DNA from: Rhodobacterales bacterium
GTDB taxonomy: Bacteria > Pseudomonadota > Alphaproteobacteria > Rhodobacterales > Rhodobacteraceae
Reading direction: 5' to 3'
NCBI GenBank assembly: GCA_002747325.1
Contig: PDOZ01000031.1
Location: 18,248 to 82,247 of the forward strand
DNA length: 64,000 nt
The notes beneath the pieces are model-generated. The model did no database searches and was not told where the DNA came from. It saw only the letters and a list, made by a program, of their open reading frames with translations. Below are positions 1 to 64,000 of this stretch, piece by piece. A program made the translations under genes and the position numbers. Position 1 is the first letter of the stretch; each line of letters begins with the position of its first letter.

Positions 1-893
1 GAATCCTTGAGGCCACCCGCTGCTGACAGCAGATCAAAAATCGACACTTCCCGCGTGGGCACGGAAATACCTCCCGGTTTGGCAACCGCGCCAAATACCG
101 AAAACACCCGCGGTTCATGCGTTACATATACAACATCCTGCGGCTCGACCCGAATATTGTTACGCGAACCGCGCAATATGTCGGACAAGCGCACCGTTTC
201 ATTGCGCCCGCCGCGCCGCAACTGCACCTTCACCTCCCAGTCCGGCGCGTTCACACCCCCAGCCGCCGCCAACAGGTCCAGCAGGCGAATCCCCCGCGTC
301 GGCAACGGGATACGGCCGTCAGAGCGCACATCCCCAAGCACAGACGCCGTTCGGGCGTCAGACTTTCTCAGCGAAAGCGTCACTTCGGGGTTGATCGACT
401 GCCCCTCATACGCCTGCATCAAATTCTGACGCAACGCTTCCTGCGTCAATCCGCTGGCCTGAATACGCCCGACAAAAGGCGCAACGATATACCCGTCCGC
501 ATCCACCACCAGATCAATCTGAGTGGCACGCTGCCCCGCATCGGCCAGCAACCGGATATCGCCGGTTTCCCAGAATGTCATTTGCAGCGTGTCTCCAACC
601 GCAACAAGCGGCGCGCCATAATATCCGCGCGCGCGCACGATCTGGTTGGAAAATCCGGTTCTCGGAATATTCGTCACCCCGGAACTCAGCTTTTGCGTAA
701 TCGGCACGAGGTCATAAGATAAGGTCGGCACCTTTTCTCCCGGCTTCGGCGCGTTTTCCGCCTCATGAATAACCGCATGATAACTTGGACCAGTTGCCGG
801 CAGGATGGAACAGCCCGCCGTCATTGCGGCAACCAGCATCACCATCGTCGCATGCCGAAACAGCCTTACTCTTTGCGAAGCAACCCTACGCAC
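1..893 (-). CDS. Polysaccharide export outer-membrane lipoprotein (Wza/BexD type), 3' end missing
   Basis: The minus strand is open from the window edge up to a GTG at 893 (alternative ATG at 845). The GTG start gives an Arg-rich N-region followed by a hydrophobic stretch and the lipobox MTAGC, so the product should be an outer-membrane lipoprotein. A poly-export domain follows (VGDTLQMTFWETGDIRLLAD, then VDADGYIVAPFVGRIQASGL), then two SLBB-like segments (VLGDVRSDGRIPLPTRGIRL and VFSVFGAVAKPGGISVPTRE). This is the architecture of the Wza/BexD/KpsD channel that exports capsule or exopolysaccharide. The C-terminus lies beyond base 1, so partner genes cannot be seen. The family call is secure; the start is less so, because no strong Shine-Dalgarno precedes either candidate. 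Confidence 0.88.
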   Translation of the reverse strand, partial: MRRVASQRVRLFRHATMVMLVAAMTAGCSILPATGPSYHAVIHEAENAPKPGEKVPTLSYDLVPITQKLSSGVTNIPRTGFSNQIVRARGYYGAPLVAVGDTLQMTFWETGDIRLLADAGQRATQIDLVVDADGYIVAPFVGRIQASGLTQEALRQNLMQAYEGQSINPEVTLSLRKSDARTASVLGDVRSDGRIPLPTRGIRLLDLLAAAGGVNAPDWEVKVQLRRGGRNETVRLSDILRGSRNNIRVEPQDVVYVTHEPRVFSVFGAVAKPGGISVPTREVSIFDLLSAAGGLKD

Positions 894-1159
894 AATCCCG
901 CACCCAGATTTCCGACGATTCCTTTTCCACGGCAGCAGACAACCCGTGACACAGCCCTGAAAGATCGGATCATCCCCATTTATTCCGATTTATATTTGTA
1001 TGCAATTTTCTGCCAGCTTTCTCACAATGCGTCAACTTGATGACCCGAACGCGTCGCATTTACGGAGAAAACCCGCCTTCCGGCCCGATCAAGGCACCTG
1101 CACACCAATAACACGACCGACTCGAAACGACGACACCTCACCCAGACGGGCGAAACGCC

Positions 1160-2959
1160 TCAACTATCCATCTTCAGCGCCGAGATGAAGGCTTCCTGCG
1201 GGATGTCGACCTTGCCAAACTGGCGCATCTTCTTCTTACCCGCCTTCTGCTTCTCGAGCAGCTTTTTCTTGCGCGTTGCGTCGCCGCCATAGCATTTCGC
1301 GGTCACGTCCTTGCGCAGCGCCGACAGGGTTTCGCGGGCAATCACCTTGCCGCCAATCGCCGCCTGAATCGGAATTTTGAACATATGGCGCGGGATCAGA
1401 TCTTTCAGCTTCTCGCACATGGCCCGCCCGCGCAGCTCGGCGCGGTCGCGATGCACCATCATCGACAGCGCGTCCACCGGCTCGTCATTGACCAGAATCT
1501 GCATCTTCACCAGATTGTCCTCGCGGTAACCGGTCATCTGGTAATCGAAACTGGCATAGCCCTTGGTGACGGATTTCAAACGGTCGTAAAAGTCGAACAC
1601 CACCTCGTTGAGCGGCAGGTCATAGACCGCCATGGCGCGCGTGCCGGCATAGGTCAGGTCAAGCTGAATGCCGCGGCGGTCCTGACACAGTTTCAGCACA
1701 TCACCGAGATATTCGTCCGGCACAAGGATCGTCGCCTTAATGCGTGGCTCCTCAAGATGGTCGACATGGGTCAGGTCCGGCATGTCCGCCGGGTTGTGCA
1801 ACTCGCGCATCTCGCCGTCTTTCATGTAGATATGATAGACGACGGAGGGGGCGGTGGTTATCAGGTCAATGTCGTATTCCCGCTCCAGCCGGTCGCGGAT
1901 CACCTCAAGGTGCAACAGCCCGAGGAAGCCGCAGCGAAAGCCGAAGCCCAGCGCGGCGGAGGTTTCCATTTCAAAGCTGAAAGAAGCGTCGTTCAGGGCC
2001 AGTTTCTCGATGGCGTCGCGCAGGTCTTCAAACTCGGCGCTGTCCACCGGGAACAGACCACAAAACACCACCGGCTGCGACGGTTTGAAGCCCGGTAGCG
2101 GCTCATCGGTGCCCTTTTTCTCATGCGTGATCGTGTCGCCGACGCGGGTATCGCGCACCTGTTTGATCGAAGCGGTCAGAAAGCCGATCTCGCCGGGGCC
2201 AAGCTCCTCAACCGGCTCCATCTGTGGCCGGAACACACCGACCCGGTCCACCGGATACACCGCGTTAGTCGACATCATGCGGATGCGCTCGCCCTTGCGC
2301 AGCTTGCCGTCGATGACCCGGATCAGCACGATCACCCCGAGATAAGCATCATACCAGCTATCGACCAGCATCGCCTTCAGCGGCGCCTCCGCATCGCCCA
2401 CCGGCGCGGGCAGTTCATTGACGATGGCTTCCAGCGTATCCGCAATGCCCTGCCCGGTCTTGGCGGAAACCTGAATGGCGCCGGTCGCATCAATACCAAT
2501 CACATCCTCGATCTGCTCCGCCACCCGGTCACAATCGGACGCCGGCAGGTCAATCTTGTTCAGCACCGGCACAATCTCGTGATCCGCATCAATCGCCTGA
2601 TACACATTGGCCAGCGTCTGCGCCTCAACCCCCTGCGTGCTGTCCACCACCAGAAGCGAGCCTTCCACCGCCCGCATCGAGCGGCTGACCTCATAGGCAA
2701 AGTCGACATGGCCGGGGGTGTCGATCAGGTTCAATACATAATCTTCCCCGTTACGCGCCTTGTATTCAATGCGCACCGTGTTGGCCTTGATGGTAATCCC
2801 CCGCTCGCGCTCAATGTCCATCGAGTCGAGGATCTGCTCCTTCATGTCACGATCGGCAACCGTGGCGGTTTCCTGAATCAGCCGGTCGGCAAGGGTCGAC
2901 TTGCCGTGGTCAATATGGGCGACGATGGAGAAATTGCGGATATGGCTAAGATCGGTCAT
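1160..2959 (-). CDS. lepA: Elongation factor 4 (back-translocating GTPase LepA)
   Basis: The protein has 599 residues, the usual LepA length. It is a cytoplasmic ribosome-associated GTPase thought to remodel stalled or mis-translocated ribosomes. The G1 loop AHIDHGKST is at residues 14-22, the switch segment [10 protein letters not shown] at 51-60, DTPGH at 80-84 and NKID at 134-137. EF-G-like domains II, III and V follow, and the LepA-specific C-terminal domain ends in the Lys-rich [18 protein letters not shown]. It stands alone on the minus strand, with the export lipoprotein gene downstream and the GCTGGC-rich spacer upstream. No clear terminator is visible after the stop. Assignment is essentially certain. 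Confidence 0.98.
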
Positions 2960-3303
2960 GGCCCGGATATGCGCCGGGTTTGGCGGCGGGTCAATGGGAA
3001 TGCGCAGATCAAAGGGGATTTGCGGCGATCAAAGGCCGAAAAGACCGGAGGGAATGGCTGGGGATCTGGCGACCGGGCTGGCGCGCTGGCGGTGGCTGGC
3101 GGGCTTGGGGGCTGGATGCCTGGCGGTATCTCAAGCGGGGTGCCGGGCGGGTTTTCCCCGCCCGGCGATCCTGGCTGGCGCTTAGGCGCATGTGGCTCGT
3201 TATGAGCCGGTAGCTGGCTTGGCTGGCGGGCTGCCTCTGGCGTGCTGGCTGGCGGAAGGCTGGCGAGCGGGCTGGAGTTGGCTGGCTGGCAGGCTTGCGG
3301 GGG
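2960..3303. repeat. GCTGGC-rich degenerate repeat spacer between ferritin gene and lepA
   Basis: No credible gene lies in these 344 bases. From about 3060 to 3302 the plus strand is dominated by overlapping, irregular GCTGG, GGCTGGC and GCTGGCGG words, interrupted by unique bases. Inside it lies a perfect 10-bp inverted repeat (GCCGGGCGGG at 3142-3151, CCCGCCCGGC at 3157-3166) with a 5-base loop and no adjacent T tract on either strand. The same GCTGGC words reappear on the other side of the ferritin gene at 3833-3905. The array is imprecise, with no fixed unit length, so it is neither a CRISPR nor a clean tandem repeat. Confidence 0.7.
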
Positions 3304-3807
3304 TTAGCCGTCCTCCCCGGCTTTCCGCCCGCCCAACTCCTGATCGAGCTGCAACAGGTGGAAGCGGTTTTCGGCGGCTTCGACACGATCGAGAACGCTG
3401 TTGAACAGATCCTCTTCTTCCACTTGCTCGGCAAGGAACCAGTGCAACATCGGCTGCGTGGTGAACTCCTGAGCTTCGTGGGCAACGCGGAACATGGTTT
3501 TGATCTGTTCCGTCACCACCTCCTCATGCGCCAGCGCGGCTTTCACCGCTTCGGCGGGGGAGGCGTATTCGGTTTTCGGAGCGGCAAGCGCCTTCAGCTC
3601 GACCTTGATGCCCAGCGACACCAGAAAGTCATAGAGCCGCATCGCATGTTCGTTCTCTTCCTGCGAATGCGCGCGGAACCACGCAGCAAAGCCCGGCAGG
3701 CTCACACTGTCAAAATAAGCGGCCATCCCGAGATACTTATAGGAGGCGTCCAGTTCGTGATTGACCTGGTCGTTGATGATATTGGCAACTGTCTTGTCGA
3801 GACGCAT
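3304..3807 (-). CDS. Bacterial non-haem ferritin
   Basis: This 167-residue protein is a four-helix ferritin that should oxidise Fe(II) and store ferric mineral in a 24-subunit cytoplasmic shell. The ferroxidase ligands are visible: Glu18 in VNHELDASYKYLGMAAYF, Glu51 and His54 in SQEENEHAMRLYDF, and the helix C/D acidic residues in AEQVEEEDLFNSVL. The SYKYLGMAAYFDSVSLPGFA signature separates it from bacterioferritin, because there is no haem-ligand Met at the bacterioferritin position. The C-terminal tail GGRKAGEDG extends slightly beyond the helix bundle. The gene stands alone, and GCTGGC-rich DNA borders it on both sides. FtnA-type function is inferred from family; no Fur site was recognised. 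Confidence 0.95.
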   Translation of the reverse strand: MRLDKTVANIINDQVNHELDASYKYLGMAAYFDSVSLPGFAAWFRAHSQEENEHAMRLYDFLVSLGIKVELKALAAPKTEYASPAEAVKAALAHEEVVTEQIKTMFRVAHEAQEFTTQPMLHWFLAEQVEEEDLFNSVLDRVEAAENRFHLLQLDQELGGRKAGEDG

Positions 3808-4168
3808 GTTCTTAGTCTTTCCGAATGAGTGTTTAGCTGGCTGTTTGGCTGGCTTTCAGCGGTGACTGGCTGGCTGGGTATCCCGATTGGGCTTCCCTGA
3901 CTGGCTCGTCCGCCTGCCGGGTCTCCCCGGCTTCCGGAATACATCTAGTGCGCGGTGTGGCGCTTGAAAAGATGGGGGAGATGCGACGATAGCGCTCGAG
4001 TATTTCGCTCGGGTATTTCATGGCTATGTCATTGGAACGCCTGAGTAATTTACACAGGTTCGCGCGGAAGGCAACCCAGTATTTTCGTCAGGCTTTTATC
4101 GGGCCGGGTGATTGCCATTTCTGCCGGGTTACGCTATCTGATTGCGCTAACGAAACCCGCGAGACCCC
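3808..4168. other. Divergent intergenic region with second GCTGGC-rich patch
   Basis: These 361 bases separate the ferritin gene (minus) from the pfkB-family gene (plus). From 3833 to 3905 GCTGGC words recur (for example GGCTGGCT and TGGCTGGCTG), matching the array beyond the ferritin stop. Promoters for both genes must lie here, but I could not assign convincing -35/-10 pairs. The rest, 3906-4168, shows no gene and no strong hairpin. Confidence 0.5.
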
Positions 4169-5116
4169 ATGGCCGATATTCTGACCGTCACCCTCAATCC
4201 CGCCCTCGACATTTCCTCGACCGTACCGAAAGTCGTGCCGGAAGATAAACTGCGCTGCTCGGAGCCGGTGCTGGATGCGGGCGGCGGCGGGATCAACGTG
4301 GCGCGCGCCATCGGGGCGCTCGGCGGCGAGGCAAAAGCGCTGGTGGCGCTGGCCGGACACCGGGGCAAACATTTCCTCGACCTGCTGGCCGACGAACCCC
4401 TAACCCCCCTGCCCTTCTGGACCGACGGCGAAACCCGGCAAAGCTTCGCCGTGACCAGCCAGCAAACCCACGAACAGTTCCGCTTCATCACCCCCGGCCC
4501 GCGCTGGAACCCGGAACAGGCGGAGGCCATGCTGGACGCCATCGAAAACGCCACAACCAAAGGCGCCTATGTCGTCCTCTCCGGCAGCCAGCCGCCCGGC
4601 GTGCCGCGCCATTTCCCGACCCAGCTCGCCGCCCGCATCGAGGATTGCGCCGCCAAACTGATCCTCGACACCTCCGGCGCCCCCCTGCGCGCCCTGCTCG
4701 GCACCGGCGTGGCAACGCAACACGTCCTGCGCCTCGATGGAGCGGAAAGCGAAGCGCTCGCGGGACGAAAACTCACCTCCCATGAAGCGGTGGCGGATTT
4801 CGCGCAAGGACTGATCGCGCGCGGCATCGCGGAGGTGGTGGTGCTTGCCAGAGGGGCAGACGGCTCGATCCTGACCACGGCAGATGGGCGCTGGCATGCC
4901 CATACCGAAACCGTGCCCGTGCGCTCCAAAGTCGGCGCTGGCGACAGCTTCGTCGGCAGCTTCACCCACGCGCGCAATAGCGGCGCCGACTGGCCGGAAG
5001 CGCTGGTGCAAGGGGTCGCCGCCGCCTCCGCCGCCGTGATGACCGACGCCACCGAGCTTTGCGCCAAAGCCGACGTTGAGCGCCTCGCCGCCAGCGCCAC
5101 ACTGCACAACGTCTAA
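4169..5116 (+). CDS. pfkB: PfkB-family hexose/6-phosphofructo-kinase
   Basis: The 315-residue protein is a ribokinase-fold sugar kinase. It closely resembles E. coli PfkB around EDKLRCSEPVLDAGGGGINVARAI (residues 25-48, with the sugar/phosphate-binding GGGGIN at 38-43). The C-terminal GAGDSF motif (256-261) carries the catalytic base Asp259 and the anion hole. The LRC...GGGGINVARA block favours 6-phosphofructokinase-2 or a 1-phosphofructokinase/tagatose-6-P kinase over ribokinase. No fru PTS genes are adjacent, which argues mildly against FruK. It reads away from the ferritin gene and is followed 66 bases later by a small secreted-protein gene on the same strand. The family is certain; substrate assignment is inference. 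Confidence 0.88.
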   Translation: MADILTVTLNPALDISSTVPKVVPEDKLRCSEPVLDAGGGGINVARAIGALGGEAKALVALAGHRGKHFLDLLADEPLTPLPFWTDGETRQSFAVTSQQTHEQFRFITPGPRWNPEQAEAMLDAIENATTKGAYVVLSGSQPPGVPRHFPTQLAARIEDCAAKLILDTSGAPLRALLGTGVATQHVLRLDGAESEALAGRKLTSHEAVADFAQGLIARGIAEVVVLARGADGSILTTADGRWHAHTETVPVRSKVGAGDSFVGSFTHARNSGADWPEALVQGVAAASAAVMTDATELCAKADVERLAASATLHNV

Positions 5117-5182
5117 ACCCTTCCGCGAATCACGGCCCACACCTATACTCCAAGGCGTTCCAGACACAGCTTAGGGGTCTTC

Positions 5183-5485
5183 ATGTCACGTCTTCTGCTA
5201 CCCGCCACCCTCCTGCTCCTCGCCGCCACCCCTGCCAGCGCCGGCCGCATCGAACGCGCCTGCCTCGCATCTGATCTCAACGGCACCCGCCCGCTCTGCG
5301 CCTGCCTGCAAATCGTCGCCGACCAAACCCTGCCCAGCGCCTACCAACGCCGCGGCGCCGCCTTCTTCCGCAACCCCGACCTGAGCCAGAAAACCAAAAT
5401 GTCCGCAATCGACAACGCTTCCGACGCCCGGTTCTGGCAACACTGGCAATTATTCGGCCAACGCGCCGAAGCAACCTGCGGATAA
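5183..5485 (+). CDS. Small secreted protein of unknown function
   Basis: The ORF encodes 100 residues. The first ~20 (MSRLLLPATLLLLAATPASA) form a textbook Sec signal peptide with an ASA cleavage site. The mature part has four cysteines (residues about 28, 38, 40 and 99), which suggests disulfides in the periplasm, and a basic central segment. I do not recognise a named family. The arrangement CLASDL..RPLCACLQIVAD resembles short conserved Rhodobacteraceae exported proteins, but that is recollection rather than a search. It lies 66 bases after pfkB and could be co-transcribed with it. The decayed palindromic repeat begins right at its stop codon. Confidence 0.7.
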   Translation: MSRLLLPATLLLLAATPASAGRIERACLASDLNGTRPLCACLQIVADQTLPSAYQRRGAAFFRNPDLSQKTKMSAIDNASDARFWQHWQLFGQRAEATCG

Positions 5486-5598
5486 AACAGAAATCGCCAG
5501 ACCTGAGTCCAAATCTACGGCCCCGCAATCCGCAACCTGCCGATTTCGGGTGTAAATACTAACGCCTGACGTGACCATTTTAATCCAATACGCCCCCC
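5485..5598. repeat. Decayed copy of the ~115-bp nested palindromic repeat
   Basis: ACAGAAATCGCCAGACCTGA at the left matches the left end of the copy at 54688 (GCAGAAATCGCCCAATCTGA). A central AATCCGCA-acc-TGCCGATT hairpin occupies the position of the ATCAGCA/TGCTGAT stem in the other copies, and TTTCGGGT replaces the TTCGAACG core. The right half is degenerate. It is followed directly by the TTCTTCTTAG motif, as in two other copies. Confidence 0.45.
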
Positions 5599-5629
5599 TT
5601 CTTCTTAGCACAAATACTCAAACCCGGCG
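5599..5629 (+). repeat. TTCTTCTTAG-type gene-end motif, copy 1
   Basis: The sequence begins TTCTTCTTAGCACAAATACT and continues into CAAACCCGGCG. It is one of six near-identical copies in this window. This one lies between the small secreted-protein gene and cobB, 37 bases before the cobB start. Confidence 0.75.
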
Positions 5630-5666
5630 CTTGCAAAGACCCCCGCGCCCCCAATAGAGGCCAACC

Positions 5667-6347
5667 ATGCGCAATATCGTCATCCTCACGGGCGCCGGAA
5701 TTTCCGCCGAGAGCGGTTTGGGCACTTTTCGCGATGAAGACGGGCTCTGGACGCAATACGACCTCAATGAAGTCGCGACCCCGCAAGGCTTCGCCCGCAA
5801 TCCCCAACTGGTGCATGACTTTTACAACGCCCGACGCGCCAATGCCCGCGCCGCCAACCCGAACGCGGCGCATCTGGCGCTGGCGGCGCTGATGGAGCGC
5901 GGGCATAAGGTGACGCTGGTGACGCAGAATGTGGACAACTTACACGAACGGGCCGGGGCGCGCGGCGTGGTGCATATGCATGGCGAACTGGAAGGGGCAC
6001 TTTGTGCGGCCTGCGGCGCGCGCTGGCAAGCGCCCGCCGAAATGCACCCGGACGATCCCTGCCCCGCCTGCGGCGCAAAGGCCACGCGGCCGGACATCGT
6101 CTGGTTCGGCGAATTTCCCTACCATATGGACAAGATCGACGCCGCTCTGAGACAAGCGGACCTGTTCGTCGCCATCGGCACTTCGGGCAATGTCTACCCC
6201 GCAGCCGGCTTTGTGATGGAAGCGCGCCGCGCGGGGGCGAAAACGCTGGAGCTGAACCTCGAACCGTCCGAAACCATTTCCGCCTTCGACGAGGCCCGTT
6301 TCGGCCCGGCGACCGAGGTGGTGCCGCGCTGGGTCATGGAAATGTAA
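5667..6347 (+). CDS. cobB: Sir2-family NAD-dependent protein deacylase (class III sirtuin type)
   Basis: The 226-residue enzyme removes acyl groups from lysines while consuming NAD+. The NAD-binding GAGIS is at residues 9-13, QNVDNLH at 87-93 and the catalytic histidine at 105 (MHGEL). A structural zinc site is formed by Cys113/Cys116 (CAAC) and Cys132/Cys135 (CPAC). Tyr53 and Arg56 in HDFYNARR are the pair that defines sirtuins able to remove succinyl or malonyl groups, so desuccinylase activity is likely in addition to deacetylation. The start is supported by GAGG eight bases upstream. It is convergent with the copper-chaperone gene, with a long palindrome between them. Confidence 0.95.
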   Translation: MRNIVILTGAGISAESGLGTFRDEDGLWTQYDLNEVATPQGFARNPQLVHDFYNARRANARAANPNAAHLALAALMERGHKVTLVTQNVDNLHERAGARGVVHMHGELEGALCAACGARWQAPAEMHPDDPCPACGAKATRPDIVWFGEFPYHMDKIDAALRQADLFVAIGTSGNVYPAAGFVMEARRAGAKTLELNLEPSETISAFDEARFGPATEVVPRWVMEM

Positions 6348-6422
6348 AAGGCACCGGGTCCCCACCCGGCGCCGAAAATCCGTCCGGCGCGCACAACCCA
6401 AAAGGCGCGCCGAAACAGTAAT

Positions 6423-6528
6423 TAGAGCGTCCGACCTTTAACCTGAAGCATCAAGCGACACGAATGTCCCGAGAATGCCGAAGGCATGGCAGGGTATTCG
6501 TGTCTCATGTTTAAGGTCGGGCGCTTTA
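6423..6528. repeat. 106-bp imperfect palindrome with TA ends between cobB and the PCuAC gene
   Basis: The ends are TAGAGCGTCCGACCTTTAA and, in inverted form, TAAAGCGCCCGACCTTAAA. Inner arms pair GACACGAAT with ATTCGTGTC, and the apex is ATGCC-gaa-GGCAT. Almost the whole element can fold as one long stem. The right-hand TA (6527-6528) lies inside the TAA stop codon of the minus-strand copper-chaperone gene. It probably also acts as a bidirectional transcription stop between the convergent genes. Confidence 0.75.
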
Positions 6529-6984
6529 GTGGTTCATATGTGCGCCAGCTTTGCGCTCCAGATCGACCGGAATATCGACTTCCACACGACCGGCCTTCTC
6601 AAACACCAACGTCACATGCACGATCTCGCCCTGCTCCATCGGCTGCAAAAGCCCCATGAACATCACATGGTCGCCGCCGCGCTTCAGCGCGTGCATCCCG
6701 CCCGCAGGCACCGGGAAGCCCTCTTCGACCTCCACCATCCGCATCACATCGCCCTCGGCGATATGCGTATGCAGCTCAACACGCTTGGAAATATCGCTTT
6801 CCGCCGCGATCAGACGGTCGTCTTCCGCACCCATATTATGGATCATGAAAAACGCCGCACCGGCCTGCGCCATCTTGCCCGCAGCACGCGCATAGGCGTC
6901 TTTGATCACAATATCACCCGCAAAAGCAGGAACGGCGAGAAGGATGGCGGCGCTGGCCGCGGCGAGGGTGGTTTTGAAGGACAT
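6526..6984 (-). CDS. Periplasmic copper chaperone PCuA(C)
   Basis: I choose the ATG at 6984, with AGGAG six bases upstream, giving 152 residues. The first 22 form a Sec signal peptide ending in AFA. The mature protein is a PCuAC cupredoxin-like domain with the Cu(I)-binding Met/His set visible as His72, Met83, His106 and Met108 (spacing near H-x10-M-x22-H-x-M), plus LHTHIAEGDVMRMVEV and GGDHVMFMGL. Such proteins deliver copper to the CuA site of cytochrome oxidase. A second small secreted-protein gene lies 41 bases upstream on the same strand, so the two probably form a copper-related operon. The longer reading frame upstream lacks a signal peptide and is rejected. Confidence 0.93.
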   Translation of the reverse strand: MSFKTTLAAASAAILLAVPAFAGDIVIKDAYARAAGKMAQAGAAFFMIHNMGAEDDRLIAAESDISKRVELHTHIAEGDVMRMVEVEEGFPVPAGGMHALKRGGDHVMFMGLLQPMEQGEIVHVTLVFEKAGRVEVDIPVDLERKAGAHMNH

Positions 6985-7025
6985 GGTTTTCTCCTGTAGT
7001 CCGAGTTTCTGGTCTTGATTGGGGG

Positions 7026-7367
7026 TCAGATCAGAGCGGGCGGGCCACGAGCAGAGGGCGAAACAACCTCGCGACCAATCCGGGCCGATCCGACCGGGAC
7101 AGGAAGAGAGGTCAGCAGGGTGACGCTTGGTTCGGGCAGATCCGGCAGGCTGAACGCCGCCGCGAAAATGGACACCCCTTCCGGGCAAAGCTCCACCTTC
7201 TCCACCGGCTGGCCATCCGGCCCAATGGTCAGCACCTTCATGCCAACCCCGGTGCAAATCACCATATCCATACCAATGTCATGGTTCGCCCCGCGCGCCT
7301 CGGCCAGCGTAAAGCCGGTCAGCGCCAGAACAAGCGACAAGACATATGCGAATACAAAACGGGTCAC
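7026..7367 (-). CDS. Small exported protein, DUF2946-like, next to copper chaperone
   Basis: The 113-residue product starts with a signal-type hydrophobic segment (RFVFAYVLSLVLALTGFTLA). It then shows two cysteine motifs, MVICTGVGM and VELCPEGVS, of the kind found in DUF2946-type proteins that often sit beside PCuAC or other copper genes. The C-terminal part is Pro/Leu rich, without further motifs. It is 41 bases upstream of the copper chaperone and in the same direction. A role in periplasmic copper handling is an inference from position and paired Cys/Met content; no enzymatic motif is visible. Confidence 0.7.
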   Translation of the reverse strand: MTRFVFAYVLSLVLALTGFTLAEARGANHDIGMDMVICTGVGMKVLTIGPDGQPVEKVELCPEGVSIFAAAFSLPDLPEPSVTLLTSLPVPVGSARIGREVVSPSARGPPALI

Positions 7368-7419
7368 GCCAGAAACCTATGCCTTACCCCCGCGCGTTGC
7401 AAGACCGCGCAGCAAACAA

Positions 7420-7449
7420 ACGCAAAAGACCCCGCCAAACGGCAGGGTC
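7420..7449 (-). terminator. Rho-independent terminator of rpmB
   Basis: Reading the minus strand, GACCCTGCCG and GGCGGGGTC pair (7428-7449) and are followed by TTTTGCGTTTG. It lies 22 bases beyond the rpmB stop codon. Confidence 0.8.
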
Positions 7450-7470
7450 CATAACGCGATGCGGCAAAGA

Positions 7471-7758
7471 TCAGGCGGCAGCCTGAGCCTTGGCGATCTC
7501 TTTCTTGATCTTCAGCGCGCCGGAAGACAGCTCCGCATCCTTCGCCTTGGCAAGGAACGCATCCAGACCGCCGCGATGATCCACCGAGCGCAGCGCCGCT
7601 GCAGAGATGCGCAGCTTGAAGGAGCGGCCCAGCGTTTCCGACTGCAGGGTCACAACGTTCAGGTTCGGCAGGAAACGACGCTTGGTCTTGTTCTGGGCGT
7701 GGCTGACATTGTTGCCAGACATCGGACCCTTGCCAGTCAATTCGCAAACACGCGACAT
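7471..7758 (-). CDS. rpmB: Large ribosomal subunit protein bL28
   Basis: The 95-residue protein matches bL28 through [20 protein letters not shown], the basic [11 protein letters not shown] segment and [20 protein letters not shown]. bL28 binds near the E site of the 50S subunit. The ATG at 7758 is preceded by GAGGAT at good spacing; longer in-frame extensions are excluded because bL28 starts exactly with MSRxCExTGK. A strong hairpin terminator follows. The gene stands alone downstream of the ABC exporter gene and shares its strand. Confidence 0.98.
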
Positions 7759-7929
7759 GATTCTATCCTCATTTTCCGGGCGGGTTCCGGGGCGTTTCCC
7801 GGCCTTGCCTGTCAACCAAAGGGGCGCTGACGTGCAGCGCCCGGAATTCCGTCCGCGCGGGATAGGCGGATTCCCGGTCCCCGTCAAGGCGATTCAGGGC
7901 GTTTTGCGGAGTTTCCCCCGCAAAACTGC

Positions 7930-9759
7930 TTAATCCTCGGCAATAAAGCCGCCCGATTGCCGCGCCCAGAGGTCGGCATAAATCCCGCCCCGCGCCAGAA
8001 GCACTTCATGCGGCCCATCTTCGACCACCCGCCCCTGATCCAGCACAATGATGCGATCCATGCGCTGAATGGTGGACAAGCGGTGCGCAATGGCAATCAC
8101 CGTTTTGCCCTCCATCATGCCGTAAAGCGTGTCCTGAATGGCGGCTTCCACCTCGCTGTCGAGCGCCGAAGTTGCCTCATCCAGCACCAGAATCGGCGCG
8201 TCTTTGAGCATGACACGGGCAATGGCGATGCGCTGGCGCTGTCCGCCCGAAAGCTTGACGCCGCGCTCACCGACATGAGCGGAATAGCCGGTGCGCCCCT
8301 GCGGGTCTTCCAACTTCTGGATCATCTCATGCGCTTCCGCCCGCCTGGCGGCAGCAATCATCTCCGCCTCGCTCGCACCGGGCCGACCATAGAGAATATT
8401 GGCGCGCACGGAACGATGCAGCAGGGAATTGTCCTGCGTCACCATGCCGATCTGACGGCGCAGACTGTCCTGCGTCACCATGCGAATATCCTGACCGTCG
8501 ATCAGAATGCGCCCCTCCTCCGGGTCGCGGAACCGCAATAGCAGGTTGACCAGCGACGTCTTGCCCGCGCCGGACCGACCAACCAGCCCAACCCGCTGCC
8601 CGGCCCCGATCTCCAGCGACACATGATCCAGCCCGCCCGAGCCTTTGCCATAATGATGCGACAGATCGTCGATGCGGATCGCGCCCTTCTGGAAGGCCAG
8701 CGCCGGCGCATTCGGGGCGTCGATCACCTCATGCGGCACGGAAATCGAACGCAGCCCCTCGCGGATCACGCCAGCATGTTCGAAAAGCTGTGTCGTCACC
8801 CACATGATCCAAGCGGACATATTGTTGAGCCGAATGGTCAGTGTCGCGGCGGCAGCGACTTCGCCAACAGAGACCACCCCCTGAAGCCAATAATACACCG
8901 CCATCCCCAGAACGCTCCCCATCAAAATGCCATTCAGCACATTGAGACTGAAGGTCATTTCCGTTATCAGGCGCAGAAAGCGGAAAAAGCGCAGCCGGTG
9001 GCGCTTGAGAGCAGAAAGAACATATTTCTCCTCCCCCTCGCCCTGCGCAAACAACTTCACGCTTTCTATATTGGCATAAGCGTCAACGATGCGCCCGCTG
9101 AGCAGGGAACGCGCGTCCGACCATTTTTCCGACGCCTGCCCGACCCGGATAGCCAGCCAGCGGGTATAGACAATATACACCCCGACCCAGATCACCAACG
9201 GCACCGCCAGTACCGGGTGCATCTGCCCAAGGATGATCGAAGCGGTGACAGCGTAGGTTGCCGCAAACCAGATCGCTTCAAAGGCAAGATAGGTGCCGCC
9301 TTCAACTGCGCCGCCAAGCTGCATCACCCGGTTAGACAGCCGCCCGGCGAAATCATTCTGAAAGAAGCTGACCGACTGACCCAGCAAATGTTTATGCGCC
9401 CGCCAGCGGGTCTGGTCGTGTAAACTGCTCACCATCCCCTGCTCCATCAACAAGCTGTTGAGGCCGATAATGGCGGGGCGCAGGAACAGGATGAACAGCA
9501 AGGCAAGCAGAAGCTCCCAGCCATGCGTGGACAGAAATTCCGCAGGTGGGGTCGCGTTCATCAGGTCAATGAGGCGGCCGGCGTAAAAGATCAGCCCGGC
9601 TTCGATCAGCGCGATCAGACCACTGGTCAAAGCCATCAGCGCCATGAGCGGGCCGAAGCCCTTATATTGCGTTTTCAGGTAAGGCCAGAGCTTACCCGGC
9701 GGGGTGTCCCGGCGCCACGGGCGAAACGGGTCGATAAGGTTTTCGAAAAATCGAAACAT
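7930..9759 (-). CDS. ABC exporter, fused transmembrane and ATPase domains
   Basis: I take the ATG at 9759 (MFRFFENLIDPF), which has GGAG seven bases upstream; an upstream ATG at 9771 lacks one. The 609 residues form a half-transporter. Six membrane helices in the first ~340 residues (for example LMALMALTSGLIALIEAGL and LLLALLFILFLRPAIIGL) are followed by a nucleotide-binding domain with Walker A GRSGAGKTS, Q-loop VTQDN, signature LSGGQ, Walker B ILVLDEATSALD and the H-loop AHRLS. This is the MsbA/LmrA-type exporter family, expected to work as a dimer. The substrate (lipid, drug or peptide) cannot be read from sequence, and the neighbours give no clue. Confidence 0.92.
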   Translation of the reverse strand: MFRFFENLIDPFRPWRRDTPPGKLWPYLKTQYKGFGPLMALMALTSGLIALIEAGLIFYAGRLIDLMNATPPAEFLSTHGWELLLALLFILFLRPAIIGLNSLLMEQGMVSSLHDQTRWRAHKHLLGQSVSFFQNDFAGRLSNRVMQLGGAVEGGTYLAFEAIWFAATYAVTASIILGQMHPVLAVPLVIWVGVYIVYTRWLAIRVGQASEKWSDARSLLSGRIVDAYANIESVKLFAQGEGEEKYVLSALKRHRLRFFRFLRLITEMTFSLNVLNGILMGSVLGMAVYYWLQGVVSVGEVAAAATLTIRLNNMSAWIMWVTTQLFEHAGVIREGLRSISVPHEVIDAPNAPALAFQKGAIRIDDLSHHYGKGSGGLDHVSLEIGAGQRVGLVGRSGAGKTSLVNLLLRFRDPEEGRILIDGQDIRMVTQDSLRRQIGMVTQDNSLLHRSVRANILYGRPGASEAEMIAAARRAEAHEMIQKLEDPQGRTGYSAHVGERGVKLSGGQRQRIAIARVMLKDAPILVLDEATSALDSEVEAAIQDTLYGMMEGKTVIAIAHRLSTIQRMDRIIVLDQGRVVEDGPHEVLLARGGIYADLWARQSGGFIAED

Positions 9760-9953
9760 AACGGTCTCCATAAGGGAGGAAAGATGTATGAGGGGATACC
9801 TCGAGGCAAATGCGGGGCCGGTAAACACGGCCCATCAGGACCGGCACTATGGCTTAAATAAAATCCTGATGTTCAACATTGACGCCTCCGTTATGCGTTT
9901 CGCCCTTGATAGCGCGAGGCAAACATCTTGTCACCCCTCTTTGTCGGAGAGGC

Positions 9954-9985
9954 CGTGTTGTGAGTATTTGGACTAAGAAGAAGCC
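9954..9985 (-). repeat. TTCTTCTTAG-type gene-end motif, copy 2
   Basis: On the minus strand it reads TTCTTCTTAGTCCAAATACT followed by CACAACACGGCC. It is almost identical over 31 bases to the copy at 38806. It lies downstream of meaB in the sense direction. Confidence 0.75.
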
Positions 9986-10020
9986 CAGACCGAAGGGGAT
10001 AAAACACCCGCGCCCCTTCT

Positions 10021-10136
10021 TAGAGCAGAAATCGCTAAATTTGAATCAAAATTCTCTGCCTCTCCATCAGCATCCTGCTGATTTCGAACGCGAATTTTGA
10101 TGCACCACGTTGCAGATTAAATCGATTTCTTCTTAG
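10021..10136. repeat. Nested palindromic repeat, copy A
   Basis: The left end is TAGAGCAGAAATCGCTAAAT. Inner arms ATCAAAATTC and GAATTTTGAT enclose the central stem ATCAGCA-tcc-TGCTGAT, then the invariant core ATTTCGAACGCGAATTTTGA. The right arm GATTAAATCGATTTC merges into a TTCTTCTTAG motif. Confidence 0.85.
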
Positions 10137-10158
10137 CAAAAATACTCAAACCCGAGCG
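10127..10158 (+). repeat. TTCTTCTTAG-type gene-end motif, copy 3
   Basis: It reads TTCTTCTTAGCAAAAATACT then CAAACCCGAGCG. It is antisense to, and 25 bases from, the meaB stop codon, and it overlaps the right end of palindromic repeat copy A. Confidence 0.75.
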
Positions 10159-10182
10159 CGCGAACCCAGCCAGAGCTGAAAG

Positions 10183-11157
10183 TCAATCAGCCAACTGTTG
10201 CAACAAGCGTTCCGCGGCGGCGGTTGGAGAGGTAATGCCGGTGGCAACTTCGCGGCCAAGCGCATCGAGGCGGGCGCGGTTTTCCGGTTCGTTGAGGGTG
10301 GCGAGCAGGCGCTGGCGCACCTCTTCTTCGAACCAGTGGCGGGCCTGCGTGGCGCGGCGGTGTTGCCAATGGTGGTGTTCGCGGCGCCAGTTGGTCAGGG
10401 TCAGCATATCTTGCCAGGCTTCCGGCAAGCCATCGCCCGTTACGGCGGAGACCATGCTGGCTTTGGGGAAGCCTTCCGGGTCTTGCGGGCGTTTGCGCAA
10501 GAGGCGCAGGGCGCCCGCGTAATCGGCGCAGGTGCGCATCGCGGTTTCCTTCAGCGCGCCGTCGGCCTTGTTGATCAGGATCATGTCGGCCATTTCCATG
10601 ATACCGCGTTTGACACCCTGCAATTCGTCCCCCCCCGCGGGGGCGATGAGCAGCACGAACAGGTCGGCCATTTCGGACACCATGGTCTCGGATTGCCCCA
10701 CGCCGACAGTTTCGATCAGCACCGCATCAAATCCCGCCGCCTCGCAGAGCGCCACCGCCTCGCGGGTGCGGCGCGCCACGCCGCCGAGCTGGCTTTGCGC
10801 GGGCGAGGGGCGGATGAAAGCATTCGGTTCGCGCGACAGCTCTTCCATGCGGGTCTTGTCGCCCAGAATAGAACCGCCGGAACGGGCGGAAGAAGGATCG
10901 ACCGCCAGCACCGCCACCCGGTTCCCCTCGCTCAGAAGGAACATGCCGAAGGCTTCGATGAAGGTGGATTTACCAACGCCGGGCGTGCCGGACAGGCCGA
11001 TGCGGATCGCTTCGCGGCCCGTATGTTTCACCGCTTCGATCAGCTCCGCCGCCTGTTTCCGGTGATCCTCACGCGCGCTTTCCACCAGCGTGATGCCACG
11101 GGCCAGCGCACGGCGTTCCCCGGCGATGATCCGGCTGGCAAGATCCTGAATATCCAT
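10183..11157 (-). CDS. meaB: MeaB/ArgK-family G-protein chaperone of methylmalonyl-CoA mutase
   Basis: The ATG at 11157 (GGAG twelve bases upstream) gives 324 residues, the usual length. The Walker A loop GLSGTPGVGKST is at residues 54-65, followed by AVDPSSARSGGSILGDKTRM, the switch segment ETVGVGQSE and NKAD. These are diagnostic of MeaB/MMAA GTPases, which protect and reload adenosylcobalamin-dependent methylmalonyl-CoA mutase. No mutase gene is next to it here, unlike in many genomes. The older name ArgK (LAO transport kinase) refers to the same family. The N-terminal helices of MeaB are present; the C-terminal dimerisation region is WFEEEVRQRLLATL onward. Confidence 0.93.
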   Translation of the reverse strand: MDIQDLASRIIAGERRALARGITLVESAREDHRKQAAELIEAVKHTGREAIRIGLSGTPGVGKSTFIEAFGMFLLSEGNRVAVLAVDPSSARSGGSILGDKTRMEELSREPNAFIRPSPAQSQLGGVARRTREAVALCEAAGFDAVLIETVGVGQSETMVSEMADLFVLLIAPAGGDELQGVKRGIMEMADMILINKADGALKETAMRTCADYAGALRLLRKRPQDPEGFPKASMVSAVTGDGLPEAWQDMLTLTNWRREHHHWQHRRATQARHWFEEEVRQRLLATLNEPENRARLDALGREVATGITSPTAAAERLLQQLAD

Positions 11158-11282
11158 GCGGCGCTCTCCGTGCATTTTGGCTCTTTGCTGTTTTGGCGTT
11201 CCGGGCGGGCAAAGTCCAGCCGATAGCGCCAACACTGGACAAAACGGGTTTTCGCGCGCAAGCTGACCCAGAGGAGACCCGA

Positions 11283-11939
11283 ATGCGCGCTGTATTATTG
11301 AGTCTGGCCCTACTGGCCGCCAAACCCGTTTTTTCTGAAACCCTGCTGGACGCGGAGCTGACAGTGCGGGTTGTTGGCATTTCCGTCGGGCGGATCACTC
11401 TGGTGCAAAACGGCACCGAACGCGCCTATATTGCACGCGGGCGGTTGGAACCGACTGCGATTGTCGCCACGCTCAAAGACGTGTTTACCGTCATGCGTGC
11501 GGAGGGGCGGTTCCGGCAGGGGCAGATGTATCCGACCTCTTACACCGAGGACATCAACACCGGCGAACGCGTGGGGCACTCAGAGGCGCGGTTTGGTGCG
11601 GGGGACAAGCGGATTGATCCGTTGAGCGCGATGATTGATCTGGTTCGCAGCCGCCCGGCAAGTGCGGGCTGTGGTATGACGCGGAAAATGTGGGACGGCA
11701 CGCGGGGGCATGTGCTGATCCTCAAGCGCAGTGCCAGCGGAAAGGGCATTGCGCGGTGTTTCTGGCGCCTTGAGCGCACTTCGGGCTATACCGCCGAGCA
11801 ACTGGCGAAAATGTCGGGCTATGACATCAACATGACCTACCGCGTCGAGGCCGGCCATTGGGTCTTTTCCTATGGCGAAGTTGACACGATTTACGGCAGC
11901 GCCACCCTTGTGCCGACCCGGCTCCGGCAGGCGCAATAG
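11283..11939 (+). CDS. DUF3108 exported protein
   Basis: The ATG at 11283, with AGGAG upstream, gives 218 residues. It starts with a signal peptide (MRAVLLSLALLAAKPVFS). The mature part fits the DUF3108 pattern: an opening beta-rich ELTVRVVGISVGRITL segment, then ALKDVF-like and MYPTSYTEDINTG segments, two cysteines (in SAGCGMTRKMWDGTRGH and IARCFWRLER), and a C-terminal YEMTYRVEAGHWVF-type strand. DUF3108 proteins are secreted or periplasmic and of unknown function. It diverges from meaB and precedes hrpB by 39 bases on the same strand, so the two may be co-transcribed. Confidence 0.82.
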   Translation: MRAVLLSLALLAAKPVFSETLLDAELTVRVVGISVGRITLVQNGTERAYIARGRLEPTAIVATLKDVFTVMRAEGRFRQGQMYPTSYTEDINTGERVGHSEARFGAGDKRIDPLSAMIDLVRSRPASAGCGMTRKMWDGTRGHVLILKRSASGKGIARCFWRLERTSGYTAEQLAKMSGYDINMTYRVEAGHWVFSYGEVDTIYGSATLVPTRLRQAQ

Positions 11940-11978
11940 ACCGCTGGTCAAAAGGGGCGCGCCGGGGGATAAGAGGGC

Positions 11979-14420
11979 ATGAACGCCTTGCCGATTGATC
12001 CCATTTTGCCCGAACTCTGCCGCGTGCTCGTGCGCGACGGGCGGGCGGTTCTGGTGGCGCCGCCGGGGGCGGGCAAGACGACGCGGGTGCCGCTGGCGCT
12101 GTTGGACCGGATCGACGGTCGGATCGTCATGCTGGAGCCGCGCCGCATCGCCGCGCGCGCCGCCGCCGAGCGCATGGCGGAAACGCTGGGCGAGGCGGTT
12201 GGGCAGCGCGTGGGCTACCGCATTCGCGGCGAGGCCAAGGTCTCGAAAGCCACCCGAATCGAGGTTGTCACCGAGGGGATTCTGACCCGAATGCTGCAAT
12301 CGGACCCGGCGCTGGAAGGGATCGGCGCGGTGATTTTCGACGAATTTCACGAGCGTTCCCTTGCCGCCGATCTGGGGCTGGCGCTGGCATGGGAAAGCCG
12401 GGGCGTGCTGCGCGAAGACCTGAAAATTCTGGTCATGTCGGCGACGCTGGACGCCGAGCCGGTGGCCGCGCTTCTGGACGACGCGCCGATCGTGACCAGC
12501 GAGGGGCGCAGCTTCCCGGTCGAGACCCGCTGGCGCGAGCGGCCTTTAGGCAAGCGCGAACGATTGGAAGCGGCGGTCGCGGAAACGGTGTTGCAGGCCC
12601 TGCGCGAAAGCAGCGGCGGCGTACTGGTCTTTCTGCCCGGCGAGGGGGAAATCCGGCGCACGGCGGCAGCGCTGAAGGGCAAATTACCGGGCGATGTCGC
12701 CTTGCACACGCTGTTCGGCGCGATGGACCCGAAAGCCCAGCGCGCAGCGATCCGACCAGCGAAACAGGGGCGCAAGATCGTGCTGGCCACGTCGATTGCG
12801 GAAACCTCGCTGACCATTGAGGACGTGCGGGTGGTGATTGACGCGGGCAAGGCACGGCGGGCGCGCACCGATCCCGGCTCCGGCATGTCGCGGCTGGTTA
12901 CGGAGCGGGTCTCCAAGGCGGAGGCCGAGCAGCGGCGCGGGCGGGCCGGGCGCGTGGCGGAAGGCGTGTGTTACCGACTGTGGACCAAGGGCGAAGAGGG
13001 CGGCATGGCACCGTTTCCGCCCGCCGAAATTGAAGTTGCCGACCTGGCGCCGCTGGCGTTGGAACTGGCGGTTTGGGGAGCGGGGGACGGCGCGGATCTG
13101 GCCTTTCTGACGCCGCCCAATCCGGGCGTTCTGGCCGAAGCGCGGCGCTTGTTGCAAGGCTTGGGGGCGCTCGAGGAGGCCGGGCGGATCACGGCGCATG
13201 GCCGGGCGATGGCACGCCTGCCGGTGCATCCGCGCATCGCCCATATGCTGTTGATCGCGGAACGGGAGGCGGCGGAGGTGGCTGCGCTGTTGGAAGCACG
13301 CGACCCGCTGCCGCGCGGCATGGGAACGCGGTTTGACTTGCGCCTTGCCGCCCTGCGAGACCCGAAGAAATTTGAACGTGAACAAGGGGTTAGCTTGTCG
13401 CGTGCGGCGCTGGAACCGATCCGGCAGGAGGCGAAGCGCCTGCGCCGCCTTGCACCCGATGGCACCACGCCCGATTACAGCGCCGCGCAGATGGCCGCGC
13501 TGGCCTACCCGGATCGCGTCGGGCTGCGCCGTCCCGGCGACGCGCCGCGCTATGTGCTGTCCGGCGGGCGCGGGGCGGAACTGGACGCGGAAGACGCACT
13601 GGCCGGGCAGCGCCTGATCGTGTTGCTGGACAGCGATGGCGGCAAGCGAGAGGCGCGGGCGCGGCTGGTGGTGCCGATCAGCGAGGCCGAGTTGCGCGCG
13701 GTGCATGGGGCGGCGATTTCGTGGGTCGCGCGCTGCGAATGGTCCCGGCGCGAACGCCGCGTTCTGGCGCGCCGGCAGGAGCGGTTCGGGGCGGTCGTGC
13801 TGGCGGATCAGACGTGGAAAGACGCGCCGGAAGAGGCGGTGGCGCGCGCCATGCTGGATGGGGTGCGCGAACTGGGCCTGCGCCCCTCCCCCGCCGCTGC
13901 CCGCTTCCTCGCCCGCGCCCGGCTCGCACAGGCGGAGGGGATGCCGGATATGTCCGAGGCGGCGCTGATGGCGGAACTGGAGGACTGGCTCCTGCCGCAT
14001 CTTGGCGGGGTGCGCAGCGCGGCAGATTGGAAGAAATTCGACCTGACCGACGCCTTGCGGGCGCGGCTCGACTGGGGCCAGATGCAGCGGCTGGACAAAA
14101 TCGCGCCGCCGCATTTCACCACCCCGATGGGCCGCAAAGTGCCAGTTGATTACGCGGGCGAGGCGCCGGAAATCGCGGTGCGTTTGCAGGAAATGTTCGG
14201 CGTCACGCAGCACCCAATGATCGGCAACACCCCCCTGCGCATCACCCTGCTCAGCCCTGCCGGGCGCCCGGTGCAGACCACCGCCGACCTGCCCGCTTTC
14301 TGGCAAAATTCCTATGCCGATGTGCGCAAGGACATGCGCGGGCAATACCCGAAACACCCCTGGCCCGAAGACCCCGCTCAGGCCGACCCAACCCTGCGCG
14401 CAAAGCCGCGCAAGCGTTAA
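11979..14420 (+). CDS. hrpB: ATP-dependent RNA helicase HrpB (DEAH/RHA type)
   Basis: The 813-residue protein has the standard HrpB length and order. Motif I PPGAGKTT is at residues 28-35, motif Ia LEPRRIAARAAA near 52-63, motif II DEFHER at 121-126 (a DEFH variant) and motif III SATLD. Motif V is STSIAETSLTIE-like (ATSIAETSLTIEDVRVVID) and motif VI is QRRGRAGR. HA2 and HrpB C-terminal domains follow, ending ...YPKHPWPEDPAQADPTLRAKPRKR. It is presumed to be an RNA helicase of uncertain target. GAGGGC precedes the ATG. Large open frames on the opposite strand (for example 12684-14549) are GC-driven shadows. Confidence 0.96.
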   Translation: MNALPIDPILPELCRVLVRDGRAVLVAPPGAGKTTRVPLALLDRIDGRIVMLEPRRIAARAAAERMAETLGEAVGQRVGYRIRGEAKVSKATRIEVVTEGILTRMLQSDPALEGIGAVIFDEFHERSLAADLGLALAWESRGVLREDLKILVMSATLDAEPVAALLDDAPIVTSEGRSFPVETRWRERPLGKRERLEAAVAETVLQALRESSGGVLVFLPGEGEIRRTAAALKGKLPGDVALHTLFGAMDPKAQRAAIRPAKQGRKIVLATSIAETSLTIEDVRVVIDAGKARRARTDPGSGMSRLVTERVSKAEAEQRRGRAGRVAEGVCYRLWTKGEEGGMAPFPPAEIEVADLAPLALELAVWGAGDGADLAFLTPPNPGVLAEARRLLQGLGALEEAGRITAHGRAMARLPVHPRIAHMLLIAEREAAEVAALLEARDPLPRGMGTRFDLRLAALRDPKKFEREQGVSLSRAALEPIRQEAKRLRRLAPDGTTPDYSAAQMAALAYPDRVGLRRPGDAPRYVLSGGRGAELDAEDALAGQRLIVLLDSDGGKREARARLVVPISEAELRAVHGAAISWVARCEWSRRERRVLARRQERFGAVVLADQTWKDAPEEAVARAMLDGVRELGLRPSPAAARFLARARLAQAEGMPDMSEAALMAELEDWLLPHLGGVRSAADWKKFDLTDALRARLDWGQMQRLDKIAPPHFTTPMGRKVPVDYAGEAPEIAVRLQEMFGVTQHPMIGNTPLRITLLSPAGRPVQTTADLPAFWQNSYADVRKDMRGQYPKHPWPEDPAQADPTLRAKPRKR

Positions 14421-14495
14421 CCTTCCCCCACATTTCTTGCACTTTTCGCTAAAAGCCCCTAAATATAGGCAAAACAAGAAACTACAGGCGGTTTT

Positions 14496-14954
14496 ATGTC
14501 TCCTCTGATTGCCAAAGCCTGGGACGAAGTTGTGCGCCCCATGATCCAACGTCCGCGCCAGTTGCAGGTCGCGGCGCTGTGCTATCGCAAAGAAGGCGGG
14601 CGCAAGGAAGTGCTGCTGATTACCAGCCGGGGCACCGGGCGCTGGATCCTGCCGAAGGGCTACCTGATGGCGGGCAAATCGGCGGCGGAGGCGGCGCGGA
14701 TCGAGGCATGGGAAGAGGCTGGGGTGCGTCCGGCCAAGGTCTCTGAGGAGCCGGTGGGAGAATATACCTACCTCAAGCGCGACGACGACGGGGTCGGCGC
14801 GCCCTATTCGGCGCAGGTGTATCCGATCAAGGTCAAGCAGTTGGAAGACGACTTCCCGGAACGCGGCCAGCGCAAGCGCCAGTGGATCGCGCCGGAGAAG
14901 GCGGCGGAGCTGGTCGCCGAAAAAGACTTGCAGGCGCTGCTGCGCGATTTCTGA
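14496..14954 (+). CDS. NUDIX hydrolase (DIPP/Ap4A-like) with altered Nudix box
   Basis: The 152-residue enzyme has a Nudix fold: VAALCYRKEGGRKEVLLITS, then RWILPKGYLMAG, then AARIEAWEEAGV. Compared with the consensus G-x5-E-x7-R-E-U-x-E-E-x-G-U, the first Glu is Lys (PKGYLMAGK) and the Arg is Ile (RIEAWEEAGV), while the metal-binding EE pair is kept. The PKG....GK....AA..EAWEEAGV pattern is common in diphosphoinositol-polyphosphate/diadenosine-type NUDIX proteins, so activity is expected but the substrate is unknown. The start is MSPLIAKAWDE at 14496, 75 bases after hrpB. It precedes the phosphate transporter gene by 88 bases. Confidence 0.85.
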   Translation: MSPLIAKAWDEVVRPMIQRPRQLQVAALCYRKEGGRKEVLLITSRGTGRWILPKGYLMAGKSAAEAARIEAWEEAGVRPAKVSEEPVGEYTYLKRDDDGVGAPYSAQVYPIKVKQLEDDFPERGQRKRQWIAPEKAAELVAEKDLQALLRDF

Positions 14955-15042
14955 TCCTGCGTAATCTCATTGCAAAATCGCCCGTGATTGGGTAGCCCGC
15001 CCGGTGAATATCGGTTGAATGCGGATTTGCGCGGGGGAAGTG

Positions 15043-16518
15043 ATGAGCGATAAAGACAATCAGTGGAAAACGCTGGATAAAGACCTGAACAAGATCGGGC
15101 AGGTCGAACTGGCCACCAATTATGTTTCCCGCCCGATGGTGGGTATCGGCATCTCGCTGGTGTTCATCCTGATTGCGGCGATTGGCGCGGCTGTTTTCTT
15201 TGGCCAGCAACCGACCAATTTCGTCATCGTCGCCGCTGCGGCCTTTGGCGCTTACATGGCGCTCAATATCGGCGCCAATGACGTTGCCAACAATATGGGT
15301 CCGGCGGTGGGCGCCAATGCGCTGACCATGGGCGGGGCTATCGTCATTGCCGCGCTGTTTGAGAGCGCAGGGGCGTTGCTGGCCGGGGGCGATGTTGTTT
15401 CGACCATCTCCAAGGGCATTATCGACCCGACCTCGGTCGCCGATTCCAAGGTCTTCATCTGGGCCATGATGGCGGCGCTGATTTCCTCCGCCCTCTGGGT
15501 CAACCTCGCGACCTGGATCGGCGCGCCGGTTTCCACCACCCATTCCGTCGTTGGCGGCGTCATGGGCGCAGGGATCGCGGCGGCGGGGCTGTCGGCGGTC
15601 AACTGGGTCTCGATGTCGAAAATCGCCGCGTCCTGGGTCATTTCGCCGGTGCTGGGCGGGGCGATTGCCGCGTTGTTCCTCGCCTTCATCAAGGCCCGGA
15701 TCGTCTATCAGGACGACAAGATTGCCGCCGCGCGCCGCTGGGTTCCGGTGCTGATCGGCATCATGGCCGGGGCATTTGGCGCCTATCTCGCGGTGAAGGG
15801 GCTCAAGCGCGTGGTGAAAATCGATATCCCGACGGCGCTTCTCATTGGCGCGGCGGTTGGCGCGCTGGCCTATGTCATTTCCGCGCCGCTGATCCGCAAA
15901 CAATCCGAAGGGCTGGAAAACCGCAACAAGTCACTCAAAACCCTGTTCGGCCTGCCGCTGGTGATCTCCGCCGCGCTGCTGTCCTTTGCGCATGGGGCCA
16001 ATGACGTGGCCAACGCGGTCGGACCGCTCGCCGCCATCGTGCATGCCGAAAGCATCGGGGAATTTGCTGGCAAGGTCGCCATCCCGCTCTGGGTCATGGT
16101 GATCGGGGCGTTCGGCATTTCCTTCGGTCTCATGCTCTTCGGCCCGAAACTGATCCGCATGGTTGGCAGTCAGATCACCAAGCTCAACCCGATGCGCGCC
16201 TATTGCGTTTCCCTGTCCGCCGCCATCACGGTGATCGTTGCCTCCTGGCTCGGCCTGCCGGTTTCCTCGACCCATATCGCGGTTGGCGGCGTGTTCGGCG
16301 TTGGCTTTTACCGCGAATGGCACATGATCCGGCGTCGGCGCGAGGTAAACGCCGCGCAGCCGGATCACAAGCGCCTGCCGGGCGAGGAAATGCGCCGCCG
16401 CAAGCTGGTGCGCCGCTCACATTTCATGACCATCGTTGCCGCCTGGGTCATTACCGTGCCCGCAGCGGCGTTGATGTCTGGCGTGATCTTCCTGATGCTC
16501 AACGCCTTCGTATCATAG
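15043..16518 (+). CDS. Low-affinity inorganic phosphate transporter, PiT family
   Basis: I choose the ATG at 15043 (MSDKDNQWKTL), preceded by GGGGGAAG; the upstream ATG at 15019 has no such site. The 491-residue inner-membrane protein carries the paired PHO-4 signatures GANDVANNMGPAVG in the first half and HGANDVANAVGPLAA in the second. It has about ten hydrophobic helices, two SSTH-type loops (PVSTTHSVVGGV, PVSSTHIAVGGV) and a cytosolic Lys/Arg-rich loop near residues 420-455. It imports phosphate with H+ or a metal-phosphate complex. No PhoU-like gene precedes it. The TAG stop (16516-16518) is formed at the insertion point of a TA-flanked MITE-like element. Confidence 0.94.
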   Translation: MSDKDNQWKTLDKDLNKIGQVELATNYVSRPMVGIGISLVFILIAAIGAAVFFGQQPTNFVIVAAAAFGAYMALNIGANDVANNMGPAVGANALTMGGAIVIAALFESAGALLAGGDVVSTISKGIIDPTSVADSKVFIWAMMAALISSALWVNLATWIGAPVSTTHSVVGGVMGAGIAAAGLSAVNWVSMSKIAASWVISPVLGGAIAALFLAFIKARIVYQDDKIAAARRWVPVLIGIMAGAFGAYLAVKGLKRVVKIDIPTALLIGAAVGALAYVISAPLIRKQSEGLENRNKSLKTLFGLPLVISAALLSFAHGANDVANAVGPLAAIVHAESIGEFAGKVAIPLWVMVIGAFGISFGLMLFGPKLIRMVGSQITKLNPMRAYCVSLSAAITVIVASWLGLPVSSTHIAVGGVFGVGFYREWHMIRRRREVNAAQPDHKRLPGEEMRRRKLVRRSHFMTIVAAWVITVPAAALMSGVIFLMLNAFVS

Positions 16519-16823
16519 GGCGTAGACCCATAATCCCTGCGCCACTGGCGCCAAATCCGCGAAAGATCAGTGGGTTGGCGCGCGCAGGACATAGTGGGTC
16601 TATTTCCAAGCGCGTCGGGCTGCTGATATGTAGCGGATTTGACGTCGTTTTTCCGAAGGAAAACCGTTTACAGAAGGCCCGCCTGCGGCGGGACGATTTG
16701 CCAGATTTTTGCCCTGAGCGTCTTCGCGACCCCTTGAAATAGCCCCACTATTCCTGCGGCGCCGCTCATAGTCAGAGCAAAAATCTGACAAACCAGTGAT
16801 GCAGGGAGTATGGGTCTACGCCC
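16518..16823. mobile_element. 306-bp MITE-like element with 23-bp terminal inverted repeats and TA duplication
   Basis: The left terminus GGGCGTAGACCCATAATCCC and the inverted right terminus GGGCGTAGACCCATACTCCC match at 19 of 20 bases, and the match continues into TGC on both sides. TA flanks each end (16516-16517 and 16824-16825), the target duplication typical of IS630/Tc1-mariner transposition. Inside are further inverted pairs: GCAGGACATAGTGGGTCTAT (16580s) against GCAGGAATAGTGGGGCTATT inverted (16730s), and CAGATTTTTGCCCTGA against its near complement at 16777-16792, plus small hairpins CCCGCC-tgc-GGCGGG and TTTTCC-gaa-GGAAAA. There is no transposase, so it would be non-autonomous. Confidence 0.8.
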
Positions 16824-16828
16824 TACCA

Positions 16829-16858
16829 AACGGGCCGCCAGAAACCCGGCGGCCCGTT
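16829..16858. terminator. GC-rich hairpin 3' of the CDF transporter gene
   Basis: AACGGGCCGCC (16829-16839) pairs perfectly with GGCGGCCCGTT (16848-16858) across an 8-base loop. On the minus strand it lies 12 bases past the CDF stop. The trailing T tract is weak on both strands, so it may be a terminator or an mRNA 3' stabiliser. Confidence 0.6.
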
Positions 16859-16870
16859 GCAAATCGCGGT

Positions 16871-17893
16871 TTACGCCCCGATCACGCTCGCATCGGCGCA
16901 GCACCCCTCGCGGGTTTCCGCATCCAGCGTCACATGGGTGATGCCAAACTCCCCGCGCAGCATCTCACGCAGCGCCGTCTTGATCTCCTGCACCCGGCTC
17001 AGTTCCGTCGCATCCGTCACCAGATGCGCCTCCAGAGAGGTCACGCGCTCGGAAATCTGCCAGATATGCAAGTGATGCACGTTTTCGACCCCGGCAACCG
17101 CCTGCATCTTCGCCACAACCTCTTCCGGCACGATCCCGTCCGGCGCGCCCAGCATCAGGATACGGATCACATGGCGGATCTCGCTGAACGCCATCCAGAG
17201 GATATAGCCCGCGATGCCCAGCGTCACGATCGGGTCGGCGATGTCCCAGCCAAACAGCATGACCAGAACGCCCACGATGATCACCGCAACCGAACCCAGC
17301 GCATCTGCCAAATTATGCAGGAACGCCGCGCGGATGTTGACGCTTTCCTTTGACAGCCGGTAGGTCAGCAGTGCCGTCACCGCATCCACCAGAAGCGCCA
17401 GCCCGGACACCGCAATCATCAGCCAGCCGGTGACGGGTTCGGGGTTGATAAACCGCTCCACCGCCTCCCAGACGAGGTAAAGCCCGATGATGATCAGCGT
17501 GGTGTAATTGATCAGCGCCGCGACCAGTTCGATGCGCATATAGCCAAAAGTCATCACCCCATCGCGCGGACGGCGGGCGATCTTGCGCGCGCCCCAGGCG
17601 ATGAGCAGCGACATGGCGTCCGACAGGTTATGCACCGCATCCGCAATGAGCGCGACGGAGCCGGAGAGGATGCCGCCAACAATCTCCGCGATGGTCAGCA
17701 GCATGTTGACCCCGACCGCCGTCGCCACCGCCCGGTCGCCCGCATCGGGGTCGACATGGTGGTGATGGTGGTGTCCGTGACCATGACCATGCCCGTGGCT
17801 GTGTCCATGGGCGTGGCTATGTCCGTGATCGTGATCGTGATCGTGATCGTGATCGTGATCGTGATCGTGATCGTGATCGTGAGAATGTGCCAT
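16871..17893 (-). CDS. Cation diffusion facilitator with His/Asp-repeat N-terminus
   Basis: The 340-residue protein is a CDF (ZitB/CzcD-type) proton/metal antiporter of the inner membrane. Residues 1-46 are almost purely His with Asp, Gly, Ser and Ala, including nine consecutive Asp-His units, an N-terminal metal buffer. Six helices follow. TM2 holds HNLSD and TM5 holds HNLAD; this His-x3-Asp pair is typical of Zn/Co/Cd-transporting CDFs. The cytosolic C-terminal domain (VENVHHLHIWQISERVTSLEAHLV) carries the usual HxHxW motif, and the tail has a Cys pair (EGCCAD). It starts two bases after the transglutaminase gene ends, so it is translated in the same operon, downstream of a MerR-type promoter. 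Confidence 0.95.
   Translation of the reverse strand: MAHSHDHDHDHDHDHDHDHDHDHGHSHAHGHSHGHGHGHGHHHHHHVDPDAGDRAVATAVGVNMLLTIAEIVGGILSGSVALIADAVHNLSDAMSLLIAWGARKIARRPRDGVMTFGYMRIELVAALINYTTLIIIGLYLVWEAVERFINPEPVTGWLMIAVSGLALLVDAVTALLTYRLSKESVNIRAAFLHNLADALGSVAVIIVGVLVMLFGWDIADPIVTLGIAGYILWMAFSEIRHVIRILMLGAPDGIVPEEVVAKMQAVAGVENVHHLHIWQISERVTSLEAHLVTDATELSRVQEIKTALREMLRGEFGITHVTLDAETREGCCADASVIGA
17825..17878 (-). repeat. Hexanucleotide microsatellite (9 units) encoding Asp-His repeats
   Basis: GTGATC is repeated nine times without error on the plus strand, giving GATCAC on the coding strand. Each unit adds one Asp-His pair to the CDF transporter. Length changes by slippage would keep the reading frame. 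Confidence 0.95.
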
Positions 17894-17894
17894 T

Positions 17895-18653
17895 TCAGAT
17901 TGCCTTTCTGTAGCTAAATGAGGGCCGCTCCCCCCGAATTTCTGCCGGAATATGCGGGATCGCCCCGCGCCGAATCCGCCGCACCCGTGCGTTCATCCAA
18001 TGTCGGATCAGGTGGCGGTAAAGAAACCCGCGCAGCCCGCCCAGCGCCTGCGCATGTTCCTTAAAGAAATCGTCGGGCGTGTCGAACACGCCGAAATCGT
18101 GGTTAATGCCAGTCGATTGCACAAAGGTGTCGCGCCCGTCCCACGCCACCGGCGGCGCTTCGAGACACTCCACCCCAACCGCGTACCCGCATAGCGGCCC
18201 GGTGCCAAAGCGGGCCTGCAAGGCCTCAAGCACGGGCTTGTCCACGACGACCCCCTCAAGAATGATCCATTCCCCATCGAGCAACACCTCGACCCAGGAA
18301 TGCACGATATTCTCTGGCGCACGGCCATAAACCGCCTCCGGCACCAACCCCCGCTGCAAGCTCTTGGCAACGGTAAAGCCATGCAACCGGCAGGGAATAT
18401 GCACCGCGCGCAACAGCGCCATCAGCAAAATCCCCTTGGTGTTGCACTGCCCGTAACCATCCGCCAGCACCTTGCTGGCCCGGATCGCATCGTCGGCATT
18501 ATAGCCTAAACGGATTTCATCGCGCACAAACGCATACACCGCGCCAATACGCGCGCGCGGCGGCAAATCCTGCCAACCGCGCTCCCGCACCAGCGCCCGG
18601 ATCGACGGATTGCCGAAATTCAATAGCGGGGTTTGTTCCAGTAAATCGACCAT
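17895..18653 (-). CDS. Transglutaminase-like cysteine protease-fold protein in metal-efflux operon
   Basis: I choose the ATG at 18653 (MVDLLEQTPLLNFGNP), giving 252 residues. The frame remains open upstream to 18770 but would run through the MerR-type promoter. A transglutaminase core is clear: Cys70 in DGYGQCNTKG, His118 in ENIVHSWVEVLLDGEWI and Asp138 in GVVVDKP supply the catalytic triad. There is no signal peptide, so it should be cytosolic. Bacterial members act as proteases or amidases; the substrate here is unknown. It is the first gene of the operon and ends two bases before the CDF transporter gene starts, suggesting a metal-stress role. That link is inference. Confidence 0.85.
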   Translation of the reverse strand: MVDLLEQTPLLNFGNPSIRALVRERGWQDLPPRARIGAVYAFVRDEIRLGYNADDAIRASKVLADGYGQCNTKGILLMALLRAVHIPCRLHGFTVAKSLQRGLVPEAVYGRAPENIVHSWVEVLLDGEWIILEGVVVDKPVLEALQARFGTGPLCGYAVGVECLEAPPVAWDGRDTFVQSTGINHDFGVFDTPDDFFKEHAQALGGLRGFLYRHLIRHWMNARVRRIRRGAIPHIPAEIRGERPSFSYRKAI

Positions 18654-18684
18654 TTGCAAAACCCTGATTCTTTTGCTTATGATC

Positions 18685-18715
18685 AAGATAATTGCTCTAG
18701 CCCCTAGAGCTTCAA
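18685..18715 (-). promoter_or_regulatory. MerR-type promoter/operator with 19-bp spacer for the transglutaminase-CDF operon
   Basis: On the minus strand, -35 TTGAAG (18715-18710) and -10 TATCTT (18690-18685) are separated by 19 bases, the over-long spacing characteristic of promoters activated by MerR proteins. Overlapping the spacer is the perfect dyad GCTCTAG-CCC-CTAGAGC (18694-18710). Transcription would start near 18678, about 25 bases before the transglutaminase ATG. The divergent merR-like gene starts 15 bases on the other side. Confidence 0.8.
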
Positions 18716-18729
18716 GAGGAAAATGCACA

Positions 18730-19155
18730 ATGTTTTCAATCGGCCAACTCTCAAAACGCACCGGCGTCAAGGTGCCGACGATTCGTTACTATGAGGAGAT
18801 GGGCCTGATCGAAAATGCCGGGCGCACGGCGGGTAATCAGCGGCGATATTCACAGGCCGGGCTGGACCGACTGCATTTCATCCGCCATTGCCGCGACCTC
18901 GGCCTGCATCTCGATGACATCCGCACCCTGATCCGGCTGGAAGGCAAGGGCGGCGATGTCTGCCCGGAGAGCCACGCCATCGCCGAACGCCACCTCGCCG
19001 ATATTCGCCACCGCATCGCCCGCCTGCAAGCGCTGGAAGCAGAGCTGGACCGCATCCGCCACGCCTGCTCAGGCCACCCCTCCGGCTCCTGCGAAATCCT
19101 CACCGCCTTCGGCGATCATTCCCATTGCGACGGCGAACACGGCGAGCGGATTTAG
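18730..19155 (+). CDS. MerR-family metal-responsive regulator (ZntR/CadR type)
   Basis: The 141-residue protein has an N-terminal winged helix (MFSIGQLSKRTGVKVPTIRY, then YYEEMGLIENAGRTAGNQRRY), a long dimerisation helix and a metal-binding C-terminus. Cys78 (DVCPESHAI), Cys113 (RHACSGHP) and Cys121 (GSCEIL) align with the zinc-binding Cys79, Cys114 and Cys124 of ZntR. A His/Cys-rich tail (DHSHCDGEHGE) follows, suggesting Zn, Cd or Pb sensing. The ATG is at 18730. It diverges from the transglutaminase-CDF operon across a MerR-type promoter and is the obvious activator of it. Its own promoter would overlap the same operator. Confidence 0.92.
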   Translation: MFSIGQLSKRTGVKVPTIRYYEEMGLIENAGRTAGNQRRYSQAGLDRLHFIRHCRDLGLHLDDIRTLIRLEGKGGDVCPESHAIAERHLADIRHRIARLQALEAELDRIRHACSGHPSGSCEILTAFGDHSHCDGEHGERI

Positions 19156-19161
19156 GGCCCG

Positions 19162-20259
19162 TCAGGCATTGAACAGGAAGTGCAGCACGTCGCCGTCCTT
19201 GACCATATAAGCCTTGCCCTCCGCGCGCATCTTGCCCGCTTCCTTGGCGCCCTGTTCGCCGTTATGGGCGATGTAATCGTCATAGGCGATGGTTTCAGCG
19301 CGGATGAAGCCGCGCTCAAAGTCGCCATGGATGACGCCTGCGGCCTGCGGCGCAAGGGTGCCTTCGCGGATGGTCCAGGCACGCGCCTCTTTTGGGCCGA
19401 CGGTGAAATAGGTCTCAAGATGCAACAGGCCATAGCCCGCCTTGATCAGCCGGTCGAGCCCCGCCTCGTGCAGACCCAATTCTTCAAGAAATACTTCCTG
19501 TTCTTCCGCATCAAGCTGGCTGATTTCCTCTTCGATCTTGGCAGAAATCACCACCGCTGCCGCGCCCTGCTCGGCGGCCATTTTCTCCACTGCGGCGGAA
19601 TGCTCATTGCCCGTCGCCGCCCTGTCCTCGTCCACGTTGCAAACATAGAGGATCTTCTTGGTGGTCAACAGTTGCAGGTTCTTCCACGCCGCCCTGTCCT
19701 CGTCCGCAACCTCCACCGCGCGGGCCGGTTTACCATCTTCCAGCGCCGCCAGCGCCGCCTTCAACAGCCGCTCCTGCTGCACCGCTTCCTTGTCGCCGCC
19801 GCGCACCTTGCGCACTAGCCCCTGCAGGCGTTTCTCAATGCTCTCCATGTCGGCGATCATCAATTCGGTCTCGATGGTCTCCGCATCCGCCACCGGATCG
19901 ACCCGCCCCTCAACATGGGTCACATCCCCATCTTCAAAACAGCGCAGCACATGGGCGATGGCATCCACCTCGCGGATATTGGCCAGAAACTGGTTGCCCA
20001 GCCCCTCCCCCTTCGACGCGCCCTTCACCAGACCGGCGATATCCACAAAGGTCATGCGGGTCGGGATGATCTCTTTCGAGCCCGCAATCGCCGCCAGCTT
20101 GTCAAGCCGCGCATCGGGCACCGCGACCTCGCCAACATTCGGCTCGATGGTGCAGAAAGGGAAGTTCTCCGCCTGCGCCGCCGCCGTTTTGGTCAACGCG
20201 TTGAACAAGGTCGATTTGCCCACATTCGGCAGTCCGACAATTCCCATCTTGAAGCCCAT
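19162..20259 (-). CDS. ychF: Redox-regulated ribosome-binding ATPase YchF
   Basis: The 365-residue protein is an Obg-family P-loop ATPase. GLPNVGKSTLFNALT (G1) is near residue 8, DIAGLVKGASKGEGLGNQFL (G2/G3) near 72, and the G4 position reads NVDE rather than NKxD, which is why YchF prefers ATP over GTP. A helical insertion and C-terminal TGS domain follow, ending with GKAYMVKDGDVLHFLFNA. It binds ribosomes and takes part in translation and oxidative-stress control. In many bacteria ychF neighbours pth; here pth is about 3 kb away on the other strand. It converges with the merR gene, with only six bases between stops. Confidence 0.97.
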   Translation of the reverse strand: MGFKMGIVGLPNVGKSTLFNALTKTAAAQAENFPFCTIEPNVGEVAVPDARLDKLAAIAGSKEIIPTRMTFVDIAGLVKGASKGEGLGNQFLANIREVDAIAHVLRCFEDGDVTHVEGRVDPVADAETIETELMIADMESIEKRLQGLVRKVRGGDKEAVQQERLLKAALAALEDGKPARAVEVADEDRAAWKNLQLLTTKKILYVCNVDEDRAATGNEHSAAVEKMAAEQGAAAVVISAKIEEEISQLDAEEQEVFLEELGLHEAGLDRLIKAGYGLLHLETYFTVGPKEARAWTIREGTLAPQAAGVIHGDFERGFIRAETIAYDDYIAHNGEQGAKEAGKMRAEGKAYMVKDGDVLHFLFNA

Positions 20260-20390
20260 AGCGCGTTCCTTTCGTAATTTCCCCGCTTCTAGTGCGAAAT
20301 GCTTTTGCCCTGCAATAGCCGATCACAATTCCCGTCTTGCCCTCGCGCGCGCTCTCTGGCAGGAAAATCTCACGCAACAGGGAGCGCCAG

Positions 20391-21182
20391 ATGACACGTA
20401 TCGACGCCAAATTCGCCGAGTTGAAAGCCGCCAACCGCAAGGCATTCGTGGCCTATATCATGGCGGGCGACCCGGATGAGGCCTATGCGCAGGAAGTGCT
20501 GAACGGGCTGCCGGGCGCGGGAGTCGATGTGGTCGAACTGGGCCTGCCCTTCACCGACCCGATGGCGGATGGGCCGACCATCCAGCTTGCCGGGCAACGG
20601 GCGCTGGAAGCGGGGATGACGCTGAAAAAGACCCTCGCAATGGCGCGCGCCTTTCGCGAGACCGACAACACGACGCCGCTGGTGCTGATGGGCTATTACA
20701 ACCCGATCTACAACCACGGGGTCGATGCCTTTCTGGTGGATGCGAAAGAAGCGGGGATCGACGGGCTGATCGTGGTGGACCTGCCGCCGGAAGAGGACGA
20801 AGAGCTGTGCATTCCGGCGCAGGCGGCGGGGATGAATTTCATCCGCCTTGCAACGCCCACCACCGACGACACCCGTCTGCCCAAAGTGCTGCAAAACACC
20901 TCGGGCTTTGTCTATTATGTCTCCGTCACCGGCGTGACCGGCGCGGCGGAAGCGCAAGCGGGCGCGGTCGGGCCGGAAGTGGCGCGCATCAAAGCCAAAA
21001 CCGACCTGCCGGTGATCGTGGGCTTTGGGGTCAACACGCCGGAGAAGGCGGAGGCGATTGCGTCCGTGGCGGATGGCACCGTGGTCGGCTCCGCCATCGT
21101 CAGCCAGATCGCCGCCAAACGCCCGGTGCCCGAAGTGCTGGCCTTCGTCAAATCGCTGGCCGATGGGGCGCATCGCGGCTGA
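20391..21182 (+). CDS. trpA: Tryptophan synthase alpha subunit
   Basis: The 263-residue TIM-barrel subunit cleaves indole-3-glycerol phosphate to indole and glyceraldehyde-3-phosphate. Catalytic Glu49 ([12 protein letters not shown]) and Asp60 (MADGPTIQ) fall at the same numbers as in the Salmonella enzyme. Phosphate-binding loops are [10 protein letters not shown] and GSAIVS. The ATG at 20391 with GGGAG upstream is preferred to the frame's opening at 20337. It should pair with TrpB, encoded about 5 kb away on the opposite strand; trpA is thus split from trpF-trpB here. It diverges from ychF. Confidence 0.97.
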
Positions 21183-21272
21183 TCATACGGCGGATCACAC
21201 GATGAACACGGGGGGCGTCTTGCCAAACTGCGGCGCCATTGGCTACAAAAGTTTACCAGTGGGGAGAAAATC

Positions 21273-22439
21273 ATGCCCGTCATTACTGAAATCGCCGACC
21301 TCAAGCGCCTGCACAAACGCCGCACCCCGCGCATGTTTTACGACTATGCCGAGAGCGGATCGTGGACGGAGCAGACCTTCCGCGAAAACACCTCGGATTT
21401 TCAGAAGCTTTACCTGCGCCAGCGCGTCGCCGTTGATATGGACGGGCGCTCGACCGCAACGCAGATGATCGGACAGGACGTGTCGATGCCGGTGGCGCTG
21501 GCCCCGGTTGGGCTGACGGGGATGCAACACGCCGATGGCGAGATCAAGGCAGCGCGGGCAGCGGAGAAATTCGGCGTGCCCTTCACCCTGTCCACCATGT
21601 CGATCTGTTCCATTGAAGACGTGGCGGAACACACGCAAAAGCCCTTCTGGTTTCAGGTCTATACCCTGAAAGACGACGATTTCATGCAGCGTTTGTTCGA
21701 CCGCGCCAAGGCGGCGAATTGCTCTGCCGTGGTGATCACCGTCGATTTGCAGGTGCTGGGCCAGCGGCACAAAGACCTGAAAAACGGCCTGTCCGCCCCG
21801 CCGAAACTGACCATCCCGACCATGCTCAATCTCGCGACCAAATGGCGCTGGGGCATCGGCATGTTGGGCACCAAGCGACGCTTCTTCGGCAATATCGTTG
21901 GCCACGCGAAGGGGGTTTCCGATCCCTCCTCGCTGTCGGAATGGACCGCGCAGGCCTTCGATCCCTCGCTCAACTGGGACCGCATCCGGCAGTTCCGCAA
22001 AATGTGGGACGGCAAGCTGATCATCAAGGGCATCATGGAGCCGGAAGACGCGCTGGAGGCCTGCAATGTCGGCGCCGATGCGATCATTGTCTCCAACCAC
22101 GGCGGGCGGCAACTCGACGGCGCGCTGTCCTCGATCCGCGCCCTGCCCCCCATCATGGATGCGGTCGGCGACAAGATCGAAGTGCATCTCGATAGCGGTA
22201 TTCGCTCCGGGCAGGACGTGCTGAAAGCCGTCGCCATGGGCGCCAAGGGCACCTATATCGGCCGCGCTTTCGTCAACGGTCTGGGCGCAATGGGCGAAGC
22301 GGGCGTGACCCGTGCGCTGGAGGTGATTCACAAAGAGCTGGAAATATCGATGGCCTTCTGTGGCCATACCGATATCACCACCGTCAACCGCTCGATCCTG
22401 CATATTCCGAAGGGATTTGAGGGCGATTGGCAGGAATAA
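21273..22439 (+). CDS. lldD: FMN-dependent L-lactate dehydrogenase / alpha-hydroxy-acid oxidase
   Basis: The 388-residue flavoprotein belongs to the FMN alpha-hydroxy-acid dehydrogenase family. The active-site motif SNHGGRQ (residues 274-280, catalytic His276), Tyr25 region (MFYDYAESG), the FMN-binding ALAPVGLTGM and the Lys in LIIKGI are all visible. LldD oxidises L-lactate to pyruvate and passes electrons to quinone. The segment 170-210 is the membrane-associating loop (PKLTIPTMLNLATKWRWGIG). GGGGAG precedes the ATG. It stands between trpA and rplY on the same strand, without a lactate permease or regulator nearby, so mandelate- or glycolate-type substrates remain possible. Confidence 0.92.
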   Translation: MPVITEIADLKRLHKRRTPRMFYDYAESGSWTEQTFRENTSDFQKLYLRQRVAVDMDGRSTATQMIGQDVSMPVALAPVGLTGMQHADGEIKAARAAEKFGVPFTLSTMSICSIEDVAEHTQKPFWFQVYTLKDDDFMQRLFDRAKAANCSAVVITVDLQVLGQRHKDLKNGLSAPPKLTIPTMLNLATKWRWGIGMLGTKRRFFGNIVGHAKGVSDPSSLSEWTAQAFDPSLNWDRIRQFRKMWDGKLIIKGIMEPEDALEACNVGADAIIVSNHGGRQLDGALSSIRALPPIMDAVGDKIEVHLDSGIRSGQDVLKAVAMGAKGTYIGRAFVNGLGAMGEAGVTRALEVIHKELEISMAFCGHTDITTVNRSILHIPKGFEGDWQE

Positions 22440-22482
22440 ACCTTTCCAAGCGGGCAAATTGCGTCTATAGGGGCGGCTTCTG

Positions 22483-22511
22483 GCGGGGATACAGCCTTGG
22501 AGGATCCCCGC
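22483..22511 (+). promoter_or_regulatory. Leader hairpin upstream of rplY
   Basis: GCGGGGAT (22483-22490) and ATCCCCGC (22504-22511) form a perfect 8-bp stem with a 13-base loop, 23 bases before the rplY start and just ahead of its TTGGAGAGA ribosome site. No T tract follows. It could be an autoregulatory or stabilising mRNA structure. Confidence 0.45.
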
Positions 22512-22534
22512 GCTCATAATATTGGAGAGACCAA

Positions 22535-23173
22535 ATGGCTCGTGAGATTCCTGATTTTCACGCCGAGGTACGGACGGGGACAGGCAAGGGCGCCGCTCGT
22601 CAGGCACGCCGCAATGGCATGGTACCCGGCATTGTATACGGCGGCGAAGCGGACCCGCTTCCCATCAATATCCCGTTCAACGTCCTGCTGAAAACGCTGA
22701 AGGAAGGCCGCTTCCTGTCGAAGCTGTTCAACCTGAAGGTTGAAGGCCACGACGACGTGCGCGTGATCTGCCGCAACGTGCAGCGCGACGTGGTGAAAGA
22801 CCTGCCGACCCATGTCGACTTCATGCGTCTGCACCGCAACACCCGCATCAGCCTCTATGTCCATGTCGACTTCATCAACGAAGAAGAAGCGCCGGGCATC
22901 AAGCGTGGCGGCGTTTTGGTCACGGTGCGTCCGGAAGTGGAACTGTCGGTCATCGCCGGCAACATCCCGGAGAAGATCGTGGTGGACCTGACCGGCAAGG
23001 ACGTGGGCGACGTGATCCACATTTCCGACGTAGAGATGCCGGAAGGCGCGCGTCCGACCGTCGACCGCGACTTCGTGATCGCCAACATCTCCGCTCCGTC
23101 CGGCCTGCGCTCGGAAGGCAGCGATGAGGACGAGGGCGAAGCGACCGAAGCAGAGGCCGAAGCCGAAGAATAA
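22535..23173 (+). CDS. rplY: Large ribosomal subunit protein bL25 (CTC/TL5 form)
   Basis: The 212-residue protein binds 5S rRNA. Residues 1-95 are the L25 domain ([27 protein letters not shown], then the [15 protein letters not shown] signature). A TL5/CTC-type C-terminal beta domain runs to about 185, followed by a very acidic tail ([20 protein letters not shown]). The long form is standard in alphaproteobacteria. TTGGAGAG lies eight bases before the ATG. A strong intrinsic terminator follows the stop codon. pth is the next gene, a frequent pairing in this class. Confidence 0.97.
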
Positions 23174-23198
23174 GTCTGGCCCACAGGGCAAGACCGGA

Positions 23199-23224
23199 AC
23201 GGGGCCCGCGTGGCCCCGTTTTCG
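23199..23224 (+). terminator. Rho-independent terminator of rplY
   Basis: AACGGGGCC (23199-23207) pairs with GGCCCCGTT (23212-23220) across a 4-base loop, with TTTT closing into TTTTCG. It lies 26 bases after the rplY stop. Confidence 0.85.
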
Positions 23225-23309
23225 TGTCCGGGTATCCCTCCCCGGCTATCCCCTTGGCATCCGGGCATATCTCCCCTAAATTTCCCATCCAAAGCGGACA
23301 GGAGACAAG

Positions 23310-23990
23310 ATGCAACTCTTCGTTGGGCTGGGCAATCCGGGCGCGAAATACGCGGCCAACCGACATAATATCGGTTTCATGGCGCTCGACAGCATCGCCG
23401 ACGCGCATGGTTTCGCCCCGTGGCGCGGCAAGTTTCAGGGCGCGCTCAGCGAGGGGCGGCTCGGGTCGCAGAAGGTGCTGCTCCTGAAACCCGAAACCTT
23501 CATGAACCTTTCCGGGCAATCAGTCGGCGCCGCCATGCGGTTTTACAAGCTGACCCCGGCAGATGTGACCGTGTTTCACGATGAACTGGACCTCGCGCCC
23601 GGCAAACTGCGCCTCAAACGCGGCGGCGGACATGCGGGCCATAACGGCTTGCGCTCCATTCACCAGCATATCGGCCCGGATTACGCCCGCGTGCGCTTGG
23701 GCATCGGCCATCCGGGGCATAAGGACCGGGTCGCGGGCTATGTGCTGTCCGATTTCTCCCGCGCCGATCAGGACTGGCTCGACGACCTGCTGCGCGGCAT
23801 CGCCGACGGCGCCCCGTATCTGGCGCAGGGCGACGGGGCGAAATTCAGCAACGCGGTCGGCCTGCGCATGGCCCCGCCGAAAGCGGAGCGCGCGGCGCCG
23901 AAGCCCGCAAAACAACCGCCAGAACCGAAGCCAGAAGAGCCGGAAGACACCCGCAGCCCGTTGCAAAAACTGGCGGACAAATTCCGGTGA
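23310..23990 (+). CDS. pth: Peptidyl-tRNA hydrolase
   Basis: The 226-residue enzyme releases peptides from prematurely dropped peptidyl-tRNA. Its active-site blocks are present: FVGLGNPGAKYAANRHNIGF with Asn10 and His19, FMNLSGQSVG, HDELDLAPGKLRLKRGGGHAGHNGLRSI with the catalytic Asp, and RVRLGIGHPG. Residues beyond about 190 form a Pro/Lys/Glu-rich extension common in alphaproteobacterial Pth. AGGAG precedes the ATG. The last codons overlap the GTG start of the DUF2332 gene by four bases (GTGA), implying translational coupling. Confidence 0.97.
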   Translation: MQLFVGLGNPGAKYAANRHNIGFMALDSIADAHGFAPWRGKFQGALSEGRLGSQKVLLLKPETFMNLSGQSVGAAMRFYKLTPADVTVFHDELDLAPGKLRLKRGGGHAGHNGLRSIHQHIGPDYARVRLGIGHPGHKDRVAGYVLSDFSRADQDWLDDLLRGIADGAPYLAQGDGAKFSNAVGLRMAPPKAERAAPKPAKQPPEPKPEEPEDTRSPLQKLADKFR

Positions 23991-25039
23991 TCCTCAAAGA
24001 AGCTTTTGAAATTCAAGCAAAAAGCAATAAGGGCCTCGGCTCTCCCTTCACGGCGAATGTGCTGCGTATCTTGGGGCGGCTCACGAGCGAAGACAACGCC
24101 GTCACCCGGAAGATGCGCGCTTTTGAGGGCGATATCACCCCGTTCGGCGCCTCGGTGCCGCTGCGGCTTTTGGGCGGGATGAACGCGCTGGTTCTGCGCG
24201 GCGATAGTCCGGAACTTGCTGCACTCTGGCCGCCAAATTCCGGACCGGAAGATGCGCTTGAAACCGCGCTGGCAGAAGCGATGACCCGGCATGAAACGGT
24301 GCTGCTACACTGGCTCGACAGCCCGCCACAGACCAACGAGGTGCGTCGCGCCGCCGTTCTGATCGCCGCCGGGCACTGGTTGGCGCAGCGCGTGGACCTG
24401 CCTTTCGTGCTGTCCGAACTGGGCGCGGCCGGGGGGTTGAACATGATGTGGGACCGCTTTCGGCTCGACCTGCCGGACGGCACGTTGGGACCGGCGGACA
24501 GCCCGGTCCGGCTCGCCCCGGATTGGCGCGGCCCCTGCCCGCCCGCGGCGCTTGTCCGGATCGCAGACCGACGCGGCGTCGATCTCAACCCGCTGAACAC
24601 GCAAGACCCGGAAGACGCCCTGCGCCTGCTGTCTTATATCTGGGCCGATCAGCACGACCGCATTGCGCGAACTCGGGCGGCGATTGCGCTGGCACAGGCA
24701 ACGGTGGACCGTGGGGATGCGGCGGCATGGTTGGAAGCGCGGCTGGCAACGCCCCGGCCCGGCGCGCTGCACCTCGTCTATCACACCATCGCATGGCAGT
24801 ATTTCCCGGAAGACACCAAAGCCCGATGCCGCGCGGCGCTGACGCAGGCAGGCACACGGGCCACGACGGAGGCTCCGCTGGCGCATCTGTCGATGGAGGC
24901 GGATGAACAGCACGGAAAAGGCGCGGTAATTGAGTTGACCCTTTGGCCCGGCGGCGCGCGTATGACGCTGGGTCGGGTCGATTTTCATGGCCGGTGGGTG
25001 GACTGGCGCGCGCCGGGGCGACATAGTGAACATGGTTAA
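23987..25039 (+). CDS. DUF2332 family protein
   Basis: The 350-residue protein starts at a GTG overlapping the pth stop. It matches the DUF2332 pattern: a long alpha-helical N-terminus (FEIQAKSNKGLGSPFTANVL), NEVRRAAVLIAAGHWLA, the glycine-rich LSELGAAGGLNMMWDRF (reminiscent of a nucleotide- or SAM-binding turn), ADRRGVDLNPLNTQDPEDALRLLSYIWADQHDRI, and VYHTIAWQYFPEDTKARC. The biochemical role of DUF2332 is unknown to me. Its coupling to pth is tight, but the association may be fortuitous. No signal peptide or membrane helix is present. The next gene begins 24 bases downstream. Confidence 0.85.
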   Translation: MILKEAFEIQAKSNKGLGSPFTANVLRILGRLTSEDNAVTRKMRAFEGDITPFGASVPLRLLGGMNALVLRGDSPELAALWPPNSGPEDALETALAEAMTRHETVLLHWLDSPPQTNEVRRAAVLIAAGHWLAQRVDLPFVLSELGAAGGLNMMWDRFRLDLPDGTLGPADSPVRLAPDWRGPCPPAALVRIADRRGVDLNPLNTQDPEDALRLLSYIWADQHDRIARTRAAIALAQATVDRGDAAAWLEARLATPRPGALHLVYHTIAWQYFPEDTKARCRAALTQAGTRATTEAPLAHLSMEADEQHGKGAVIELTLWPGGARMTLGRVDFHGRWVDWRAPGRHSEHG

Positions 25040-25062
25040 CGGCTGAATTGGGGGAAGGCGGC

Positions 25063-26214
25063 ATGTTCAAACGGATTTTCTTTGCTCTGGTGGTGATCAT
25101 CACCGCGCTTGGCGTATTCAATTACGACAACATCCGGCGGCTTCTCGCGGTTAATTCGCTCTTTGCCGAGGATCGGATCGCCGACAATTTCATCTCCATG
25201 GACAGCATGTTTTTCTCCACCCCGATGGAGCTTGGCCCGGTGCGCCAGCCGCCCCTGCCCGAAGCAGAAACCCCGCTCACCATGCCGCCCGGTTTTGCGG
25301 AATGGGCGGCAGAGCGCAAGGTTTCGGCCCTCGTGGCGCTGCGGCACGGCGAGGTGGTCTATGAGGAGTATTTCCACGGCGACGCGCAGGATTTGCGCAT
25401 CTCCTGGTCCGTCGCCAAATCCTTCATCGCCACCCTGTTCGGCATCTCGCTGGCCAATGGCGAGATCGCCAGCCTCGACGATCCGGTAGAAAAATACGCC
25501 CCGAAACTGATCGGTTCGGCCTATGAAGGCGCGACGATCCGCAACGTGCTGAACATGGCGTCGGGGGTGGAGTTCGACGAGGATTACCACGATTTCTGGA
25601 GCGATATCAATAAGATGGGCCGAGTTCTGGCCTTTGGCGGTTCGCTGGATGACTTCGCCGCCGCCATCGAAACCCGCATCGCCCCGCCGGGGCGTCAGTG
25701 GCAATATGTCTCGATTGATACGCATGTCATCGGCATGGTGCTGCGCGGGGCGACCGGGCGCACGGTGCCCGATCTGCTGGCCGACCGCCTCCTCGCGCCC
25801 ATCGGCATTCAGAAAGACCCCTATTACCTGACCGACGGCGATGGCGTGGCCTTCGTGCTGGGCGGGCTGAACCTGCGCACCCGCGATTATGCGCGCCTTG
25901 GGCAGTTGGTTCTGCAAAACGGCATGTGGAACGGCGTGCAGGTTGTGCCCGCCGACTGGATCGCCGCCATGACCACCGCTTCCGCGCCAACCGCCGAAGG
26001 CGCGAGTCAATATGGCTACCAATGGTGGCTCCCCGCCGATGCCCGCCCCGGCGAGGTGTTCGGCATCGGGGTATATGGGCAATATATCTGGATCGACCGC
26101 GCCCACGACCTCGTGATCGCGGTTAATTCCGCCAACCGCAGCTTCAGCGAAGACGGGGTTTGGGAAGACAATATCGAGATGTTCCGCAAGATCGGGGCAG
26201 CGCTTACCCCTTAA
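25063..26214 (+). CDS. Serine hydrolase, beta-lactamase class C/esterase family, membrane-anchored
   Basis: The ATG at 25063 (GGGGGAAGG upstream) gives 383 residues; a TTG at 25048 is possible but unnecessary. An N-terminal hydrophobic helix ([14 protein letters not shown]) anchors or exports the protein. The Ser-x-x-Lys motif is SVAK (Ser116/Lys119 in ISWSVAKSF), and a Tyr-x-Ser ([11 protein letters not shown]) serves as the second motif. [11 protein letters not shown] and GYQWWLPAD are typical of the class C/6-aminohexanoate-dimer hydrolase branch. Function is likely an esterase, amidase or DD-peptidase in the periplasm rather than an antibiotic-resistance enzyme. It ends convergently, overlapping the trpB stop by four bases. 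Confidence 0.88.
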
Positions 26215-27446
26215 TCCACCAGCCCGCCCATATCGGTGCCCAGATGGCGCGCGACGGTGAAAATGTCTTTGTCGCCGCGCCCGCAGAGGTTCATCACCAG
26301 CAGATGATCGCGCGGCAGGGTCGGCGCGATTTTGGCCACATGGGCCAGCGCATGTGACGGTTCCAACGCCGGGATGATGCCCTCGGTGCGGCACAGCAAT
26401 TGGAACGCCTCCAGCGCCTCATCGTCGGTGATCGCGACATATTCCGCCCGCCCGGTTTCATGCAACCAAGCGTGTTCCGGCCCGATACCGGGATAGTCCA
26501 GCCCGGCGGAAATCGAGTGCCCCTCAAGGATCTGCCCGTCATCGTCCTGCAACAGATAGGTCCGGTTGCCATGCAACACGCCGGGCCGCCCGCCGGTCAG
26601 CGAGGCACAATGTTCGAGTTTCTCGTTCACCCCCTTGCCCCCGGCTTCCACGCCGATGATGCGCACGGATTTGTCGTCAAGGAAGGGGTAAAACAGACCC
26701 ATCGCGTTGGAGCCGCCGCCAATCGCCGCGACCAGACTGTCCGGCAGCCGCCCTTCCGCCGCCATAATCTGTGCGCGGGTTTCCTTGCCGATAATGGCCT
26801 GAAAATCGCGCACCATGGCGGGATAGGGATGCGGGCCGGCGACGGTGCCGATGCAGTAAAACGTGTCGCGCACATTGGTCACCCAGTCGCGCAGCGCGTC
26901 GTTCATCGCGTCTTTCAGCGTGCCGCGCCCAGACGTGACCGGCACCACCTCCGCGCCCAGAAGCTTCATGCGAAACACATTGGGCGCCTGCCGCTCCACA
27001 TCATGCGCGCCCATATAAACCACGCATTTCAGGCCGAACTTGGCGCAGACGGTCGCCGTCGCAACCCCGTGCTGGCCCGCGCCGGTTTCCGCGATGATGC
27101 GCCCTTTGCCCATACGACGGGCGAGAATGATCTGACCCAACACGTTGTTGATCTTGTGCGCGCCGGTGTGGTTCAGCTCGTCGCGCTTGAGATAAATCTT
27201 CGCGCCGCCCAGCTCTTCGCTCAGGCGTTCGGCGTAGTAAAGCGGCGAGGGGCGGCCGACGTAATGCGTCCAGAGATCGTCCATCTCAGCCCAGAAACTC
27301 GCATCATCCTTGGCCCGCTCGTATTGCGCTTCCAACTCGAGGATCAGCGGCATCAGGGTTTCGGATACGAACCGCCCGCCGAAATCGCCAAACCGGCCTT
27401 TCTCATTCGGCCCGTTCATGAACGAATTAAACAGATCTTCCGACAT
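26211..27446 (-). CDS. trpB: Tryptophan synthase beta subunit
   Basis: The start [20 protein letters not shown] at 27446 gives 411 residues. TrpB condenses indole with serine using PLP. The PLP lysine is in [12 protein letters not shown], the phosphate-binding loop is GGGSNAMG, and the [13 protein letters not shown] opening and [13 protein letters not shown] catalytic loop are intact. The reading frame stays open further upstream into trpF but the extra residues match no family. It lies 22 bases after the trpF stop and is the last gene of the aroA-to-trpB cluster. The partner alpha subunit is encoded separately at 20391-21182. Confidence 0.98.
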
Positions 27447-27468
27447 GGCGTCCCCCCAATGCTGCGCG

Positions 27469-28146
27469 TCACAGGTTGCGTTTAGCGTTGATCGGCGGGG
27501 CGGTAAAGCCGGTGCGTGCGGCGGCGCAAAAGGCGCGGATCGCCTCCGCATCCTTGATCCCCGGCGCGCGCTCCACGCCGGAAGACACGTCAACACAGGG
27601 CGCGCCAGTGCGCCGGATCGCTTCCACCACGTTGCCCGGCGCCAGTCCCCCCGCCAGCATCCAGCCCTCGGGCATCTTGCGCCCGACCAGCAAACGCCAA
27701 TCAAAGCTCAACCCATTGCCGCCGGGCAGCGCCGCGCCCTTCGGCGCTTTGGCGTCGATCAACAGGCGGTCGGCCACCGGGGCGTAGGCGTCAATCGCGG
27801 CAAGGTCCGAGGCCTGCGCCACGCCAATGGCCTTCATCACGGGCACGCCAAAGCGCGCCCGAATTTCCGCCACCCGCTCCGGGCTTTCCCCGCCATGTAA
27901 CTGCAACAAATCGAGCGGCACCTCGCCGGTGATGCGGTCCAGTTCCGCGTCGCTGGCATTCACCACCAACGCGACCCGACCCAAACCGGAGGGCGCCGCG
28001 CGCGCCAGCTTCGCCGCCTCTGCAACCGTCACATGGCGCGGACTTTTGGGAAAGAACACGAAACCGATCCAGCGCGCCCCCGCCGCATGGGCGACCTCGA
28101 TCATCGCCGCATCGCGCAAACCGCAGATCTTTACCTCAGCGGCCAT
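27469..28146 (-). CDS. trpF: Phosphoribosylanthranilate isomerase
   Basis: The 225-residue (beta-alpha)8 barrel isomerises PRA to CdRP. The catalytic Cys ([10 protein letters not shown]) and Asp ([17 protein letters not shown]) lie at the ends of strands 1 and 6. [23 protein letters not shown] and [10 protein letters not shown] are family hallmarks. It starts three bases after the lapA stop and is followed 22 bases later by trpB, so the run is a single operon. Alphaproteobacteria commonly keep trpF-trpB apart from the rest of the trp genes, as seen here. Confidence 0.97.
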
Positions 28147-28149
28147 GAC

Positions 28150-28497
28150 CTAGCGCGCATCCTCCAACAGCGCCAACACGTCATCGCCCGGCTTCGCGGA
28201 AGTCTTCAAATCCTGCACTTCCCGCGCCAGATTAACCGCCGCCTTGCGCGCGCGCTTACCCTCCGCGCGCAGCTTATGCTCGCGGAAATACTCCCAGATG
28301 AAGCCGATCAGAATGCCCGCAATAATGCCCGCGAAAATCACCAGAAACAGCGGCACGGTGATCTGCCAACTCAGCCCCGCAAACCCGGCCAGCGCCTCCG
28401 GCAGCAAGTGCAACGTCACCGGCCCACGATTGGCCAGCGCAACCGTCACCAGCCCCACCGCCACAACGGCCAGAAAAACAATCCGAAGATACCGCAT
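28150..28497 (-). CDS. lapA: LapA-domain (DUF1049) inner-membrane protein
   Basis: The 115-residue protein has two membrane helices (RIVFLAVVAVGLVTVALANRG and VPLFLVIFAGIIAGILIGFI) and a basic, helical C-terminal tail. This is the LapA/DUF1049 pattern. E. coli LapA acts with LapB in lipopolysaccharide assembly. The gene sits between ihfB and trpF with three-base gaps on both sides, an arrangement widely conserved in alphaproteobacteria. No lapB follows. Role in envelope assembly is inferred from the family. Confidence 0.85.
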   Translation of the reverse strand: MRYLRIVFLAVVAVGLVTVALANRGPVTLHLLPEALAGFAGLSWQITVPLFLVIFAGIIAGILIGFIWEYFREHKLRAEGKRARKAAVNLAREVQDLKTSAKPGDDVLALLEDAR

Positions 28498-28500
28498 GAT

Positions 28501-28782
28501 TTACCCGCCGTTCAGCCGATCGCGCAACAATTTACCCGTCTTGAAAAACGGCACGAATTTCTTGTCGACCTGAACCGCCTCGCCGGTGCGCGGGTTGCGC
28601 CCGATCCGGGCCTCGCGCTCCTTGACCGAAAACGCGCCAAAACCGCGCAGCTCAACCCGGTCCCCCCGCGCCATCGCCTCGATCACTTCGTCAAAAATCG
28701 TGCTCACGATCCGCTCCACATCCTGTTGATAGAGATGCGGATTTTCGTCGATTACTTTCTGGATCAGTTCAGACCTGATCAT
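28501..28782 (-). CDS. ihfB: Integration host factor beta subunit
   Basis: The 93-residue HU-fold protein starts [20 protein letters not shown] (ATG at 28782, GGGGGAAA upstream; a GTG three bases earlier is less likely). The DNA-intercalating arm sequence [12 protein letters not shown] and the framework [21 protein letters not shown] are diagnostic of IHF-beta. It bends DNA together with IhfA, encoded elsewhere. The gene follows rpsA, as in most proteobacteria, but is separated from it by a terminator and about 270 bases, so it probably has its own promoter, leading into lapA-trpF-trpB. Confidence 0.97.
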
Positions 28783-29010
28783 CACTTTCCCCCAGTTATT
28801 TCAAACGCGCGCAACGCGCACAGCCATTCTGCTCTCCATAGGAACAGAGGCGAGGCGACGTGACAAGCAAAACAGACATTTCAGCGCCGGAAGAGGCATA
28901 TTTATGCGGGTTGCGGGGCCATTTACGCCGCTTTTATCGCCCCGAGCGCGGCAAAGCCGGGAAAAATCAGACGCTTACGCGAACGGCAAGCAAGCGATTC
29001 TCCGAACAGA

Positions 29011-29034
29011 AAACGGCCCCGCACGGGGGCCGTT
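29011..29034 (-). terminator. Rho-independent terminator of rpsA
   Basis: On the minus strand AAACGGCCCC/GGGGCCGTTT pair around a short loop, followed by TCTG after the TTT. The hairpin begins 25 bases beyond the rpsA stop. Confidence 0.8.
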
Positions 29035-29058
29035 TCAAAAGATTTTGAGACGAAGGGA

Positions 29059-30738
29059 TTATTCTTCGCCCTTGAGCGCTGCACCGAGAATATCGCCCAA
29101 CGACGCACCGGAATCGGAGGAGCCATACTGCTGCACCGCTTCCTTCTCTTCGGCAATTTCGCGCGCCTTGATCGACAGACCCAGACGACGGGACTTGCTG
29201 TCCACGTTAGTGACACGCACGTCAACCTTGTCGCCAATGCTGAAACGCTCGGGGCGCTGCTCGGCACGGTCGCGGCTGAGATCGGAACGACGGATGAAGG
29301 ATTTCATACCCTCGTATTCCACCTCGATACCGCCATCTTCGATGGCCGAAACGGTCACGGTGATGATCTGACCGCGCTTCACGCCGCCAATCGCCTCGGC
29401 AAATGGATCGCCGTCGAGGTTCTTGATGGAAAGCGAAATGCGCTCCTTCTGCACGTCGACCTCAGACACCACGGCAGCAACCATGTCGCCCTTGCGGTAG
29501 TTCTGAATGGCATCCTCGCCACGCTCGTCCCAAGACAGATCGGAGAGGTGAACCATGCCGTCGATGTCGCCCGGCAGACCGATGAACAGACCGAATTCGG
29601 TGATGTTCTTGACCTCGCCCTCGACCTGCGTGCCTTCCGGATGGGTCTCTTCGAACACTTCCCACGGGTTGCGCTGAGTCTGCTTCAGGCCCAGAGACAC
29701 GCGGCGCTTGGCACCGTCGATTTCCAGCACCATGACGTCGACTTCCTGGCTCGTCGAAACGATCTTGCCCGGATGCACGTTCTTCTTGGTCCAGGACATC
29801 TCGGAAACGTGTACCAGACCCTCAACACCCGGCTCCAGCTCAACAAACGCACCGTAATCGGTGATGTTGGTCACGCGGCCCTTATGCACGCTCTCCAGCG
29901 GATACTTGGCAGCCACCAGATCCCACGGATCTTCCTGCAACTGCTTCATGCCAAGGGAGATGCGGTGGGTCTCTTTGTTGATCTTGATAACCTGAACCTT
30001 GATGGTCTCGCCGATCGACAGGATCTCCGACGGATGGTTCACACGGCGCCACGCCATGTCGGTGACGTGCAACAGCCCGTCCACCCCGCCAAGATCGACA
30101 AACGCACCGTATTCGGTGATGTTCTTGACCACACCGTCGACGCTGTCGCCTTCCGCCAGCTTGCCGATAACCTCGGCGCGCTGCTCGGCACGGCTCTCTT
30201 CCAAAATCGCCCGACGCGACACAACAATGTTGCCCCGGCGACGGTCCATCTTCAAAATCTGGAACGGCTGCTTCAGACCCATCAGCGGGCCCGCATCGCG
30301 CACCGGACGCACGTCAACCTGCGAACCGGGCAGGAACGCAACCGCACCGCCCAAATCGACGGTAAAGCCGCCCTTGACCCGACCGAAGATCGCACCTTCA
30401 ACGCGCGCATCATCGGCATATGCCTTCTCCAGACGATCCCAGGCTTCCTCGCGGCGCGCCATCTCGCGGGAGATAACCGCTTCCCCGCGGGCATTTTCCG
30501 CCGCGCGCAGGTAAACCTCAACCTCATCGCCAACAGCGATTTCAGGCGCTTCACCGGGATTTGCGAATTCTTTCAGATCAACGCGGCCTTCCATCTTGTA
30601 ACCGACGTCGATGATGGCTTGACCCGCCTCGATGGCGATGACCTTGCCCTTGACAACAGAACCCTCTTTGGGAGTGTCGATCTCGAAGCTTTCATTCAGG
30701 AGGGCTTCGAATTCCTCCATAGAGACATTAGCGCTCAT
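29059..30738 (-). CDS. rpsA: Small ribosomal subunit protein bS1
   Basis: The start MSANVSMEEFEALLNESF at 30738, with GAAGGAAAA upstream, gives 559 residues. Six S1 OB-fold repeats follow in order (for example GSVVKGKVIAIEAGQAIIDV, GDSVDGVVKNITEYGAFVDL, VHKGRVTNITDYGAFVELEP). S1 recruits mRNA to the 30S subunit. The order cmk-rpsA-ihfB is conserved in proteobacteria. Upstream lie a 377-base leader region, a terminator for cmk and a palindromic repeat. A hairpin terminator follows. An in-frame extension to 30801 is excluded by family length. Confidence 0.98.
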   Translation of the reverse strand: MSANVSMEEFEALLNESFEIDTPKEGSVVKGKVIAIEAGQAIIDVGYKMEGRVDLKEFANPGEAPEIAVGDEVEVYLRAAENARGEAVISREMARREEAWDRLEKAYADDARVEGAIFGRVKGGFTVDLGGAVAFLPGSQVDVRPVRDAGPLMGLKQPFQILKMDRRRGNIVVSRRAILEESRAEQRAEVIGKLAEGDSVDGVVKNITEYGAFVDLGGVDGLLHVTDMAWRRVNHPSEILSIGETIKVQVIKINKETHRISLGMKQLQEDPWDLVAAKYPLESVHKGRVTNITDYGAFVELEPGVEGLVHVSEMSWTKKNVHPGKIVSTSQEVDVMVLEIDGAKRRVSLGLKQTQRNPWEVFEETHPEGTQVEGEVKNITEFGLFIGLPGDIDGMVHLSDLSWDERGEDAIQNYRKGDMVAAVVSEVDVQKERISLSIKNLDGDPFAEAIGGVKRGQIITVTVSAIEDGGIEVEYEGMKSFIRRSDLSRDRAEQRPERFSIGDKVDVRVTNVDSKSRRLGLSIKAREIAEEKEAVQQYGSSDSGASLGDILGAALKGEE

Positions 30739-30822
30739 AAGCGTTTGTTTTCCTTCATAGTTTATTCGGGCCACACGGTTGTCTCCGCGGGTCTTTGACA
30801 CAATTTGGCCGACAGAAACGCA

Positions 30823-30856
30823 GAAAAAACAAAGAGGGCCGGAACTTCCCGACCCT
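30823..30856 (-). terminator. Terminator for the aroA-cmk transcript
   Basis: On the minus strand AGGGTCGGGA pairs with TTCCGGCCCT (one mismatch) and runs into CTTTGTTTTTT. It separates cmk from rpsA; it could alternatively be an attenuator in the rpsA leader. Confidence 0.7.
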
Positions 30857-30950
30857 GCTCATTTCCCCTGCATCGCGGCATTTACACCTTGTCGACACGG
30901 CCCATATACCCACCACCCCCCATAAAAACAAGCCCAAACCCGCCTTCTTC

Positions 30951-31064
30951 AGCAGAAGAAAACGATAAACCGGAATCACACCGCGCCGCCTCTCAATCTG
31001 CGCATCGCAGATTTCGAACGCGAATTTTGACACCTCAACCAACCTGAAATCATTTTCTTCTTAG
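30951..31064. repeat. Nested palindromic repeat, copy B (divergent)
   Basis: The left end reads AGCAGAAGAAAACGATAAAC. The central stem is ATCTGCG-cat-CGCAGAT, different in sequence from the other copies but still fully paired. The invariant core ATTTCGAACGCGAATTTTGA is kept, while the ATCAAAATTC left arm is lost. The right end runs into the TTCTTCTTAG motif. Confidence 0.75.
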
Positions 31065-31080
31065 CGAAAATACTCCGGGG
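31055..31080 (+). repeat. TTCTTCTTAG-type gene-end motif, copy 4
   Basis: It reads TTCTTCTTAGCGAAAATACT then CCGGGG. It lies antisense, 35 bases past the cmk stop, and overlaps the end of palindromic repeat copy B. Confidence 0.7.
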
Positions 31081-31084
31081 TGAA

Positions 31085-31117
31085 TGAGCGCGCAGCGCTC
31101 AGAGGGGCAGCGCCCCT
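31085..31117. other. Two tandem hairpins at the cmk stop codon
   Basis: TGAGCGC-gca-GCGCTCA (31085-31101) and AGGGGC-agc-GCCCCT (31103-31117) are perfect stems back to back; the second includes two bases of the cmk TAG. No T tract follows, so an mRNA 3'-end stabiliser is more likely than a terminator. Confidence 0.6.
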
Positions 31118-31721
31118 ACCCTCCGCAAGCCGCAATCGCCGCCGCCACCGCCGCCTCGATCGACAGCTCCGACGTATCAATCACCACCGCGTCCGCCGCC
31201 GGCTTCAAAGGCGCCTCGGCGCGGTTCATGTCCCGCGCATCCCGCGCGCGCACATCCGCCAAAACCGTTTCCCGATCTACCTCATGCCCCTTGCCCTGAA
31301 GCTCCAGAAACCGCCGCTCCGCCCGAACCTCCGGGCTGGCCGTAACAAAGAGCTTCACCGGCGCCTCAGGGCAAATCACCGTGCCAATGTCGCGCCCATC
31401 CAGAACCGCGCCGCCCTCCCGCGCCGCAAAAGCGCGCTGAAAATCCACCAGCGCCGCCCGCACCTCCGGGATCACCGCCACCCGGCTCGCCGCCTGCGCC
31501 ACCTCCGGCGTGCGCAATTCCCCGTGCAAATCCGATGGCACCAGATCACGAGCCGCCTGCGCCGGGTCCGCCCCCGCCAAAACCTTCGCGCCAACCGCGC
31601 GATATAACAGCCCCGTATCGAGATGAGCAAAGCCGAAATGCGCCGCGACTGCCTTGGAAATCGTGCCCTTGCCCGCCGCTGCCGGACCATCAATCGCAAT
31701 GGTAAACGCCCGTTTCGTCAT
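31116..31721 (-). CDS. cmk: Cytidylate kinase
   Basis: The 201-residue NMP kinase phosphorylates CMP and dCMP. The P-loop is [17 protein letters not shown] (residues about 10-26), followed by [11 protein letters not shown] for CMP binding, [15 protein letters not shown] and the LID-region Arg residues [13 protein letters not shown] and [12 protein letters not shown]. Its start overlaps the aroA stop by four bases (ATGA), so the two are co-translated. rpsA is next, past a terminator. The product is slightly shorter than E. coli Cmk (227), as is usual in alphaproteobacteria. Confidence 0.97.
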
Positions 31722-33073
31722 GCCTTGTTCCTCCGCACAATCTGCGCCCCAAGCGCCGCCATCAACGGCTCAAAAATCGGGAACGAGGTGGCAATCGGCG
31801 CCCCGTCATCGACCGAGACCGGCTTCGCACTTGCCATCCCCAAGATCAAAAACGACATGGCAATCCGGTGATCAAGCCGCGCCGCCACCGTGCCGCCGCC
31901 GGGCACCCCTTCCGGCCCCAGCCCGTCCACGGCCCACCAATCCTCTGCCTCATCCACCGCAACCCCGTTGGCGCGCAAGCCCTGCGCCATAGCATCAATC
32001 CGGTCGCTCTCCTTGACCCGCAATTCATGCACCCCCGGCATCTCCGTGCGCCCGGTCGCATTGGCCGCGACCACCGACAGAATGGGATATTCATCAATCA
32101 TCGACGCCGCCCGCTCCGGCGGCACCGTAATGCCGCGCATATTCGGCGAGAAGCGTGCCCGCAGATCCGCCACCGGCTCGCCCCCCTCCTCGCGCGCATT
32201 CTCATAAGTCAGATCCGCGCCCATCTCGCGCAAGGTGGTAAACAGCCCGGCACGGGTCGGGTTCAGCCCGATATTGGGCACCAACACATCCGACCCCGGC
32301 ACAATCAGCGCCGCACAAACCGGAAACGCCGCCGAACTGGGATCGCGCGGCACCACAATGTCCTGCGCCACCAATTCCGGCCGCCCCTGGAGCGTAATCA
32401 CTCGCCCCTCATCAGTCTCTTCGGTGCGAATCTGCGCGCCAAACCCGACCAGCATCCGCTCGGTGTGATCGCGCGTCGCTTCGCGCTCAATGACAACCGT
32501 TTCCCCCGGCACATTCAGCCCCGCCAGCAACACCGCCGACTTGACCTGCGCCGACGCCATCGGCGTCTGATAGCGCACCGGCACCGGCTCCACCGCGCCA
32601 ACAACCGTCATCGGCAAACGCCCGCCCGCGCGGCCAAAACTCTGCGCGCCAAACAACGCCAACGGTTCTATGACCCGCCCCATCGGACGCGAACGCAGCG
32701 AAGCATCGCCGGTGAAGGTCGCGGTAAGCCCCGTGGTCGCCATGCAGCCCATGATCAGCCGAACGCCGGTCCCCGCATTGCCGCAATCAATCACATCTTC
32801 CGGCTCACAAAACCCACCGACACCAACCCCGTTGATGCGCCATTCCCCCTCGCCAAGCCGCTCCACCCCGGCACCAAAAGCCCGCATCGCCTCCGCCGTG
32901 GCCAACACGTCCTCGCCCTCCAGCAGCCCGGTCACATAGGTCTCGCCAACCGCCAGCGCCCCCAAAATCAAGGCCCGGTGCGAGATCGACTTGTCCCCCG
33001 GAACCAGCGCCTCCCCCGTCAACGGACCGGATTTGCGCGAAGTCATCGGGATAGGTGTGGCGTGGCTGGACAT
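31718..33073 (-). CDS. aroA: 3-phosphoshikimate 1-carboxyvinyltransferase (EPSP synthase), class II
   Basis: I choose the ATG at 33073 (GAGGGG upstream; another ATG at 33085 lacks one), giving 451 residues. The enzyme joins PEP to shikimate-3-phosphate. [59 protein letters not shown] and [10 protein letters not shown] place it with the class II (Agrobacterium CP4) type rather than E. coli AroA. The inhibitor-determining Ala100 of CP4 is Gly here (GNAGTG, Gly101), as in class I enzymes. It is the first gene of the aroA-cmk pair. Confidence 0.97.
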
Positions 33074-33205
33074 GGAACCCCTCATGGTTAAGCCCCCAAT
33101 CCCTACAAAATGCAGCCCACCGGGTCCAGCACCCTCGACGCGCCATTTTCTTGAGGCTATGGTTTAGCCCAATCGACCTTCGGCACAGAGTAAAGGAGAA
33201 GCGCG

Positions 33206-33517
33206 ATGTTTATTGCCATGAACCGTTTCAAAGTGGTCAAAGGCTATGAAGACGAGTTTGTCGAAATCTGGAAAAACCGCGACCGTCGGTTGAAAGAACT
33301 GGACGGCTTCGTCAGCTTCGCCATGCTGCGCGGCGCCGAACACGACGAATACACCCTGTTCGCCAGCCACACGACCTGGGAGAGCGAAGCGCATTTCACC
33401 GCATGGACCGAGTCGGAACAATTCCGCACCGCCCATAAGAAAGCCGAACAGCATTCAGTGAAATACATGGGCCCGCCTAAATTCGAAGGCTTCACCGTCA
33501 TCCTCGAGGAAAACTGA
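33206..33517 (+). CDS. Antibiotic-biosynthesis-monooxygenase (ABM) domain protein, haem-degrading type
   Basis: The 103-residue protein has a single dimeric alpha/beta-barrel ABM domain: MNRFKVVKGYEDEFVEIWKN, then the conserved LDGFVSFAMLRG strand-helix, YTLFASHTTWESEAHFTAWT, and a final EGFTVILEEN strand. The NRF.V..G.E..FE.W..R pattern with TTWES..F..W is shared with IsdG/HmoB haem oxygenases, so haem degradation or a related oxidation is plausible. A small ORF follows with a TTG start directly after the stop. AAAGGAGAAGCG lies upstream of the ATG. Confidence 0.82.
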   Translation: MFIAMNRFKVVKGYEDEFVEIWKNRDRRLKELDGFVSFAMLRGAEHDEYTLFASHTTWESEAHFTAWTESEQFRTAHKKAEQHSVKYMGPPKFEGFTVILEEN

Positions 33518-33871
33518 TTGACCCTGACCTTCCCGCGCCCCCGTGACGAAGAACCTTTCGCATGGGGGCTTGGCGGGCCAGAGCCGGTGGAAATCTGGGA
33601 ACGCTTTTCCCCGGCTTATGAGGCGCAGCTTCAGCGAATAGCGCAAACCCTGCAAGCCTTGGGTTTCGCGCCAGAAGTCGGCGGGGCGGGATCGGAAGAC
33701 GGCGAATATCTGCGCGCCGAATACCAACCGGACCCGCGCATCGTCTTCTTCCAACACCTCGAAGACCCCGCCGAAGCGCGCTTCTTACAGTCGCTCGCCG
33801 GAGATGCGCTGCGCGACTGGATCATTTCCGACTGGATCAGGAGCTATCAGACACAGCCTCCACCGCCTTGA
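33518..33871 (+). CDS. Uncharacterised acidic protein
   Basis: The frame opens with TTG immediately after the preceding stop; GAGGAAAACTGA supplies a plausible ribosome site within the upstream gene. The 117 residues are acidic and Trp-rich (FAWGLGGPEPVEIWERFSPA and LRDWIISDWIRSYQ), with no signal peptide or membrane helix, and end in a Pro4 tail. I recognise no family. Its last 35 bases overlap the convergent gene at 33837-34235. Because both proteins are unrecognised, one overlap partner could be mis-annotated at its 3' end; codon usage supports both as real. Confidence 0.55.
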   Translation: MTLTFPRPRDEEPFAWGLGGPEPVEIWERFSPAYEAQLQRIAQTLQALGFAPEVGGAGSEDGEYLRAEYQPDPRIVFFQHLEDPAEARFLQSLAGDALRDWIISDWIRSYQTQPPPP

Positions 33872-34235
33872 TCCGCTTTTGCACCGCGCTGCGGAAGCGG
33901 ATATTTTCTCTGGTCTGGCGCTTTTCGCGATGTTCGATGAAGATCACCGTCGCCACACTGCCGATCAGCGCCGCGCCCATTTCAAAGACCAGATCGACCG
34001 ACACATCAACGAACAACTGCTCGTATTCGTCGAGCATCTTAACCGCAATGATCTTGGACAACAGCATCAGCACCGCCGCGATGCCAAGGATGCTCCACAG
34101 GCTGCGGCTGCTCAGGCTTTCGCGTTCGTTAATCAGATCCAGCAGATCGGGTTCGCACTGCAGGCGGCGAATGTGATCGTCGGTCAGGTCTTCGGCACTG
34201 CCGTAGAGGATGATGTCGGTCAGGGAGGTGGTCAT
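33837..34235 (-). CDS. Small two-helix membrane protein
   Basis: The 132-residue product has an N-terminal soluble helix (DDHIRRLQCEPDLLDLINER), two hydrophobic helices (SLWSILGIAAVLMLLSKIIAV and FEMGAALIGSVATVIFIEHRE) and a charged C-terminus (REKRQTRENIRFRSAVQKRI). I do not recognise the family. It begins three bases after the ZIP transporter gene ends, so it belongs to the same transcript and might accompany the transporter. That is positional inference only. The first ~30 residues resemble regulatory or anchoring segments rather than a pore. Confidence 0.65.
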   Translation of the reverse strand: MTTSLTDIILYGSAEDLTDDHIRRLQCEPDLLDLINERESLSSRSLWSILGIAAVLMLLSKIIAVKMLDEYEQLFVDVSVDLVFEMGAALIGSVATVIFIEHREKRQTRENIRFRSAVQKRIKAVEAVSDSS

Positions 34236-34238
34236 GGT

Positions 34239-35162
34239 TCAGACTTCCAGAAGATTTGCCGCGATAAAGGTTAACAGAAAGCCGCTGGCGGCGATGGGGC
34301 CGGACAGGGCGTGGATGTCCTCGAAGGCTTCCGGGATCATGGTGTCGATGATCATGACGAAAATCGCCCCCGCCGCGCTGGCCACCGCCACCGCAACCCA
34401 GACCGGCCCCAGCCCGCCGATCACCGCATAGCCGAGCCAGGCGGAGAAGATGCAGGCCACGGTGATGCCACCCCAGAGGGTGAAGATGAACCGCCCGGAC
34501 AGCCCCGCGGTTTTCATGCCGACGGTACTGGACAACCCTTCGGGCAGGTTCGAGATGAACACCGCCAGCACCGTGACCAAAGCCACGCCATGCCCGTCGA
34601 GCAGGCTGGTGCCAATCGCCGCCGCTTCGGGCATCCCGTCGAGCAGCGCGCCCAGGGCAATGGCCAGCGAGGCCGCCGCCGCTGCGCCCGCGCGTTTGCC
34701 CGGCGCCCCGTTGCCCGGCCCGTTACCGGCTCCGTCAGCCGGCGCATCGTTACCCAATTCGGCACCCGTCCTACTACCCGCGCCGACACCCGGCGCAAGA
34801 TGATTAAGCGCGCGATGATCCGCCCCGCGATGATCCAACGCGCGCGCATCCAGCCCGCTGCCGCCCGGCACCCGAGACCGCTTGCGATGCTTCGCGCCTT
34901 TGCGCGCCAGCGCCGCATTCGCCCCGGCAAACAAGCCACCGCCCAGCATAAAGCCGCCAACCGCAGGCCAGACCCCGCCCAGAGCCAGCGCCTCCGGCAT
35001 CAGCGTGAAGCCCAGACAGGCCACCAGCACGCCCACGCCAAAGGCCATGACCCCGGCGCTAACCCGCCGCGGCACCTGCAAAAAATACCCGCCCGCAGCG
35101 CCAATCAACAAAGCCGCCCCGGCCAATCCGCCCCAAAGCGCCGCCTGTAACGCAAGTGCCAT
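34239..35162 (-). CDS. ZIP-family metal transporter with long His/Ala/Gly-rich loop
   Basis: The 307-residue protein has about eight membrane helices of the ZIP fold. The metal path is seen in LGALLDGMPEAAAIG (helix IV) and VFISNLPEGLSSTVG (helix V); the terminal helix block is FVMIIDTMIPEAFED. Residues ~88-160 form a long, low-complexity cytosolic loop with His/Asp clusters (ALDHRGADHRALNHLAPG) followed by Ala/Gly/Asn-rich sequence, longer than usual. ZIPs bring Zn, Fe or Mn into the cytosol. An AT-rich patch with TATAAC and TTATAA words just upstream (35170-35205) may hold the promoter and a Zur-like site. Confidence 0.88.
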   Translation of the reverse strand: MALALQAALWGGLAGAALLIGAAGGYFLQVPRRVSAGVMAFGVGVLVACLGFTLMPEALALGGVWPAVGGFMLGGGLFAGANAALARKGAKHRKRSRVPGGSGLDARALDHRGADHRALNHLAPGVGAGSRTGAELGNDAPADGAGNGPGNGAPGKRAGAAAAASLAIALGALLDGMPEAAAIGTSLLDGHGVALVTVLAVFISNLPEGLSSTVGMKTAGLSGRFIFTLWGGITVACIFSAWLGYAVIGGLGPVWVAVAVASAAGAIFVMIIDTMIPEAFEDIHALSGPIAASGFLLTFIAANLLEV

Positions 35163-35248
35163 CTCCGTCCCCTATAACATGCGATTCGTTTATAATGTCT
35201 TAACAGGATTGGAAATTTTTTCGCGCACAACCCGGAAAACGCTCCCCC

Positions 35249-35671
35249 TCACCGCGCCGCCAAACAATCGGCCAGCACATCGCGCCCGTAAAGCAGATTA
35301 AACACCGGCGCAGCGCCTTCGGTCCAGAACGTATGCAGCCGATAGGACCAACCCCAGATTTCCGCCCGCGCATCCGCCCCTTCTCCGCGCACCAACACAA
35401 GGCCGAAATGAAACGGTTTGGCCTGTTCGCTGTTCAGCACCGCATCGCGGAAATCTTGACCGGGCGCGAACCATGTGTCGCCCTCCCCTACCAGCCGAAC
35501 CACCGGGTAATCGCCCTGAATGAACGCGCCCACAAACAGGCAGTTCTGCGCATCGCCCACGACCCGCGCCCGCTCCGCAAACACATGGTTCCGATAGGCC
35601 CGTTTGCCCAGCGGAACGGCGATCAGGACTGCAAGCGCAAGCAATATGAGAAGGATACTTGTTTTACGCAT
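35249..35671 (-). CDS. Membrane-anchored protein of unknown function
   Basis: The 140-residue protein starts with a signal-anchor helix (TSILLILLALAVLIAVPLG). It continues with a Trp/Gly-rich, presumably periplasmic domain (GEGDTWFAPGQDFRDAVLN, then RAEIWGWSYRLHTFWTEGA), with two cysteines (residues ~44 and ~136) that could form a disulfide. I recognise no family. It lies between the ZIP transporter and GNAT genes on the same strand, with gaps of 86 and 46 bases, so independent transcription is as likely as an operon. Confidence 0.6.
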   Translation of the reverse strand: MRKTSILLILLALAVLIAVPLGKRAYRNHVFAERARVVGDAQNCLFVGAFIQGDYPVVRLVGEGDTWFAPGQDFRDAVLNSEQAKPFHFGLVLVRGEGADARAEIWGWSYRLHTFWTEGAAPVFNLLYGRDVLADCLAAR

Positions 35672-35717
35672 TATCTTTCCCTCTTAGCCACAAGATGCCC
35701 GAGGCAGCAAACGCTGG

Positions 35718-36143
35718 CTAGACATCCATCGCACCGCCCCAGTCATAGACGACAATGCCGCGGGTCTCCCGCGCCTTCAGTCCCCGATACAATGCGCGGG
35801 CGGCGCTGTTGTCTTCTTCCGTAGCCAGCCAGACCCCCTGACAACCATGCCCCCGCGCAAAATCGATCAGGCGGCGGCACAGCTCGGTTCCGATGCCTTG
35901 CTGGCGAAACGCCGCTTCCACGCCGACCTCATTGAGGAAAAAGGCCGGAGCTTGGTCGGGGTGCAGGATCACCGTGCCGGAGGCAAAGCCAACCACATCG
36001 CCGCCCGACCGCGCAAAGATCAACTCATGCCCGTCGCTGGCCTGAAAGCGCGCCAGTTGCTGCAGGTCGACCGGGTTGTCGAACACGCTGGCATTTGCCA
36101 GAAGCGGGGCGATATCGGCGTCGAGCCGGTGATAGGCGATCAT
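35718..36143 (-). CDS. GNAT-family N-acetyltransferase
   Basis: The 141-residue protein has the GNAT core: a central beta strand ending in FLNEVGVEAAFR, the acetyl-CoA pyrophosphate loop RQQGIGTEL (Q/R-x-x-G-x-G/A) and the C-terminal ATEEDNSAARALYRGLKARE motif with the catalytic-side Tyr. The closing strand GIVVYDW and overall length resemble the AAC(3)-I subgroup of small acetyltransferases, but the acceptor is unknown and resistance should not be inferred. No partner gene is evident. Confidence 0.85.
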   Translation of the reverse strand: MIAYHRLDADIAPLLANASVFDNPVDLQQLARFQASDGHELIFARSGGDVVGFASGTVILHPDQAPAFFLNEVGVEAAFRQQGIGTELCRRLIDFARGHGCQGVWLATEEDNSAARALYRGLKARETRGIVVYDWGGAMDV

Positions 36144-36182
36144 GGCTGTTATGGTAGCCCCTCGCCTGCCCCGCCAGCAAGT

Positions 36183-36497
36183 TTATTTCTTTTTCGCCGG
36201 CAAACTGTCATGCACCACGCGGGCGAAGGCAGCCAAACGCTCCGCATCTTCAAGCATCTCCGCCGGGATCTGAAAACTCGGCTTCGCGCCCTCATATGCC
36301 GGAGCCAGCGCAATCTGCGGCGCCGCCTCCCGCGCCGGTTTCGTCACCTTCAGAAACAGGGTGTTGTTGCAAATCACCCCGATGAATTTCCCGTCGCAAT
36401 AAACCCCGTATTCACCAAACATCTTCCGGCTGACAATACTGCCCGCCCCGGCGAGTTGTTCGCAGATATAGTCAACGGTTTCCTGTTGAGATGCCAT
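36183..36497 (-). CDS. TfoX N-terminal domain protein
   Basis: The 104-residue protein is essentially one TfoX-N domain: IVSRKMFGEYGVYCDGKFIGVICNNTLFLKVT is the hallmark, with a helical N-terminus. It lacks the TfoX C-terminal domain, so it is a stand-alone form common in alphaproteobacteria and unlikely to equal the full competence regulator. The C-terminus ends in PAKKK. It is 36 bases from the HdeD-type gene and 39 bases from the GNAT gene, all on the minus strand. Confidence 0.85.
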   Translation of the reverse strand: MASQQETVDYICEQLAGAGSIVSRKMFGEYGVYCDGKFIGVICNNTLFLKVTKPAREAAPQIALAPAYEGAKPSFQIPAEMLEDAERLAAFARVVHDSLPAKKK

Positions 36498-36533
36498 CGC
36501 TGCCTCCCGTGCTGAAAAGAGCCATTGCCCCGA

Positions 36534-37055
36534 TTAGAGGTCGCTGATCTGCTTACGAAGCCAGGCCAGCATGATCAGCGAAATCCCGTTGGAAATCAGC
36601 TCAACCGCCAGGAAAACACCAAGAACGACCGTCGCCGATTGTGGCCAGTTGGCAAAGATCATCACGCCAAGCGCCAGAGAAATCACCGCCGATAAAATCA
36701 AGACCCACCGCGCGGATGCAATCCCAAGCTGAAAGGCCAGCACAAGGCGCAAAATGCCGATCACGACCATGACCATGGCGGCGAAATAGGTCAGCGACAG
36801 CATCCCGGCGAGTGGGTTTGCCACCAAGCCAACGCCGAGCAACAGCATGACCACCCCGAACAGGATCGCCAAGAGGCGCCCGCCCCATCCCCGGTCGGCA
36901 AAGGCTGAAACCAAGGTCAACATGCCAACGAACAAAAACATCCAGCCAATCAACTGCTCTGCGGCCAGGGTCGCGGCAAAGGGATTGGCCAAAGCCAGCA
37001 CCCCGCCTACGAGCGACAAAACCCCCGCCAACATCCAAAGAATCCAGCTTTGCAT
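36534..37055 (-). CDS. HdeD-family (DUF308) membrane protein
   Basis: The 173-residue inner-membrane protein contains six hydrophobic segments, arranged as three similar helix pairs (for example LWMLAGVLSLVGGVLALANP, GWMFLFVGMLTLVSAFADRG and WVLILSAVISLALGVMIFANW). This is the DUF308/HdeD pattern; HdeD is linked to acid resistance in E. coli, but the molecular role is unclear. Repeated ANP/ANW turns mark each pair. GGAGG lies upstream of the ATG. It is the first gene of a minus-strand run continuing to TfoX-N and GNAT. Confidence 0.85.
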   Translation of the reverse strand: MQSWILWMLAGVLSLVGGVLALANPFAATLAAEQLIGWMFLFVGMLTLVSAFADRGWGGRLLAILFGVVMLLLGVGLVANPLAGMLSLTYFAAMVMVVIGILRLVLAFQLGIASARWVLILSAVISLALGVMIFANWPQSATVVLGVFLAVELISNGISLIMLAWLRKQISDL

Positions 37056-37267
37056 CTTCTTACCTCCTGCATACGCGCTGACGCGATGCTACCGCGAACC
37101 CCCTGATTTGTTAAGCCTTTTCACGCGGCGCGCCGAGCGCAAACGCGGCACCCAGCACCTCTTCCCTGCCCGCCCCCTGATCAAAGGCACCAAGGCAAAA
37201 CACCTGATCGAACGCCACGCGAAAAACCACCGTCCGGTCTGCGTGCTGAGAGCAGCATAAGCGTGTT

Positions 37268-37741
37268 TTGAACAATATCCGCACACCCTGTCGCCTTTTT
37301 TCAAGACAGCCGCGCCGTGCCGCTGTAACATCGGAGGACCAGACCAAAGGAACCCAAATAATCTATCGTTACACGATTCTATATGTCGACAACGTAGCCG
37401 AAACACTGGTCTTTTTCGAACGCGCCTTCGGATTTGAGCGCGGCTTTCTGCATGAAGCAGGCGATTACGGCGAGTTAATCACCGGCACAACCAAACTCGC
37501 CTTTTCCTCCGCCGAACTGATGCGGCAACTCGGCAAAACCCCAACCGCCCCAAAGCCAGACGCCCCGAGCTTCGAGCTTGCCTTCGAAGTCCCGGACGTG
37601 CCAGCAGCGCTGAAACAGGCGGTCGCGGCGGGAGCCACACTGATACAGGACGCGCAGCAGCAACCCTGGGGACAGGTCACCTCCTATGTCAGCGACCCGA
37701 ACGGCTTCCTGATCGAAATTTGCTCGCCGGTCGACGCGTAA
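37268..37741 (+). CDS. VOC-family (glyoxalase/bleomycin-resistance-like) protein, start codon uncertain
   Basis: The conserved domain starts at RYTILYVDNVAETLVFFERAFG and runs to SYVSDPNGFLIEICSP, a single vicinal-oxygen-chelate module (~125 residues) used in dioxygenases, isomerases and antibiotic-binding proteins. Metal-ligand positions are incomplete for glyoxalase I, so function is open. The only in-frame start codon of normal type is a TTG at 37268, which adds a basic 30-residue tail and has no ribosome site. By contrast ATA at 37358 follows AAAGGAA at ideal spacing and gives the length expected for the family. Either initiation at AUA or a mutated ATG is possible. It converges with an AraC-type regulator gene, four bases apart. 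Confidence 0.75.
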   Translation: MNNIRTPCRLFSRQPRRAAVTSEDQTKGTQIIYRYTILYVDNVAETLVFFERAFGFERGFLHEAGDYGELITGTTKLAFSSAELMRQLGKTPTAPKPDAPSFELAFEVPDVPAALKQAVAAGATLIQDAQQQPWGQVTSYVSDPNGFLIEICSPVDA

Positions 37742-37745
37742 CGCC

Positions 37746-38390
37746 CTATTCCGACCACGTGCCCAAGCCCGGCTGCGCCATTCCCCATAAGACGTCCGGG
37801 CTTTGGCGCAGCTGGCGCGGCGTTTTGCCGAACCAGCGCAGGGATTCACGCGTCATATGCGCCTGATCACTGTAGCCATGCTGACAAGCAATCTCCACCA
37901 GCGGCGCATCGGAGGCTAAAACCTGCGCCGCCCGGCGCGCCCGCCCCAGCAAGCGCCAAAATGCAGGCGACGGCAAAGACAGGCGCCTGAAATGGCGCTG
38001 CAACGTGCGGGGAGAAACCCCCTGCTGCCGCGCGATCCGTGCCACCGTCCCCGCAGCCGTTCCGAGCGCCTCGATAAGCTCAATGCTCTCCCATTCGGGC
38101 AAAATGCCCTCGGCAACCCACGCATCGGCCTGCACCAAATTATCTAAACCGCCCCGAAAAACATCCACGTCGACCCGCACACCCGGCCGCAACCGATACC
38201 CGGTCATATACGTCCCGGCCGCAATCCGCACCACCCTCGGCCCACTATCCCACCCCGTGAGCCGAAGCGCGGGACAGCCGCCTTGCGATACCAGCAGAAC
38301 ATCGCAACACCCGTCCGGCAACACGGTCACGGTTTCATCGGCGGTTGTAGTGTATTCCCAACGGCAAAAATGGGAGATTGATGGCACCAT
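37746..38390 (-). CDS. AraC-family transcriptional regulator
   Basis: The 214-residue protein has an N-terminal sensing domain of DUF6597 type (LPDGCCDVLLVSQGGCPALRL) and a C-terminal double helix-turn-helix of AraC type: ARQQGVSPRTLQRHFRRLSLPSPAFW, then IACQHGYSDQAHMTRESLRWFGKTPRQLR. It is shorter than classical AraC. No obvious target cluster is adjacent; the convergent VOC gene and the downstream small membrane protein are possible but unproven targets. The ATG at 38390 begins MVPSISHFCRWEY. Confidence 0.88.
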   Translation of the reverse strand: MVPSISHFCRWEYTTTADETVTVLPDGCCDVLLVSQGGCPALRLTGWDSGPRVVRIAAGTYMTGYRLRPGVRVDVDVFRGGLDNLVQADAWVAEGILPEWESIELIEALGTAAGTVARIARQQGVSPRTLQRHFRRLSLPSPAFWRLLGRARRAAQVLASDAPLVEIACQHGYSDQAHMTRESLRWFGKTPRQLRQSPDVLWGMAQPGLGTWSE

Positions 38391-38430
38391 CGTTTTAGCG
38401 GCCCCTAAACCCGATGCGGACGACGCCCCT

Positions 38431-38685
38431 TCACTTCCCGTCGAGCCGCTCCTGCGCCTGCCCGGACAGCTTTTTGAAACGGGCGAGTTTGATCATGAAG
38501 CCAACCGCAATCGCGGCTCCACCAACAACCATCCACAGCGGTTCGATCCCATCAAATTCACGCCCCATGTCGATGGCCCCCATCATCCGCGCAACCCCCA
38601 TCGCCGCCAGCGCGAGCCCTGCGAGAACACCGATAAAAGCAGCCAGTTTCATCAAAGGTTGCAGCTTGACCGTCAGCTTATCCAT
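38431..38685 (-). CDS. Small two-helix membrane protein
   Basis: The ATG at 38685 gives 84 residues (a GTG nine bases upstream would add three). Two hydrophobic helices (LMKLAAFIGVLAGLALAAMGVARM and LWMVVGGAAIAVGFMIKLARF) are separated by an acidic loop and followed by a basic tail (KKLSGQAQERLDGK). I do not recognise the family. Upstream lies a plus-oriented TTCTTCTTAG motif. Codon usage matches neighbours, so it is probably real. Confidence 0.55.
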   Translation of the reverse strand: MDKLTVKLQPLMKLAAFIGVLAGLALAAMGVARMMGAIDMGREFDGIEPLWMVVGGAAIAVGFMIKLARFKKLSGQAQERLDGK

Positions 38686-38805
38686 ACCCGTCACCCCGTT
38701 CTAGAAGTCCCCACCGCGCAACGACAAATTGCCCGGCTCCTTGCCCACGCTTTAGCCGAGACCGACCCCCAAGTCAAAACGGTCACCATAAAGAAACCTG
38801 GCCTG

Positions 38806-38838
38806 CTTCTTCTTAGTCTAAATACTCACAACACGGCG
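38806..38838 (+). repeat. TTCTTCTTAG-type gene-end motif, copy 5
   Basis: It reads CTTCTTCTTAGTCTAAATAC then TCACAACACGGCG. It faces copy 6 across about 20 bases, so the pair makes a large inverted repeat around the ECF42 stop codon. Confidence 0.75.
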
Positions 38839-38842
38839 CTCG

Positions 38843-40090
38843 TCATGAATGCGGCGTTTGAGTATTTTTGCTAAGAAGAAGACGTAATTTGTGTTCTAAA
38901 TACCGCCGTCCCGGCGCGTTGGGGGCCGTTTGGATGGCGGTTTCATAGCAGCGGGCAGCGTCTTGGTGGCGGTCGAGCTTGTCGAGGATGTGGGCTTTGG
39001 CGGCGTGGTAGGGTTGAAAACCGGCGAGGTCGGACGCGAGGTGGTCGAGTTTGTCGAGGGCGGTTTTCGTGTGGCCCAGTTCCGCCAGCACTACGGCCCA
39101 GTTGAGCGCCACGACTGGAGTTGGTTCAAAGTGCCAGAGCGATTGGTAGAGGAAGGACATTTGCCGCCAGTCGGGCGCAGGGTCGGCCATATGGCAATCG
39201 GCGATAGCGGCTTTGATCTGAAACGGGCCGGGAGTTTTGCGATTGACGGCGCGTTCGAGAAGGTCGCGGCCTTCGTGCAATAAATCCGGGGTCCAGAGCG
39301 CGCGGTTTTGCTGCTCGACCGGCACCATTTCGCCTGCTGCATTGATGCGCGTCGGGCGGCGGGCTTCGGTCAGAAGCATCAGCGCCAGCGCTCCTTCGAT
39401 CTCGGCATCCTCCGGACGCAGGTCGCACAGCAATCGGGCGAGGAAAATCGCTTCACGGCACAGATCACGCGAGCCCGTTTCTTCCGAGACATAGCCGGTG
39501 GTGAAGATCAGGTAGAGGGTGGAGAGGACGGTGGAAAGCCGCGCGTCCCAAAGTTCGGGGCCGGGCACCGCAAAGCCGATCCCCTTGGCGCGGATTTTAC
39601 TCTTGGCGCGGGAGATGCGCTGGCCCATCGCGGTGTCGGTATCGAGGAAAGCGCGGGCGATTTCGCCGGTGGTCAGAGAGCAGACGGTGCGCAGGGTCAG
39701 CGCCACGCGGGATTTTTCCTCCAGCGCCGGGTGGCAGCAGGCGAAGATCAGGCGCAGGCGTTCGTCGGGGATGTCTTCCGGGTCCTCGGGCGGTTCGGGC
39801 GCGAAGATGGCGGCGCTTTGCAGCTTGCGGTCCTCACGAGCGCTGGCACGGTGGCGATCAATGCCTTTATTCAGTGCGACTTTCATCAGCCAGCCGGTCG
39901 GCAAACGCGGAATGCCCGCCCGGCCCCAATGTCCCAGCGCGGAGATCAGCGCCTCCTGCAACGCGTCCTCCGCCAGTTGAAAATCGCCCAGCCGCGCGAT
40001 CAGCCCGGCCAGCATCCGCCCCCGGTCGCGGCGCACCACCTCGTCAATGGCTTTTTGCACAGCGATGGCTCTGGGGGCGGCGTGGGTCAT
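38843..40090 (-). CDS. ECF42-group RNA polymerase sigma factor
   Basis: The 415-residue protein has sigma-2 (VVRRDRGRMLAGLIARLGDFQL, then AEDALQEALISALGHW) and sigma-4 (VCSLTTGEIARAFLDTDTAMGQRISRAKSKIR) regions. A long C-terminal TPR-like extension follows (FLYQSLWHFEPTPVVALNWAVVLAEL), the hallmark of group 42 ECF sigma factors. A YCII/DGPF-domain gene directly upstream, three bases away, is the classic partner; no anti-sigma factor is visible. The final residues RLLLSKNTQTPHS are encoded by a copy of the repeated TTCTTCTTAG motif. The stop codon lies between two facing copies of that motif. Confidence 0.92.
   Translation of the reverse strand: MTHAAPRAIAVQKAIDEVVRRDRGRMLAGLIARLGDFQLAEDALQEALISALGHWGRAGIPRLPTGWLMKVALNKGIDRHRASAREDRKLQSAAIFAPEPPEDPEDIPDERLRLIFACCHPALEEKSRVALTLRTVCSLTTGEIARAFLDTDTAMGQRISRAKSKIRAKGIGFAVPGPELWDARLSTVLSTLYLIFTTGYVSEETGSRDLCREAIFLARLLCDLRPEDAEIEGALALMLLTEARRPTRINAAGEMVPVEQQNRALWTPDLLHEGRDLLERAVNRKTPGPFQIKAAIADCHMADPAPDWRQMSFLYQSLWHFEPTPVVALNWAVVLAELGHTKTALDKLDHLASDLAGFQPYHAAKAHILDKLDRHQDAARCYETAIQTAPNAPGRRYLEHKLRLLLSKNTQTPHS
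38852..38882 (-). repeat. TTCTTCTTAG-type gene-end motif, copy 6 (inside ECF42 coding region)
   Basis: On the minus strand it reads TTCTTCTTAGCAAAAATACT then CAAACGCCGC. Its frame gives Leu-Leu-Leu-Ser-Lys-Asn-Thr-Gln-Thr at the C-terminus of the sigma factor. Confidence 0.8.
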
Positions 40091-40093
40091 GGG

Positions 40094-40453
40094 TCAGCCT
40101 GCCGGGTTATAGTCCATCAGGGGGCGGACTTCGATCGTGCCCCATGCGGCTACCGGAATGATTTCGGCATATTTCAGCGCCGTATCCAGATCGGGCACAT
40201 CAATCACATAATACCCCCCCAGATGTTCGCGGGTTTCCGCAAAGGGACCATCCATGGTTTCAACCTTGCCCTGCCTGATCCGGAGCGATGTTGCGGTTTC
40301 GATCCCCTGCAAACCTTCACCATCCATCAGAACCCCGTCGGATTGCATCTTCTCGCTCGCGGCGGCGAAGCCCGCCATCATGGCATCGAAGTCAGGGGTT
40401 CCGAATGCGGGTTCCTTTTCGGGGGCACCATAGATCAAAAGCATATATTTCAT
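40094..40453 (-). CDS. YCII-related (DGPF-domain) protein, ECF42 partner
   Basis: The 119-residue protein is a dimeric alpha/beta-barrel of the YCII/DGPF family: MKYMLLIYGAPEKEPAF at the start and the diagnostic ETMDGPFAETREHLGGYYVID in the middle. Genes of this type are almost always paired with ECF42 sigma factors, and here the sigma gene follows after three bases. The protein may sense a signal or be a regulated product; no catalytic role is established. It is 28 bases downstream of the MAPEG gene, so the three form one operon. Confidence 0.92.
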   Translation of the reverse strand: MKYMLLIYGAPEKEPAFGTPDFDAMMAGFAAASEKMQSDGVLMDGEGLQGIETATSLRIRQGKVETMDGPFAETREHLGGYYVIDVPDLDTALKYAEIIPVAAWGTIEVRPLMDYNPAG

Positions 40454-40481
40454 TGGTTTTTCCTTTCTGTTTAACAGAGCC

Positions 40482-40874
40482 TTACAGGCCGAGAATGTTG
40501 ACGCCGAGACAGATCATGGCGTTCAGGCTCGCGAGGATATTGGCCCCGTTGCCCACATAGCGCAGCACATGGCCAGCATTGTCTTTCTTCAGGCCAAAAG
40601 GGTGCGCGATGCGGCCGATCACCAGCAGCGCGCCGGAGATATTCAGGTAAAGCGCGGGCGCGCCCATGCCTTCTGCGAGGATCATCAGGATCAGGATGAA
40701 GCTCGACCATTCCGCACAATTGCCATGCTGGCGCACGCGCAGCAGCAGGTCGGCATTGTCTCCGTCACCGATGGACTGACCCAACGCCGAGCGCATTGCG
40801 GTGACGCGAAACCAGAGGATGAGATAGATCACCGCGACAGCGAGCGCGTAGATGGGAGTGATTGTAAAAACCAT
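40482..40874 (-). CDS. MAPEG-family membrane protein
   Basis: The ATG at 40874 (AAGGA upstream) gives 130 residues with four membrane helices. MVFTITPIYALAVAVIYLIL and the catalytic-loop region RVRQHGNCAEWSSFILILMIL are family hallmarks (the R-x-H-x-N-x-x-E pattern of MAPEG). GRIAHPFGLKKDNAGHVLRYVG follows. Members are glutathione-dependent transferases, peroxidases or related membrane proteins. Its place upstream of YCII-ECF42 suggests a stress-response operon. Frame extension to 40928 is not needed. Confidence 0.88.
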   Translation of the reverse strand: MVFTITPIYALAVAVIYLILWFRVTAMRSALGQSIGDGDNADLLLRVRQHGNCAEWSSFILILMILAEGMGAPALYLNISGALLVIGRIAHPFGLKKDNAGHVLRYVGNGANILASLNAMICLGVNILGL

Positions 40875-41010
40875 GTGTTTTCCTTCCGTTTTATCTGTTG
40901 ATACCCCAAGGACGTCTGCGATTTGCATTTTTCGACAGGTTTCGAAAAATAATTCGCGTCCGGTGGCGGGGTGGGGTAAAATCGGGCGAAAAACACACCG
41001 GAGACACCCT

Positions 41011-41307
41011 ATGAAACCGCATCACACTTTGCCCCTCGCCACCCTTCTCCTGCTCGCTGCCTGTCTGCCGGGGGAAGAGGAAAGCAAAGTTACCAGATTC
41101 AGCATCGCGGGCGCGACCGAGAGCTGTCAGGGCGTTGGGCCGATGCGGTGTCTGGTGGTGAATGGGGAGCTGTTTTACGGCGAGATCGAAGGTTACAGCC
41201 ATGTCGAAGGCACGGCGGCGGAAATCTGCGTCGAGGAAGTAAAACGCGAAGAGCCGGTGCCAGCGGACGCGGCGAGTATTACCTACCGCCGCGTGCCCTG
41301 TTCATAA
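41011..41307 (+). CDS. DUF4377 lipoprotein
   Basis: The ATG at 41011 gives 98 residues. The signal peptide ends in LLAAC (Cys18), a lipobox. The mature domain fits DUF4377: ESCQGVGPMRCLVVNGELFYGEIEGYSHVEG, then the closing VPADAASITYRRVPC. Two extra cysteines could form a disulfide. DUF4377 proteins occur alone or fused to META/HslJ domains and have no established role. It converges with the mechanosensitive channel gene 11 bases away. Confidence 0.82.
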   Translation: MKPHHTLPLATLLLLAACLPGEEESKVTRFSIAGATESCQGVGPMRCLVVNGELFYGEIEGYSHVEGTAAEICVEEVKREEPVPADAASITYRRVPCS

Positions 41308-41317
41308 TCGTCAGCGA

Positions 41318-43771
41318 TCAAGCCTTCCCGGCCAGTTTCGCCGGACCCGTTTCCTTGTCCCCGGCATCGCCGAAATAAATGGTCTGATGCGGGAACGGGA
41401 TCTCGATCTCGCGCTCATCAAAGATCCGCTTCAGGATGCCGTTATAGGCCCGTCCAACAGCCCACTGATCACCGGGAGTGGTCTTGATGCGGATACGGAA
41501 CATGACCGCGCTGTCGCCAAAGGTCTGCAAGCCGTGCCATTCCAGATCATCCAGAACACGTTCGGCGACCTCTTCATCTTGCATCATCTCCGCGAAGGCG
41601 TCGATCATGGCCGCTTTGACCGTATCCGCATCTTCAGAATAACCCACGCCCATATCGCACAGATAATAGCCAAAATCTCGGGCATAACTGGTAACCATAT
41701 CCACCGACGAGAAGGGGATGATATGGAAGGCGCCGGTTTTGTCGCGGATACTGACCGAACGAATGGTCAGCTTTTCAACCTTGCCCTGAATGGCACCAAG
41801 CGCCACCGTATCACCGACATTCATGGCGTTCTCGATCTGAATGAAAACCCCGGTGATAATATCCTGCACCAGTTTCTGCGCGCCGAAACCAACGGCAAGA
41901 CCCAGCACCCCGGCAGAAGCCAGCAGCGGCGCGATGTCGACGCCAATTTCGGACAGTATAACCATCAGCGTGATTACCAGAAGCGCAATGGTGGCGGCAT
42001 TCAGGAACAAGACCAGAAGGGTCGCCTCCCGTGCCGTAGCTACCTTCCCCACGGCGGGATTCAGCCGGTAATAGACCCAGGAGGTCATGGCGAGCCAGAT
42101 CATGAAAGCAACCGCGATAATGACGAAAACCGTCAACACAACCGACACGAGTTGCAGGCCCGCCGGGCTGGACAATAGCGCCGGAAGGTCGATAACCGTC
42201 ACCATGTCCAGCACGAGAAGCAGCGCGCAGAACAGGATCATATAGCGGATGGCGCCGAGGAAAAACGGCACGAAGCGGTCCAGCCGCTCCTGAATCATCG
42301 GCACCTGCTCCGACAGGGCGCGCGGGATCGGCAAGCCGTTTTCCGTCACCCGGTTAAGGAACTGCGACAGGGTTGTGCCGAACATCACCAGAAGCAGCAT
42401 CTGCCCGGAAGACACGAAGGATTTGAACACCACACGCGGCGGTTGCACCAATACCGTGACCAGCATCACCGCGAGGTAAATCACCACAGGGATATACCAA
42501 TACCGCGCCAGACGGGCGAGGAAACCGGGACCGCGGGGCGCTTTCGGAGGCGGGGAAGCGAGCAGGACAGATTGCAGCGGGTCGGTCGGATTCGGCGCAG
42601 CCGCGAGGGATATCTCTTCAGAATATTCCTGTTCCGCCTCAGCCTGCGCGGTTGCTGTATCCTCCAGACGCACCAGCTCCTCAGGCTCTGCCGGAGCGGG
42701 CACTTCCTGTTCCCCGATCTCCACGGCATTCACATTATCCGCAAAATCCGCGCCCTGTTCAGCCGCTTCCACCTCCCCCGGTGCCTTCTGCCCGGCCAGC
42801 CACCGGGCCACGCCCTCCCGGTTTTTCACGCTGGTCCAGATCAGATACAGCACCACCGAAACCGCGATAGCGGTCGAAAGCAGTTGCGCCGAGTTATAGG
42901 ACACATTGGCATTGATCACCGGCACGACCAGCAACTGCCCATAGCCCAGAATCCCCGCGAGCCAGGCAATGCGCTGTGACAGGTAGCGCGCCTGCGTGTC
43001 GCTGACCGGAAGGGTGCGCAGATTCGGCGCGCTTGGCGTAATGAACAGGCGCACGGCAACCTTGAACAGCCCAACCAGCAGAAAGGCGTTGAGAAACATC
43101 GACTGGCGCACGCTGATATTGCCGCTTTCACCAATGAACCAAAGCGCCACCCCGTAGCCCACGGCCCAGGCGACGATCAACGTCAGCAGGTCCACCGCGC
43201 TGGTCCCCAGCCAAAGGCTCATACGTTTGCCAAACCGTGCGCCGTCGGCTTTCTGGTTCAAACGGCGGTAAATGCTGCGCGAATACCGGCGCAACACGAA
43301 GTAAAGCCCAAAGACAATCGCCATCAACACCGCAAGGTTTTTCAGCGTATCCCACAAAACGGAAAACTCGTTACCGTCAAGATTTTTGATGCGCACCGGC
43401 AGCAAGGCAAGCTGCGCCTGCACGCGTTCAAGCCTGTCCAACGCCCCTTCAATGAAGTTTTGTGTTGCCTGAGCAACGGCGCGGCTGAAGGTAACATGCT
43501 CTTCCTGTGCCTCCGCTTCCGGCTTCACCGGCTCTTTCGGCACTGCCTCTCCCGCGCTTTGCCGCAACTGCTCCACCAGCGCCTTACGCGCCGTTTCATC
43601 CTCCAGAATGGTGATCAGCGCGTTGATTTCCGCGTCGGTTTTAGCCTCTGTCGGCGCCGCCTCGCCCTCAATCGGCGCCGCCTCGCTCGGGGCGGGCGTC
43701 GCCTCCTGCGCCCAAGCGGGGGCGGCGGAGAGCGCCAGAAGAAGGGTGAGGCAGCGGATCAGAGAGCGCAT
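41318..43771 (-). CDS. Large mechanosensitive channel, MscS family
   Basis: The ATG at 43771 gives 817 residues, starting with a signal peptide (LIRCLTLLLALSAAPAWA). It continues with a periplasmic Glu/Ala-rich segment and about eight hydrophobic helices, with an Ala/Glu-rich cytosolic insert around residues 390-450. The MscS core is intact: the pore helix ASAGVLGLAVGFGAQKLVQD, the ITGVFIQIENAMNVGDTVAL beta domain and ...VRSVSIRDKTGAFHIIPFSS. It opens under membrane tension to release osmolytes. Large MscS variants of this size (MscK/YbdG relatives) are common. It lies 79 bases downstream of the MliC gene. Confidence 0.92.
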   Translation of the reverse strand: MRSLIRCLTLLLALSAAPAWAQEATPAPSEAAPIEGEAAPTEAKTDAEINALITILEDETARKALVEQLRQSAGEAVPKEPVKPEAEAQEEHVTFSRAVAQATQNFIEGALDRLERVQAQLALLPVRIKNLDGNEFSVLWDTLKNLAVLMAIVFGLYFVLRRYSRSIYRRLNQKADGARFGKRMSLWLGTSAVDLLTLIVAWAVGYGVALWFIGESGNISVRQSMFLNAFLLVGLFKVAVRLFITPSAPNLRTLPVSDTQARYLSQRIAWLAGILGYGQLLVVPVINANVSYNSAQLLSTAIAVSVVLYLIWTSVKNREGVARWLAGQKAPGEVEAAEQGADFADNVNAVEIGEQEVPAPAEPEELVRLEDTATAQAEAEQEYSEEISLAAAPNPTDPLQSVLLASPPPKAPRGPGFLARLARYWYIPVVIYLAVMLVTVLVQPPRVVFKSFVSSGQMLLLVMFGTTLSQFLNRVTENGLPIPRALSEQVPMIQERLDRFVPFFLGAIRYMILFCALLLVLDMVTVIDLPALLSSPAGLQLVSVVLTVFVIIAVAFMIWLAMTSWVYYRLNPAVGKVATAREATLLVLFLNAATIALLVITLMVILSEIGVDIAPLLASAGVLGLAVGFGAQKLVQDIITGVFIQIENAMNVGDTVALGAIQGKVEKLTIRSVSIRDKTGAFHIIPFSSVDMVTSYARDFGYYLCDMGVGYSEDADTVKAAMIDAFAEMMQDEEVAERVLDDLEWHGLQTFGDSAVMFRIRIKTTPGDQWAVGRAYNGILKRIFDEREIEIPFPHQTIYFGDAGDKETGPAKLAGKA

Positions 43772-43850
43772 ATGAGACCTGTCAAACAGAGCGGGACAAA
43801 AAACATCGGGCCAGCGCAAACCGGCCCGACGCATCGAATTGAAAAGTGGT

Positions 43851-44504
43851 TTACTTGACCGTGACGGAAAGCGCAAACGGTGCGGGCGCGGTGGCCCGGC
43901 GGGCATATGCGCGCGGCAGGCCGATGCGAAGGTGCATCTCCCCATCCGCTTCGGCGATCAGCGGGAAGGTGTTGAAAGTCGCCTGCATATCCGCGTCTAA
44001 AATGTGCAGCATATGCGCGGAATCCAGTGTCCATTCGGCGCTGACCTCCTGCCCCGCCTTGACCGGAAAACGCATGTCGCACAGCTCATAGCCCTCGGTC
44101 ACATCGGCGATCTTGTAGGTCATCGCGCCATCCTCGCTGACAGTAAACGCACAATCGCGCGGGGTCACAACCGCCTGACAGGACCGCGCCCCCTCCGACT
44201 GATCGACCCCGCCTTTAACCCGCGCCAAGATCCCCTCCGCATTTTTCACATGCCAGGAATACCCCTCGCCCTCAGCGCTGACATAGCGCGCCCCGGAGGC
44301 ACTGACCGCAACCGGCGCCACATGCATCTTGCCGTCGATGAGCAACACCGCAAAGGCCTCGCCCGCCTCGGTATTGATATAGGCCACGCCCAGTTCCGAC
44401 CCGTCATTGCAGGCATAATTCTGCGTCGATGTCATGTCTGCGGCGCTGGCAGCACCGGCGAAAAGCACCGCAGCAGCGCTGGCGGCAAAAAACCGTTTAA
44501 TCAT
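43851..44504 (-). CDS. MliC-domain (C-type lysozyme inhibitor) periplasmic protein with extra C-terminal domain
   Basis: The 217-residue protein starts with a Sec signal peptide (FFAASAAAVLFAGAASA). Residues ~28-95 form an MliC domain: NYACNDGSELGVAYINTEAG, then AVLLIDGKMHVAPVAVSASGARY and GYSWHVKNAEGIL. MliC/PliC proteins inhibit C-type lysozymes. The C-terminal ~120 residues (with Cys pair CQAV..RDC and DAHMLHILD-like strand AEWTLDSAHMLHILDADM) make a second beta-rich domain that I do not recognise. No lipobox is present, so it should be periplasmic rather than anchored. Confidence 0.8.
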   Translation of the reverse strand: MIKRFFAASAAAVLFAGAASAADMTSTQNYACNDGSELGVAYINTEAGEAFAVLLIDGKMHVAPVAVSASGARYVSAEGEGYSWHVKNAEGILARVKGGVDQSEGARSCQAVVTPRDCAFTVSEDGAMTYKIADVTEGYELCDMRFPVKAGQEVSAEWTLDSAHMLHILDADMQATFNTFPLIAEADGEMHLRIGLPRAYARRATAPAPFALSVTVK

Positions 44505-44635
44505 GGGATACTCCTTGTTTTCGGCGACGTGTAAACCACCGCCCCCGGAAGATAAAGCCCCGCCCCGCCCGCATTGCGTTGTCGGCGAAAACAATCCTAT
44601 ACACCCAAAAACCCAGTCACCGCCGGAGCAACCAC

Positions 44636-45016
44636 ATGATTTCCTTTTTCGTCACATTAGGCCGAATGGTCAAAGCCATCACCCGATCATGGCAAGACGC
44701 AGCTTTTCGCACGACCCTGTTTCTAACCCTCGCAATCCTGATTTCCAGCACCGTGTTCTATCACAACGTGGAAGGCTGGAGCTGGATCGACTCCGCCTAT
44801 TTCAGCGTCATGGTAGCAACGACGGTCGGGCTTGGCGACTTCTCCCCGACCACCCCCGGCTCAAAGGTCTTTACCATGATCTACGCTCTGGTCAGCATCG
44901 GCATATTTGTTGCCCTGATGACCCAAATCGCGCAGGCGCTGCTTACACCGATAGCAAAGCGGGGCAAAAAAAGCACCGCGAAGAAGCGGAATAAAAAAAG
45001 CGCCGCGGAGGAATAG
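44636..45016 (+). CDS. Two-helix potassium channel with TVGLGD filter
   Basis: The ATG at 44636 (CGGAG seven bases upstream) gives 126 residues. The architecture is helix (TLFLTLAILISSTVFY), pore helix and filter (YFSVMVATTVGLGDFSPTT, residues 55-73), helix (KVFTMIYALVSIGIFVALMTQ), and a basic tail (KRGKKSTAKKRNKKSAAEE). It matches the minimal K+ channel fold (Ion_trans_2/KcsA-like); Leu replaces the usual Tyr in TVGYGD. The last codons double as the polA terminator on the other strand. It diverges from the MliC gene and converges with polA. Confidence 0.9.
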   Translation: MISFFVTLGRMVKAITRSWQDAAFRTTLFLTLAILISSTVFYHNVEGWSWIDSAYFSVMVATTVGLGDFSPTTPGSKVFTMIYALVSIGIFVALMTQIAQALLTPIAKRGKKSTAKKRNKKSAAEE

Positions 45017-45028
45017 TCCGGCGCGGCG
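44992..45028 (-). terminator. polA terminator embedded in the K+ channel coding region
   Basis: On the minus strand CGCCGCG and CGCGGCG pair (45028-45022 and 45007-45001) over a 14-base loop, followed by CTTTTTTT. It begins two bases past the polA stop codon and overlaps the last codons of the plus-strand channel gene. Confidence 0.8.
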
Positions 45029-45029
45029 T

Positions 45030-47825
45030 TCAATGCGCCTGCGCCCAGTTATCCCCCTGCCCCGCATCGACCACCAGCGGCACGTCGAGCCGAAGCAGGG
45101 GTTCGGCCGCGCCCTCCATCACCGGGCGGATTGCGGCAATCGCGTCCTCAACCGCCTCTTCTGCCACCTCAAAGATCAGTTCGTCATGCACCTGTAACAA
45201 CATCGTCGCAGGCAGGTCCGCGATGGCCTCGGGCATACGGATCATGGCGCGGCGGATGATGTCGGCGGCAGTGCCCTGAATGGGCGCGTTGATGGCGGCA
45301 CGTTTGGCAAACCCCGCCTGCGGACCGCGCGCATTGATCTCCGTCGTGTGGATTTTGCGGCCAAACAGGGTTTCAACGAAAGAATGCTCCTTGGCGAAGG
45401 CGATGGTCGCGTCCATGTAGCTGCGGATGCCGGGGTAGCGCTCGAAATAGCGGTCGATGAAGGCCTGCGCCTCGGCGCGCGGAATGCGCAGGTTGCGGGC
45501 GAGGCCGAAGCCGGAAATGCCGTAAATCACCCCGAAATTGATCGCCTTGGCGCGGCGGCGCACCTCGCTGGTCATCTCGTCCAACGGCACGCCGAACATC
45601 TCGGAAGCGGTGGCGGCGTGAATATCCTGCCCCTCGCGGAAGGCGGTTTTCATCGCGTCGATCCCGGCCATATGGGCAAGAATGCGCAGTTCGATCTGAC
45701 TATAATCGAGCGAAATCAGCTTCTTGCCGGGCGGCGCGATGAAGGCTTCGCGGATACGGCGCCCTTCTTCCGTACGGATCGGTATGTTTTGCAGGTTGGG
45801 GTCCGACGAGGCGAGACGGCCGGTAGCGGCGCCGGTCTGTAAATAGGACGTATGTACCCGCCCGGTCTCGGGGTTGATATGGGTTTGCAGCGCGTCGGTA
45901 TAGGTCGATTTCAGCTTGGCCAACTGACGGTAATCCAACACGCGGGCAGCAAATTCATGTTCGGTTGCAAGGTCTTCCAGCACATTGGCCGGGGTGGACC
46001 ACGCGCCGGTTTTGGTCTTTTTGCCCCCCTCCAACGCCATTTCCCCAAACAGAATTTCACCCACCTGCGCCGGGCTTTGCACGTTGAACGGATGGCCCGC
46101 AATCTCGTGCAACTCCGCTTCCAGCCCAGCCATTTTCTGCGCAAACGCATTGGACATGCGCGACAGCACATCACGATTCACCGCAATGCCCTGCACCTCC
46201 ATACGCTTAAGTACGGAAATCAGGGGCCGCTCCAAAGTCTCATATACCCGCGTCACCCTCTCCGCATGCAACCGCGGCTTCAGGAGCATCCACAGACGCA
46301 GGGTGATGTCCGCATCCTCCGCCGCATATTTCACCGCGTCCGCCACGGGCACCTTGTCAAAGGTAATGGCAGATTTCCCCGTGCCGATCAGGTCTTTGAT
46401 CGGGATCGGCGTGTGATTAAGATAGCGTTTCGACAGCTCATCCATGCCGTGCCCGTGCAGGCCCGCATTGAGCGCGTAGGACAAGAGCATGGTGTCGTCG
46501 ACCGAAACCAGCGGCGCCTTGTAACGCTCCAGAATTTTCGCGTCATATTTGATGTTCTGCCCGATTTTCAGCAGGGACGGATCGGCCAGAACCGGGCGCA
46601 GAATGGTCAGGGCAAGCTGCATGTCCATCTGCCCTTCCGCCAGTTCCGCAGCACCGAACAAATCCTCGCTGCCCGCTTTGTGGCCCAGCGGGATGTAACA
46701 GGCCTCCCCCGGCGCGACCGCAAGCGATATGCCAACCAGTTCGGCCTGCATCTCGTCCAGCGAGGTGGTTTCGGTGTCAATGGCGACATAGCCACGATCC
46801 CGGACCTTTTGCAGCCAAAGAGCCAACTCGCCGGCGTCGCGGACGCGCTGATATTTCTCCGGGTCAATCGGCGGCATCGTGGGCGCGCTGGCCACCGCCG
46901 CTTCCGGCACAACAATCTCCGGGCTTTCAACCCCCATCTGATCGGCAATGCGCTTGCTCAGGGTGCGAAATTCCATCTCGGCCAGGAAGGGCAGCAAGGT
47001 GTCCGCCTCCGGGTCGCGCAGTTCGAAAGCGTCCAACGTCAGGTCACCAAGATCGACCCGCTCGTCCAGCCGCACCAGCTCGCGGCTCATGCGAATCTGA
47101 TCCGCCTTTTCGATCAGGGTCTGGCGGCGTTTCGGCTGTTTGATCTCCTCCGCGCGCGCCAGCAGCGTGTCCAGATCGCCGTATTCATTGATCAATAGCG
47201 CCGCCGTCTTGATGCCGATGCCGGGCGCGCCGGGCACGTTATCAACGCTGTCGCCCGCCAGCGCCTGCACATCCACCACCCGCTCCGGCCCGACCCCAAA
47301 CTTCTCTGCCACCCCCTCGCGGTCGATGCGTTTGTTCTTCATCGGATCGAGCATCTCTACGCCGTCACCCACAAGCTGCATCATATCCTTGTCCGAGGTC
47401 AGGATGGTCACGCGCCCACCCGCCTCGCGGCCCTCACGCGCAAGGGTGGCAATGATGTCATCCGCCTCGAACCCCTCCTTCTCAATGCAGGCGATGTTGA
47501 AGGCGCGGGTCGCATCACGGGTCAGGGGGAATTGCGGCACAAGGTCTTCCGGCGCGGGCGGGCGATGGGCCTTGTAGCCCTCAAAAATCTCGTTGCGAAA
47601 CGACTTGCCGGAATGGTCGAACACCACGACGACATGGGTCGGCGCGTCTTGCGCCGAAGCGCTTTCGACCTGCCGAAACAGCATATTACAAAACCCGGCC
47701 ACAGCGCCGATGGGCAACCCGTCCGATTTGCGCGTCAGCGGCGGCAGCGCGTGATAGGCGCGGAAAATGAACGCCGATCCGTCGATCAGTTGCAGGTGAC
47801 AGCCCTTGCCGAAATTGCCCTTCAT
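45030..47825 (-). CDS. polA: DNA polymerase I
   Basis: The 931-residue enzyme has all three domains in order: the 5'-3' exonuclease (LIDGSAFIFRAYHALPPL, then GFEADDIIATLAREG), the 3'-5' exonuclease (YVAIDTETTSLDEMQAELVG, retaining the Asp-x-Glu metal pair) and the polymerase (motif A LDYSQIELRILAHMAG, motif B RRAKAINFGVIYGISGFGL, motif C LLQVHDELIFEV). It carries out Okazaki-fragment processing and repair. The ATG at 47825 is immediately followed by LQLIDGSAF-type sequence after MKGNFGKGCH, a short N-terminal extension. A terminator follows at once. Confidence 0.99.
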   Translation of the reverse strand: MKGNFGKGCHLQLIDGSAFIFRAYHALPPLTRKSDGLPIGAVAGFCNMLFRQVESASAQDAPTHVVVVFDHSGKSFRNEIFEGYKAHRPPAPEDLVPQFPLTRDATRAFNIACIEKEGFEADDIIATLAREGREAGGRVTILTSDKDMMQLVGDGVEMLDPMKNKRIDREGVAEKFGVGPERVVDVQALAGDSVDNVPGAPGIGIKTAALLINEYGDLDTLLARAEEIKQPKRRQTLIEKADQIRMSRELVRLDERVDLGDLTLDAFELRDPEADTLLPFLAEMEFRTLSKRIADQMGVESPEIVVPEAAVASAPTMPPIDPEKYQRVRDAGELALWLQKVRDRGYVAIDTETTSLDEMQAELVGISLAVAPGEACYIPLGHKAGSEDLFGAAELAEGQMDMQLALTILRPVLADPSLLKIGQNIKYDAKILERYKAPLVSVDDTMLLSYALNAGLHGHGMDELSKRYLNHTPIPIKDLIGTGKSAITFDKVPVADAVKYAAEDADITLRLWMLLKPRLHAERVTRVYETLERPLISVLKRMEVQGIAVNRDVLSRMSNAFAQKMAGLEAELHEIAGHPFNVQSPAQVGEILFGEMALEGGKKTKTGAWSTPANVLEDLATEHEFAARVLDYRQLAKLKSTYTDALQTHINPETGRVHTSYLQTGAATGRLASSDPNLQNIPIRTEEGRRIREAFIAPPGKKLISLDYSQIELRILAHMAGIDAMKTAFREGQDIHAATASEMFGVPLDEMTSEVRRRAKAINFGVIYGISGFGLARNLRIPRAEAQAFIDRYFERYPGIRSYMDATIAFAKEHSFVETLFGRKIHTTEINARGPQAGFAKRAAINAPIQGTAADIIRRAMIRMPEAIADLPATMLLQVHDELIFEVAEEAVEDAIAAIRPVMEGAAEPLLRLDVPLVVDAGQGDNWAQAH

Positions 47826-47891
47826 GCGCCTCTCCCTCGTTGTCCGGGGAGTTTGGCAGAAACCGGCGGCGGGCGCATCCCTTAAAGCGCC

Positions 47892-48272
47892 CTATCCGCG
47901 CGCAACCATCCGCCCGATGGGACGTCCGCCCAGAAGATGGGTATGCAAATGCAGCACTTCCTGCCCGCCATGCGGCCCGGCATTGGCGATGGTGCGATAC
48001 CCCGCCCCGCCTTCGCTCTGCGCCACGCCCAGCTTGACCGCCACCGCGCGAATGGTGCGGGCATAATCGACGATCTCCGCTTCCGAAGCCTCCGCCGCGA
48101 AGTGGTCAAAATTGACATACGCCCCCTTCGGGATCACCAGCACATGCACCGGCGCGCTGGGGGTAATGTCGTTAAAGGCCAACGTGTGTTCGGTTTCCAG
48201 CACCGTATCGTTGGGAATTTCCCCGCGCAGGATTTTAGCGAAGATGTTCTGGTCGTCGTAGGTATATGACAT
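47892..48272 (-). CDS. HIT-family nucleotide hydrolase (HinT type)
   Basis: The 126-residue protein carries the histidine triad VLHLHTHLLGG (His-x-His-x-His-x-x), the family's catalytic centre, and IFAKILRGEIPNDTVLETEH plus APVHVLVIPKGAYVNFDHF at the N-terminal side. This is the HinT/PKCI branch of HIT proteins, purine nucleotide phosphoramidases. It is 66 bases downstream of polA's start on the same strand, following the glycosyltransferase gene by nine bases. Confidence 0.93.
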   Translation of the reverse strand: MSYTYDDQNIFAKILRGEIPNDTVLETEHTLAFNDITPSAPVHVLVIPKGAYVNFDHFAAEASEAEIVDYARTIRAVAVKLGVAQSEGGAGYRTIANAGPHGGQEVLHLHTHLLGGRPIGRMVARG

Positions 48273-48281
48273 GGGCGGCTC

Positions 48282-49859
48282 CTAGTCGCTGAAGAGGTGA
48301 TCCAACTCGATGATTTCGCGGGCGCGGTCCTCGGGAACGGAGAGGAAACGGGACACGGCGCGGGCGTTTTCCTCTTTCGTGCCGTTTTCGCGCATCAGGT
48401 AAAGGTGATCGAAGCCCGAATCGCGGATTTGGTCGCTTTCGAAATAGAAATCCGAACGAATGGCCGGGATCAGCTTCGAGAGCGTATCCTCCGGGGTGCG
48501 CTCACCCGCAAGACCGACCCGCATCGCATGGCCCTTGATCCACTCGTCGGTGAACTCGCATTCCATCTCCAGCACGCGGGTCGTGGAGCGGTCGGCATAG
48601 AAATCGCGCAAGAGGTCCATGTTGTTGGGGTCGAGCGCGATGACCATGCGGTCGGTGTCATAGTAATCGAACAGCATCCGCATCAGGGCACGGCGGTGGC
48701 GGGTGCGTTTGCTCAGGCTCGATTGAATGCCGCCAAGATCCGGCAAAGGGGTGCTGGCCTCGTCGAACAGGTAATCAATGGCGGGAATATCGGTGAACTT
48801 GCGCACCTGATCCAGAAAGCGTTTACCGACATGCCACTTCTTCGCCACCACGACCAGCAATTCCCGATCACGCCCCAGCGACGCCTCCGCCTCCCAGAAC
48901 CGGGGCGCGAATCGCTGGCCGATCCGCCCGCGCCCGACCACGAATTTGAACAGGCTTCGCCCTTCGTTGGATATGTTGAAATCCACCCCATCGGCAGTGT
49001 AAAGCGCACCCAACCGGCGGCGCAGCTCCTCGGCGCCGGGGCTGATCTTGCGCGCAAACAGGTAATCCTGCGACAACAGCAGGTCATAATGGTCGTTATA
49101 AAACGTCACCGGCATGCCGTAATCGGTGAACATCAGGAAGGTCAGGGTCCGGGTGCGAATCTCATCGGCGGGGACCAGATGGCGCACCAGGGTCTGAAAG
49201 AAGGTCTCGTCCGGAATCCAGGTCGTCGCAAAAAAGCGCATCACATCGCGGCGCCGCTTGATGAAAGCGAGGATCCATTCAATGGTGCGCCGCCGCAGGC
49301 ACCACCATTGCGAGCCGATCATCACCTGAATATCGTCGGGGATTTTGCGCGTCAGCCCAAGGCGTTTTTGCCATTCATAAGACTGATAAAACCGCCATTT
49401 CTGCGTGCGTTCATTGAACCAATGCCGATAAATCAGCCGCTCTTCCTTGAAGCCGGTCTTGATCCAGTCGCTCTCGAAAAAATCGAAACTCTCGATGTAA
49501 TCAACATCGTTTTCATCGAGGTATCTGTGGGCAAATTCGGCGGATTTGATCGACATGCAATCGCCGGAAATCATGTAAAAATGCGTTGCGCGCGGGAAAG
49601 CCTCCACCGCCGCCTTCACCGCCTCCAGCGTCCCCTCGACCAGCGACCATTCCCCCCAGCCACATTTCACCCGCCGCTTGGCAAACGTCACCGCCGGATT
49701 GTCATCCAGCGCCGCGCGCAGCATCTCGTAATCGGAGCGCTTCGAGCGGGCATCAAAGTGAATCGAAATGTAATCCCCCGCCGCGGTCAACCGCTGCGCC
49801 TGATCAATGATCGCCTGTGGATCTTTATGCGACAGTAGAATGAAGGCGATTTTTGCCAT
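48282..49859 (-). CDS. GT14 beta-1,6-N-acetylglucosaminyltransferase-like protein with DUF5928 C-terminus
   Basis: The 525-residue protein starts with a core-2/I-branching-enzyme domain (MAKIAFILLSHKDPQAIIDQ, SIHFDARS, then ATHFYMISGDCMSIKSAEF and the acceptor-side IGSQWWCLRRRTIEWIL) of GT14 type. The C-terminal ~230 residues (LLVVVAKKWHVGKRFLDQVR, then MVIALDPNNMDLLRDFYAD, EMECEFTDEWIKGHAMRVGL) fit DUF5928. No signal or membrane helix is evident, so it should be cytoplasmic and act on an activated sugar precursor. It diverges from a sulfotransferase gene over 138 bases, suggesting joint glycan modification. The acceptor is unknown. Confidence 0.85.
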   Translation of the reverse strand: MAKIAFILLSHKDPQAIIDQAQRLTAAGDYISIHFDARSKRSDYEMLRAALDDNPAVTFAKRRVKCGWGEWSLVEGTLEAVKAAVEAFPRATHFYMISGDCMSIKSAEFAHRYLDENDVDYIESFDFFESDWIKTGFKEERLIYRHWFNERTQKWRFYQSYEWQKRLGLTRKIPDDIQVMIGSQWWCLRRRTIEWILAFIKRRRDVMRFFATTWIPDETFFQTLVRHLVPADEIRTRTLTFLMFTDYGMPVTFYNDHYDLLLSQDYLFARKISPGAEELRRRLGALYTADGVDFNISNEGRSLFKFVVGRGRIGQRFAPRFWEAEASLGRDRELLVVVAKKWHVGKRFLDQVRKFTDIPAIDYLFDEASTPLPDLGGIQSSLSKRTRHRRALMRMLFDYYDTDRMVIALDPNNMDLLRDFYADRSTTRVLEMECEFTDEWIKGHAMRVGLAGERTPEDTLSKLIPAIRSDFYFESDQIRDSGFDHLYLMRENGTKEENARAVSRFLSVPEDRAREIIELDHLFSD

Positions 49860-49997
49860 TTACGAACCATGAAGCCATTTGGGGGCAGTGTTGACATAAT
49901 TTACTTAACGGATCATTGAAAAGGGAAAGTTTAGCTGCTTTTAACCTTTAGGGTCTATGCCGGGCCTGTCCGAACCGGCAAAAGGAGGCGTAACGGT

Positions 49998-50825
49998 ATG
50001 GGTTTTCCCGGAACCTGGATGACGGAAAGCGAGAGCATGGTGTACCGCGTGGTGCCGAAATGCGCCTGCTCGTCCATTGGTCAGATCATGTTTTACTCGG
50101 ATCACGGCGAGTTTTTCGACGGCGACATTCACGACAGCACCGACCGGATGCACAAATGGGCGCAGGAGGAGAGCCAGCCCCTGATCGAAGCCAATGTCCG
50201 CGCGCATAAATCTTATGCCTTCACCGCCGTGCGCAATCCTTACACCCGCATTCTCAGCTCCTTTTTCGATAAAATTTGCGGCATTCAGCGCAATGGTCGG
50301 CGCTATCGCGGCAATCTGGTGCCGCTGTTGATCCAGAAATACGGCATCGAGGTCGGCAGTCCTGAGGACAATTTTGACTTCGATCAGATCGAAAGCTTCC
50401 GCCGCTTTCTGCTTTTTGCCCGCGACACGATTCGCTGGCGTCGGCCGATGGAACCGGACATCCACTGGTCCGCCATGTCAGGCCATGTCTCGACCTTCAT
50501 CCATAATGGCGGGCGCTATGATCACATCCTGCACATTGAGAAATTCAATGAGGGGATGCAGGTGGTGTTGGATCATATCGAAACCCCGGTGCCGGTCGAC
50601 CTGAACGCCATCCCGCGTTTCAATGAGAGTGAAGGGCACGGGCCGAAGCGGGCGCATCCGGTGGAAGATTATTTCGACGACCTGTCGATGCATCTGGTGA
50701 AAGAAATTTTTCACCGCGACTTTGAGGTGTTCAAATACGATTTCGACAATCCGGGCAACAAGATGCCCATCGGCGAGATTGATCTGGATGAGGTGCATAA
50801 GAAGCTGGGACCGAAGAACGGATAA
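49998..50825 (+). CDS. Carbohydrate-type sulfotransferase (family 2)
   Basis: The 275-residue protein has the two PAPS-binding motifs: VPKCACSSIGQI (residues 19-30; 5'-phosphosulfate loop) and FTAVRNPYTRILSSFFDKI (~73-91; 3'-phosphate motif). The HNK-1/chondroitin-like form with PKCACSS is typical of family 2 sulfotransferases acting on carbohydrates. It has no signal peptide. The divergent neighbour is a GT14 glycosyltransferase, so sulfation of a glycan or glycolipid is a reasonable inference. GGAGGCG lies upstream. It ends 32 bases before the argF stop, with a hairpin between them. Confidence 0.85.
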   Translation: MGFPGTWMTESESMVYRVVPKCACSSIGQIMFYSDHGEFFDGDIHDSTDRMHKWAQEESQPLIEANVRAHKSYAFTAVRNPYTRILSSFFDKICGIQRNGRRYRGNLVPLLIQKYGIEVGSPEDNFDFDQIESFRRFLLFARDTIRWRRPMEPDIHWSAMSGHVSTFIHNGGRYDHILHIEKFNEGMQVVLDHIETPVPVDLNAIPRFNESEGHGPKRAHPVEDYFDDLSMHLVKEIFHRDFEVFKYDFDNPGNKMPIGEIDLDEVHKKLGPKNG

Positions 50826-50840
50826 GCTCCGGTCCCAAGC

Positions 50841-50864
50841 GGCTTAGGGCGTAGAGCCTAAACC
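50841..50864. terminator. Hairpin between convergent sulfotransferase and argF genes
   Basis: GGCTTAGGG (50841-50849) pairs with CCTAAACC (50857-50864, one G-T pair) around CGTAGAG. It contains the argF stop codon. There is no clear T tract. The left half resembles the terminal repeat of the MITE at 16518. Confidence 0.45.
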
Positions 50865-51784
50865 CCGAGACACCAGCGCATCACCGCCTTCTGTGCGTGC
50901 AGCCGGTTTTCCGCCTCGTCGAAAATCACCGAGGACGGCCCGTCCATCACCGCATCCGTGACCTCTTCGCCCCGATGCGCGGGCAGGCAATGCATGAACA
51001 ACGCATCGTCATGGGCCGCTTCCATCAGCGCCTCATTGACCTGATAGGGACGCAACTGATTGTGCCGCCGCTCGCGGGCGGAGAGCGGATCGTGCATCGA
51101 CACCCAGGTATCCGTCACCACAAGATCGGCCCCGTCCGCCGCCCGCGCCGGGTCGCGCTCGATCTCGATCTTCACGCCCTTCGCGCGCGCCTCGTCGATG
51201 AAACCCTGCTCCGGGTCCAGCGGGGGCGGGCCGGAAAAGGTCAGGTCAAACCCGAACGCCCCGGCGGCATGGATCATCGAAGCGCAAACATTGTTGCCAT
51301 CGCCGAACCACGCGACTTTCTTGCCCTTGATCGACCCGCGATGCTCCTCAAAAGTCAGCAGATCGGCCATGATCTGACAGGGATGCGAACGATCGGTCAG
51401 CCCGTTGATCACCGGCACCGTCGCATATTCCGCCAGTTCCAGCAGCGACGCCTCCTCGAAGGTGCGAATCATAATCAGATCGACATAGCGCGACAGCACC
51501 CGCGCCGTATCCGCGATGGTCTCGCCATGCCCGATCTGCATTTCCTTGCCGGACAGAACCATGGTCTGCCCGCCCATCTGACGCACGCCAACATCGAAGG
51601 AAACGCGGGTCCGGGTCGAGGGTTTTTCAAAAATCAGCGCCACCATATGCCCGGCCAGCGGCTGCGCATCATCCGGCGTCCCCTTGAGCTTGCCCGCCCG
51701 CGCGTCTTTCATCGCCCGCGCCTGATCCAGCATGGCGCGAAGGTCGCTAACGTCTGTCTTGTTAATGTCCAGAAAGTGCTTCAT
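50858..51784 (-). CDS. argF: Ornithine carbamoyltransferase
   Basis: The ATG at 51784 ([15 protein letters not shown]) gives 308 residues. The carbamoyl-phosphate loop is [11 protein letters not shown], the second-site DRSHPCQ binds carbamoyl phosphate, [11 protein letters not shown] and the ornithine-binding [12 protein letters not shown] are intact. It converts ornithine to citrulline in arginine synthesis. It starts two bases after argD ends, so the two are an operon. The frame stays open upstream into argD but the extra residues are not homologous. Confidence 0.98.
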
Positions 51785-51785
51785 T

Positions 51786-52970
51786 TCAGTGATCCTTTGC
51801 CGCTTTAGACACGGCGCTTGCGGCCGCGTCGAGCTTGTCCACCGCGGTGGAAATATCTTCGTCCGGGATGTTGAGCGCGGGCAAGAGGCGCAACACATTG
51901 TCCCCCGCCGGCACCGTCAACAGCCCCTGTTCATAGCCCGCCGCCACCAGATCGGTGTTGGCCGCCTTGCAGCGAATGCCGAGCATCAAGCCCTGCCCGC
52001 GCACCGCTTCAAACACTTCCGGGTGCGCCGCAATCAGCCCCTCCAGCTTCTGACGCAACAGCCCCGCCTTGCGGTTCACCTCGTCCAGAAACCCCGGCGC
52101 CATAATCACGTCAAACACCCGCGCCCCAACCGCACAGCCCAACGGATTACCGCCATAGGTCGAGCCATGCGTGCCCGCAACCATCTGCGCCGCCGCCCGT
52201 TCCGTCGCCAGCACCGCACCCAGCGGGAACCCCCCGCCGATGCCCTTGGCCACCATCATGATGTCGGGCGTCACGCCGGAATATTCATGTGCAAACAGCC
52301 GCCCCGTGCGCCCCATGCCGCATTGCACCTCGTCAAAGACCAGCAGCAGATCCTGCGCATCCGCCAGCGCGCGCAGGCCACGCAGGAAAGCGTCCTCGGC
52401 GGGCAAAATGCCGCCTTCGCCCTGCACCGGCTCGATCAGAATGGCGGCAGTCTTGTCGGTCATCGCCGCTTTGACCGCCTCCAGATCGCCAAACGGCACC
52501 TGCGAAAACCCCGGCATCAGCGGCCCGAACCCGGCAACCATCTTCTCCGCCCCGGACGCGGCGATGGCGGCGGTGGAGCGACCATGAAAGGCGCCCTCAA
52601 AAGCGATGATGTCGGTCTTGTGCGGCGCGTCGGCGGCGAAATGCTTGCGCACCATTTTCACCGCCAGCTCCAGCGCCTCGGTGCCGGAATTGGTAAAAAA
52701 CACCGAATCGGCAAAAGTGGCACCGACCAGCCGATCCGCCAGCGCTTTTTGCTCCGGGATTTCATACAGGTTGGAGACATGCCAGAGCTTGCCCGCCTGC
52801 TCCGTCAGCGCCTCAACCAGTTCCGGCGCCGCATGGCCCAGCGCATTGACCGCAATCCCCGCGCCCATATCCAGAAATCGCCGCCCGTCCTCCGCCTCAA
52901 GCCAAGACCCCGCGCCGCGCACAAAAGCGAGGGGCGCGCGGTTATACGTCGGCAAAACGGTAGAGATCAT
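51786..52970 (-). CDS. argD: Acetylornithine aminotransferase
   Basis: The 394-residue class III PLP transaminase has the substrate-side [30 protein letters not shown] for PLP phosphate, [13 protein letters not shown] with the PLP-binding Asp, and the Schiff-base lysine in [16 protein letters not shown]. It makes N-acetylornithine. argF lies directly after it. GAGGAT precedes the ATG. Related class III enzymes (succinylornithine or GABA transaminase) are possible, but linkage to argF favours ArgD. Confidence 0.95.
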
Positions 52971-53094
52971 GGCGTTTATCCTCTAAAAAGAAGCCTTTGC
53001 CTGCCGTAAGGCGCGCGCCAAGTCAATGAGCATGAGGCATTTTACGCCGCAATTACCCATTGACCCCCGGCAATCAACGCGGCAATCGAGGCGG

Positions 53095-53970
53095 ATGGAA
53101 GCAAAACAGAACCCCGCCGCCGCCATCGGCTTCATGCTCACCGCCTCCGCGCTGGTCGCGGGAACGACGCTGATCGCCAAGCTGATCGGACGCGGCTATC
53201 TCGGCGAGCCGCTCCATCCGCTGCAAATCTCGCATGGGCGCTTCCTTTTCGCCTTCCTCGCCTTTTCCGGCTACAGTCTCGCCGCCCGCCTGCGCATCAC
53301 CCAACCCAACCTGAAGCTGCACGCCGCGCGCTCCTTCGCGGGCTGGTCCGGCATTTCCCTGACCTTCGCCGCCGTGGCCTTCATCCCGCTGGCCGATGCG
53401 ACCGCGATTTCCTTCCTCAACCCGTTCTTCGCCATGCTGCTCGCCATCCCGTTTCTGGGCGAAAAGGTCGGGCCGTGGCGCTGGATCGCGCTGGCCATCG
53501 CGCTCAGCGGCGCGCTCGTGCTGGCGCGTCCCGGCGCGGGCAGCTTTGAACTGGGCGCGCTGATCGCGCTGGCCGCCGCCTTTGCCCTGGGCGTTGAGGT
53601 CATCTTCATCAAACTGCTGACCAACCGCGAAGCACCGCTGCAAATCCTCTGGATTAACAACGCCATCGGCCTGACCATCGCCAGCCTCGCCGTGCTTTTC
53701 GTCTTTCAATGGCCCAGCCCGGCGCAATGGCTGGCGCTGGCGGTGCTGGGCTTCACCATGGCGCTGGCGCAAACCTGTTTCATCCAGTCGATGCGCCGGG
53801 CGGAAGCCAGCCTCGTCGCCCCCTTCATCTACACCACCCTGCTCTTCGCCGCCGCCTATGACTTCCTCTGGTTCGCCACGACCCCAACCCGCGCCTCCCT
53901 CACCGGATCGGCCCTGATCCTGAGTGCGGCGGGGCTTCTGGCGTGGCGCGAGAGCCGCAAAGCGGGTTAG
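53095..53970 (+). CDS. EamA/DMT-family transporter
   Basis: The ATG at 53095 (GAGGCGG upstream) gives 291 residues with ten membrane helices and two EamA repeats (for example LTASALVAGTTLIAKLIGRG, FLNPFFAMLLAIPFLGEKVG, and LGVEVIFIKLLTNREAPLQI). DMT exporters move metabolites such as amino acids or purines. The ...LNPFFAMLLA..FLGEKV.....WI.......G... repeat signature is clear. The start at 53026 is possible but adds a hydrophilic tail without a ribosome site. It lies between argD (divergent) and gcrA. Confidence 0.9.
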   Translation: MEAKQNPAAAIGFMLTASALVAGTTLIAKLIGRGYLGEPLHPLQISHGRFLFAFLAFSGYSLAARLRITQPNLKLHAARSFAGWSGISLTFAAVAFIPLADATAISFLNPFFAMLLAIPFLGEKVGPWRWIALAIALSGALVLARPGAGSFELGALIALAAAFALGVEVIFIKLLTNREAPLQILWINNAIGLTIASLAVLFVFQWPSPAQWLALAVLGFTMALAQTCFIQSMRRAEASLVAPFIYTTLLFAAAYDFLWFATTPTRASLTGSALILSAAGLLAWRESRKAG

Positions 53971-54048
53971 GGTTGCACCCGGCGTTTGCATGGCTAGTAT
54001 GTTGCCCTTATATGGGCGGGCAGATGGCCCCAAAATTTAGGAATTTCG

Positions 54049-54627
54049 ATGTCCTGGACCGATGAACGGGTGGAAACCCTGAAGAAAATGTGGACCGAAG
54101 GTCAGTCGGCGAGCCAGATCGCCAAGGAGCTTGGCGGTGTGACGCGCAACGCGGTGATCGGCAAGGTGCATCGCCTTGGCCTGTCCAACCGCGCCACCGG
54201 CGGCGCCAAACCGGCGGCGAAAGAGCGCCCGGCAGCGGCCAAGCCCAAGGCAAAAGCGCCCGCCGCCAAGAAAGCGGCAAAGCCCGCGGCGGAAGCGCCC
54301 GCGCCAAAACCGGAAGCGGCGGAAGCCAAGCCCATCGTTCCGGTGCGCAAACCAATCATCCCGGCGGGCCAGCCCCTGCCGCCGCAGCCCTCCGCCAACG
54401 AGATCAGCCCGGAAGCGCTGGAAAAGGTGCATGAGGTCGAGAAAACCGCCAAAAAGCTGACCCTGATGGAGCTGACCGAGCGCACCTGCAAATGGCCGAT
54501 TGGCGACCCGGCGACCGAGGATTTCTGGTTCTGCGGCCTGCCGTCGGAGCCGGGCAAGCCCTATTGCGAAGCCCATATCGGCGTCGCCTTCCAGCCAATG
54601 AGCGCGCGACGCGACCGGAAGCGGTAG
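54049..54627 (+). CDS. gcrA: Cell-cycle regulator GcrA
   Basis: The 192-residue protein begins MSWTDERVETLKKMWTEG and QSASQIAKELGG with the DNA-binding VTRNAVIGKVHRLGLSNR (residues ~31-48). It continues with a long Ala/Lys/Pro linker and ends in the sigma-70-binding domain TCKWPIGDPATEDFWFCGLP with two Cys and CEAH. GcrA binds methylated GANTC sites with sigma-70 and works with CcrM and CtrA in alphaproteobacteria. The linker is longer than in Caulobacter, as seen in Rhodobacterales. TAGGA precedes the ATG. An intrinsic terminator follows. Confidence 0.96.
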   Translation: MSWTDERVETLKKMWTEGQSASQIAKELGGVTRNAVIGKVHRLGLSNRATGGAKPAAKERPAAAKPKAKAPAAKKAAKPAAEAPAPKPEAAEAKPIVPVRKPIIPAGQPLPPQPSANEISPEALEKVHEVEKTAKKLTLMELTERTCKWPIGDPATEDFWFCGLPSEPGKPYCEAHIGVAFQPMSARRDRKR

Positions 54628-54655
54628 GGTCTCCCCCACCTCTCAACAAAAAATC

Positions 54656-54685
54656 GCCCGGCAAAATACTGCCGGGCATTTTTTA
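54656..54685 (+). terminator. Rho-independent terminator of gcrA
   Basis: GCCCGGCA (54656-54663) and TGCCGGGC (54670-54677) pair over AAATAC and run into ATTTTTTAT. It begins 29 bases past the gcrA stop. Confidence 0.92.
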
Positions 54686-54687
54686 TC

Positions 54688-54800
54688 CAGAGCAGAAATC
54701 GCCCAATCTGAATCAAAATTCTCTGTCTCGGGGTCAGCATTCTGCTGATTTCGAACGCGAATTTTGATACTCAGTTTTGCAAATTAAGTCGATTTCGCTT
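54688..54800. repeat. Nested palindromic repeat, copy C, overlapping the 3' end of the UbiH-type gene
   Basis: It runs from AGAGCAGAAATCGCCCAATC, through ATCAAAATTC and the GTCAGCA-ttc-TGCTGAT stem, to the invariant core ATTTCGAACGCGAATTTTGA and the right end AAATTAAGTCGATTTCGCTT. The last codons and TAA stop of the minus-strand hydroxylase gene (54784 upward) lie inside it. Confidence 0.85.
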
Positions 54801-55992
54801 TTGCATGACCCTCAATTTCGGTCAATTTGTTCAGAATCCGATTGCGCACCGGGGGCAGGATATTGCCCAGCCGCAGCGCCGCGTCGCGCAGGAAACGCGC
54901 GGGCGGGCGGGTATCGGTGAAGAGCCGCACGATGGCGTTGGTGCCGTGATAAAGCGGCAGGACAACGCGCCGATGCGCCGCCTCATATTCCTTCAGCACC
55001 GTCAGATCGCCCAGATCCATGCCGCGCTTCTTGGCCCGCACCAGCGCCTCCGCCAGAAGCGTGCCGCCGGACAGGCCAAGGTTGTAGCCATGCGCCGTGA
55101 CCGGGTGCATTCCCACCGCCGCATCGCCCACCAGCGCAATGCGCGGCGCAACAAACTTACGCGCCAGCACAGCGACCAGCGGGTAAGGATGGCGTGGGCT
55201 GACCAGCGTCATCTTGCCCAACCGTCCCTCGAAACGCTGTTCGATTTCGGCGGCAAAATCCTCGTCCGACAGGTTCATCACCTCTTCCGCGCGGGTCGTC
55301 GGCAAGGTCACAACCACGGAGGACACATTGCCGACCATCGGCAGAATGGCGAGGGTCTGATCATAATGGAAACATTCGAACGCGGTGTCGTCATGCGGCT
55401 CGGTGTGGCTCATCTCGCAAACAATCACCGTGCGCCCGAAATCGAGACTATCCGCCGCGAGACCGAGCTTGCGGCGGATGGTGGAAAACCGGCTATCGGC
55501 CGCAATCAGCAACTTCGCTTCGATGCACCGCCCGTCTGAGAGATCAAACTCGCCGTGCCCCGGCAAAATGCGGGCGTTTTCAACCTGTTGCCCGGCGATC
55601 AGCATGACATTCTCCTGCCCATCCACAGCCTCGAAAGAGGCGCGGCGGATGGCGTCGTTGGGCAGGATGCGGCCGAGATACTCGGCCCCGGCGGCCTTGG
55701 CCTCGAATTGTAGCGCATAGGGCGAGGCGCCGTTCATCACCTTTGCGTCGCGGATCGTGCCAATGCGGCTCTCGTCGATTTTTTCCCAGATGCCAAGATC
55801 GCGCATCAGCTTCTCGGAAGTATGCGTCAGCGCAATGTCACGGCCATCTTCCGGCGGCGCGGCCAACACCGCTTCGCTCAGACCCTCGATAATGCACACT
55901 GAAATGCCGCTGCCCTCCAGCGCCCGCGCAAAGCCCAGCCCCGCCGGACCCGCACCAACCACGGCAATATCGAACTTCTCACGCTTCGCCAT
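54784..55992 (-). CDS. FAD-dependent UbiH/UbiM-type monooxygenase
   Basis: The ATG at 55992 (MAKREKFDIAVVGAGPAGLG) gives 402 residues. The FAD motif GAGPAG, the DG-type VMNGASPYALQF region, the middle ADSRFSTIRRKLGL and the second FAD motif LVGDAAVGMHPVTAHGYNLG place it in the ubiquinone-biosynthesis hydroxylase family (UbiH/UbiF/UbiM/Coq6). The ring position hydroxylated cannot be read from sequence. It is an inner-membrane-associated enzyme. The C-terminal KAKST and stop codon are supplied by a palindromic repeat. carB is upstream on the same strand. Confidence 0.85.
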   Translation of the reverse strand: MAKREKFDIAVVGAGPAGLGFARALEGSGISVCIIEGLSEAVLAAPPEDGRDIALTHTSEKLMRDLGIWEKIDESRIGTIRDAKVMNGASPYALQFEAKAAGAEYLGRILPNDAIRRASFEAVDGQENVMLIAGQQVENARILPGHGEFDLSDGRCIEAKLLIAADSRFSTIRRKLGLAADSLDFGRTVIVCEMSHTEPHDDTAFECFHYDQTLAILPMVGNVSSVVVTLPTTRAEEVMNLSDEDFAAEIEQRFEGRLGKMTLVSPRHPYPLVAVLARKFVAPRIALVGDAAVGMHPVTAHGYNLGLSGGTLLAEALVRAKKRGMDLGDLTVLKEYEAAHRRVVLPLYHGTNAIVRLFTDTRPPARFLRDAALRLGNILPPVRNRILNKLTEIEGHAKAKST

Positions 55993-56086
55993 ACCCGCCT
56001 CCATCGCGTTGCAGATACCCGAGTTTCGCGCTCTTTGCCCCGGATGTCCAGCGATGCCCCCGAGGCGTTACCGTTATCGTGACGCT

Positions 56087-59392
<3,306 letters not shown>

Positions 59393-59468
59393 GGCGGATC
59401 CCCCGGACAGCTGCGGCAACGCAAATTGTCGTGGTTTATAGACAAGCCGCGACGCGACGCAAGCCCGT

Positions 59469-60446
59469 TTACGCCTCGCTGGGAATTGGTGCCGCGACGT
59501 GCCGACGCAGCCTCCATCCGCCAAAGGCCGGGATCGAAAGACTGCGGCAAACCAGCACCCAGATCACGACCGCCACCGCCGCACCCCCGATCAGGTCAAC
59601 GAAATAATGCCCGCCCCAAACCGGCGTCGCGGGAATCATCACCACCGCAAAAGCCAGAGCTGGAACCCACAGCCGGGTGCCAAGGCTCGCCAGAACAACC
59701 AACACACCAATGGCCGTATGCAATGAAGGGAACGTCGTCATGCCCGCCAAATGCCCGTCCCCGATCAGAATGGCCCCAAACGGCGCGCGCAATTCTTCCA
59801 GCGCCTTCAGGTGATACACCCCGGGCACATGATCAAAATTCGTGTAGGCCGACACATCACCAATCAAATAATCCACCGCCGCCCGGGCCGGGAAAAAGGC
59901 ACCGATAGCAATGGAGACAAGGGAACAGATCACAAAGGCTTCGATAAACGCCTTCATGCGCGTTTGCTGTCTGACAAGAGCAAGTCCTAGGATGATACCC
60001 AATACTGCAAGATCGCTCCAATAATAAGCCCATTGCATCGCCGGGTGCAGCGTCGGATGATCATGCACCCATTCAAAATACGCCAACCACGGCAGACCCA
60101 GCATTACATCCGCCCGCGCGAGTGGTTCATCCGCCAAGGGCACAGCAAAGGTCTTGGTTGCGTGGTCCAAAAGGCGCAAAACAGTAGCTATCGACGCAAA
60201 CATCATCAGCCCTTCAACAACACCCTGCGCGATCTTGTGCCCACGCAAAATCACTACCGACGCGCCCACCAGCTTCTTGCCCAAACGCACCCACAACACC
60301 AGCAACAGCGCCAACTGAAAAGCAAACATCAGATCCGATTGCCAATAACTGCCGTCAATTTCTACACGGGTAAAATAATGCAACCCGACAAGGACCAGAG
60401 CCCCCGCCGCGGACAGTAAATAAATGTAAGGACGACAAAGCTGCAT
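59469..60446 (-). CDS. PAP2-superfamily membrane phosphatase/phosphotransferase
   Basis: The 325-residue protein has about seven membrane helices. The catalytic PAP2 motifs near the end are [10 protein letters not shown] (motif 2, with the His) and [13 protein letters not shown] (motif 3 with His and Asp). Motif 1 (KxxxxxxRP) is weak, as in Aur1/inositolphosphotransferase-type members. It could dephosphorylate or transfer phospho-head groups in lipid or glycolipid synthesis. A GT87 membrane glycosyltransferase gene lies 57 bases upstream on the same strand, so the pair may modify envelope lipids. Confidence 0.82.
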
Positions 60447-60503
60447 GTCTTCTCCACCACCGACCCGGCCCTTTCAACCGGCCAATCATGGCAAAAATAC
60501 AGA

Positions 60504-61772
60504 TCATCTCGGGCTTTTCGGTGGAATTAAAATTGCCGCCAACAAAAAAACCGGAACCAAAAGGTGCAGCCCCGCCTGTGGGAACGCGGCCCAGGGCTGG
60601 CCGGAAAAGGTGAGAAGCAGGGGCAGAGACAGGGCGATAGTGACGAACAACAGCAACGCCCAGCCGCGTTTGCCGGGCAGGATATAGGGCAGGCCGGGGA
60701 GCATGAGCAACGGCAGGATCAGCGTGTGGGTCCAGCCCAGCGGTGAGGTGATCGTGCCGATCAGCGAAAGCGCCATCAGGCGGATGTAACGGCGGGCGGG
60801 CGCGGGGGTGGTGCGCGTGGTGGCCCATGTGAGCGCAACCAGCGCGATCAGGACAACACGCACGACCGGCGCAATCCATTCCGGCTCCGGCACCATCCAG
60901 GGTACGCGGATCTGCCAAACGGCATCGCCCGCCAGCACGGTCCCGATCTGAAACAGCCATAATTCCAGCGAAGCCACGATGCGCGACACAAGCACCTGCC
61001 CATCAATCGCGGCGATCAGGTCCAGCATCTCTCGGTGTAGCCCCCAGCCGGTCAAACCGACCGATAGCGCCACCAATCCGCCCAACGCCACCACAAACGC
61101 CCCCAAGGCGCGCCAGGCTTTTTCATAGACGAAAAGCAGCACAAAAATCGCCGGCGACAGCTTCACCGCCACCGCAAGCGCTAATAAAACTCCCGCCGGA
61201 ACTTCCCGCCCCCGCGCCAGCATCGCCCCGGCGGCAAGGATCAACGCCGAGACCAAAAACTGCGGCTGACCCAACCAAAGCCCCAACGCGCCCGGCGCCG
61301 AGATCACAGCGATCAACACCCCCAAAACCGCGAAACGGGTAAACGCCCCCTCCTGCTCCAGCATCGCATAGGCCGCCCAGATCATGACCACCACCGACGC
61401 AACATTAACCACGGTCATGGCATTGAAAAACCCGATCGCGCTGCTGCCCTCAACGAAGGGGGCCAACACAGCGAGCCACAGGGGCGGATACAAATACGGC
61501 GTCAGCCCCGCCGGATTACCGCCCGTTTCCGCCACAACCCACAGCCAGCTTTCCGGTGGATCGGTCAGAAACACCGTTCCCCCGCCGACATAAATCTCGC
61601 TGAAATTGCCCTCCGCATAAAGCCGCGCGGCAACAAACAGCGCCGACAAATCCAGCACCCAGCGCCCCCAGAGCAGCCAAAGCGCCCCCAAAGCGGCAAG
61701 GATCAAAACCGCCCAACCTGTCCGAAAATCCCGCTGCACCGATCTGCCCCGCCCGCTTGCTTGCCGCCGCAT
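60504..61772 (-). CDS. GT87-family (DUF2029) integral-membrane glycosyltransferase
   Basis: The 422-residue protein has about ten membrane helices. The GT-C pattern of GT87 (DUF2029) shows: an early acidic loop (DLSALFVAARLYAEGNFSEI), LTPYLYPPLWLAVLAPFVEG, GLWLGQPQFLVSALILAAG, VAVKLSPAIFVLLFVYEKAW, and SPLGWTHTLILPLLML. Actinobacterial relatives are polyprenol-phosphate-mannose-dependent mannosyltransferases; the substrate in this organism is unknown. It precedes the PAP2 gene and diverges from aspS over 158 bases. Confidence 0.85.
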   Translation of the reverse strand: MRRQASGRGRSVQRDFRTGWAVLILAALGALWLLWGRWVLDLSALFVAARLYAEGNFSEIYVGGGTVFLTDPPESWLWVVAETGGNPAGLTPYLYPPLWLAVLAPFVEGSSAIGFFNAMTVVNVASVVVMIWAAYAMLEQEGAFTRFAVLGVLIAVISAPGALGLWLGQPQFLVSALILAAGAMLARGREVPAGVLLALAVAVKLSPAIFVLLFVYEKAWRALGAFVVALGGLVALSVGLTGWGLHREMLDLIAAIDGQVLVSRIVASLELWLFQIGTVLAGDAVWQIRVPWMVPEPEWIAPVVRVVLIALVALTWATTRTTPAPARRYIRLMALSLIGTITSPLGWTHTLILPLLMLPGLPYILPGKRGWALLLFVTIALSLPLLLTFSGQPWAAFPQAGLHLLVPVFLLAAILIPPKSPR

Positions 61773-61860
61773 TTTGTATGCGATCCGGGGGAAAATAGCC
61801 TTGGAGCAGACAAATGCAAAGAGTTTACCCGCTTTTACCCGCCAACAGACGCGCGAAGGC

Positions 61861-61889
61861 TTGACTTCAACCGCCCGCCAAGGTGTATC
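61861..61889 (+). promoter_or_regulatory. Candidate sigma-70 promoter of aspS
   Basis: TTGACT (61861-61866), a 17-base spacer and TGTATC (61884-61889) precede the aspS ATG by about 40 bases. Confidence 0.5.
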
Positions 61890-61930
61890 GGCCCGGTCGG
61901 TTGGAAAACCAGTTGAAATACGAGGATGCC

Positions 61931-63706
61931 ATGCACGCCTATCGCAGCCATACCTGCGCCGATCTGCGCAAGGAAAATGTCGGGGACATTATTCGCCTGT
62001 CCGGTTGGGTTCACCGGATTCGGGACCACGGGGGGGTGTTGTTCATCGACCTGCGCGACCATTACGGCATGACGCAGGTTCTGGCCGACCCGGACAGCCC
62101 GGTCTTTGCCGAGGTGGAAAAGGTGCGTTCCGAATGGTGCATCCGTATCGACGGCAAGGTGCTGGCGCGCGATGCAAGTCTGGTGAACGACAAGCTGCCG
62201 ACTGGCGAGATTGAAGTTTTCGTGCAGGACTTGGAGGTTCTGGGCAAGGCGGACGAGCTGCCGTTGATGGTGTTCGGCGATCAGGAATACCCGGAAGAGA
62301 CCCGGCTGAAATACCGCTATCTCGACCTGCGCCGCGAGAAAATGCAGCACAACATGAAGCTGCGTTCCGATGTCGTCGCCAGCATGCGCAAGCGGATGTG
62401 GGATCAGGGCTTCCGCGAGCATCAGACGCCGATCATCACCGCCTCCTCGCCGGAAGGGGCGCGCGATTTCCTCGTGCCCTCGCGGCTGCATCCGGGCAAG
62501 TTCTACGCCCTGCCGCAAGCGCCGCAGCAATTCAAACAACTGCTGATGATTTCCGGCTTTGACAAGTATTTCCAGATCGCGCCGTGTTTCCGCGACGAAG
62601 ACCCGCGCGCGGATCGTTCGCCGACGGATTTCTATCAGCTCGACATGGAAATGAGCTTCGTCGAGCAACAGGAAGTGTTCGACACGATCGAGCCGGTGCT
62701 GCGCGGGGTGTTCGAGGAGTTTGGCAACGGCGCTAAGGTGGATACCGATTGGCCGCAAATTTCTTACCGCGACGCCGCACTGTGGTATGGCACCGACAAG
62801 CCGGACCTGCGCAACCCGATCAAGATGCAGGTTGTGTCCGAGCATTTCGCCGGTTCCGGTTTCGCCATTTTCGCCAAGCTGCTGGAGCAGGAAGGCACCG
62901 AAATTCGCGCCATCCCGGCGCCGAAGGGCGGGTCGCGCAAATTCTGCGACCGGATGAACAAGTTCGCGCAGGGCGAAGGGCTGCCGGGCATGGGATATAT
63001 TTTCTGGCGCGAAGGCGCGGACGGCATGGAAGCCGCCGGGCCGCTGGCCAAGAATATCGGGCCGGAACGCACGGAAGCCATTCGCCAGCAGTTGGGCCTT
63101 GGTGTTGGCGACGCGGCCTTCTTCCTCGGCGGCAAACCCAAAGCGTTTGAAAGCGTTGCGGGCAAGGCGCGCGACGTGATCGGCGCGGAGTTGGGGCTGA
63201 CCGAACAGAACCGTTTCGCCTTCGCCTGGATCGTTGATTTCCCGATCTTCCAGCGCGACGAAGAAAGCGGCAAGATCGACTTCGACCACAACCCGTTCTC
63301 CATGCCAAAAGGCGGGATGGACGCGCTTCTGGGCGATCCGATGGAAGTGACCGGCTATCAATATGACCTCGCCTGCAACGGGTCTGAACTGGTTTCTGGC
63401 GCCATTCGGAATCACAAACAGGACGTGATGCTGAAAGCCTTCGAGATCGCAGGCTACGGCGAAGAAGAGGTTAAAAAACGCTTCGGCGGGCTGTATACCG
63501 CGTTCCAATACGGCGCCCCGCCGCACGGTGGCTGCGCGGCCGGGATCGACCGGATCGTCATGCTGCTGGCCGGAGAAGAGACCATCCGCGAAGTGATGCT
63601 GTTCCCGATGAACCAGCGGGCAGAAGACCTGATGATGGATGCTCCGACCGAACCGCTGAACGAACAGCTGCGCGAATTGTCCTTGCGGGTGATCGAAGCG
63701 GAATAA
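61931..63706 (+). CDS. aspS: Aspartyl-tRNA synthetase
   Basis: The ATG at 61931 (GAGG six bases upstream) gives 591 residues, the bacterial-type length. The N-terminal anticodon-binding OB fold includes [19 protein letters not shown]. Class II motifs are [20 protein letters not shown] (motif 1), [20 protein letters not shown] (motif 2, with the ATP-binding Arg) and [15 protein letters not shown] (motif 3). The GAD insertion domain is between motifs 2 and 3. In many alphaproteobacteria AspRS also charges tRNA-Asn; that cannot be decided here. A terminator follows. Confidence 0.98.
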
Positions 63707-63733
63707 CCGCAGCGAAACACATTTTTCAGATCA

Positions 63734-63762
63734 GGGCGCGGGTAAGCCGCGCCCTTTTCTTT
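63734..63762 (+). terminator. Rho-independent terminator of aspS
   Basis: GGGCGCGG (63734-63741) pairs with CCGCGCCC (63747-63754) over GTAAG-type loop bases and runs into TTTTCTTT. Confidence 0.88.
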
Positions 63763-63792
63763 GCCGCGGTGCGCGCATTGCAGAAGTCGCGT

Positions 63793-63907
63793 TAGAGCAG
63801 AAATCGATAAATCTTAATCAAAATTCGCTGCCTCGCCATCAGCATGCTGCTGATTTCGAACGCGAATTTTGATACTTGATGTTGCTGATTAAATCGATTT
63901 CGCTCTA
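63793..63907. repeat. Nested palindromic repeat, copy D (most complete)
   Basis: The outer arms TAGAGCAGAAATCGATAAAT and the inverted TAGAGCGAAATCGATTTAAT are nearly perfect, so the whole 115 bases form a palindrome. Inner arms ATCAAAATTC/GAATTTTGAT and the ATCAGCA-tgc-TGCTGAT stem enclose the invariant core ATTTCGAACGCGAATTTTGA. TA lies at both ends, as in TA-target mobile elements. Confidence 0.9.
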
Positions 63908-63921
63908 GGCTGAATCGACAT

Positions 63922-64000
63922 TCATCGCATCCATAGCATCGCTGATGCGAGATGGATGAAGCTGAGAAAGTAGACGGCGCGCCTGTCGAAGCGGGTCGCG
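63922..64000 (-). pseudogene. C-terminal end of an IS5-type transposase (cut by window edge)
   Basis: The minus strand from the right edge encodes ATRFDRRAVYFLSFIHLA then SAMLWMR and a TGA at 63922-63924. The T-R-F-D-R-R-A...F-L-S...L-A sequence is the typical C-terminal end of IS5/IS1182-group DDE transposases. Only 25 codons are visible, so whether the gene is intact cannot be judged. The element's end should lie between 63924 and the palindromic repeat that ends at 63907; a CTAG there (63905-63908) would fit an IS5-type target site. Classed as pseudogene only because it is partial here. Confidence 0.65.

What the first reader, a model, noticed from the sequence alone, without database searches (positions are those of the whole stretch)
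10021..10136. A family of ~115-bp nested palindromes with an invariant core and compensatory stem changes
Four copies (10021-10136, 30951-31064, 54688-54800, 63793-63907) and a decayed fifth (5485-5598) lie in 64 kb, always between genes. All four share the identical core ATTTCGAACGCGAATTTTGA. The stem before it is ATCAGCA/TGCTGAT in three copies but ATCTGCG/CGCAGAT in copy B: the letters changed on both sides and the pairing was kept. Palindromic outer arms and terminal TA suggest a MITE-like origin; the paired changes suggest the folded form has been under selection or copies derive from distinct active variants. At about one per 16 kb, a genome would hold hundreds.
Basis: seen in the sequence. 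Interest (0 to 1): 0.7.

Follow-up and report, generated by a model that had tools for sequence, protein, structure and literature searches.

The report
Mobile hairpin with drifting, matched arms
A DNA hairpin of about 115 letters sits in about 70 places of this bacterium's genome and in roughly one in ten related genera; its arms change letters but stay matched while its inner loop stays fixed, so it likely spreads with the help of an unidentified enzyme that would read its folded shape.

Summary
Four intact copies and one decayed copy lie in the window; a covariance model finds 69 places in the 1.99-Mb draft genome, fewer than the forecast hundreds. The core motif occurs in 39 of 394 Rhodobacteraceae genomes (reversed control 0) and in 0 of 140 genomes of other alphaproteobacterial families. 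Across genera the arms differ but stay complementary: own-arm pairing exceeds all 20,000 permutations in three stems. The internal-loop strands GCTGCCTCTC and TCGAACGCG and a 3' bulge persist. Copies tend to end in TA, often at a neighbour's stop codon; occupied and empty versions of two sites exist in roseobacter plasmids. At one non-coding plasmid site stems and loops changed far less than fourfold-degenerate sites, so some copies look domesticated. G-T and A-C mispairs are about equally common, so no single RNA strand is favoured. I read it as a new MITE-like palindromic repeat, probably recognised by its fold; no transposase partner was found. The closest parallel is Brucella Bru-RS1 with IS711: an IS5-like element abuts the repeat's ends at 5 of 12 places.

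The parts
10021..10136 (+). Copy A of the hairpin element; right terminus replaced by TTCTTCTTAG
   Evidence: exact core 10081-10100; R1 match 10018-10138, E 3.7e-30
30951..31064 (+). Copy B: compensated tip, middle stem broken, right terminus replaced by TTCTTCTTAG
   Evidence: exact core 31011-31030; R1 match 30948-31066, E 7.5e-14; fold
54688..54802 (+). Copy C, overlapping the 3' end of the converging gene called at 54784-56004
   Evidence: exact core 54748-54767; R1 match 54685-54805, E 1.9e-29; gene call
63793..63907 (+). Copy D, the best-paired window copy, TA to TA
   Evidence: exact core 63853-63872; R1 match 63790-63910, E 1.2e-31; z -6.2 on both strands
5480..5600 (+). Copy E, decayed
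   Evidence: R1 E 6e-4; does not fold beyond shuffles
63793..63812 (+). Copy D, left outer arm (terminal TA, outer stem)
   Evidence: structure counted; sequence
63885..63907 (+). Copy D, right outer arm ending in CTA
   Evidence: structure counted; sequence
63817..63828 (+). Copy D, middle stem, 5' strand (pairs with 63862-63873)
   Evidence: fold
63829..63861 (+). Copy D, conserved internal loop strands and tip hairpin (63838-63844 pairs with 63848-63854)
   Evidence: fold; cross-genus comparison
63862..63873 (+). Copy D, middle stem, 3' strand
   Evidence: fold
63874..63884 (+). Copy D, 3' bulge
   Evidence: fold; cross-genus comparison
63908..64000 (.). End of an IS5-like insertion sequence directly abutting copy D's terminal CTA; the contig ends here
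   Evidence: GGCTGAATCGACATTCATCGCATC at 63908-63931, one of 12 such places in the genome

Best explanation
These repeats are copies of a dispersed, TA-ended hairpin element of the Rhodobacteraceae that is likely moved in trans by an unidentified TA-targeting enzyme, which would recognise the folded hairpin by its fixed internal loop rather than by the letters of its arms. Shown by sequence: terminal TA in most copies, similar copies at unrelated sites, occupied and empty versions of two plasmid sites, arms that differ between genera but stay complementary, two conserved internal-loop strands with a persistent 3' bulge, and no strand preference. Shown by rate comparison at one non-coding plasmid site: stems and loops change far more slowly than fourfold-degenerate sites of the flanking genes. 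Inferred: recognition by shape, the enzyme, and that the constrained plasmid copies act as intercistronic hairpins for conjugation genes. Insertion at the TA of a stop codon is probably tolerated because the element's own TA[AG] end can serve as the stop.
For: 69 places in G000. Motif in 39 of 394 family genomes, reversed control 0. Own-arm pairing against other arms: outer 11.82 against 6.52, middle 6.78 against 1.52, tip -0.40 against -2.89, each above every one of 20,000 permutations; same with 30 clusters. G-T 100 against A-C 89 in this genome, 57 against 67 across genera. Site pairs in plasmids: virB8-virB5 gap filled in 13 opened records and 16 nt long in L176; second site filled in 4 and empty in L172 and L173. 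G311 has 10 full copies, 7 with TA at both ends, and its two congeners none by DNA search. Rate test at site 1: 0.361 fourfold, 0.033 stems, 0.009 loops, 0.252 bulge. TA at a neighbour's stop codon in 17 of 57 own copies (15.9% expected, P 0.006) and 21 of 54 others.
Against: No enzyme identified. No clean TA duplication: the occupied and empty plasmids are too diverged to read it. Within this genome the excess of double changes is moderate and 12.4% of cells do not pair. Own partner is the best or tied-best arm in only 25 of 40 (outer), 33 of 40 (middle) and 11 of 40 (tip) loci. Some of the 40 loci look like the same plasmid site. Arm-only remnants and core-less hairpins exist. The second and third constrained sites lie in annotated coding sequence, so protein-level selection may explain them.
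Confidence: 0.45

Rival explanations
1. Ordinary MITE: the outer arms are terminal inverted repeats read as double-stranded sequence by resident IS5- or IS630-type transposases, each genome's arms matching its own transposase; the fold is incidental.
For: TA ends suit such transposases (recalled). Within a genome the arms are similar, for example G311, G208, G400 and G232. IS5-like elements are present in G000.
Against: 53 of 54 arm matches in G000 lie inside R1 places and the other is a core-less hairpin; in the 99%-complete G311 the extra arm matches I opened are lone arms or short hairpins. The IS end shares no arm sequence. It does not explain matched middle stems and tips and a conserved loop across genera.
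Confidence: 0.3
2. Hairpin-templated correction: one arm copies the other during replication or repair, so arms drift together by mutation without selection on the fold.
For: In this genome parsimony gives 36 origins for 37 double Watson-Crick cells, that is scattered single-copy events, on poorly resolved trees. Core-less remnants show tip deletions.
Against: The same process should also erase the internal loop and bulge, yet both persist across genera. It does not explain slow change at a fixed plasmid site.
Confidence: 0.13
3. RNA element: the copies act as transcribed hairpins (processing, stability or termination), and selection on the RNA keeps the pairing.
For: Copies avoid divergent gene pairs: 2 of 47 own and 2 of 52 other non-edge copies against 49 of 265 background gaps. 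Intercistronic site 1 is conserved.
Against: No G-T excess over A-C on either strand. Mixed orientation to tandem genes: 15 same and 9 opposite in this genome, 12 and 20 elsewhere. No Rfam match. Many copies here are decaying. Selection on both strands would escape the wobble test.
Confidence: 0.12

Closest known systems
Brucella Bru-RS1 / Bru-RS2 with IS711 (passages of PMC2266754 and PMC3163539 seen)
   Same: Palindromic repeat of about 103 bp (Bru-RS1) in an alphaproteobacterium, a reported putative hot spot for an IS that duplicates TA at YTAR; here an IS5-like element abuts the repeat's YTA ends at 5 of 12 places.
   Different: Sequences were not compared. Matched arm drift across genera with a fixed internal loop, and constrained plasmid copies, are not mentioned in the passages I saw.
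MITEs of bacteria (review PMC10969869, passages seen)
   Same: Short, dispersed, inverted ends, stem-loop forming, similar copies within a genome.
   Different: No IS with the same ends found; the inner stems and loop are kept across genera while the ends are not.
Rickettsia palindromic elements (one passage of PMC10969869)
   Same: Palindromic elements that can sit in frame inside genes; here in an HTH gene of three plasmids and in a small gene before virB4 in three plasmids.
   Different: Shorter, and most copies are at gene ends or between genes; sequences not compared.
REP elements moved by RAYT transposases (abstract start and a term search of PMC3733652 seen)
   Same: Dispersed palindromes outside genes; the idea of a hairpin-reading enzyme (recalled).
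   Different: About 110 nt rather than 20-40; TA ends; Y1 transposase found in only 3 of 10 host genomes tested.
Integron attC sites (recalled, not read here)
   Same: Works-like resemblance: variable sequence, kept fold with bulges, often next to gene ends.
   Different: Termini are TA[AG]AGC by eye; integrase and attC boxes were not searched.

Membership tests
MITE | short, non-coding, present in several similar copies with unrelated flanks | tested here: met
   about 115 nt, 69 places; G311 copies share no flanks by eye
MITE | terminal inverted repeats | tested here: met
   outer stem pairing 88.0% of cells in 54 copies; cross-genus
MITE | target-site duplication | tested here: inconclusive
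   TA at both ends in 7 of 10 full G311 copies, but TA may belong to the element; empty plasmid sites too diverged to show a duplication
MITE | autonomous IS with the same ends | tested here: not met
   none found by arm search in G000 (78% complete) or in G311 (five extra regions opened, ORFs listed for two)
REP / RAYT | Y1 transposase in the host | tested here: not met
   PF01797 in 3 of 10 element-bearing genomes, the G000 match with an internal stop
Bru-RS | sequence similarity to Bru-RS1 or Bru-RS2 | not tested
   no Bru-RS sequence was fetched
Bru-RS | IS with TA target inserts at the repeat | tested here: met
   5 of 12 IS ends abut an element terminus, P 2.5e-9 from an extrapolated YTA count
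Structured RNA of Rfam | match to a known family | tested here: not met
   no gathering match in the window; at E <= 1 only a tRNA-Sec-like stretch away from the element in L088
Strand-specific RNA | G-U tolerated more than A-C on one strand | tested here: not met
   100 against 89 and 57 against 67
Integron attC | R-box termini and an integron integrase | not tested
   termini TA[AG]AGC read by eye only; integrase not searched

The most novel reading that the evidence does not exclude
A mobile element recognised by shape: the moving enzyme reads an extruded hairpin through a fixed internal loop and bulge, leaving the arms free to drift as long as they match, so each genome evolves its own arms; plasmid copies have been domesticated as structural parts of conjugation operons.
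Probability: 0.3. Interest if true: 0.82.

Novelty: new variant of a known kind. Interest (0 to 1): 0.6.

Why it matters
This family keeps its fold and a small internal loop while its arms change freely between genera, which points to shape as the recognised feature and offers a natural experiment on hairpin-based mobility. A fixed copy in the type IV secretion operon of roseobacter plasmids, conserved while fourfold-degenerate sites of the neighbouring genes have diverged by about a third, suggests that such repeats can become working parts of conjugation systems. It also gives a Rhodobacteraceae parallel to the unexplained preference of IS711 for Bru-RS repeats.

Tried and rejected
Rfam: no match to the element. 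Autonomous partner by arm search: none found. REP/RAYT: Y1 transposase lacking in 7 of 10 hosts. RNA-strand selection by wobble bias: not seen; at plasmid site 1 only 6 wobble cells occur (4 on the transcript strand, 2 on the other), too few to use. Empty site by DNA search in the genus of G311: flanking genes are not adjacent in the congeners, uninformative. Phage records: none. Window-type element in plasmids: none. RNAalifold on A2 gave a weak consensus (-7.1 kcal/mol); I counted a hand-named structure instead, chosen with the sequences in view; two of its 43 pairs mostly fail. Papers: seven searches listed no report of this repeat in Rhodobacteraceae among the titles and abstract starts shown; the library lacks most subscription journals. 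PMC11481893 (passages): hairpin, stem-loop, palindrom- and oriT do not occur. PMC3733652 (term search): five Rhodobacterales-related words do not occur. PMC2267715 (term search): names Bru-RS1 only in its references.

Rows dropped: A2 holds 54 of 57 copies (L031, L051, L056 left out: rearranged arm or insertion). Of 62 loci parsed, 22 were dropped to 40: duplicates and near-identical or same-site copies, truncated ones (L101, L115), three without a located core (L097, L106, L128), and L113, L118, L121, L124, judged doubtful by eye although on re-reading their arms do pair. One search used those 40; one search added L013 and dropped L077. Some of the 40 look like one plasmid site (L099, L116, L140; L135, L136); the 30-cluster rerun reduces this. 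A first automatic core finder misplaced many cores and was replaced. L180 was left out of the rate test (same element and virB8 protein accession as L179); L111 was left out of the relaxase test (its relaxase is annotated in pieces).

Full report
WHAT IS THERE. The core ATTTCGAACGCGAATTTTGA occurs four times in the window, all exact, against 0.02 expected in shuffles. In the window's own genome (G000, 1,986,092 bases, 46 contigs, 78% complete) it occurs 57 times with up to two mismatches; the backward control gives none. A covariance model of 54 of these copies (R1) gives 70 rows, which are 69 distinct places since one is listed on both strands; 150 of 924 first-look candidates were scored. 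It includes the five window copies, the fifth only at E 6e-4. By my comparison of the two lists, 56 of the 57 core hits are among them; the missing one, L051, is a half element. The consensus is about 115 nt: TAGAGCAGAAATCGCTAAATCTGAATCAAAATTC-TCTGCCTCTCC-ATCAGCATCCTGCTGAT-TTCGAACGCGAATTTTGATGCTCGATGTTGCAGATTAAAGCGATTTCGCTCTA. In 60 relatives the window-type core was absent at one mismatch.

FOLD AND PAIRED CHANGES IN THIS GENOME. With 43 pairs named by me, 87.6% of cells are standard pairs (shuffled 86.0, 0 of 500 shuffles reach it). There are 39 cells with both sides changed (shuffled 17.1, 0 of 500) and 15 pairs with such a change (10.5, 7 of 500); sliding one arm by 1-3 columns drops pairing to 30-42%. 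Parsimony gives 36 origins for 37 double Watson-Crick cells, on poorly resolved trees. 12.4% of cells do not pair, about a third of them in two of the pairs I named; the rest shows decay. The paired changes are real but moderate in this genome.

THE FAMILY ACROSS GENERA. R1 matched 25 of 394 Rhodobacteraceae genomes including G000, with nine candidates scored per genome, so a lower bound. The exact pattern GCTGCCTCTC-N(2-25)-TCGAACGCG is in 39 of 394 (one genome per genus), with 0 matches for the reversed pattern; not every exact match need be an element. In a class-wide sample of 142 genomes only G000 has it; 140 of them belong to other families. Named carriers from the genome collection are two dolphin-oral Rhodobacterales MAGs and Ruegeria sp. 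HKCCD8929, with 7, 1 and 5 R1 matches. Three other contigs from that scan share one sequence without matched arms and look like chance. The copies share one anatomy: terminal TA, usually TA[AG]AGC or a relative of it; an outer stem whose letters differ between genera; a middle stem; a 3' bulge; the two internal-loop strands; and a tip hairpin, often CC-NNN-GG or GC-NNN-GC. To test pairing without an alignment I scored each left arm against its own and every other right arm in 40 loci: outer stem 11.82 own against 6.52 other (best of 20,000 permutations 8.07), middle 6.78 against 1.52 (3.38), tip -0.40 against -2.89 (-1.27). The own partner was best or tied best in 25, 33 and 11 of 40. One locus per cluster (30) gives the same picture.

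DNA OR RNA. If one RNA strand were selected, G-U would be tolerated on that strand and A-C not. G-T and A-C cells number 100 and 89 in this genome and 57 and 67 across genera. Neither strand is favoured. This does not exclude selection on both strands. Orientation to tandem genes is mixed: 15 same and 9 opposite here, 12 and 20 elsewhere.

MOVEMENT. In G311 ten full copies share the element but not, by eye, the flanks; 7 of 10 have TA at both ends. Its two congeners show no copy in a DNA search with one G311 locus. Blastn with a common-type copy hits 23 plasmid records, 19 typed conjugative; I opened 20 of the 23. In 13 the element fills the virB8-virB5 gap; L176 has a 16-nt gap there and no element. 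In 4 (L176, L178, L181, L190) it sits at the start of a small gene before virB4, annotated in 3 of the 4; L172 and L173 have that site empty. Three of the 20 lie elsewhere. In the 13 filled gaps the virB5 stop codon is TAA or TAG at the element's end; in the empty one it is TGA. In four other plasmids a full copy (model E 1e-7 to 5e-7) lies at the end of an HTH gene just before a MOBP relaxase gene; the HTH gene is annotated in three of the four. With my own hexamer gene caller, the terminal TA lies within 3 nt of being a neighbour's stop codon in 17 of 57 own and 21 of 54 other copies, four of these at both ends; for own copies 15.9% is expected (P 0.006). The others are not independent, since some share a plasmid site. 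Divergent gene pairs are avoided: 2 of 47 own and 2 of 52 other non-edge copies against 49 of 265 background gaps.

CONSTRAINT AFTER INSERTION. At the virB8-virB5 site, 12 plasmids (66 pairs) give mean distances of 0.361 at fourfold sites of the two flanking genes, 0.033 in stems, 0.009 in loop strands, 0.252 in bulge and asymmetric parts and 0.214 in the 5' flank. Whole-element gene conversion would also homogenise the bulge, so selection on the folded part is the simpler reading. At the second site fourfold distances are 0.17-0.23, stems 2-4 of 59, loops 0 of 18, bulge 2-6 of 22; at the relaxase site (3 plasmids) fourfold 0.23-0.28, stems 0-1 of 53, loops 0 of 18. Those two sites lie in annotated coding sequence, so protein-level selection may contribute. 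What the element does at site 1 is not known; an intercistronic hairpin acting on the mRNA is my guess.

PARTNER. An IS5-like insertion sequence ends at YTA; its last 75 residues match DDE_Tnp_1_2 at 23 bits, below Pfam's cut-off. At 5 of its 12 ends in G000 that YTA is an element terminus; such termini are about 0.5% of YTA sites by extrapolation from the window (P 2.5e-9). Eleven of the 12 lie within 200 nt of a contig end. Its end shares no arm sequence, so it appears to use the element as a target rather than to be its parent. The parallel is IS711 on Bru-RS1 (PMC2266754, PMC3163539; passages). Arm searches: 53 of 54 hits in G000 lie in R1 places, the other is a core-less hairpin; in G311 the five extra places opened hold lone arms, short hairpins or chance matches, and the ORFs listed for two of them do not look like transposases to me. 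Y1 transposase is in 3 of 10 host genomes.

VERDICT. A Rhodobacteraceae-wide family of dispersed hairpins, MITE-like in anatomy, set apart by free but matched arms, a fixed internal loop, and at least one conserved plasmid site. I found no report of it in the papers searched. The moving enzyme and the role of the fixed copies are open.

Noticed in passing
window 63908-64000; contig ends in L058-L069: An IS5-like insertion sequence end recurs at 12 places in the genome, 11 of them within 200 nt of a contig end; 5 abut this hairpin and at least 2 more abut another palindromic repeat ending TACGCCCTA.
   Followed up: partly
window 16509-16548 and 16793-16832: A second inverted repeat (85% complementary, 244 nt apart) with the GGGTCTACGCCCTA motif also seen beside IS ends in L058 and, in part, L067.
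   Followed up: no
window 9960-9985, 10126-10150, 31050-31075, 5570-5605: A TTCTTCTTAGC...AAATACTC motif flanks or replaces the ends of several copies, sometimes as an inverted pair around a copy.
   Followed up: no
L051 2514-2552; L236 501-533; G311 C1:452998-453059: Core-less short hairpins made of the outer arms alone, with TA at the ends in the two G000 and G311 cases read.
   Followed up: partly
L167, L168 (IMG/VR viral contigs): Full elements by model R1 (E 1.6e-4 and 1.6e-7) in two contigs catalogued as viral, of five tested out of 17 that hold the exact motif.
   Followed up: partly
L006 and L070 (PDRY01000026.1): 3,020 bases of this genome's contig C7 are 100% identical to a contig of the MAG DOLJORAL78_64_13, which suggests a contig shared between two bins.
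   Followed up: no
L109-L112: In four mobilizable plasmids a full element sits directly before the relaxase gene, a place where a transfer origin could lie; not tested.
   Followed up: partly
L088 654-737: A weak selenocysteine-tRNA-like match (38.3 bits, below the gathering score of 47) in G311.
   Followed up: no
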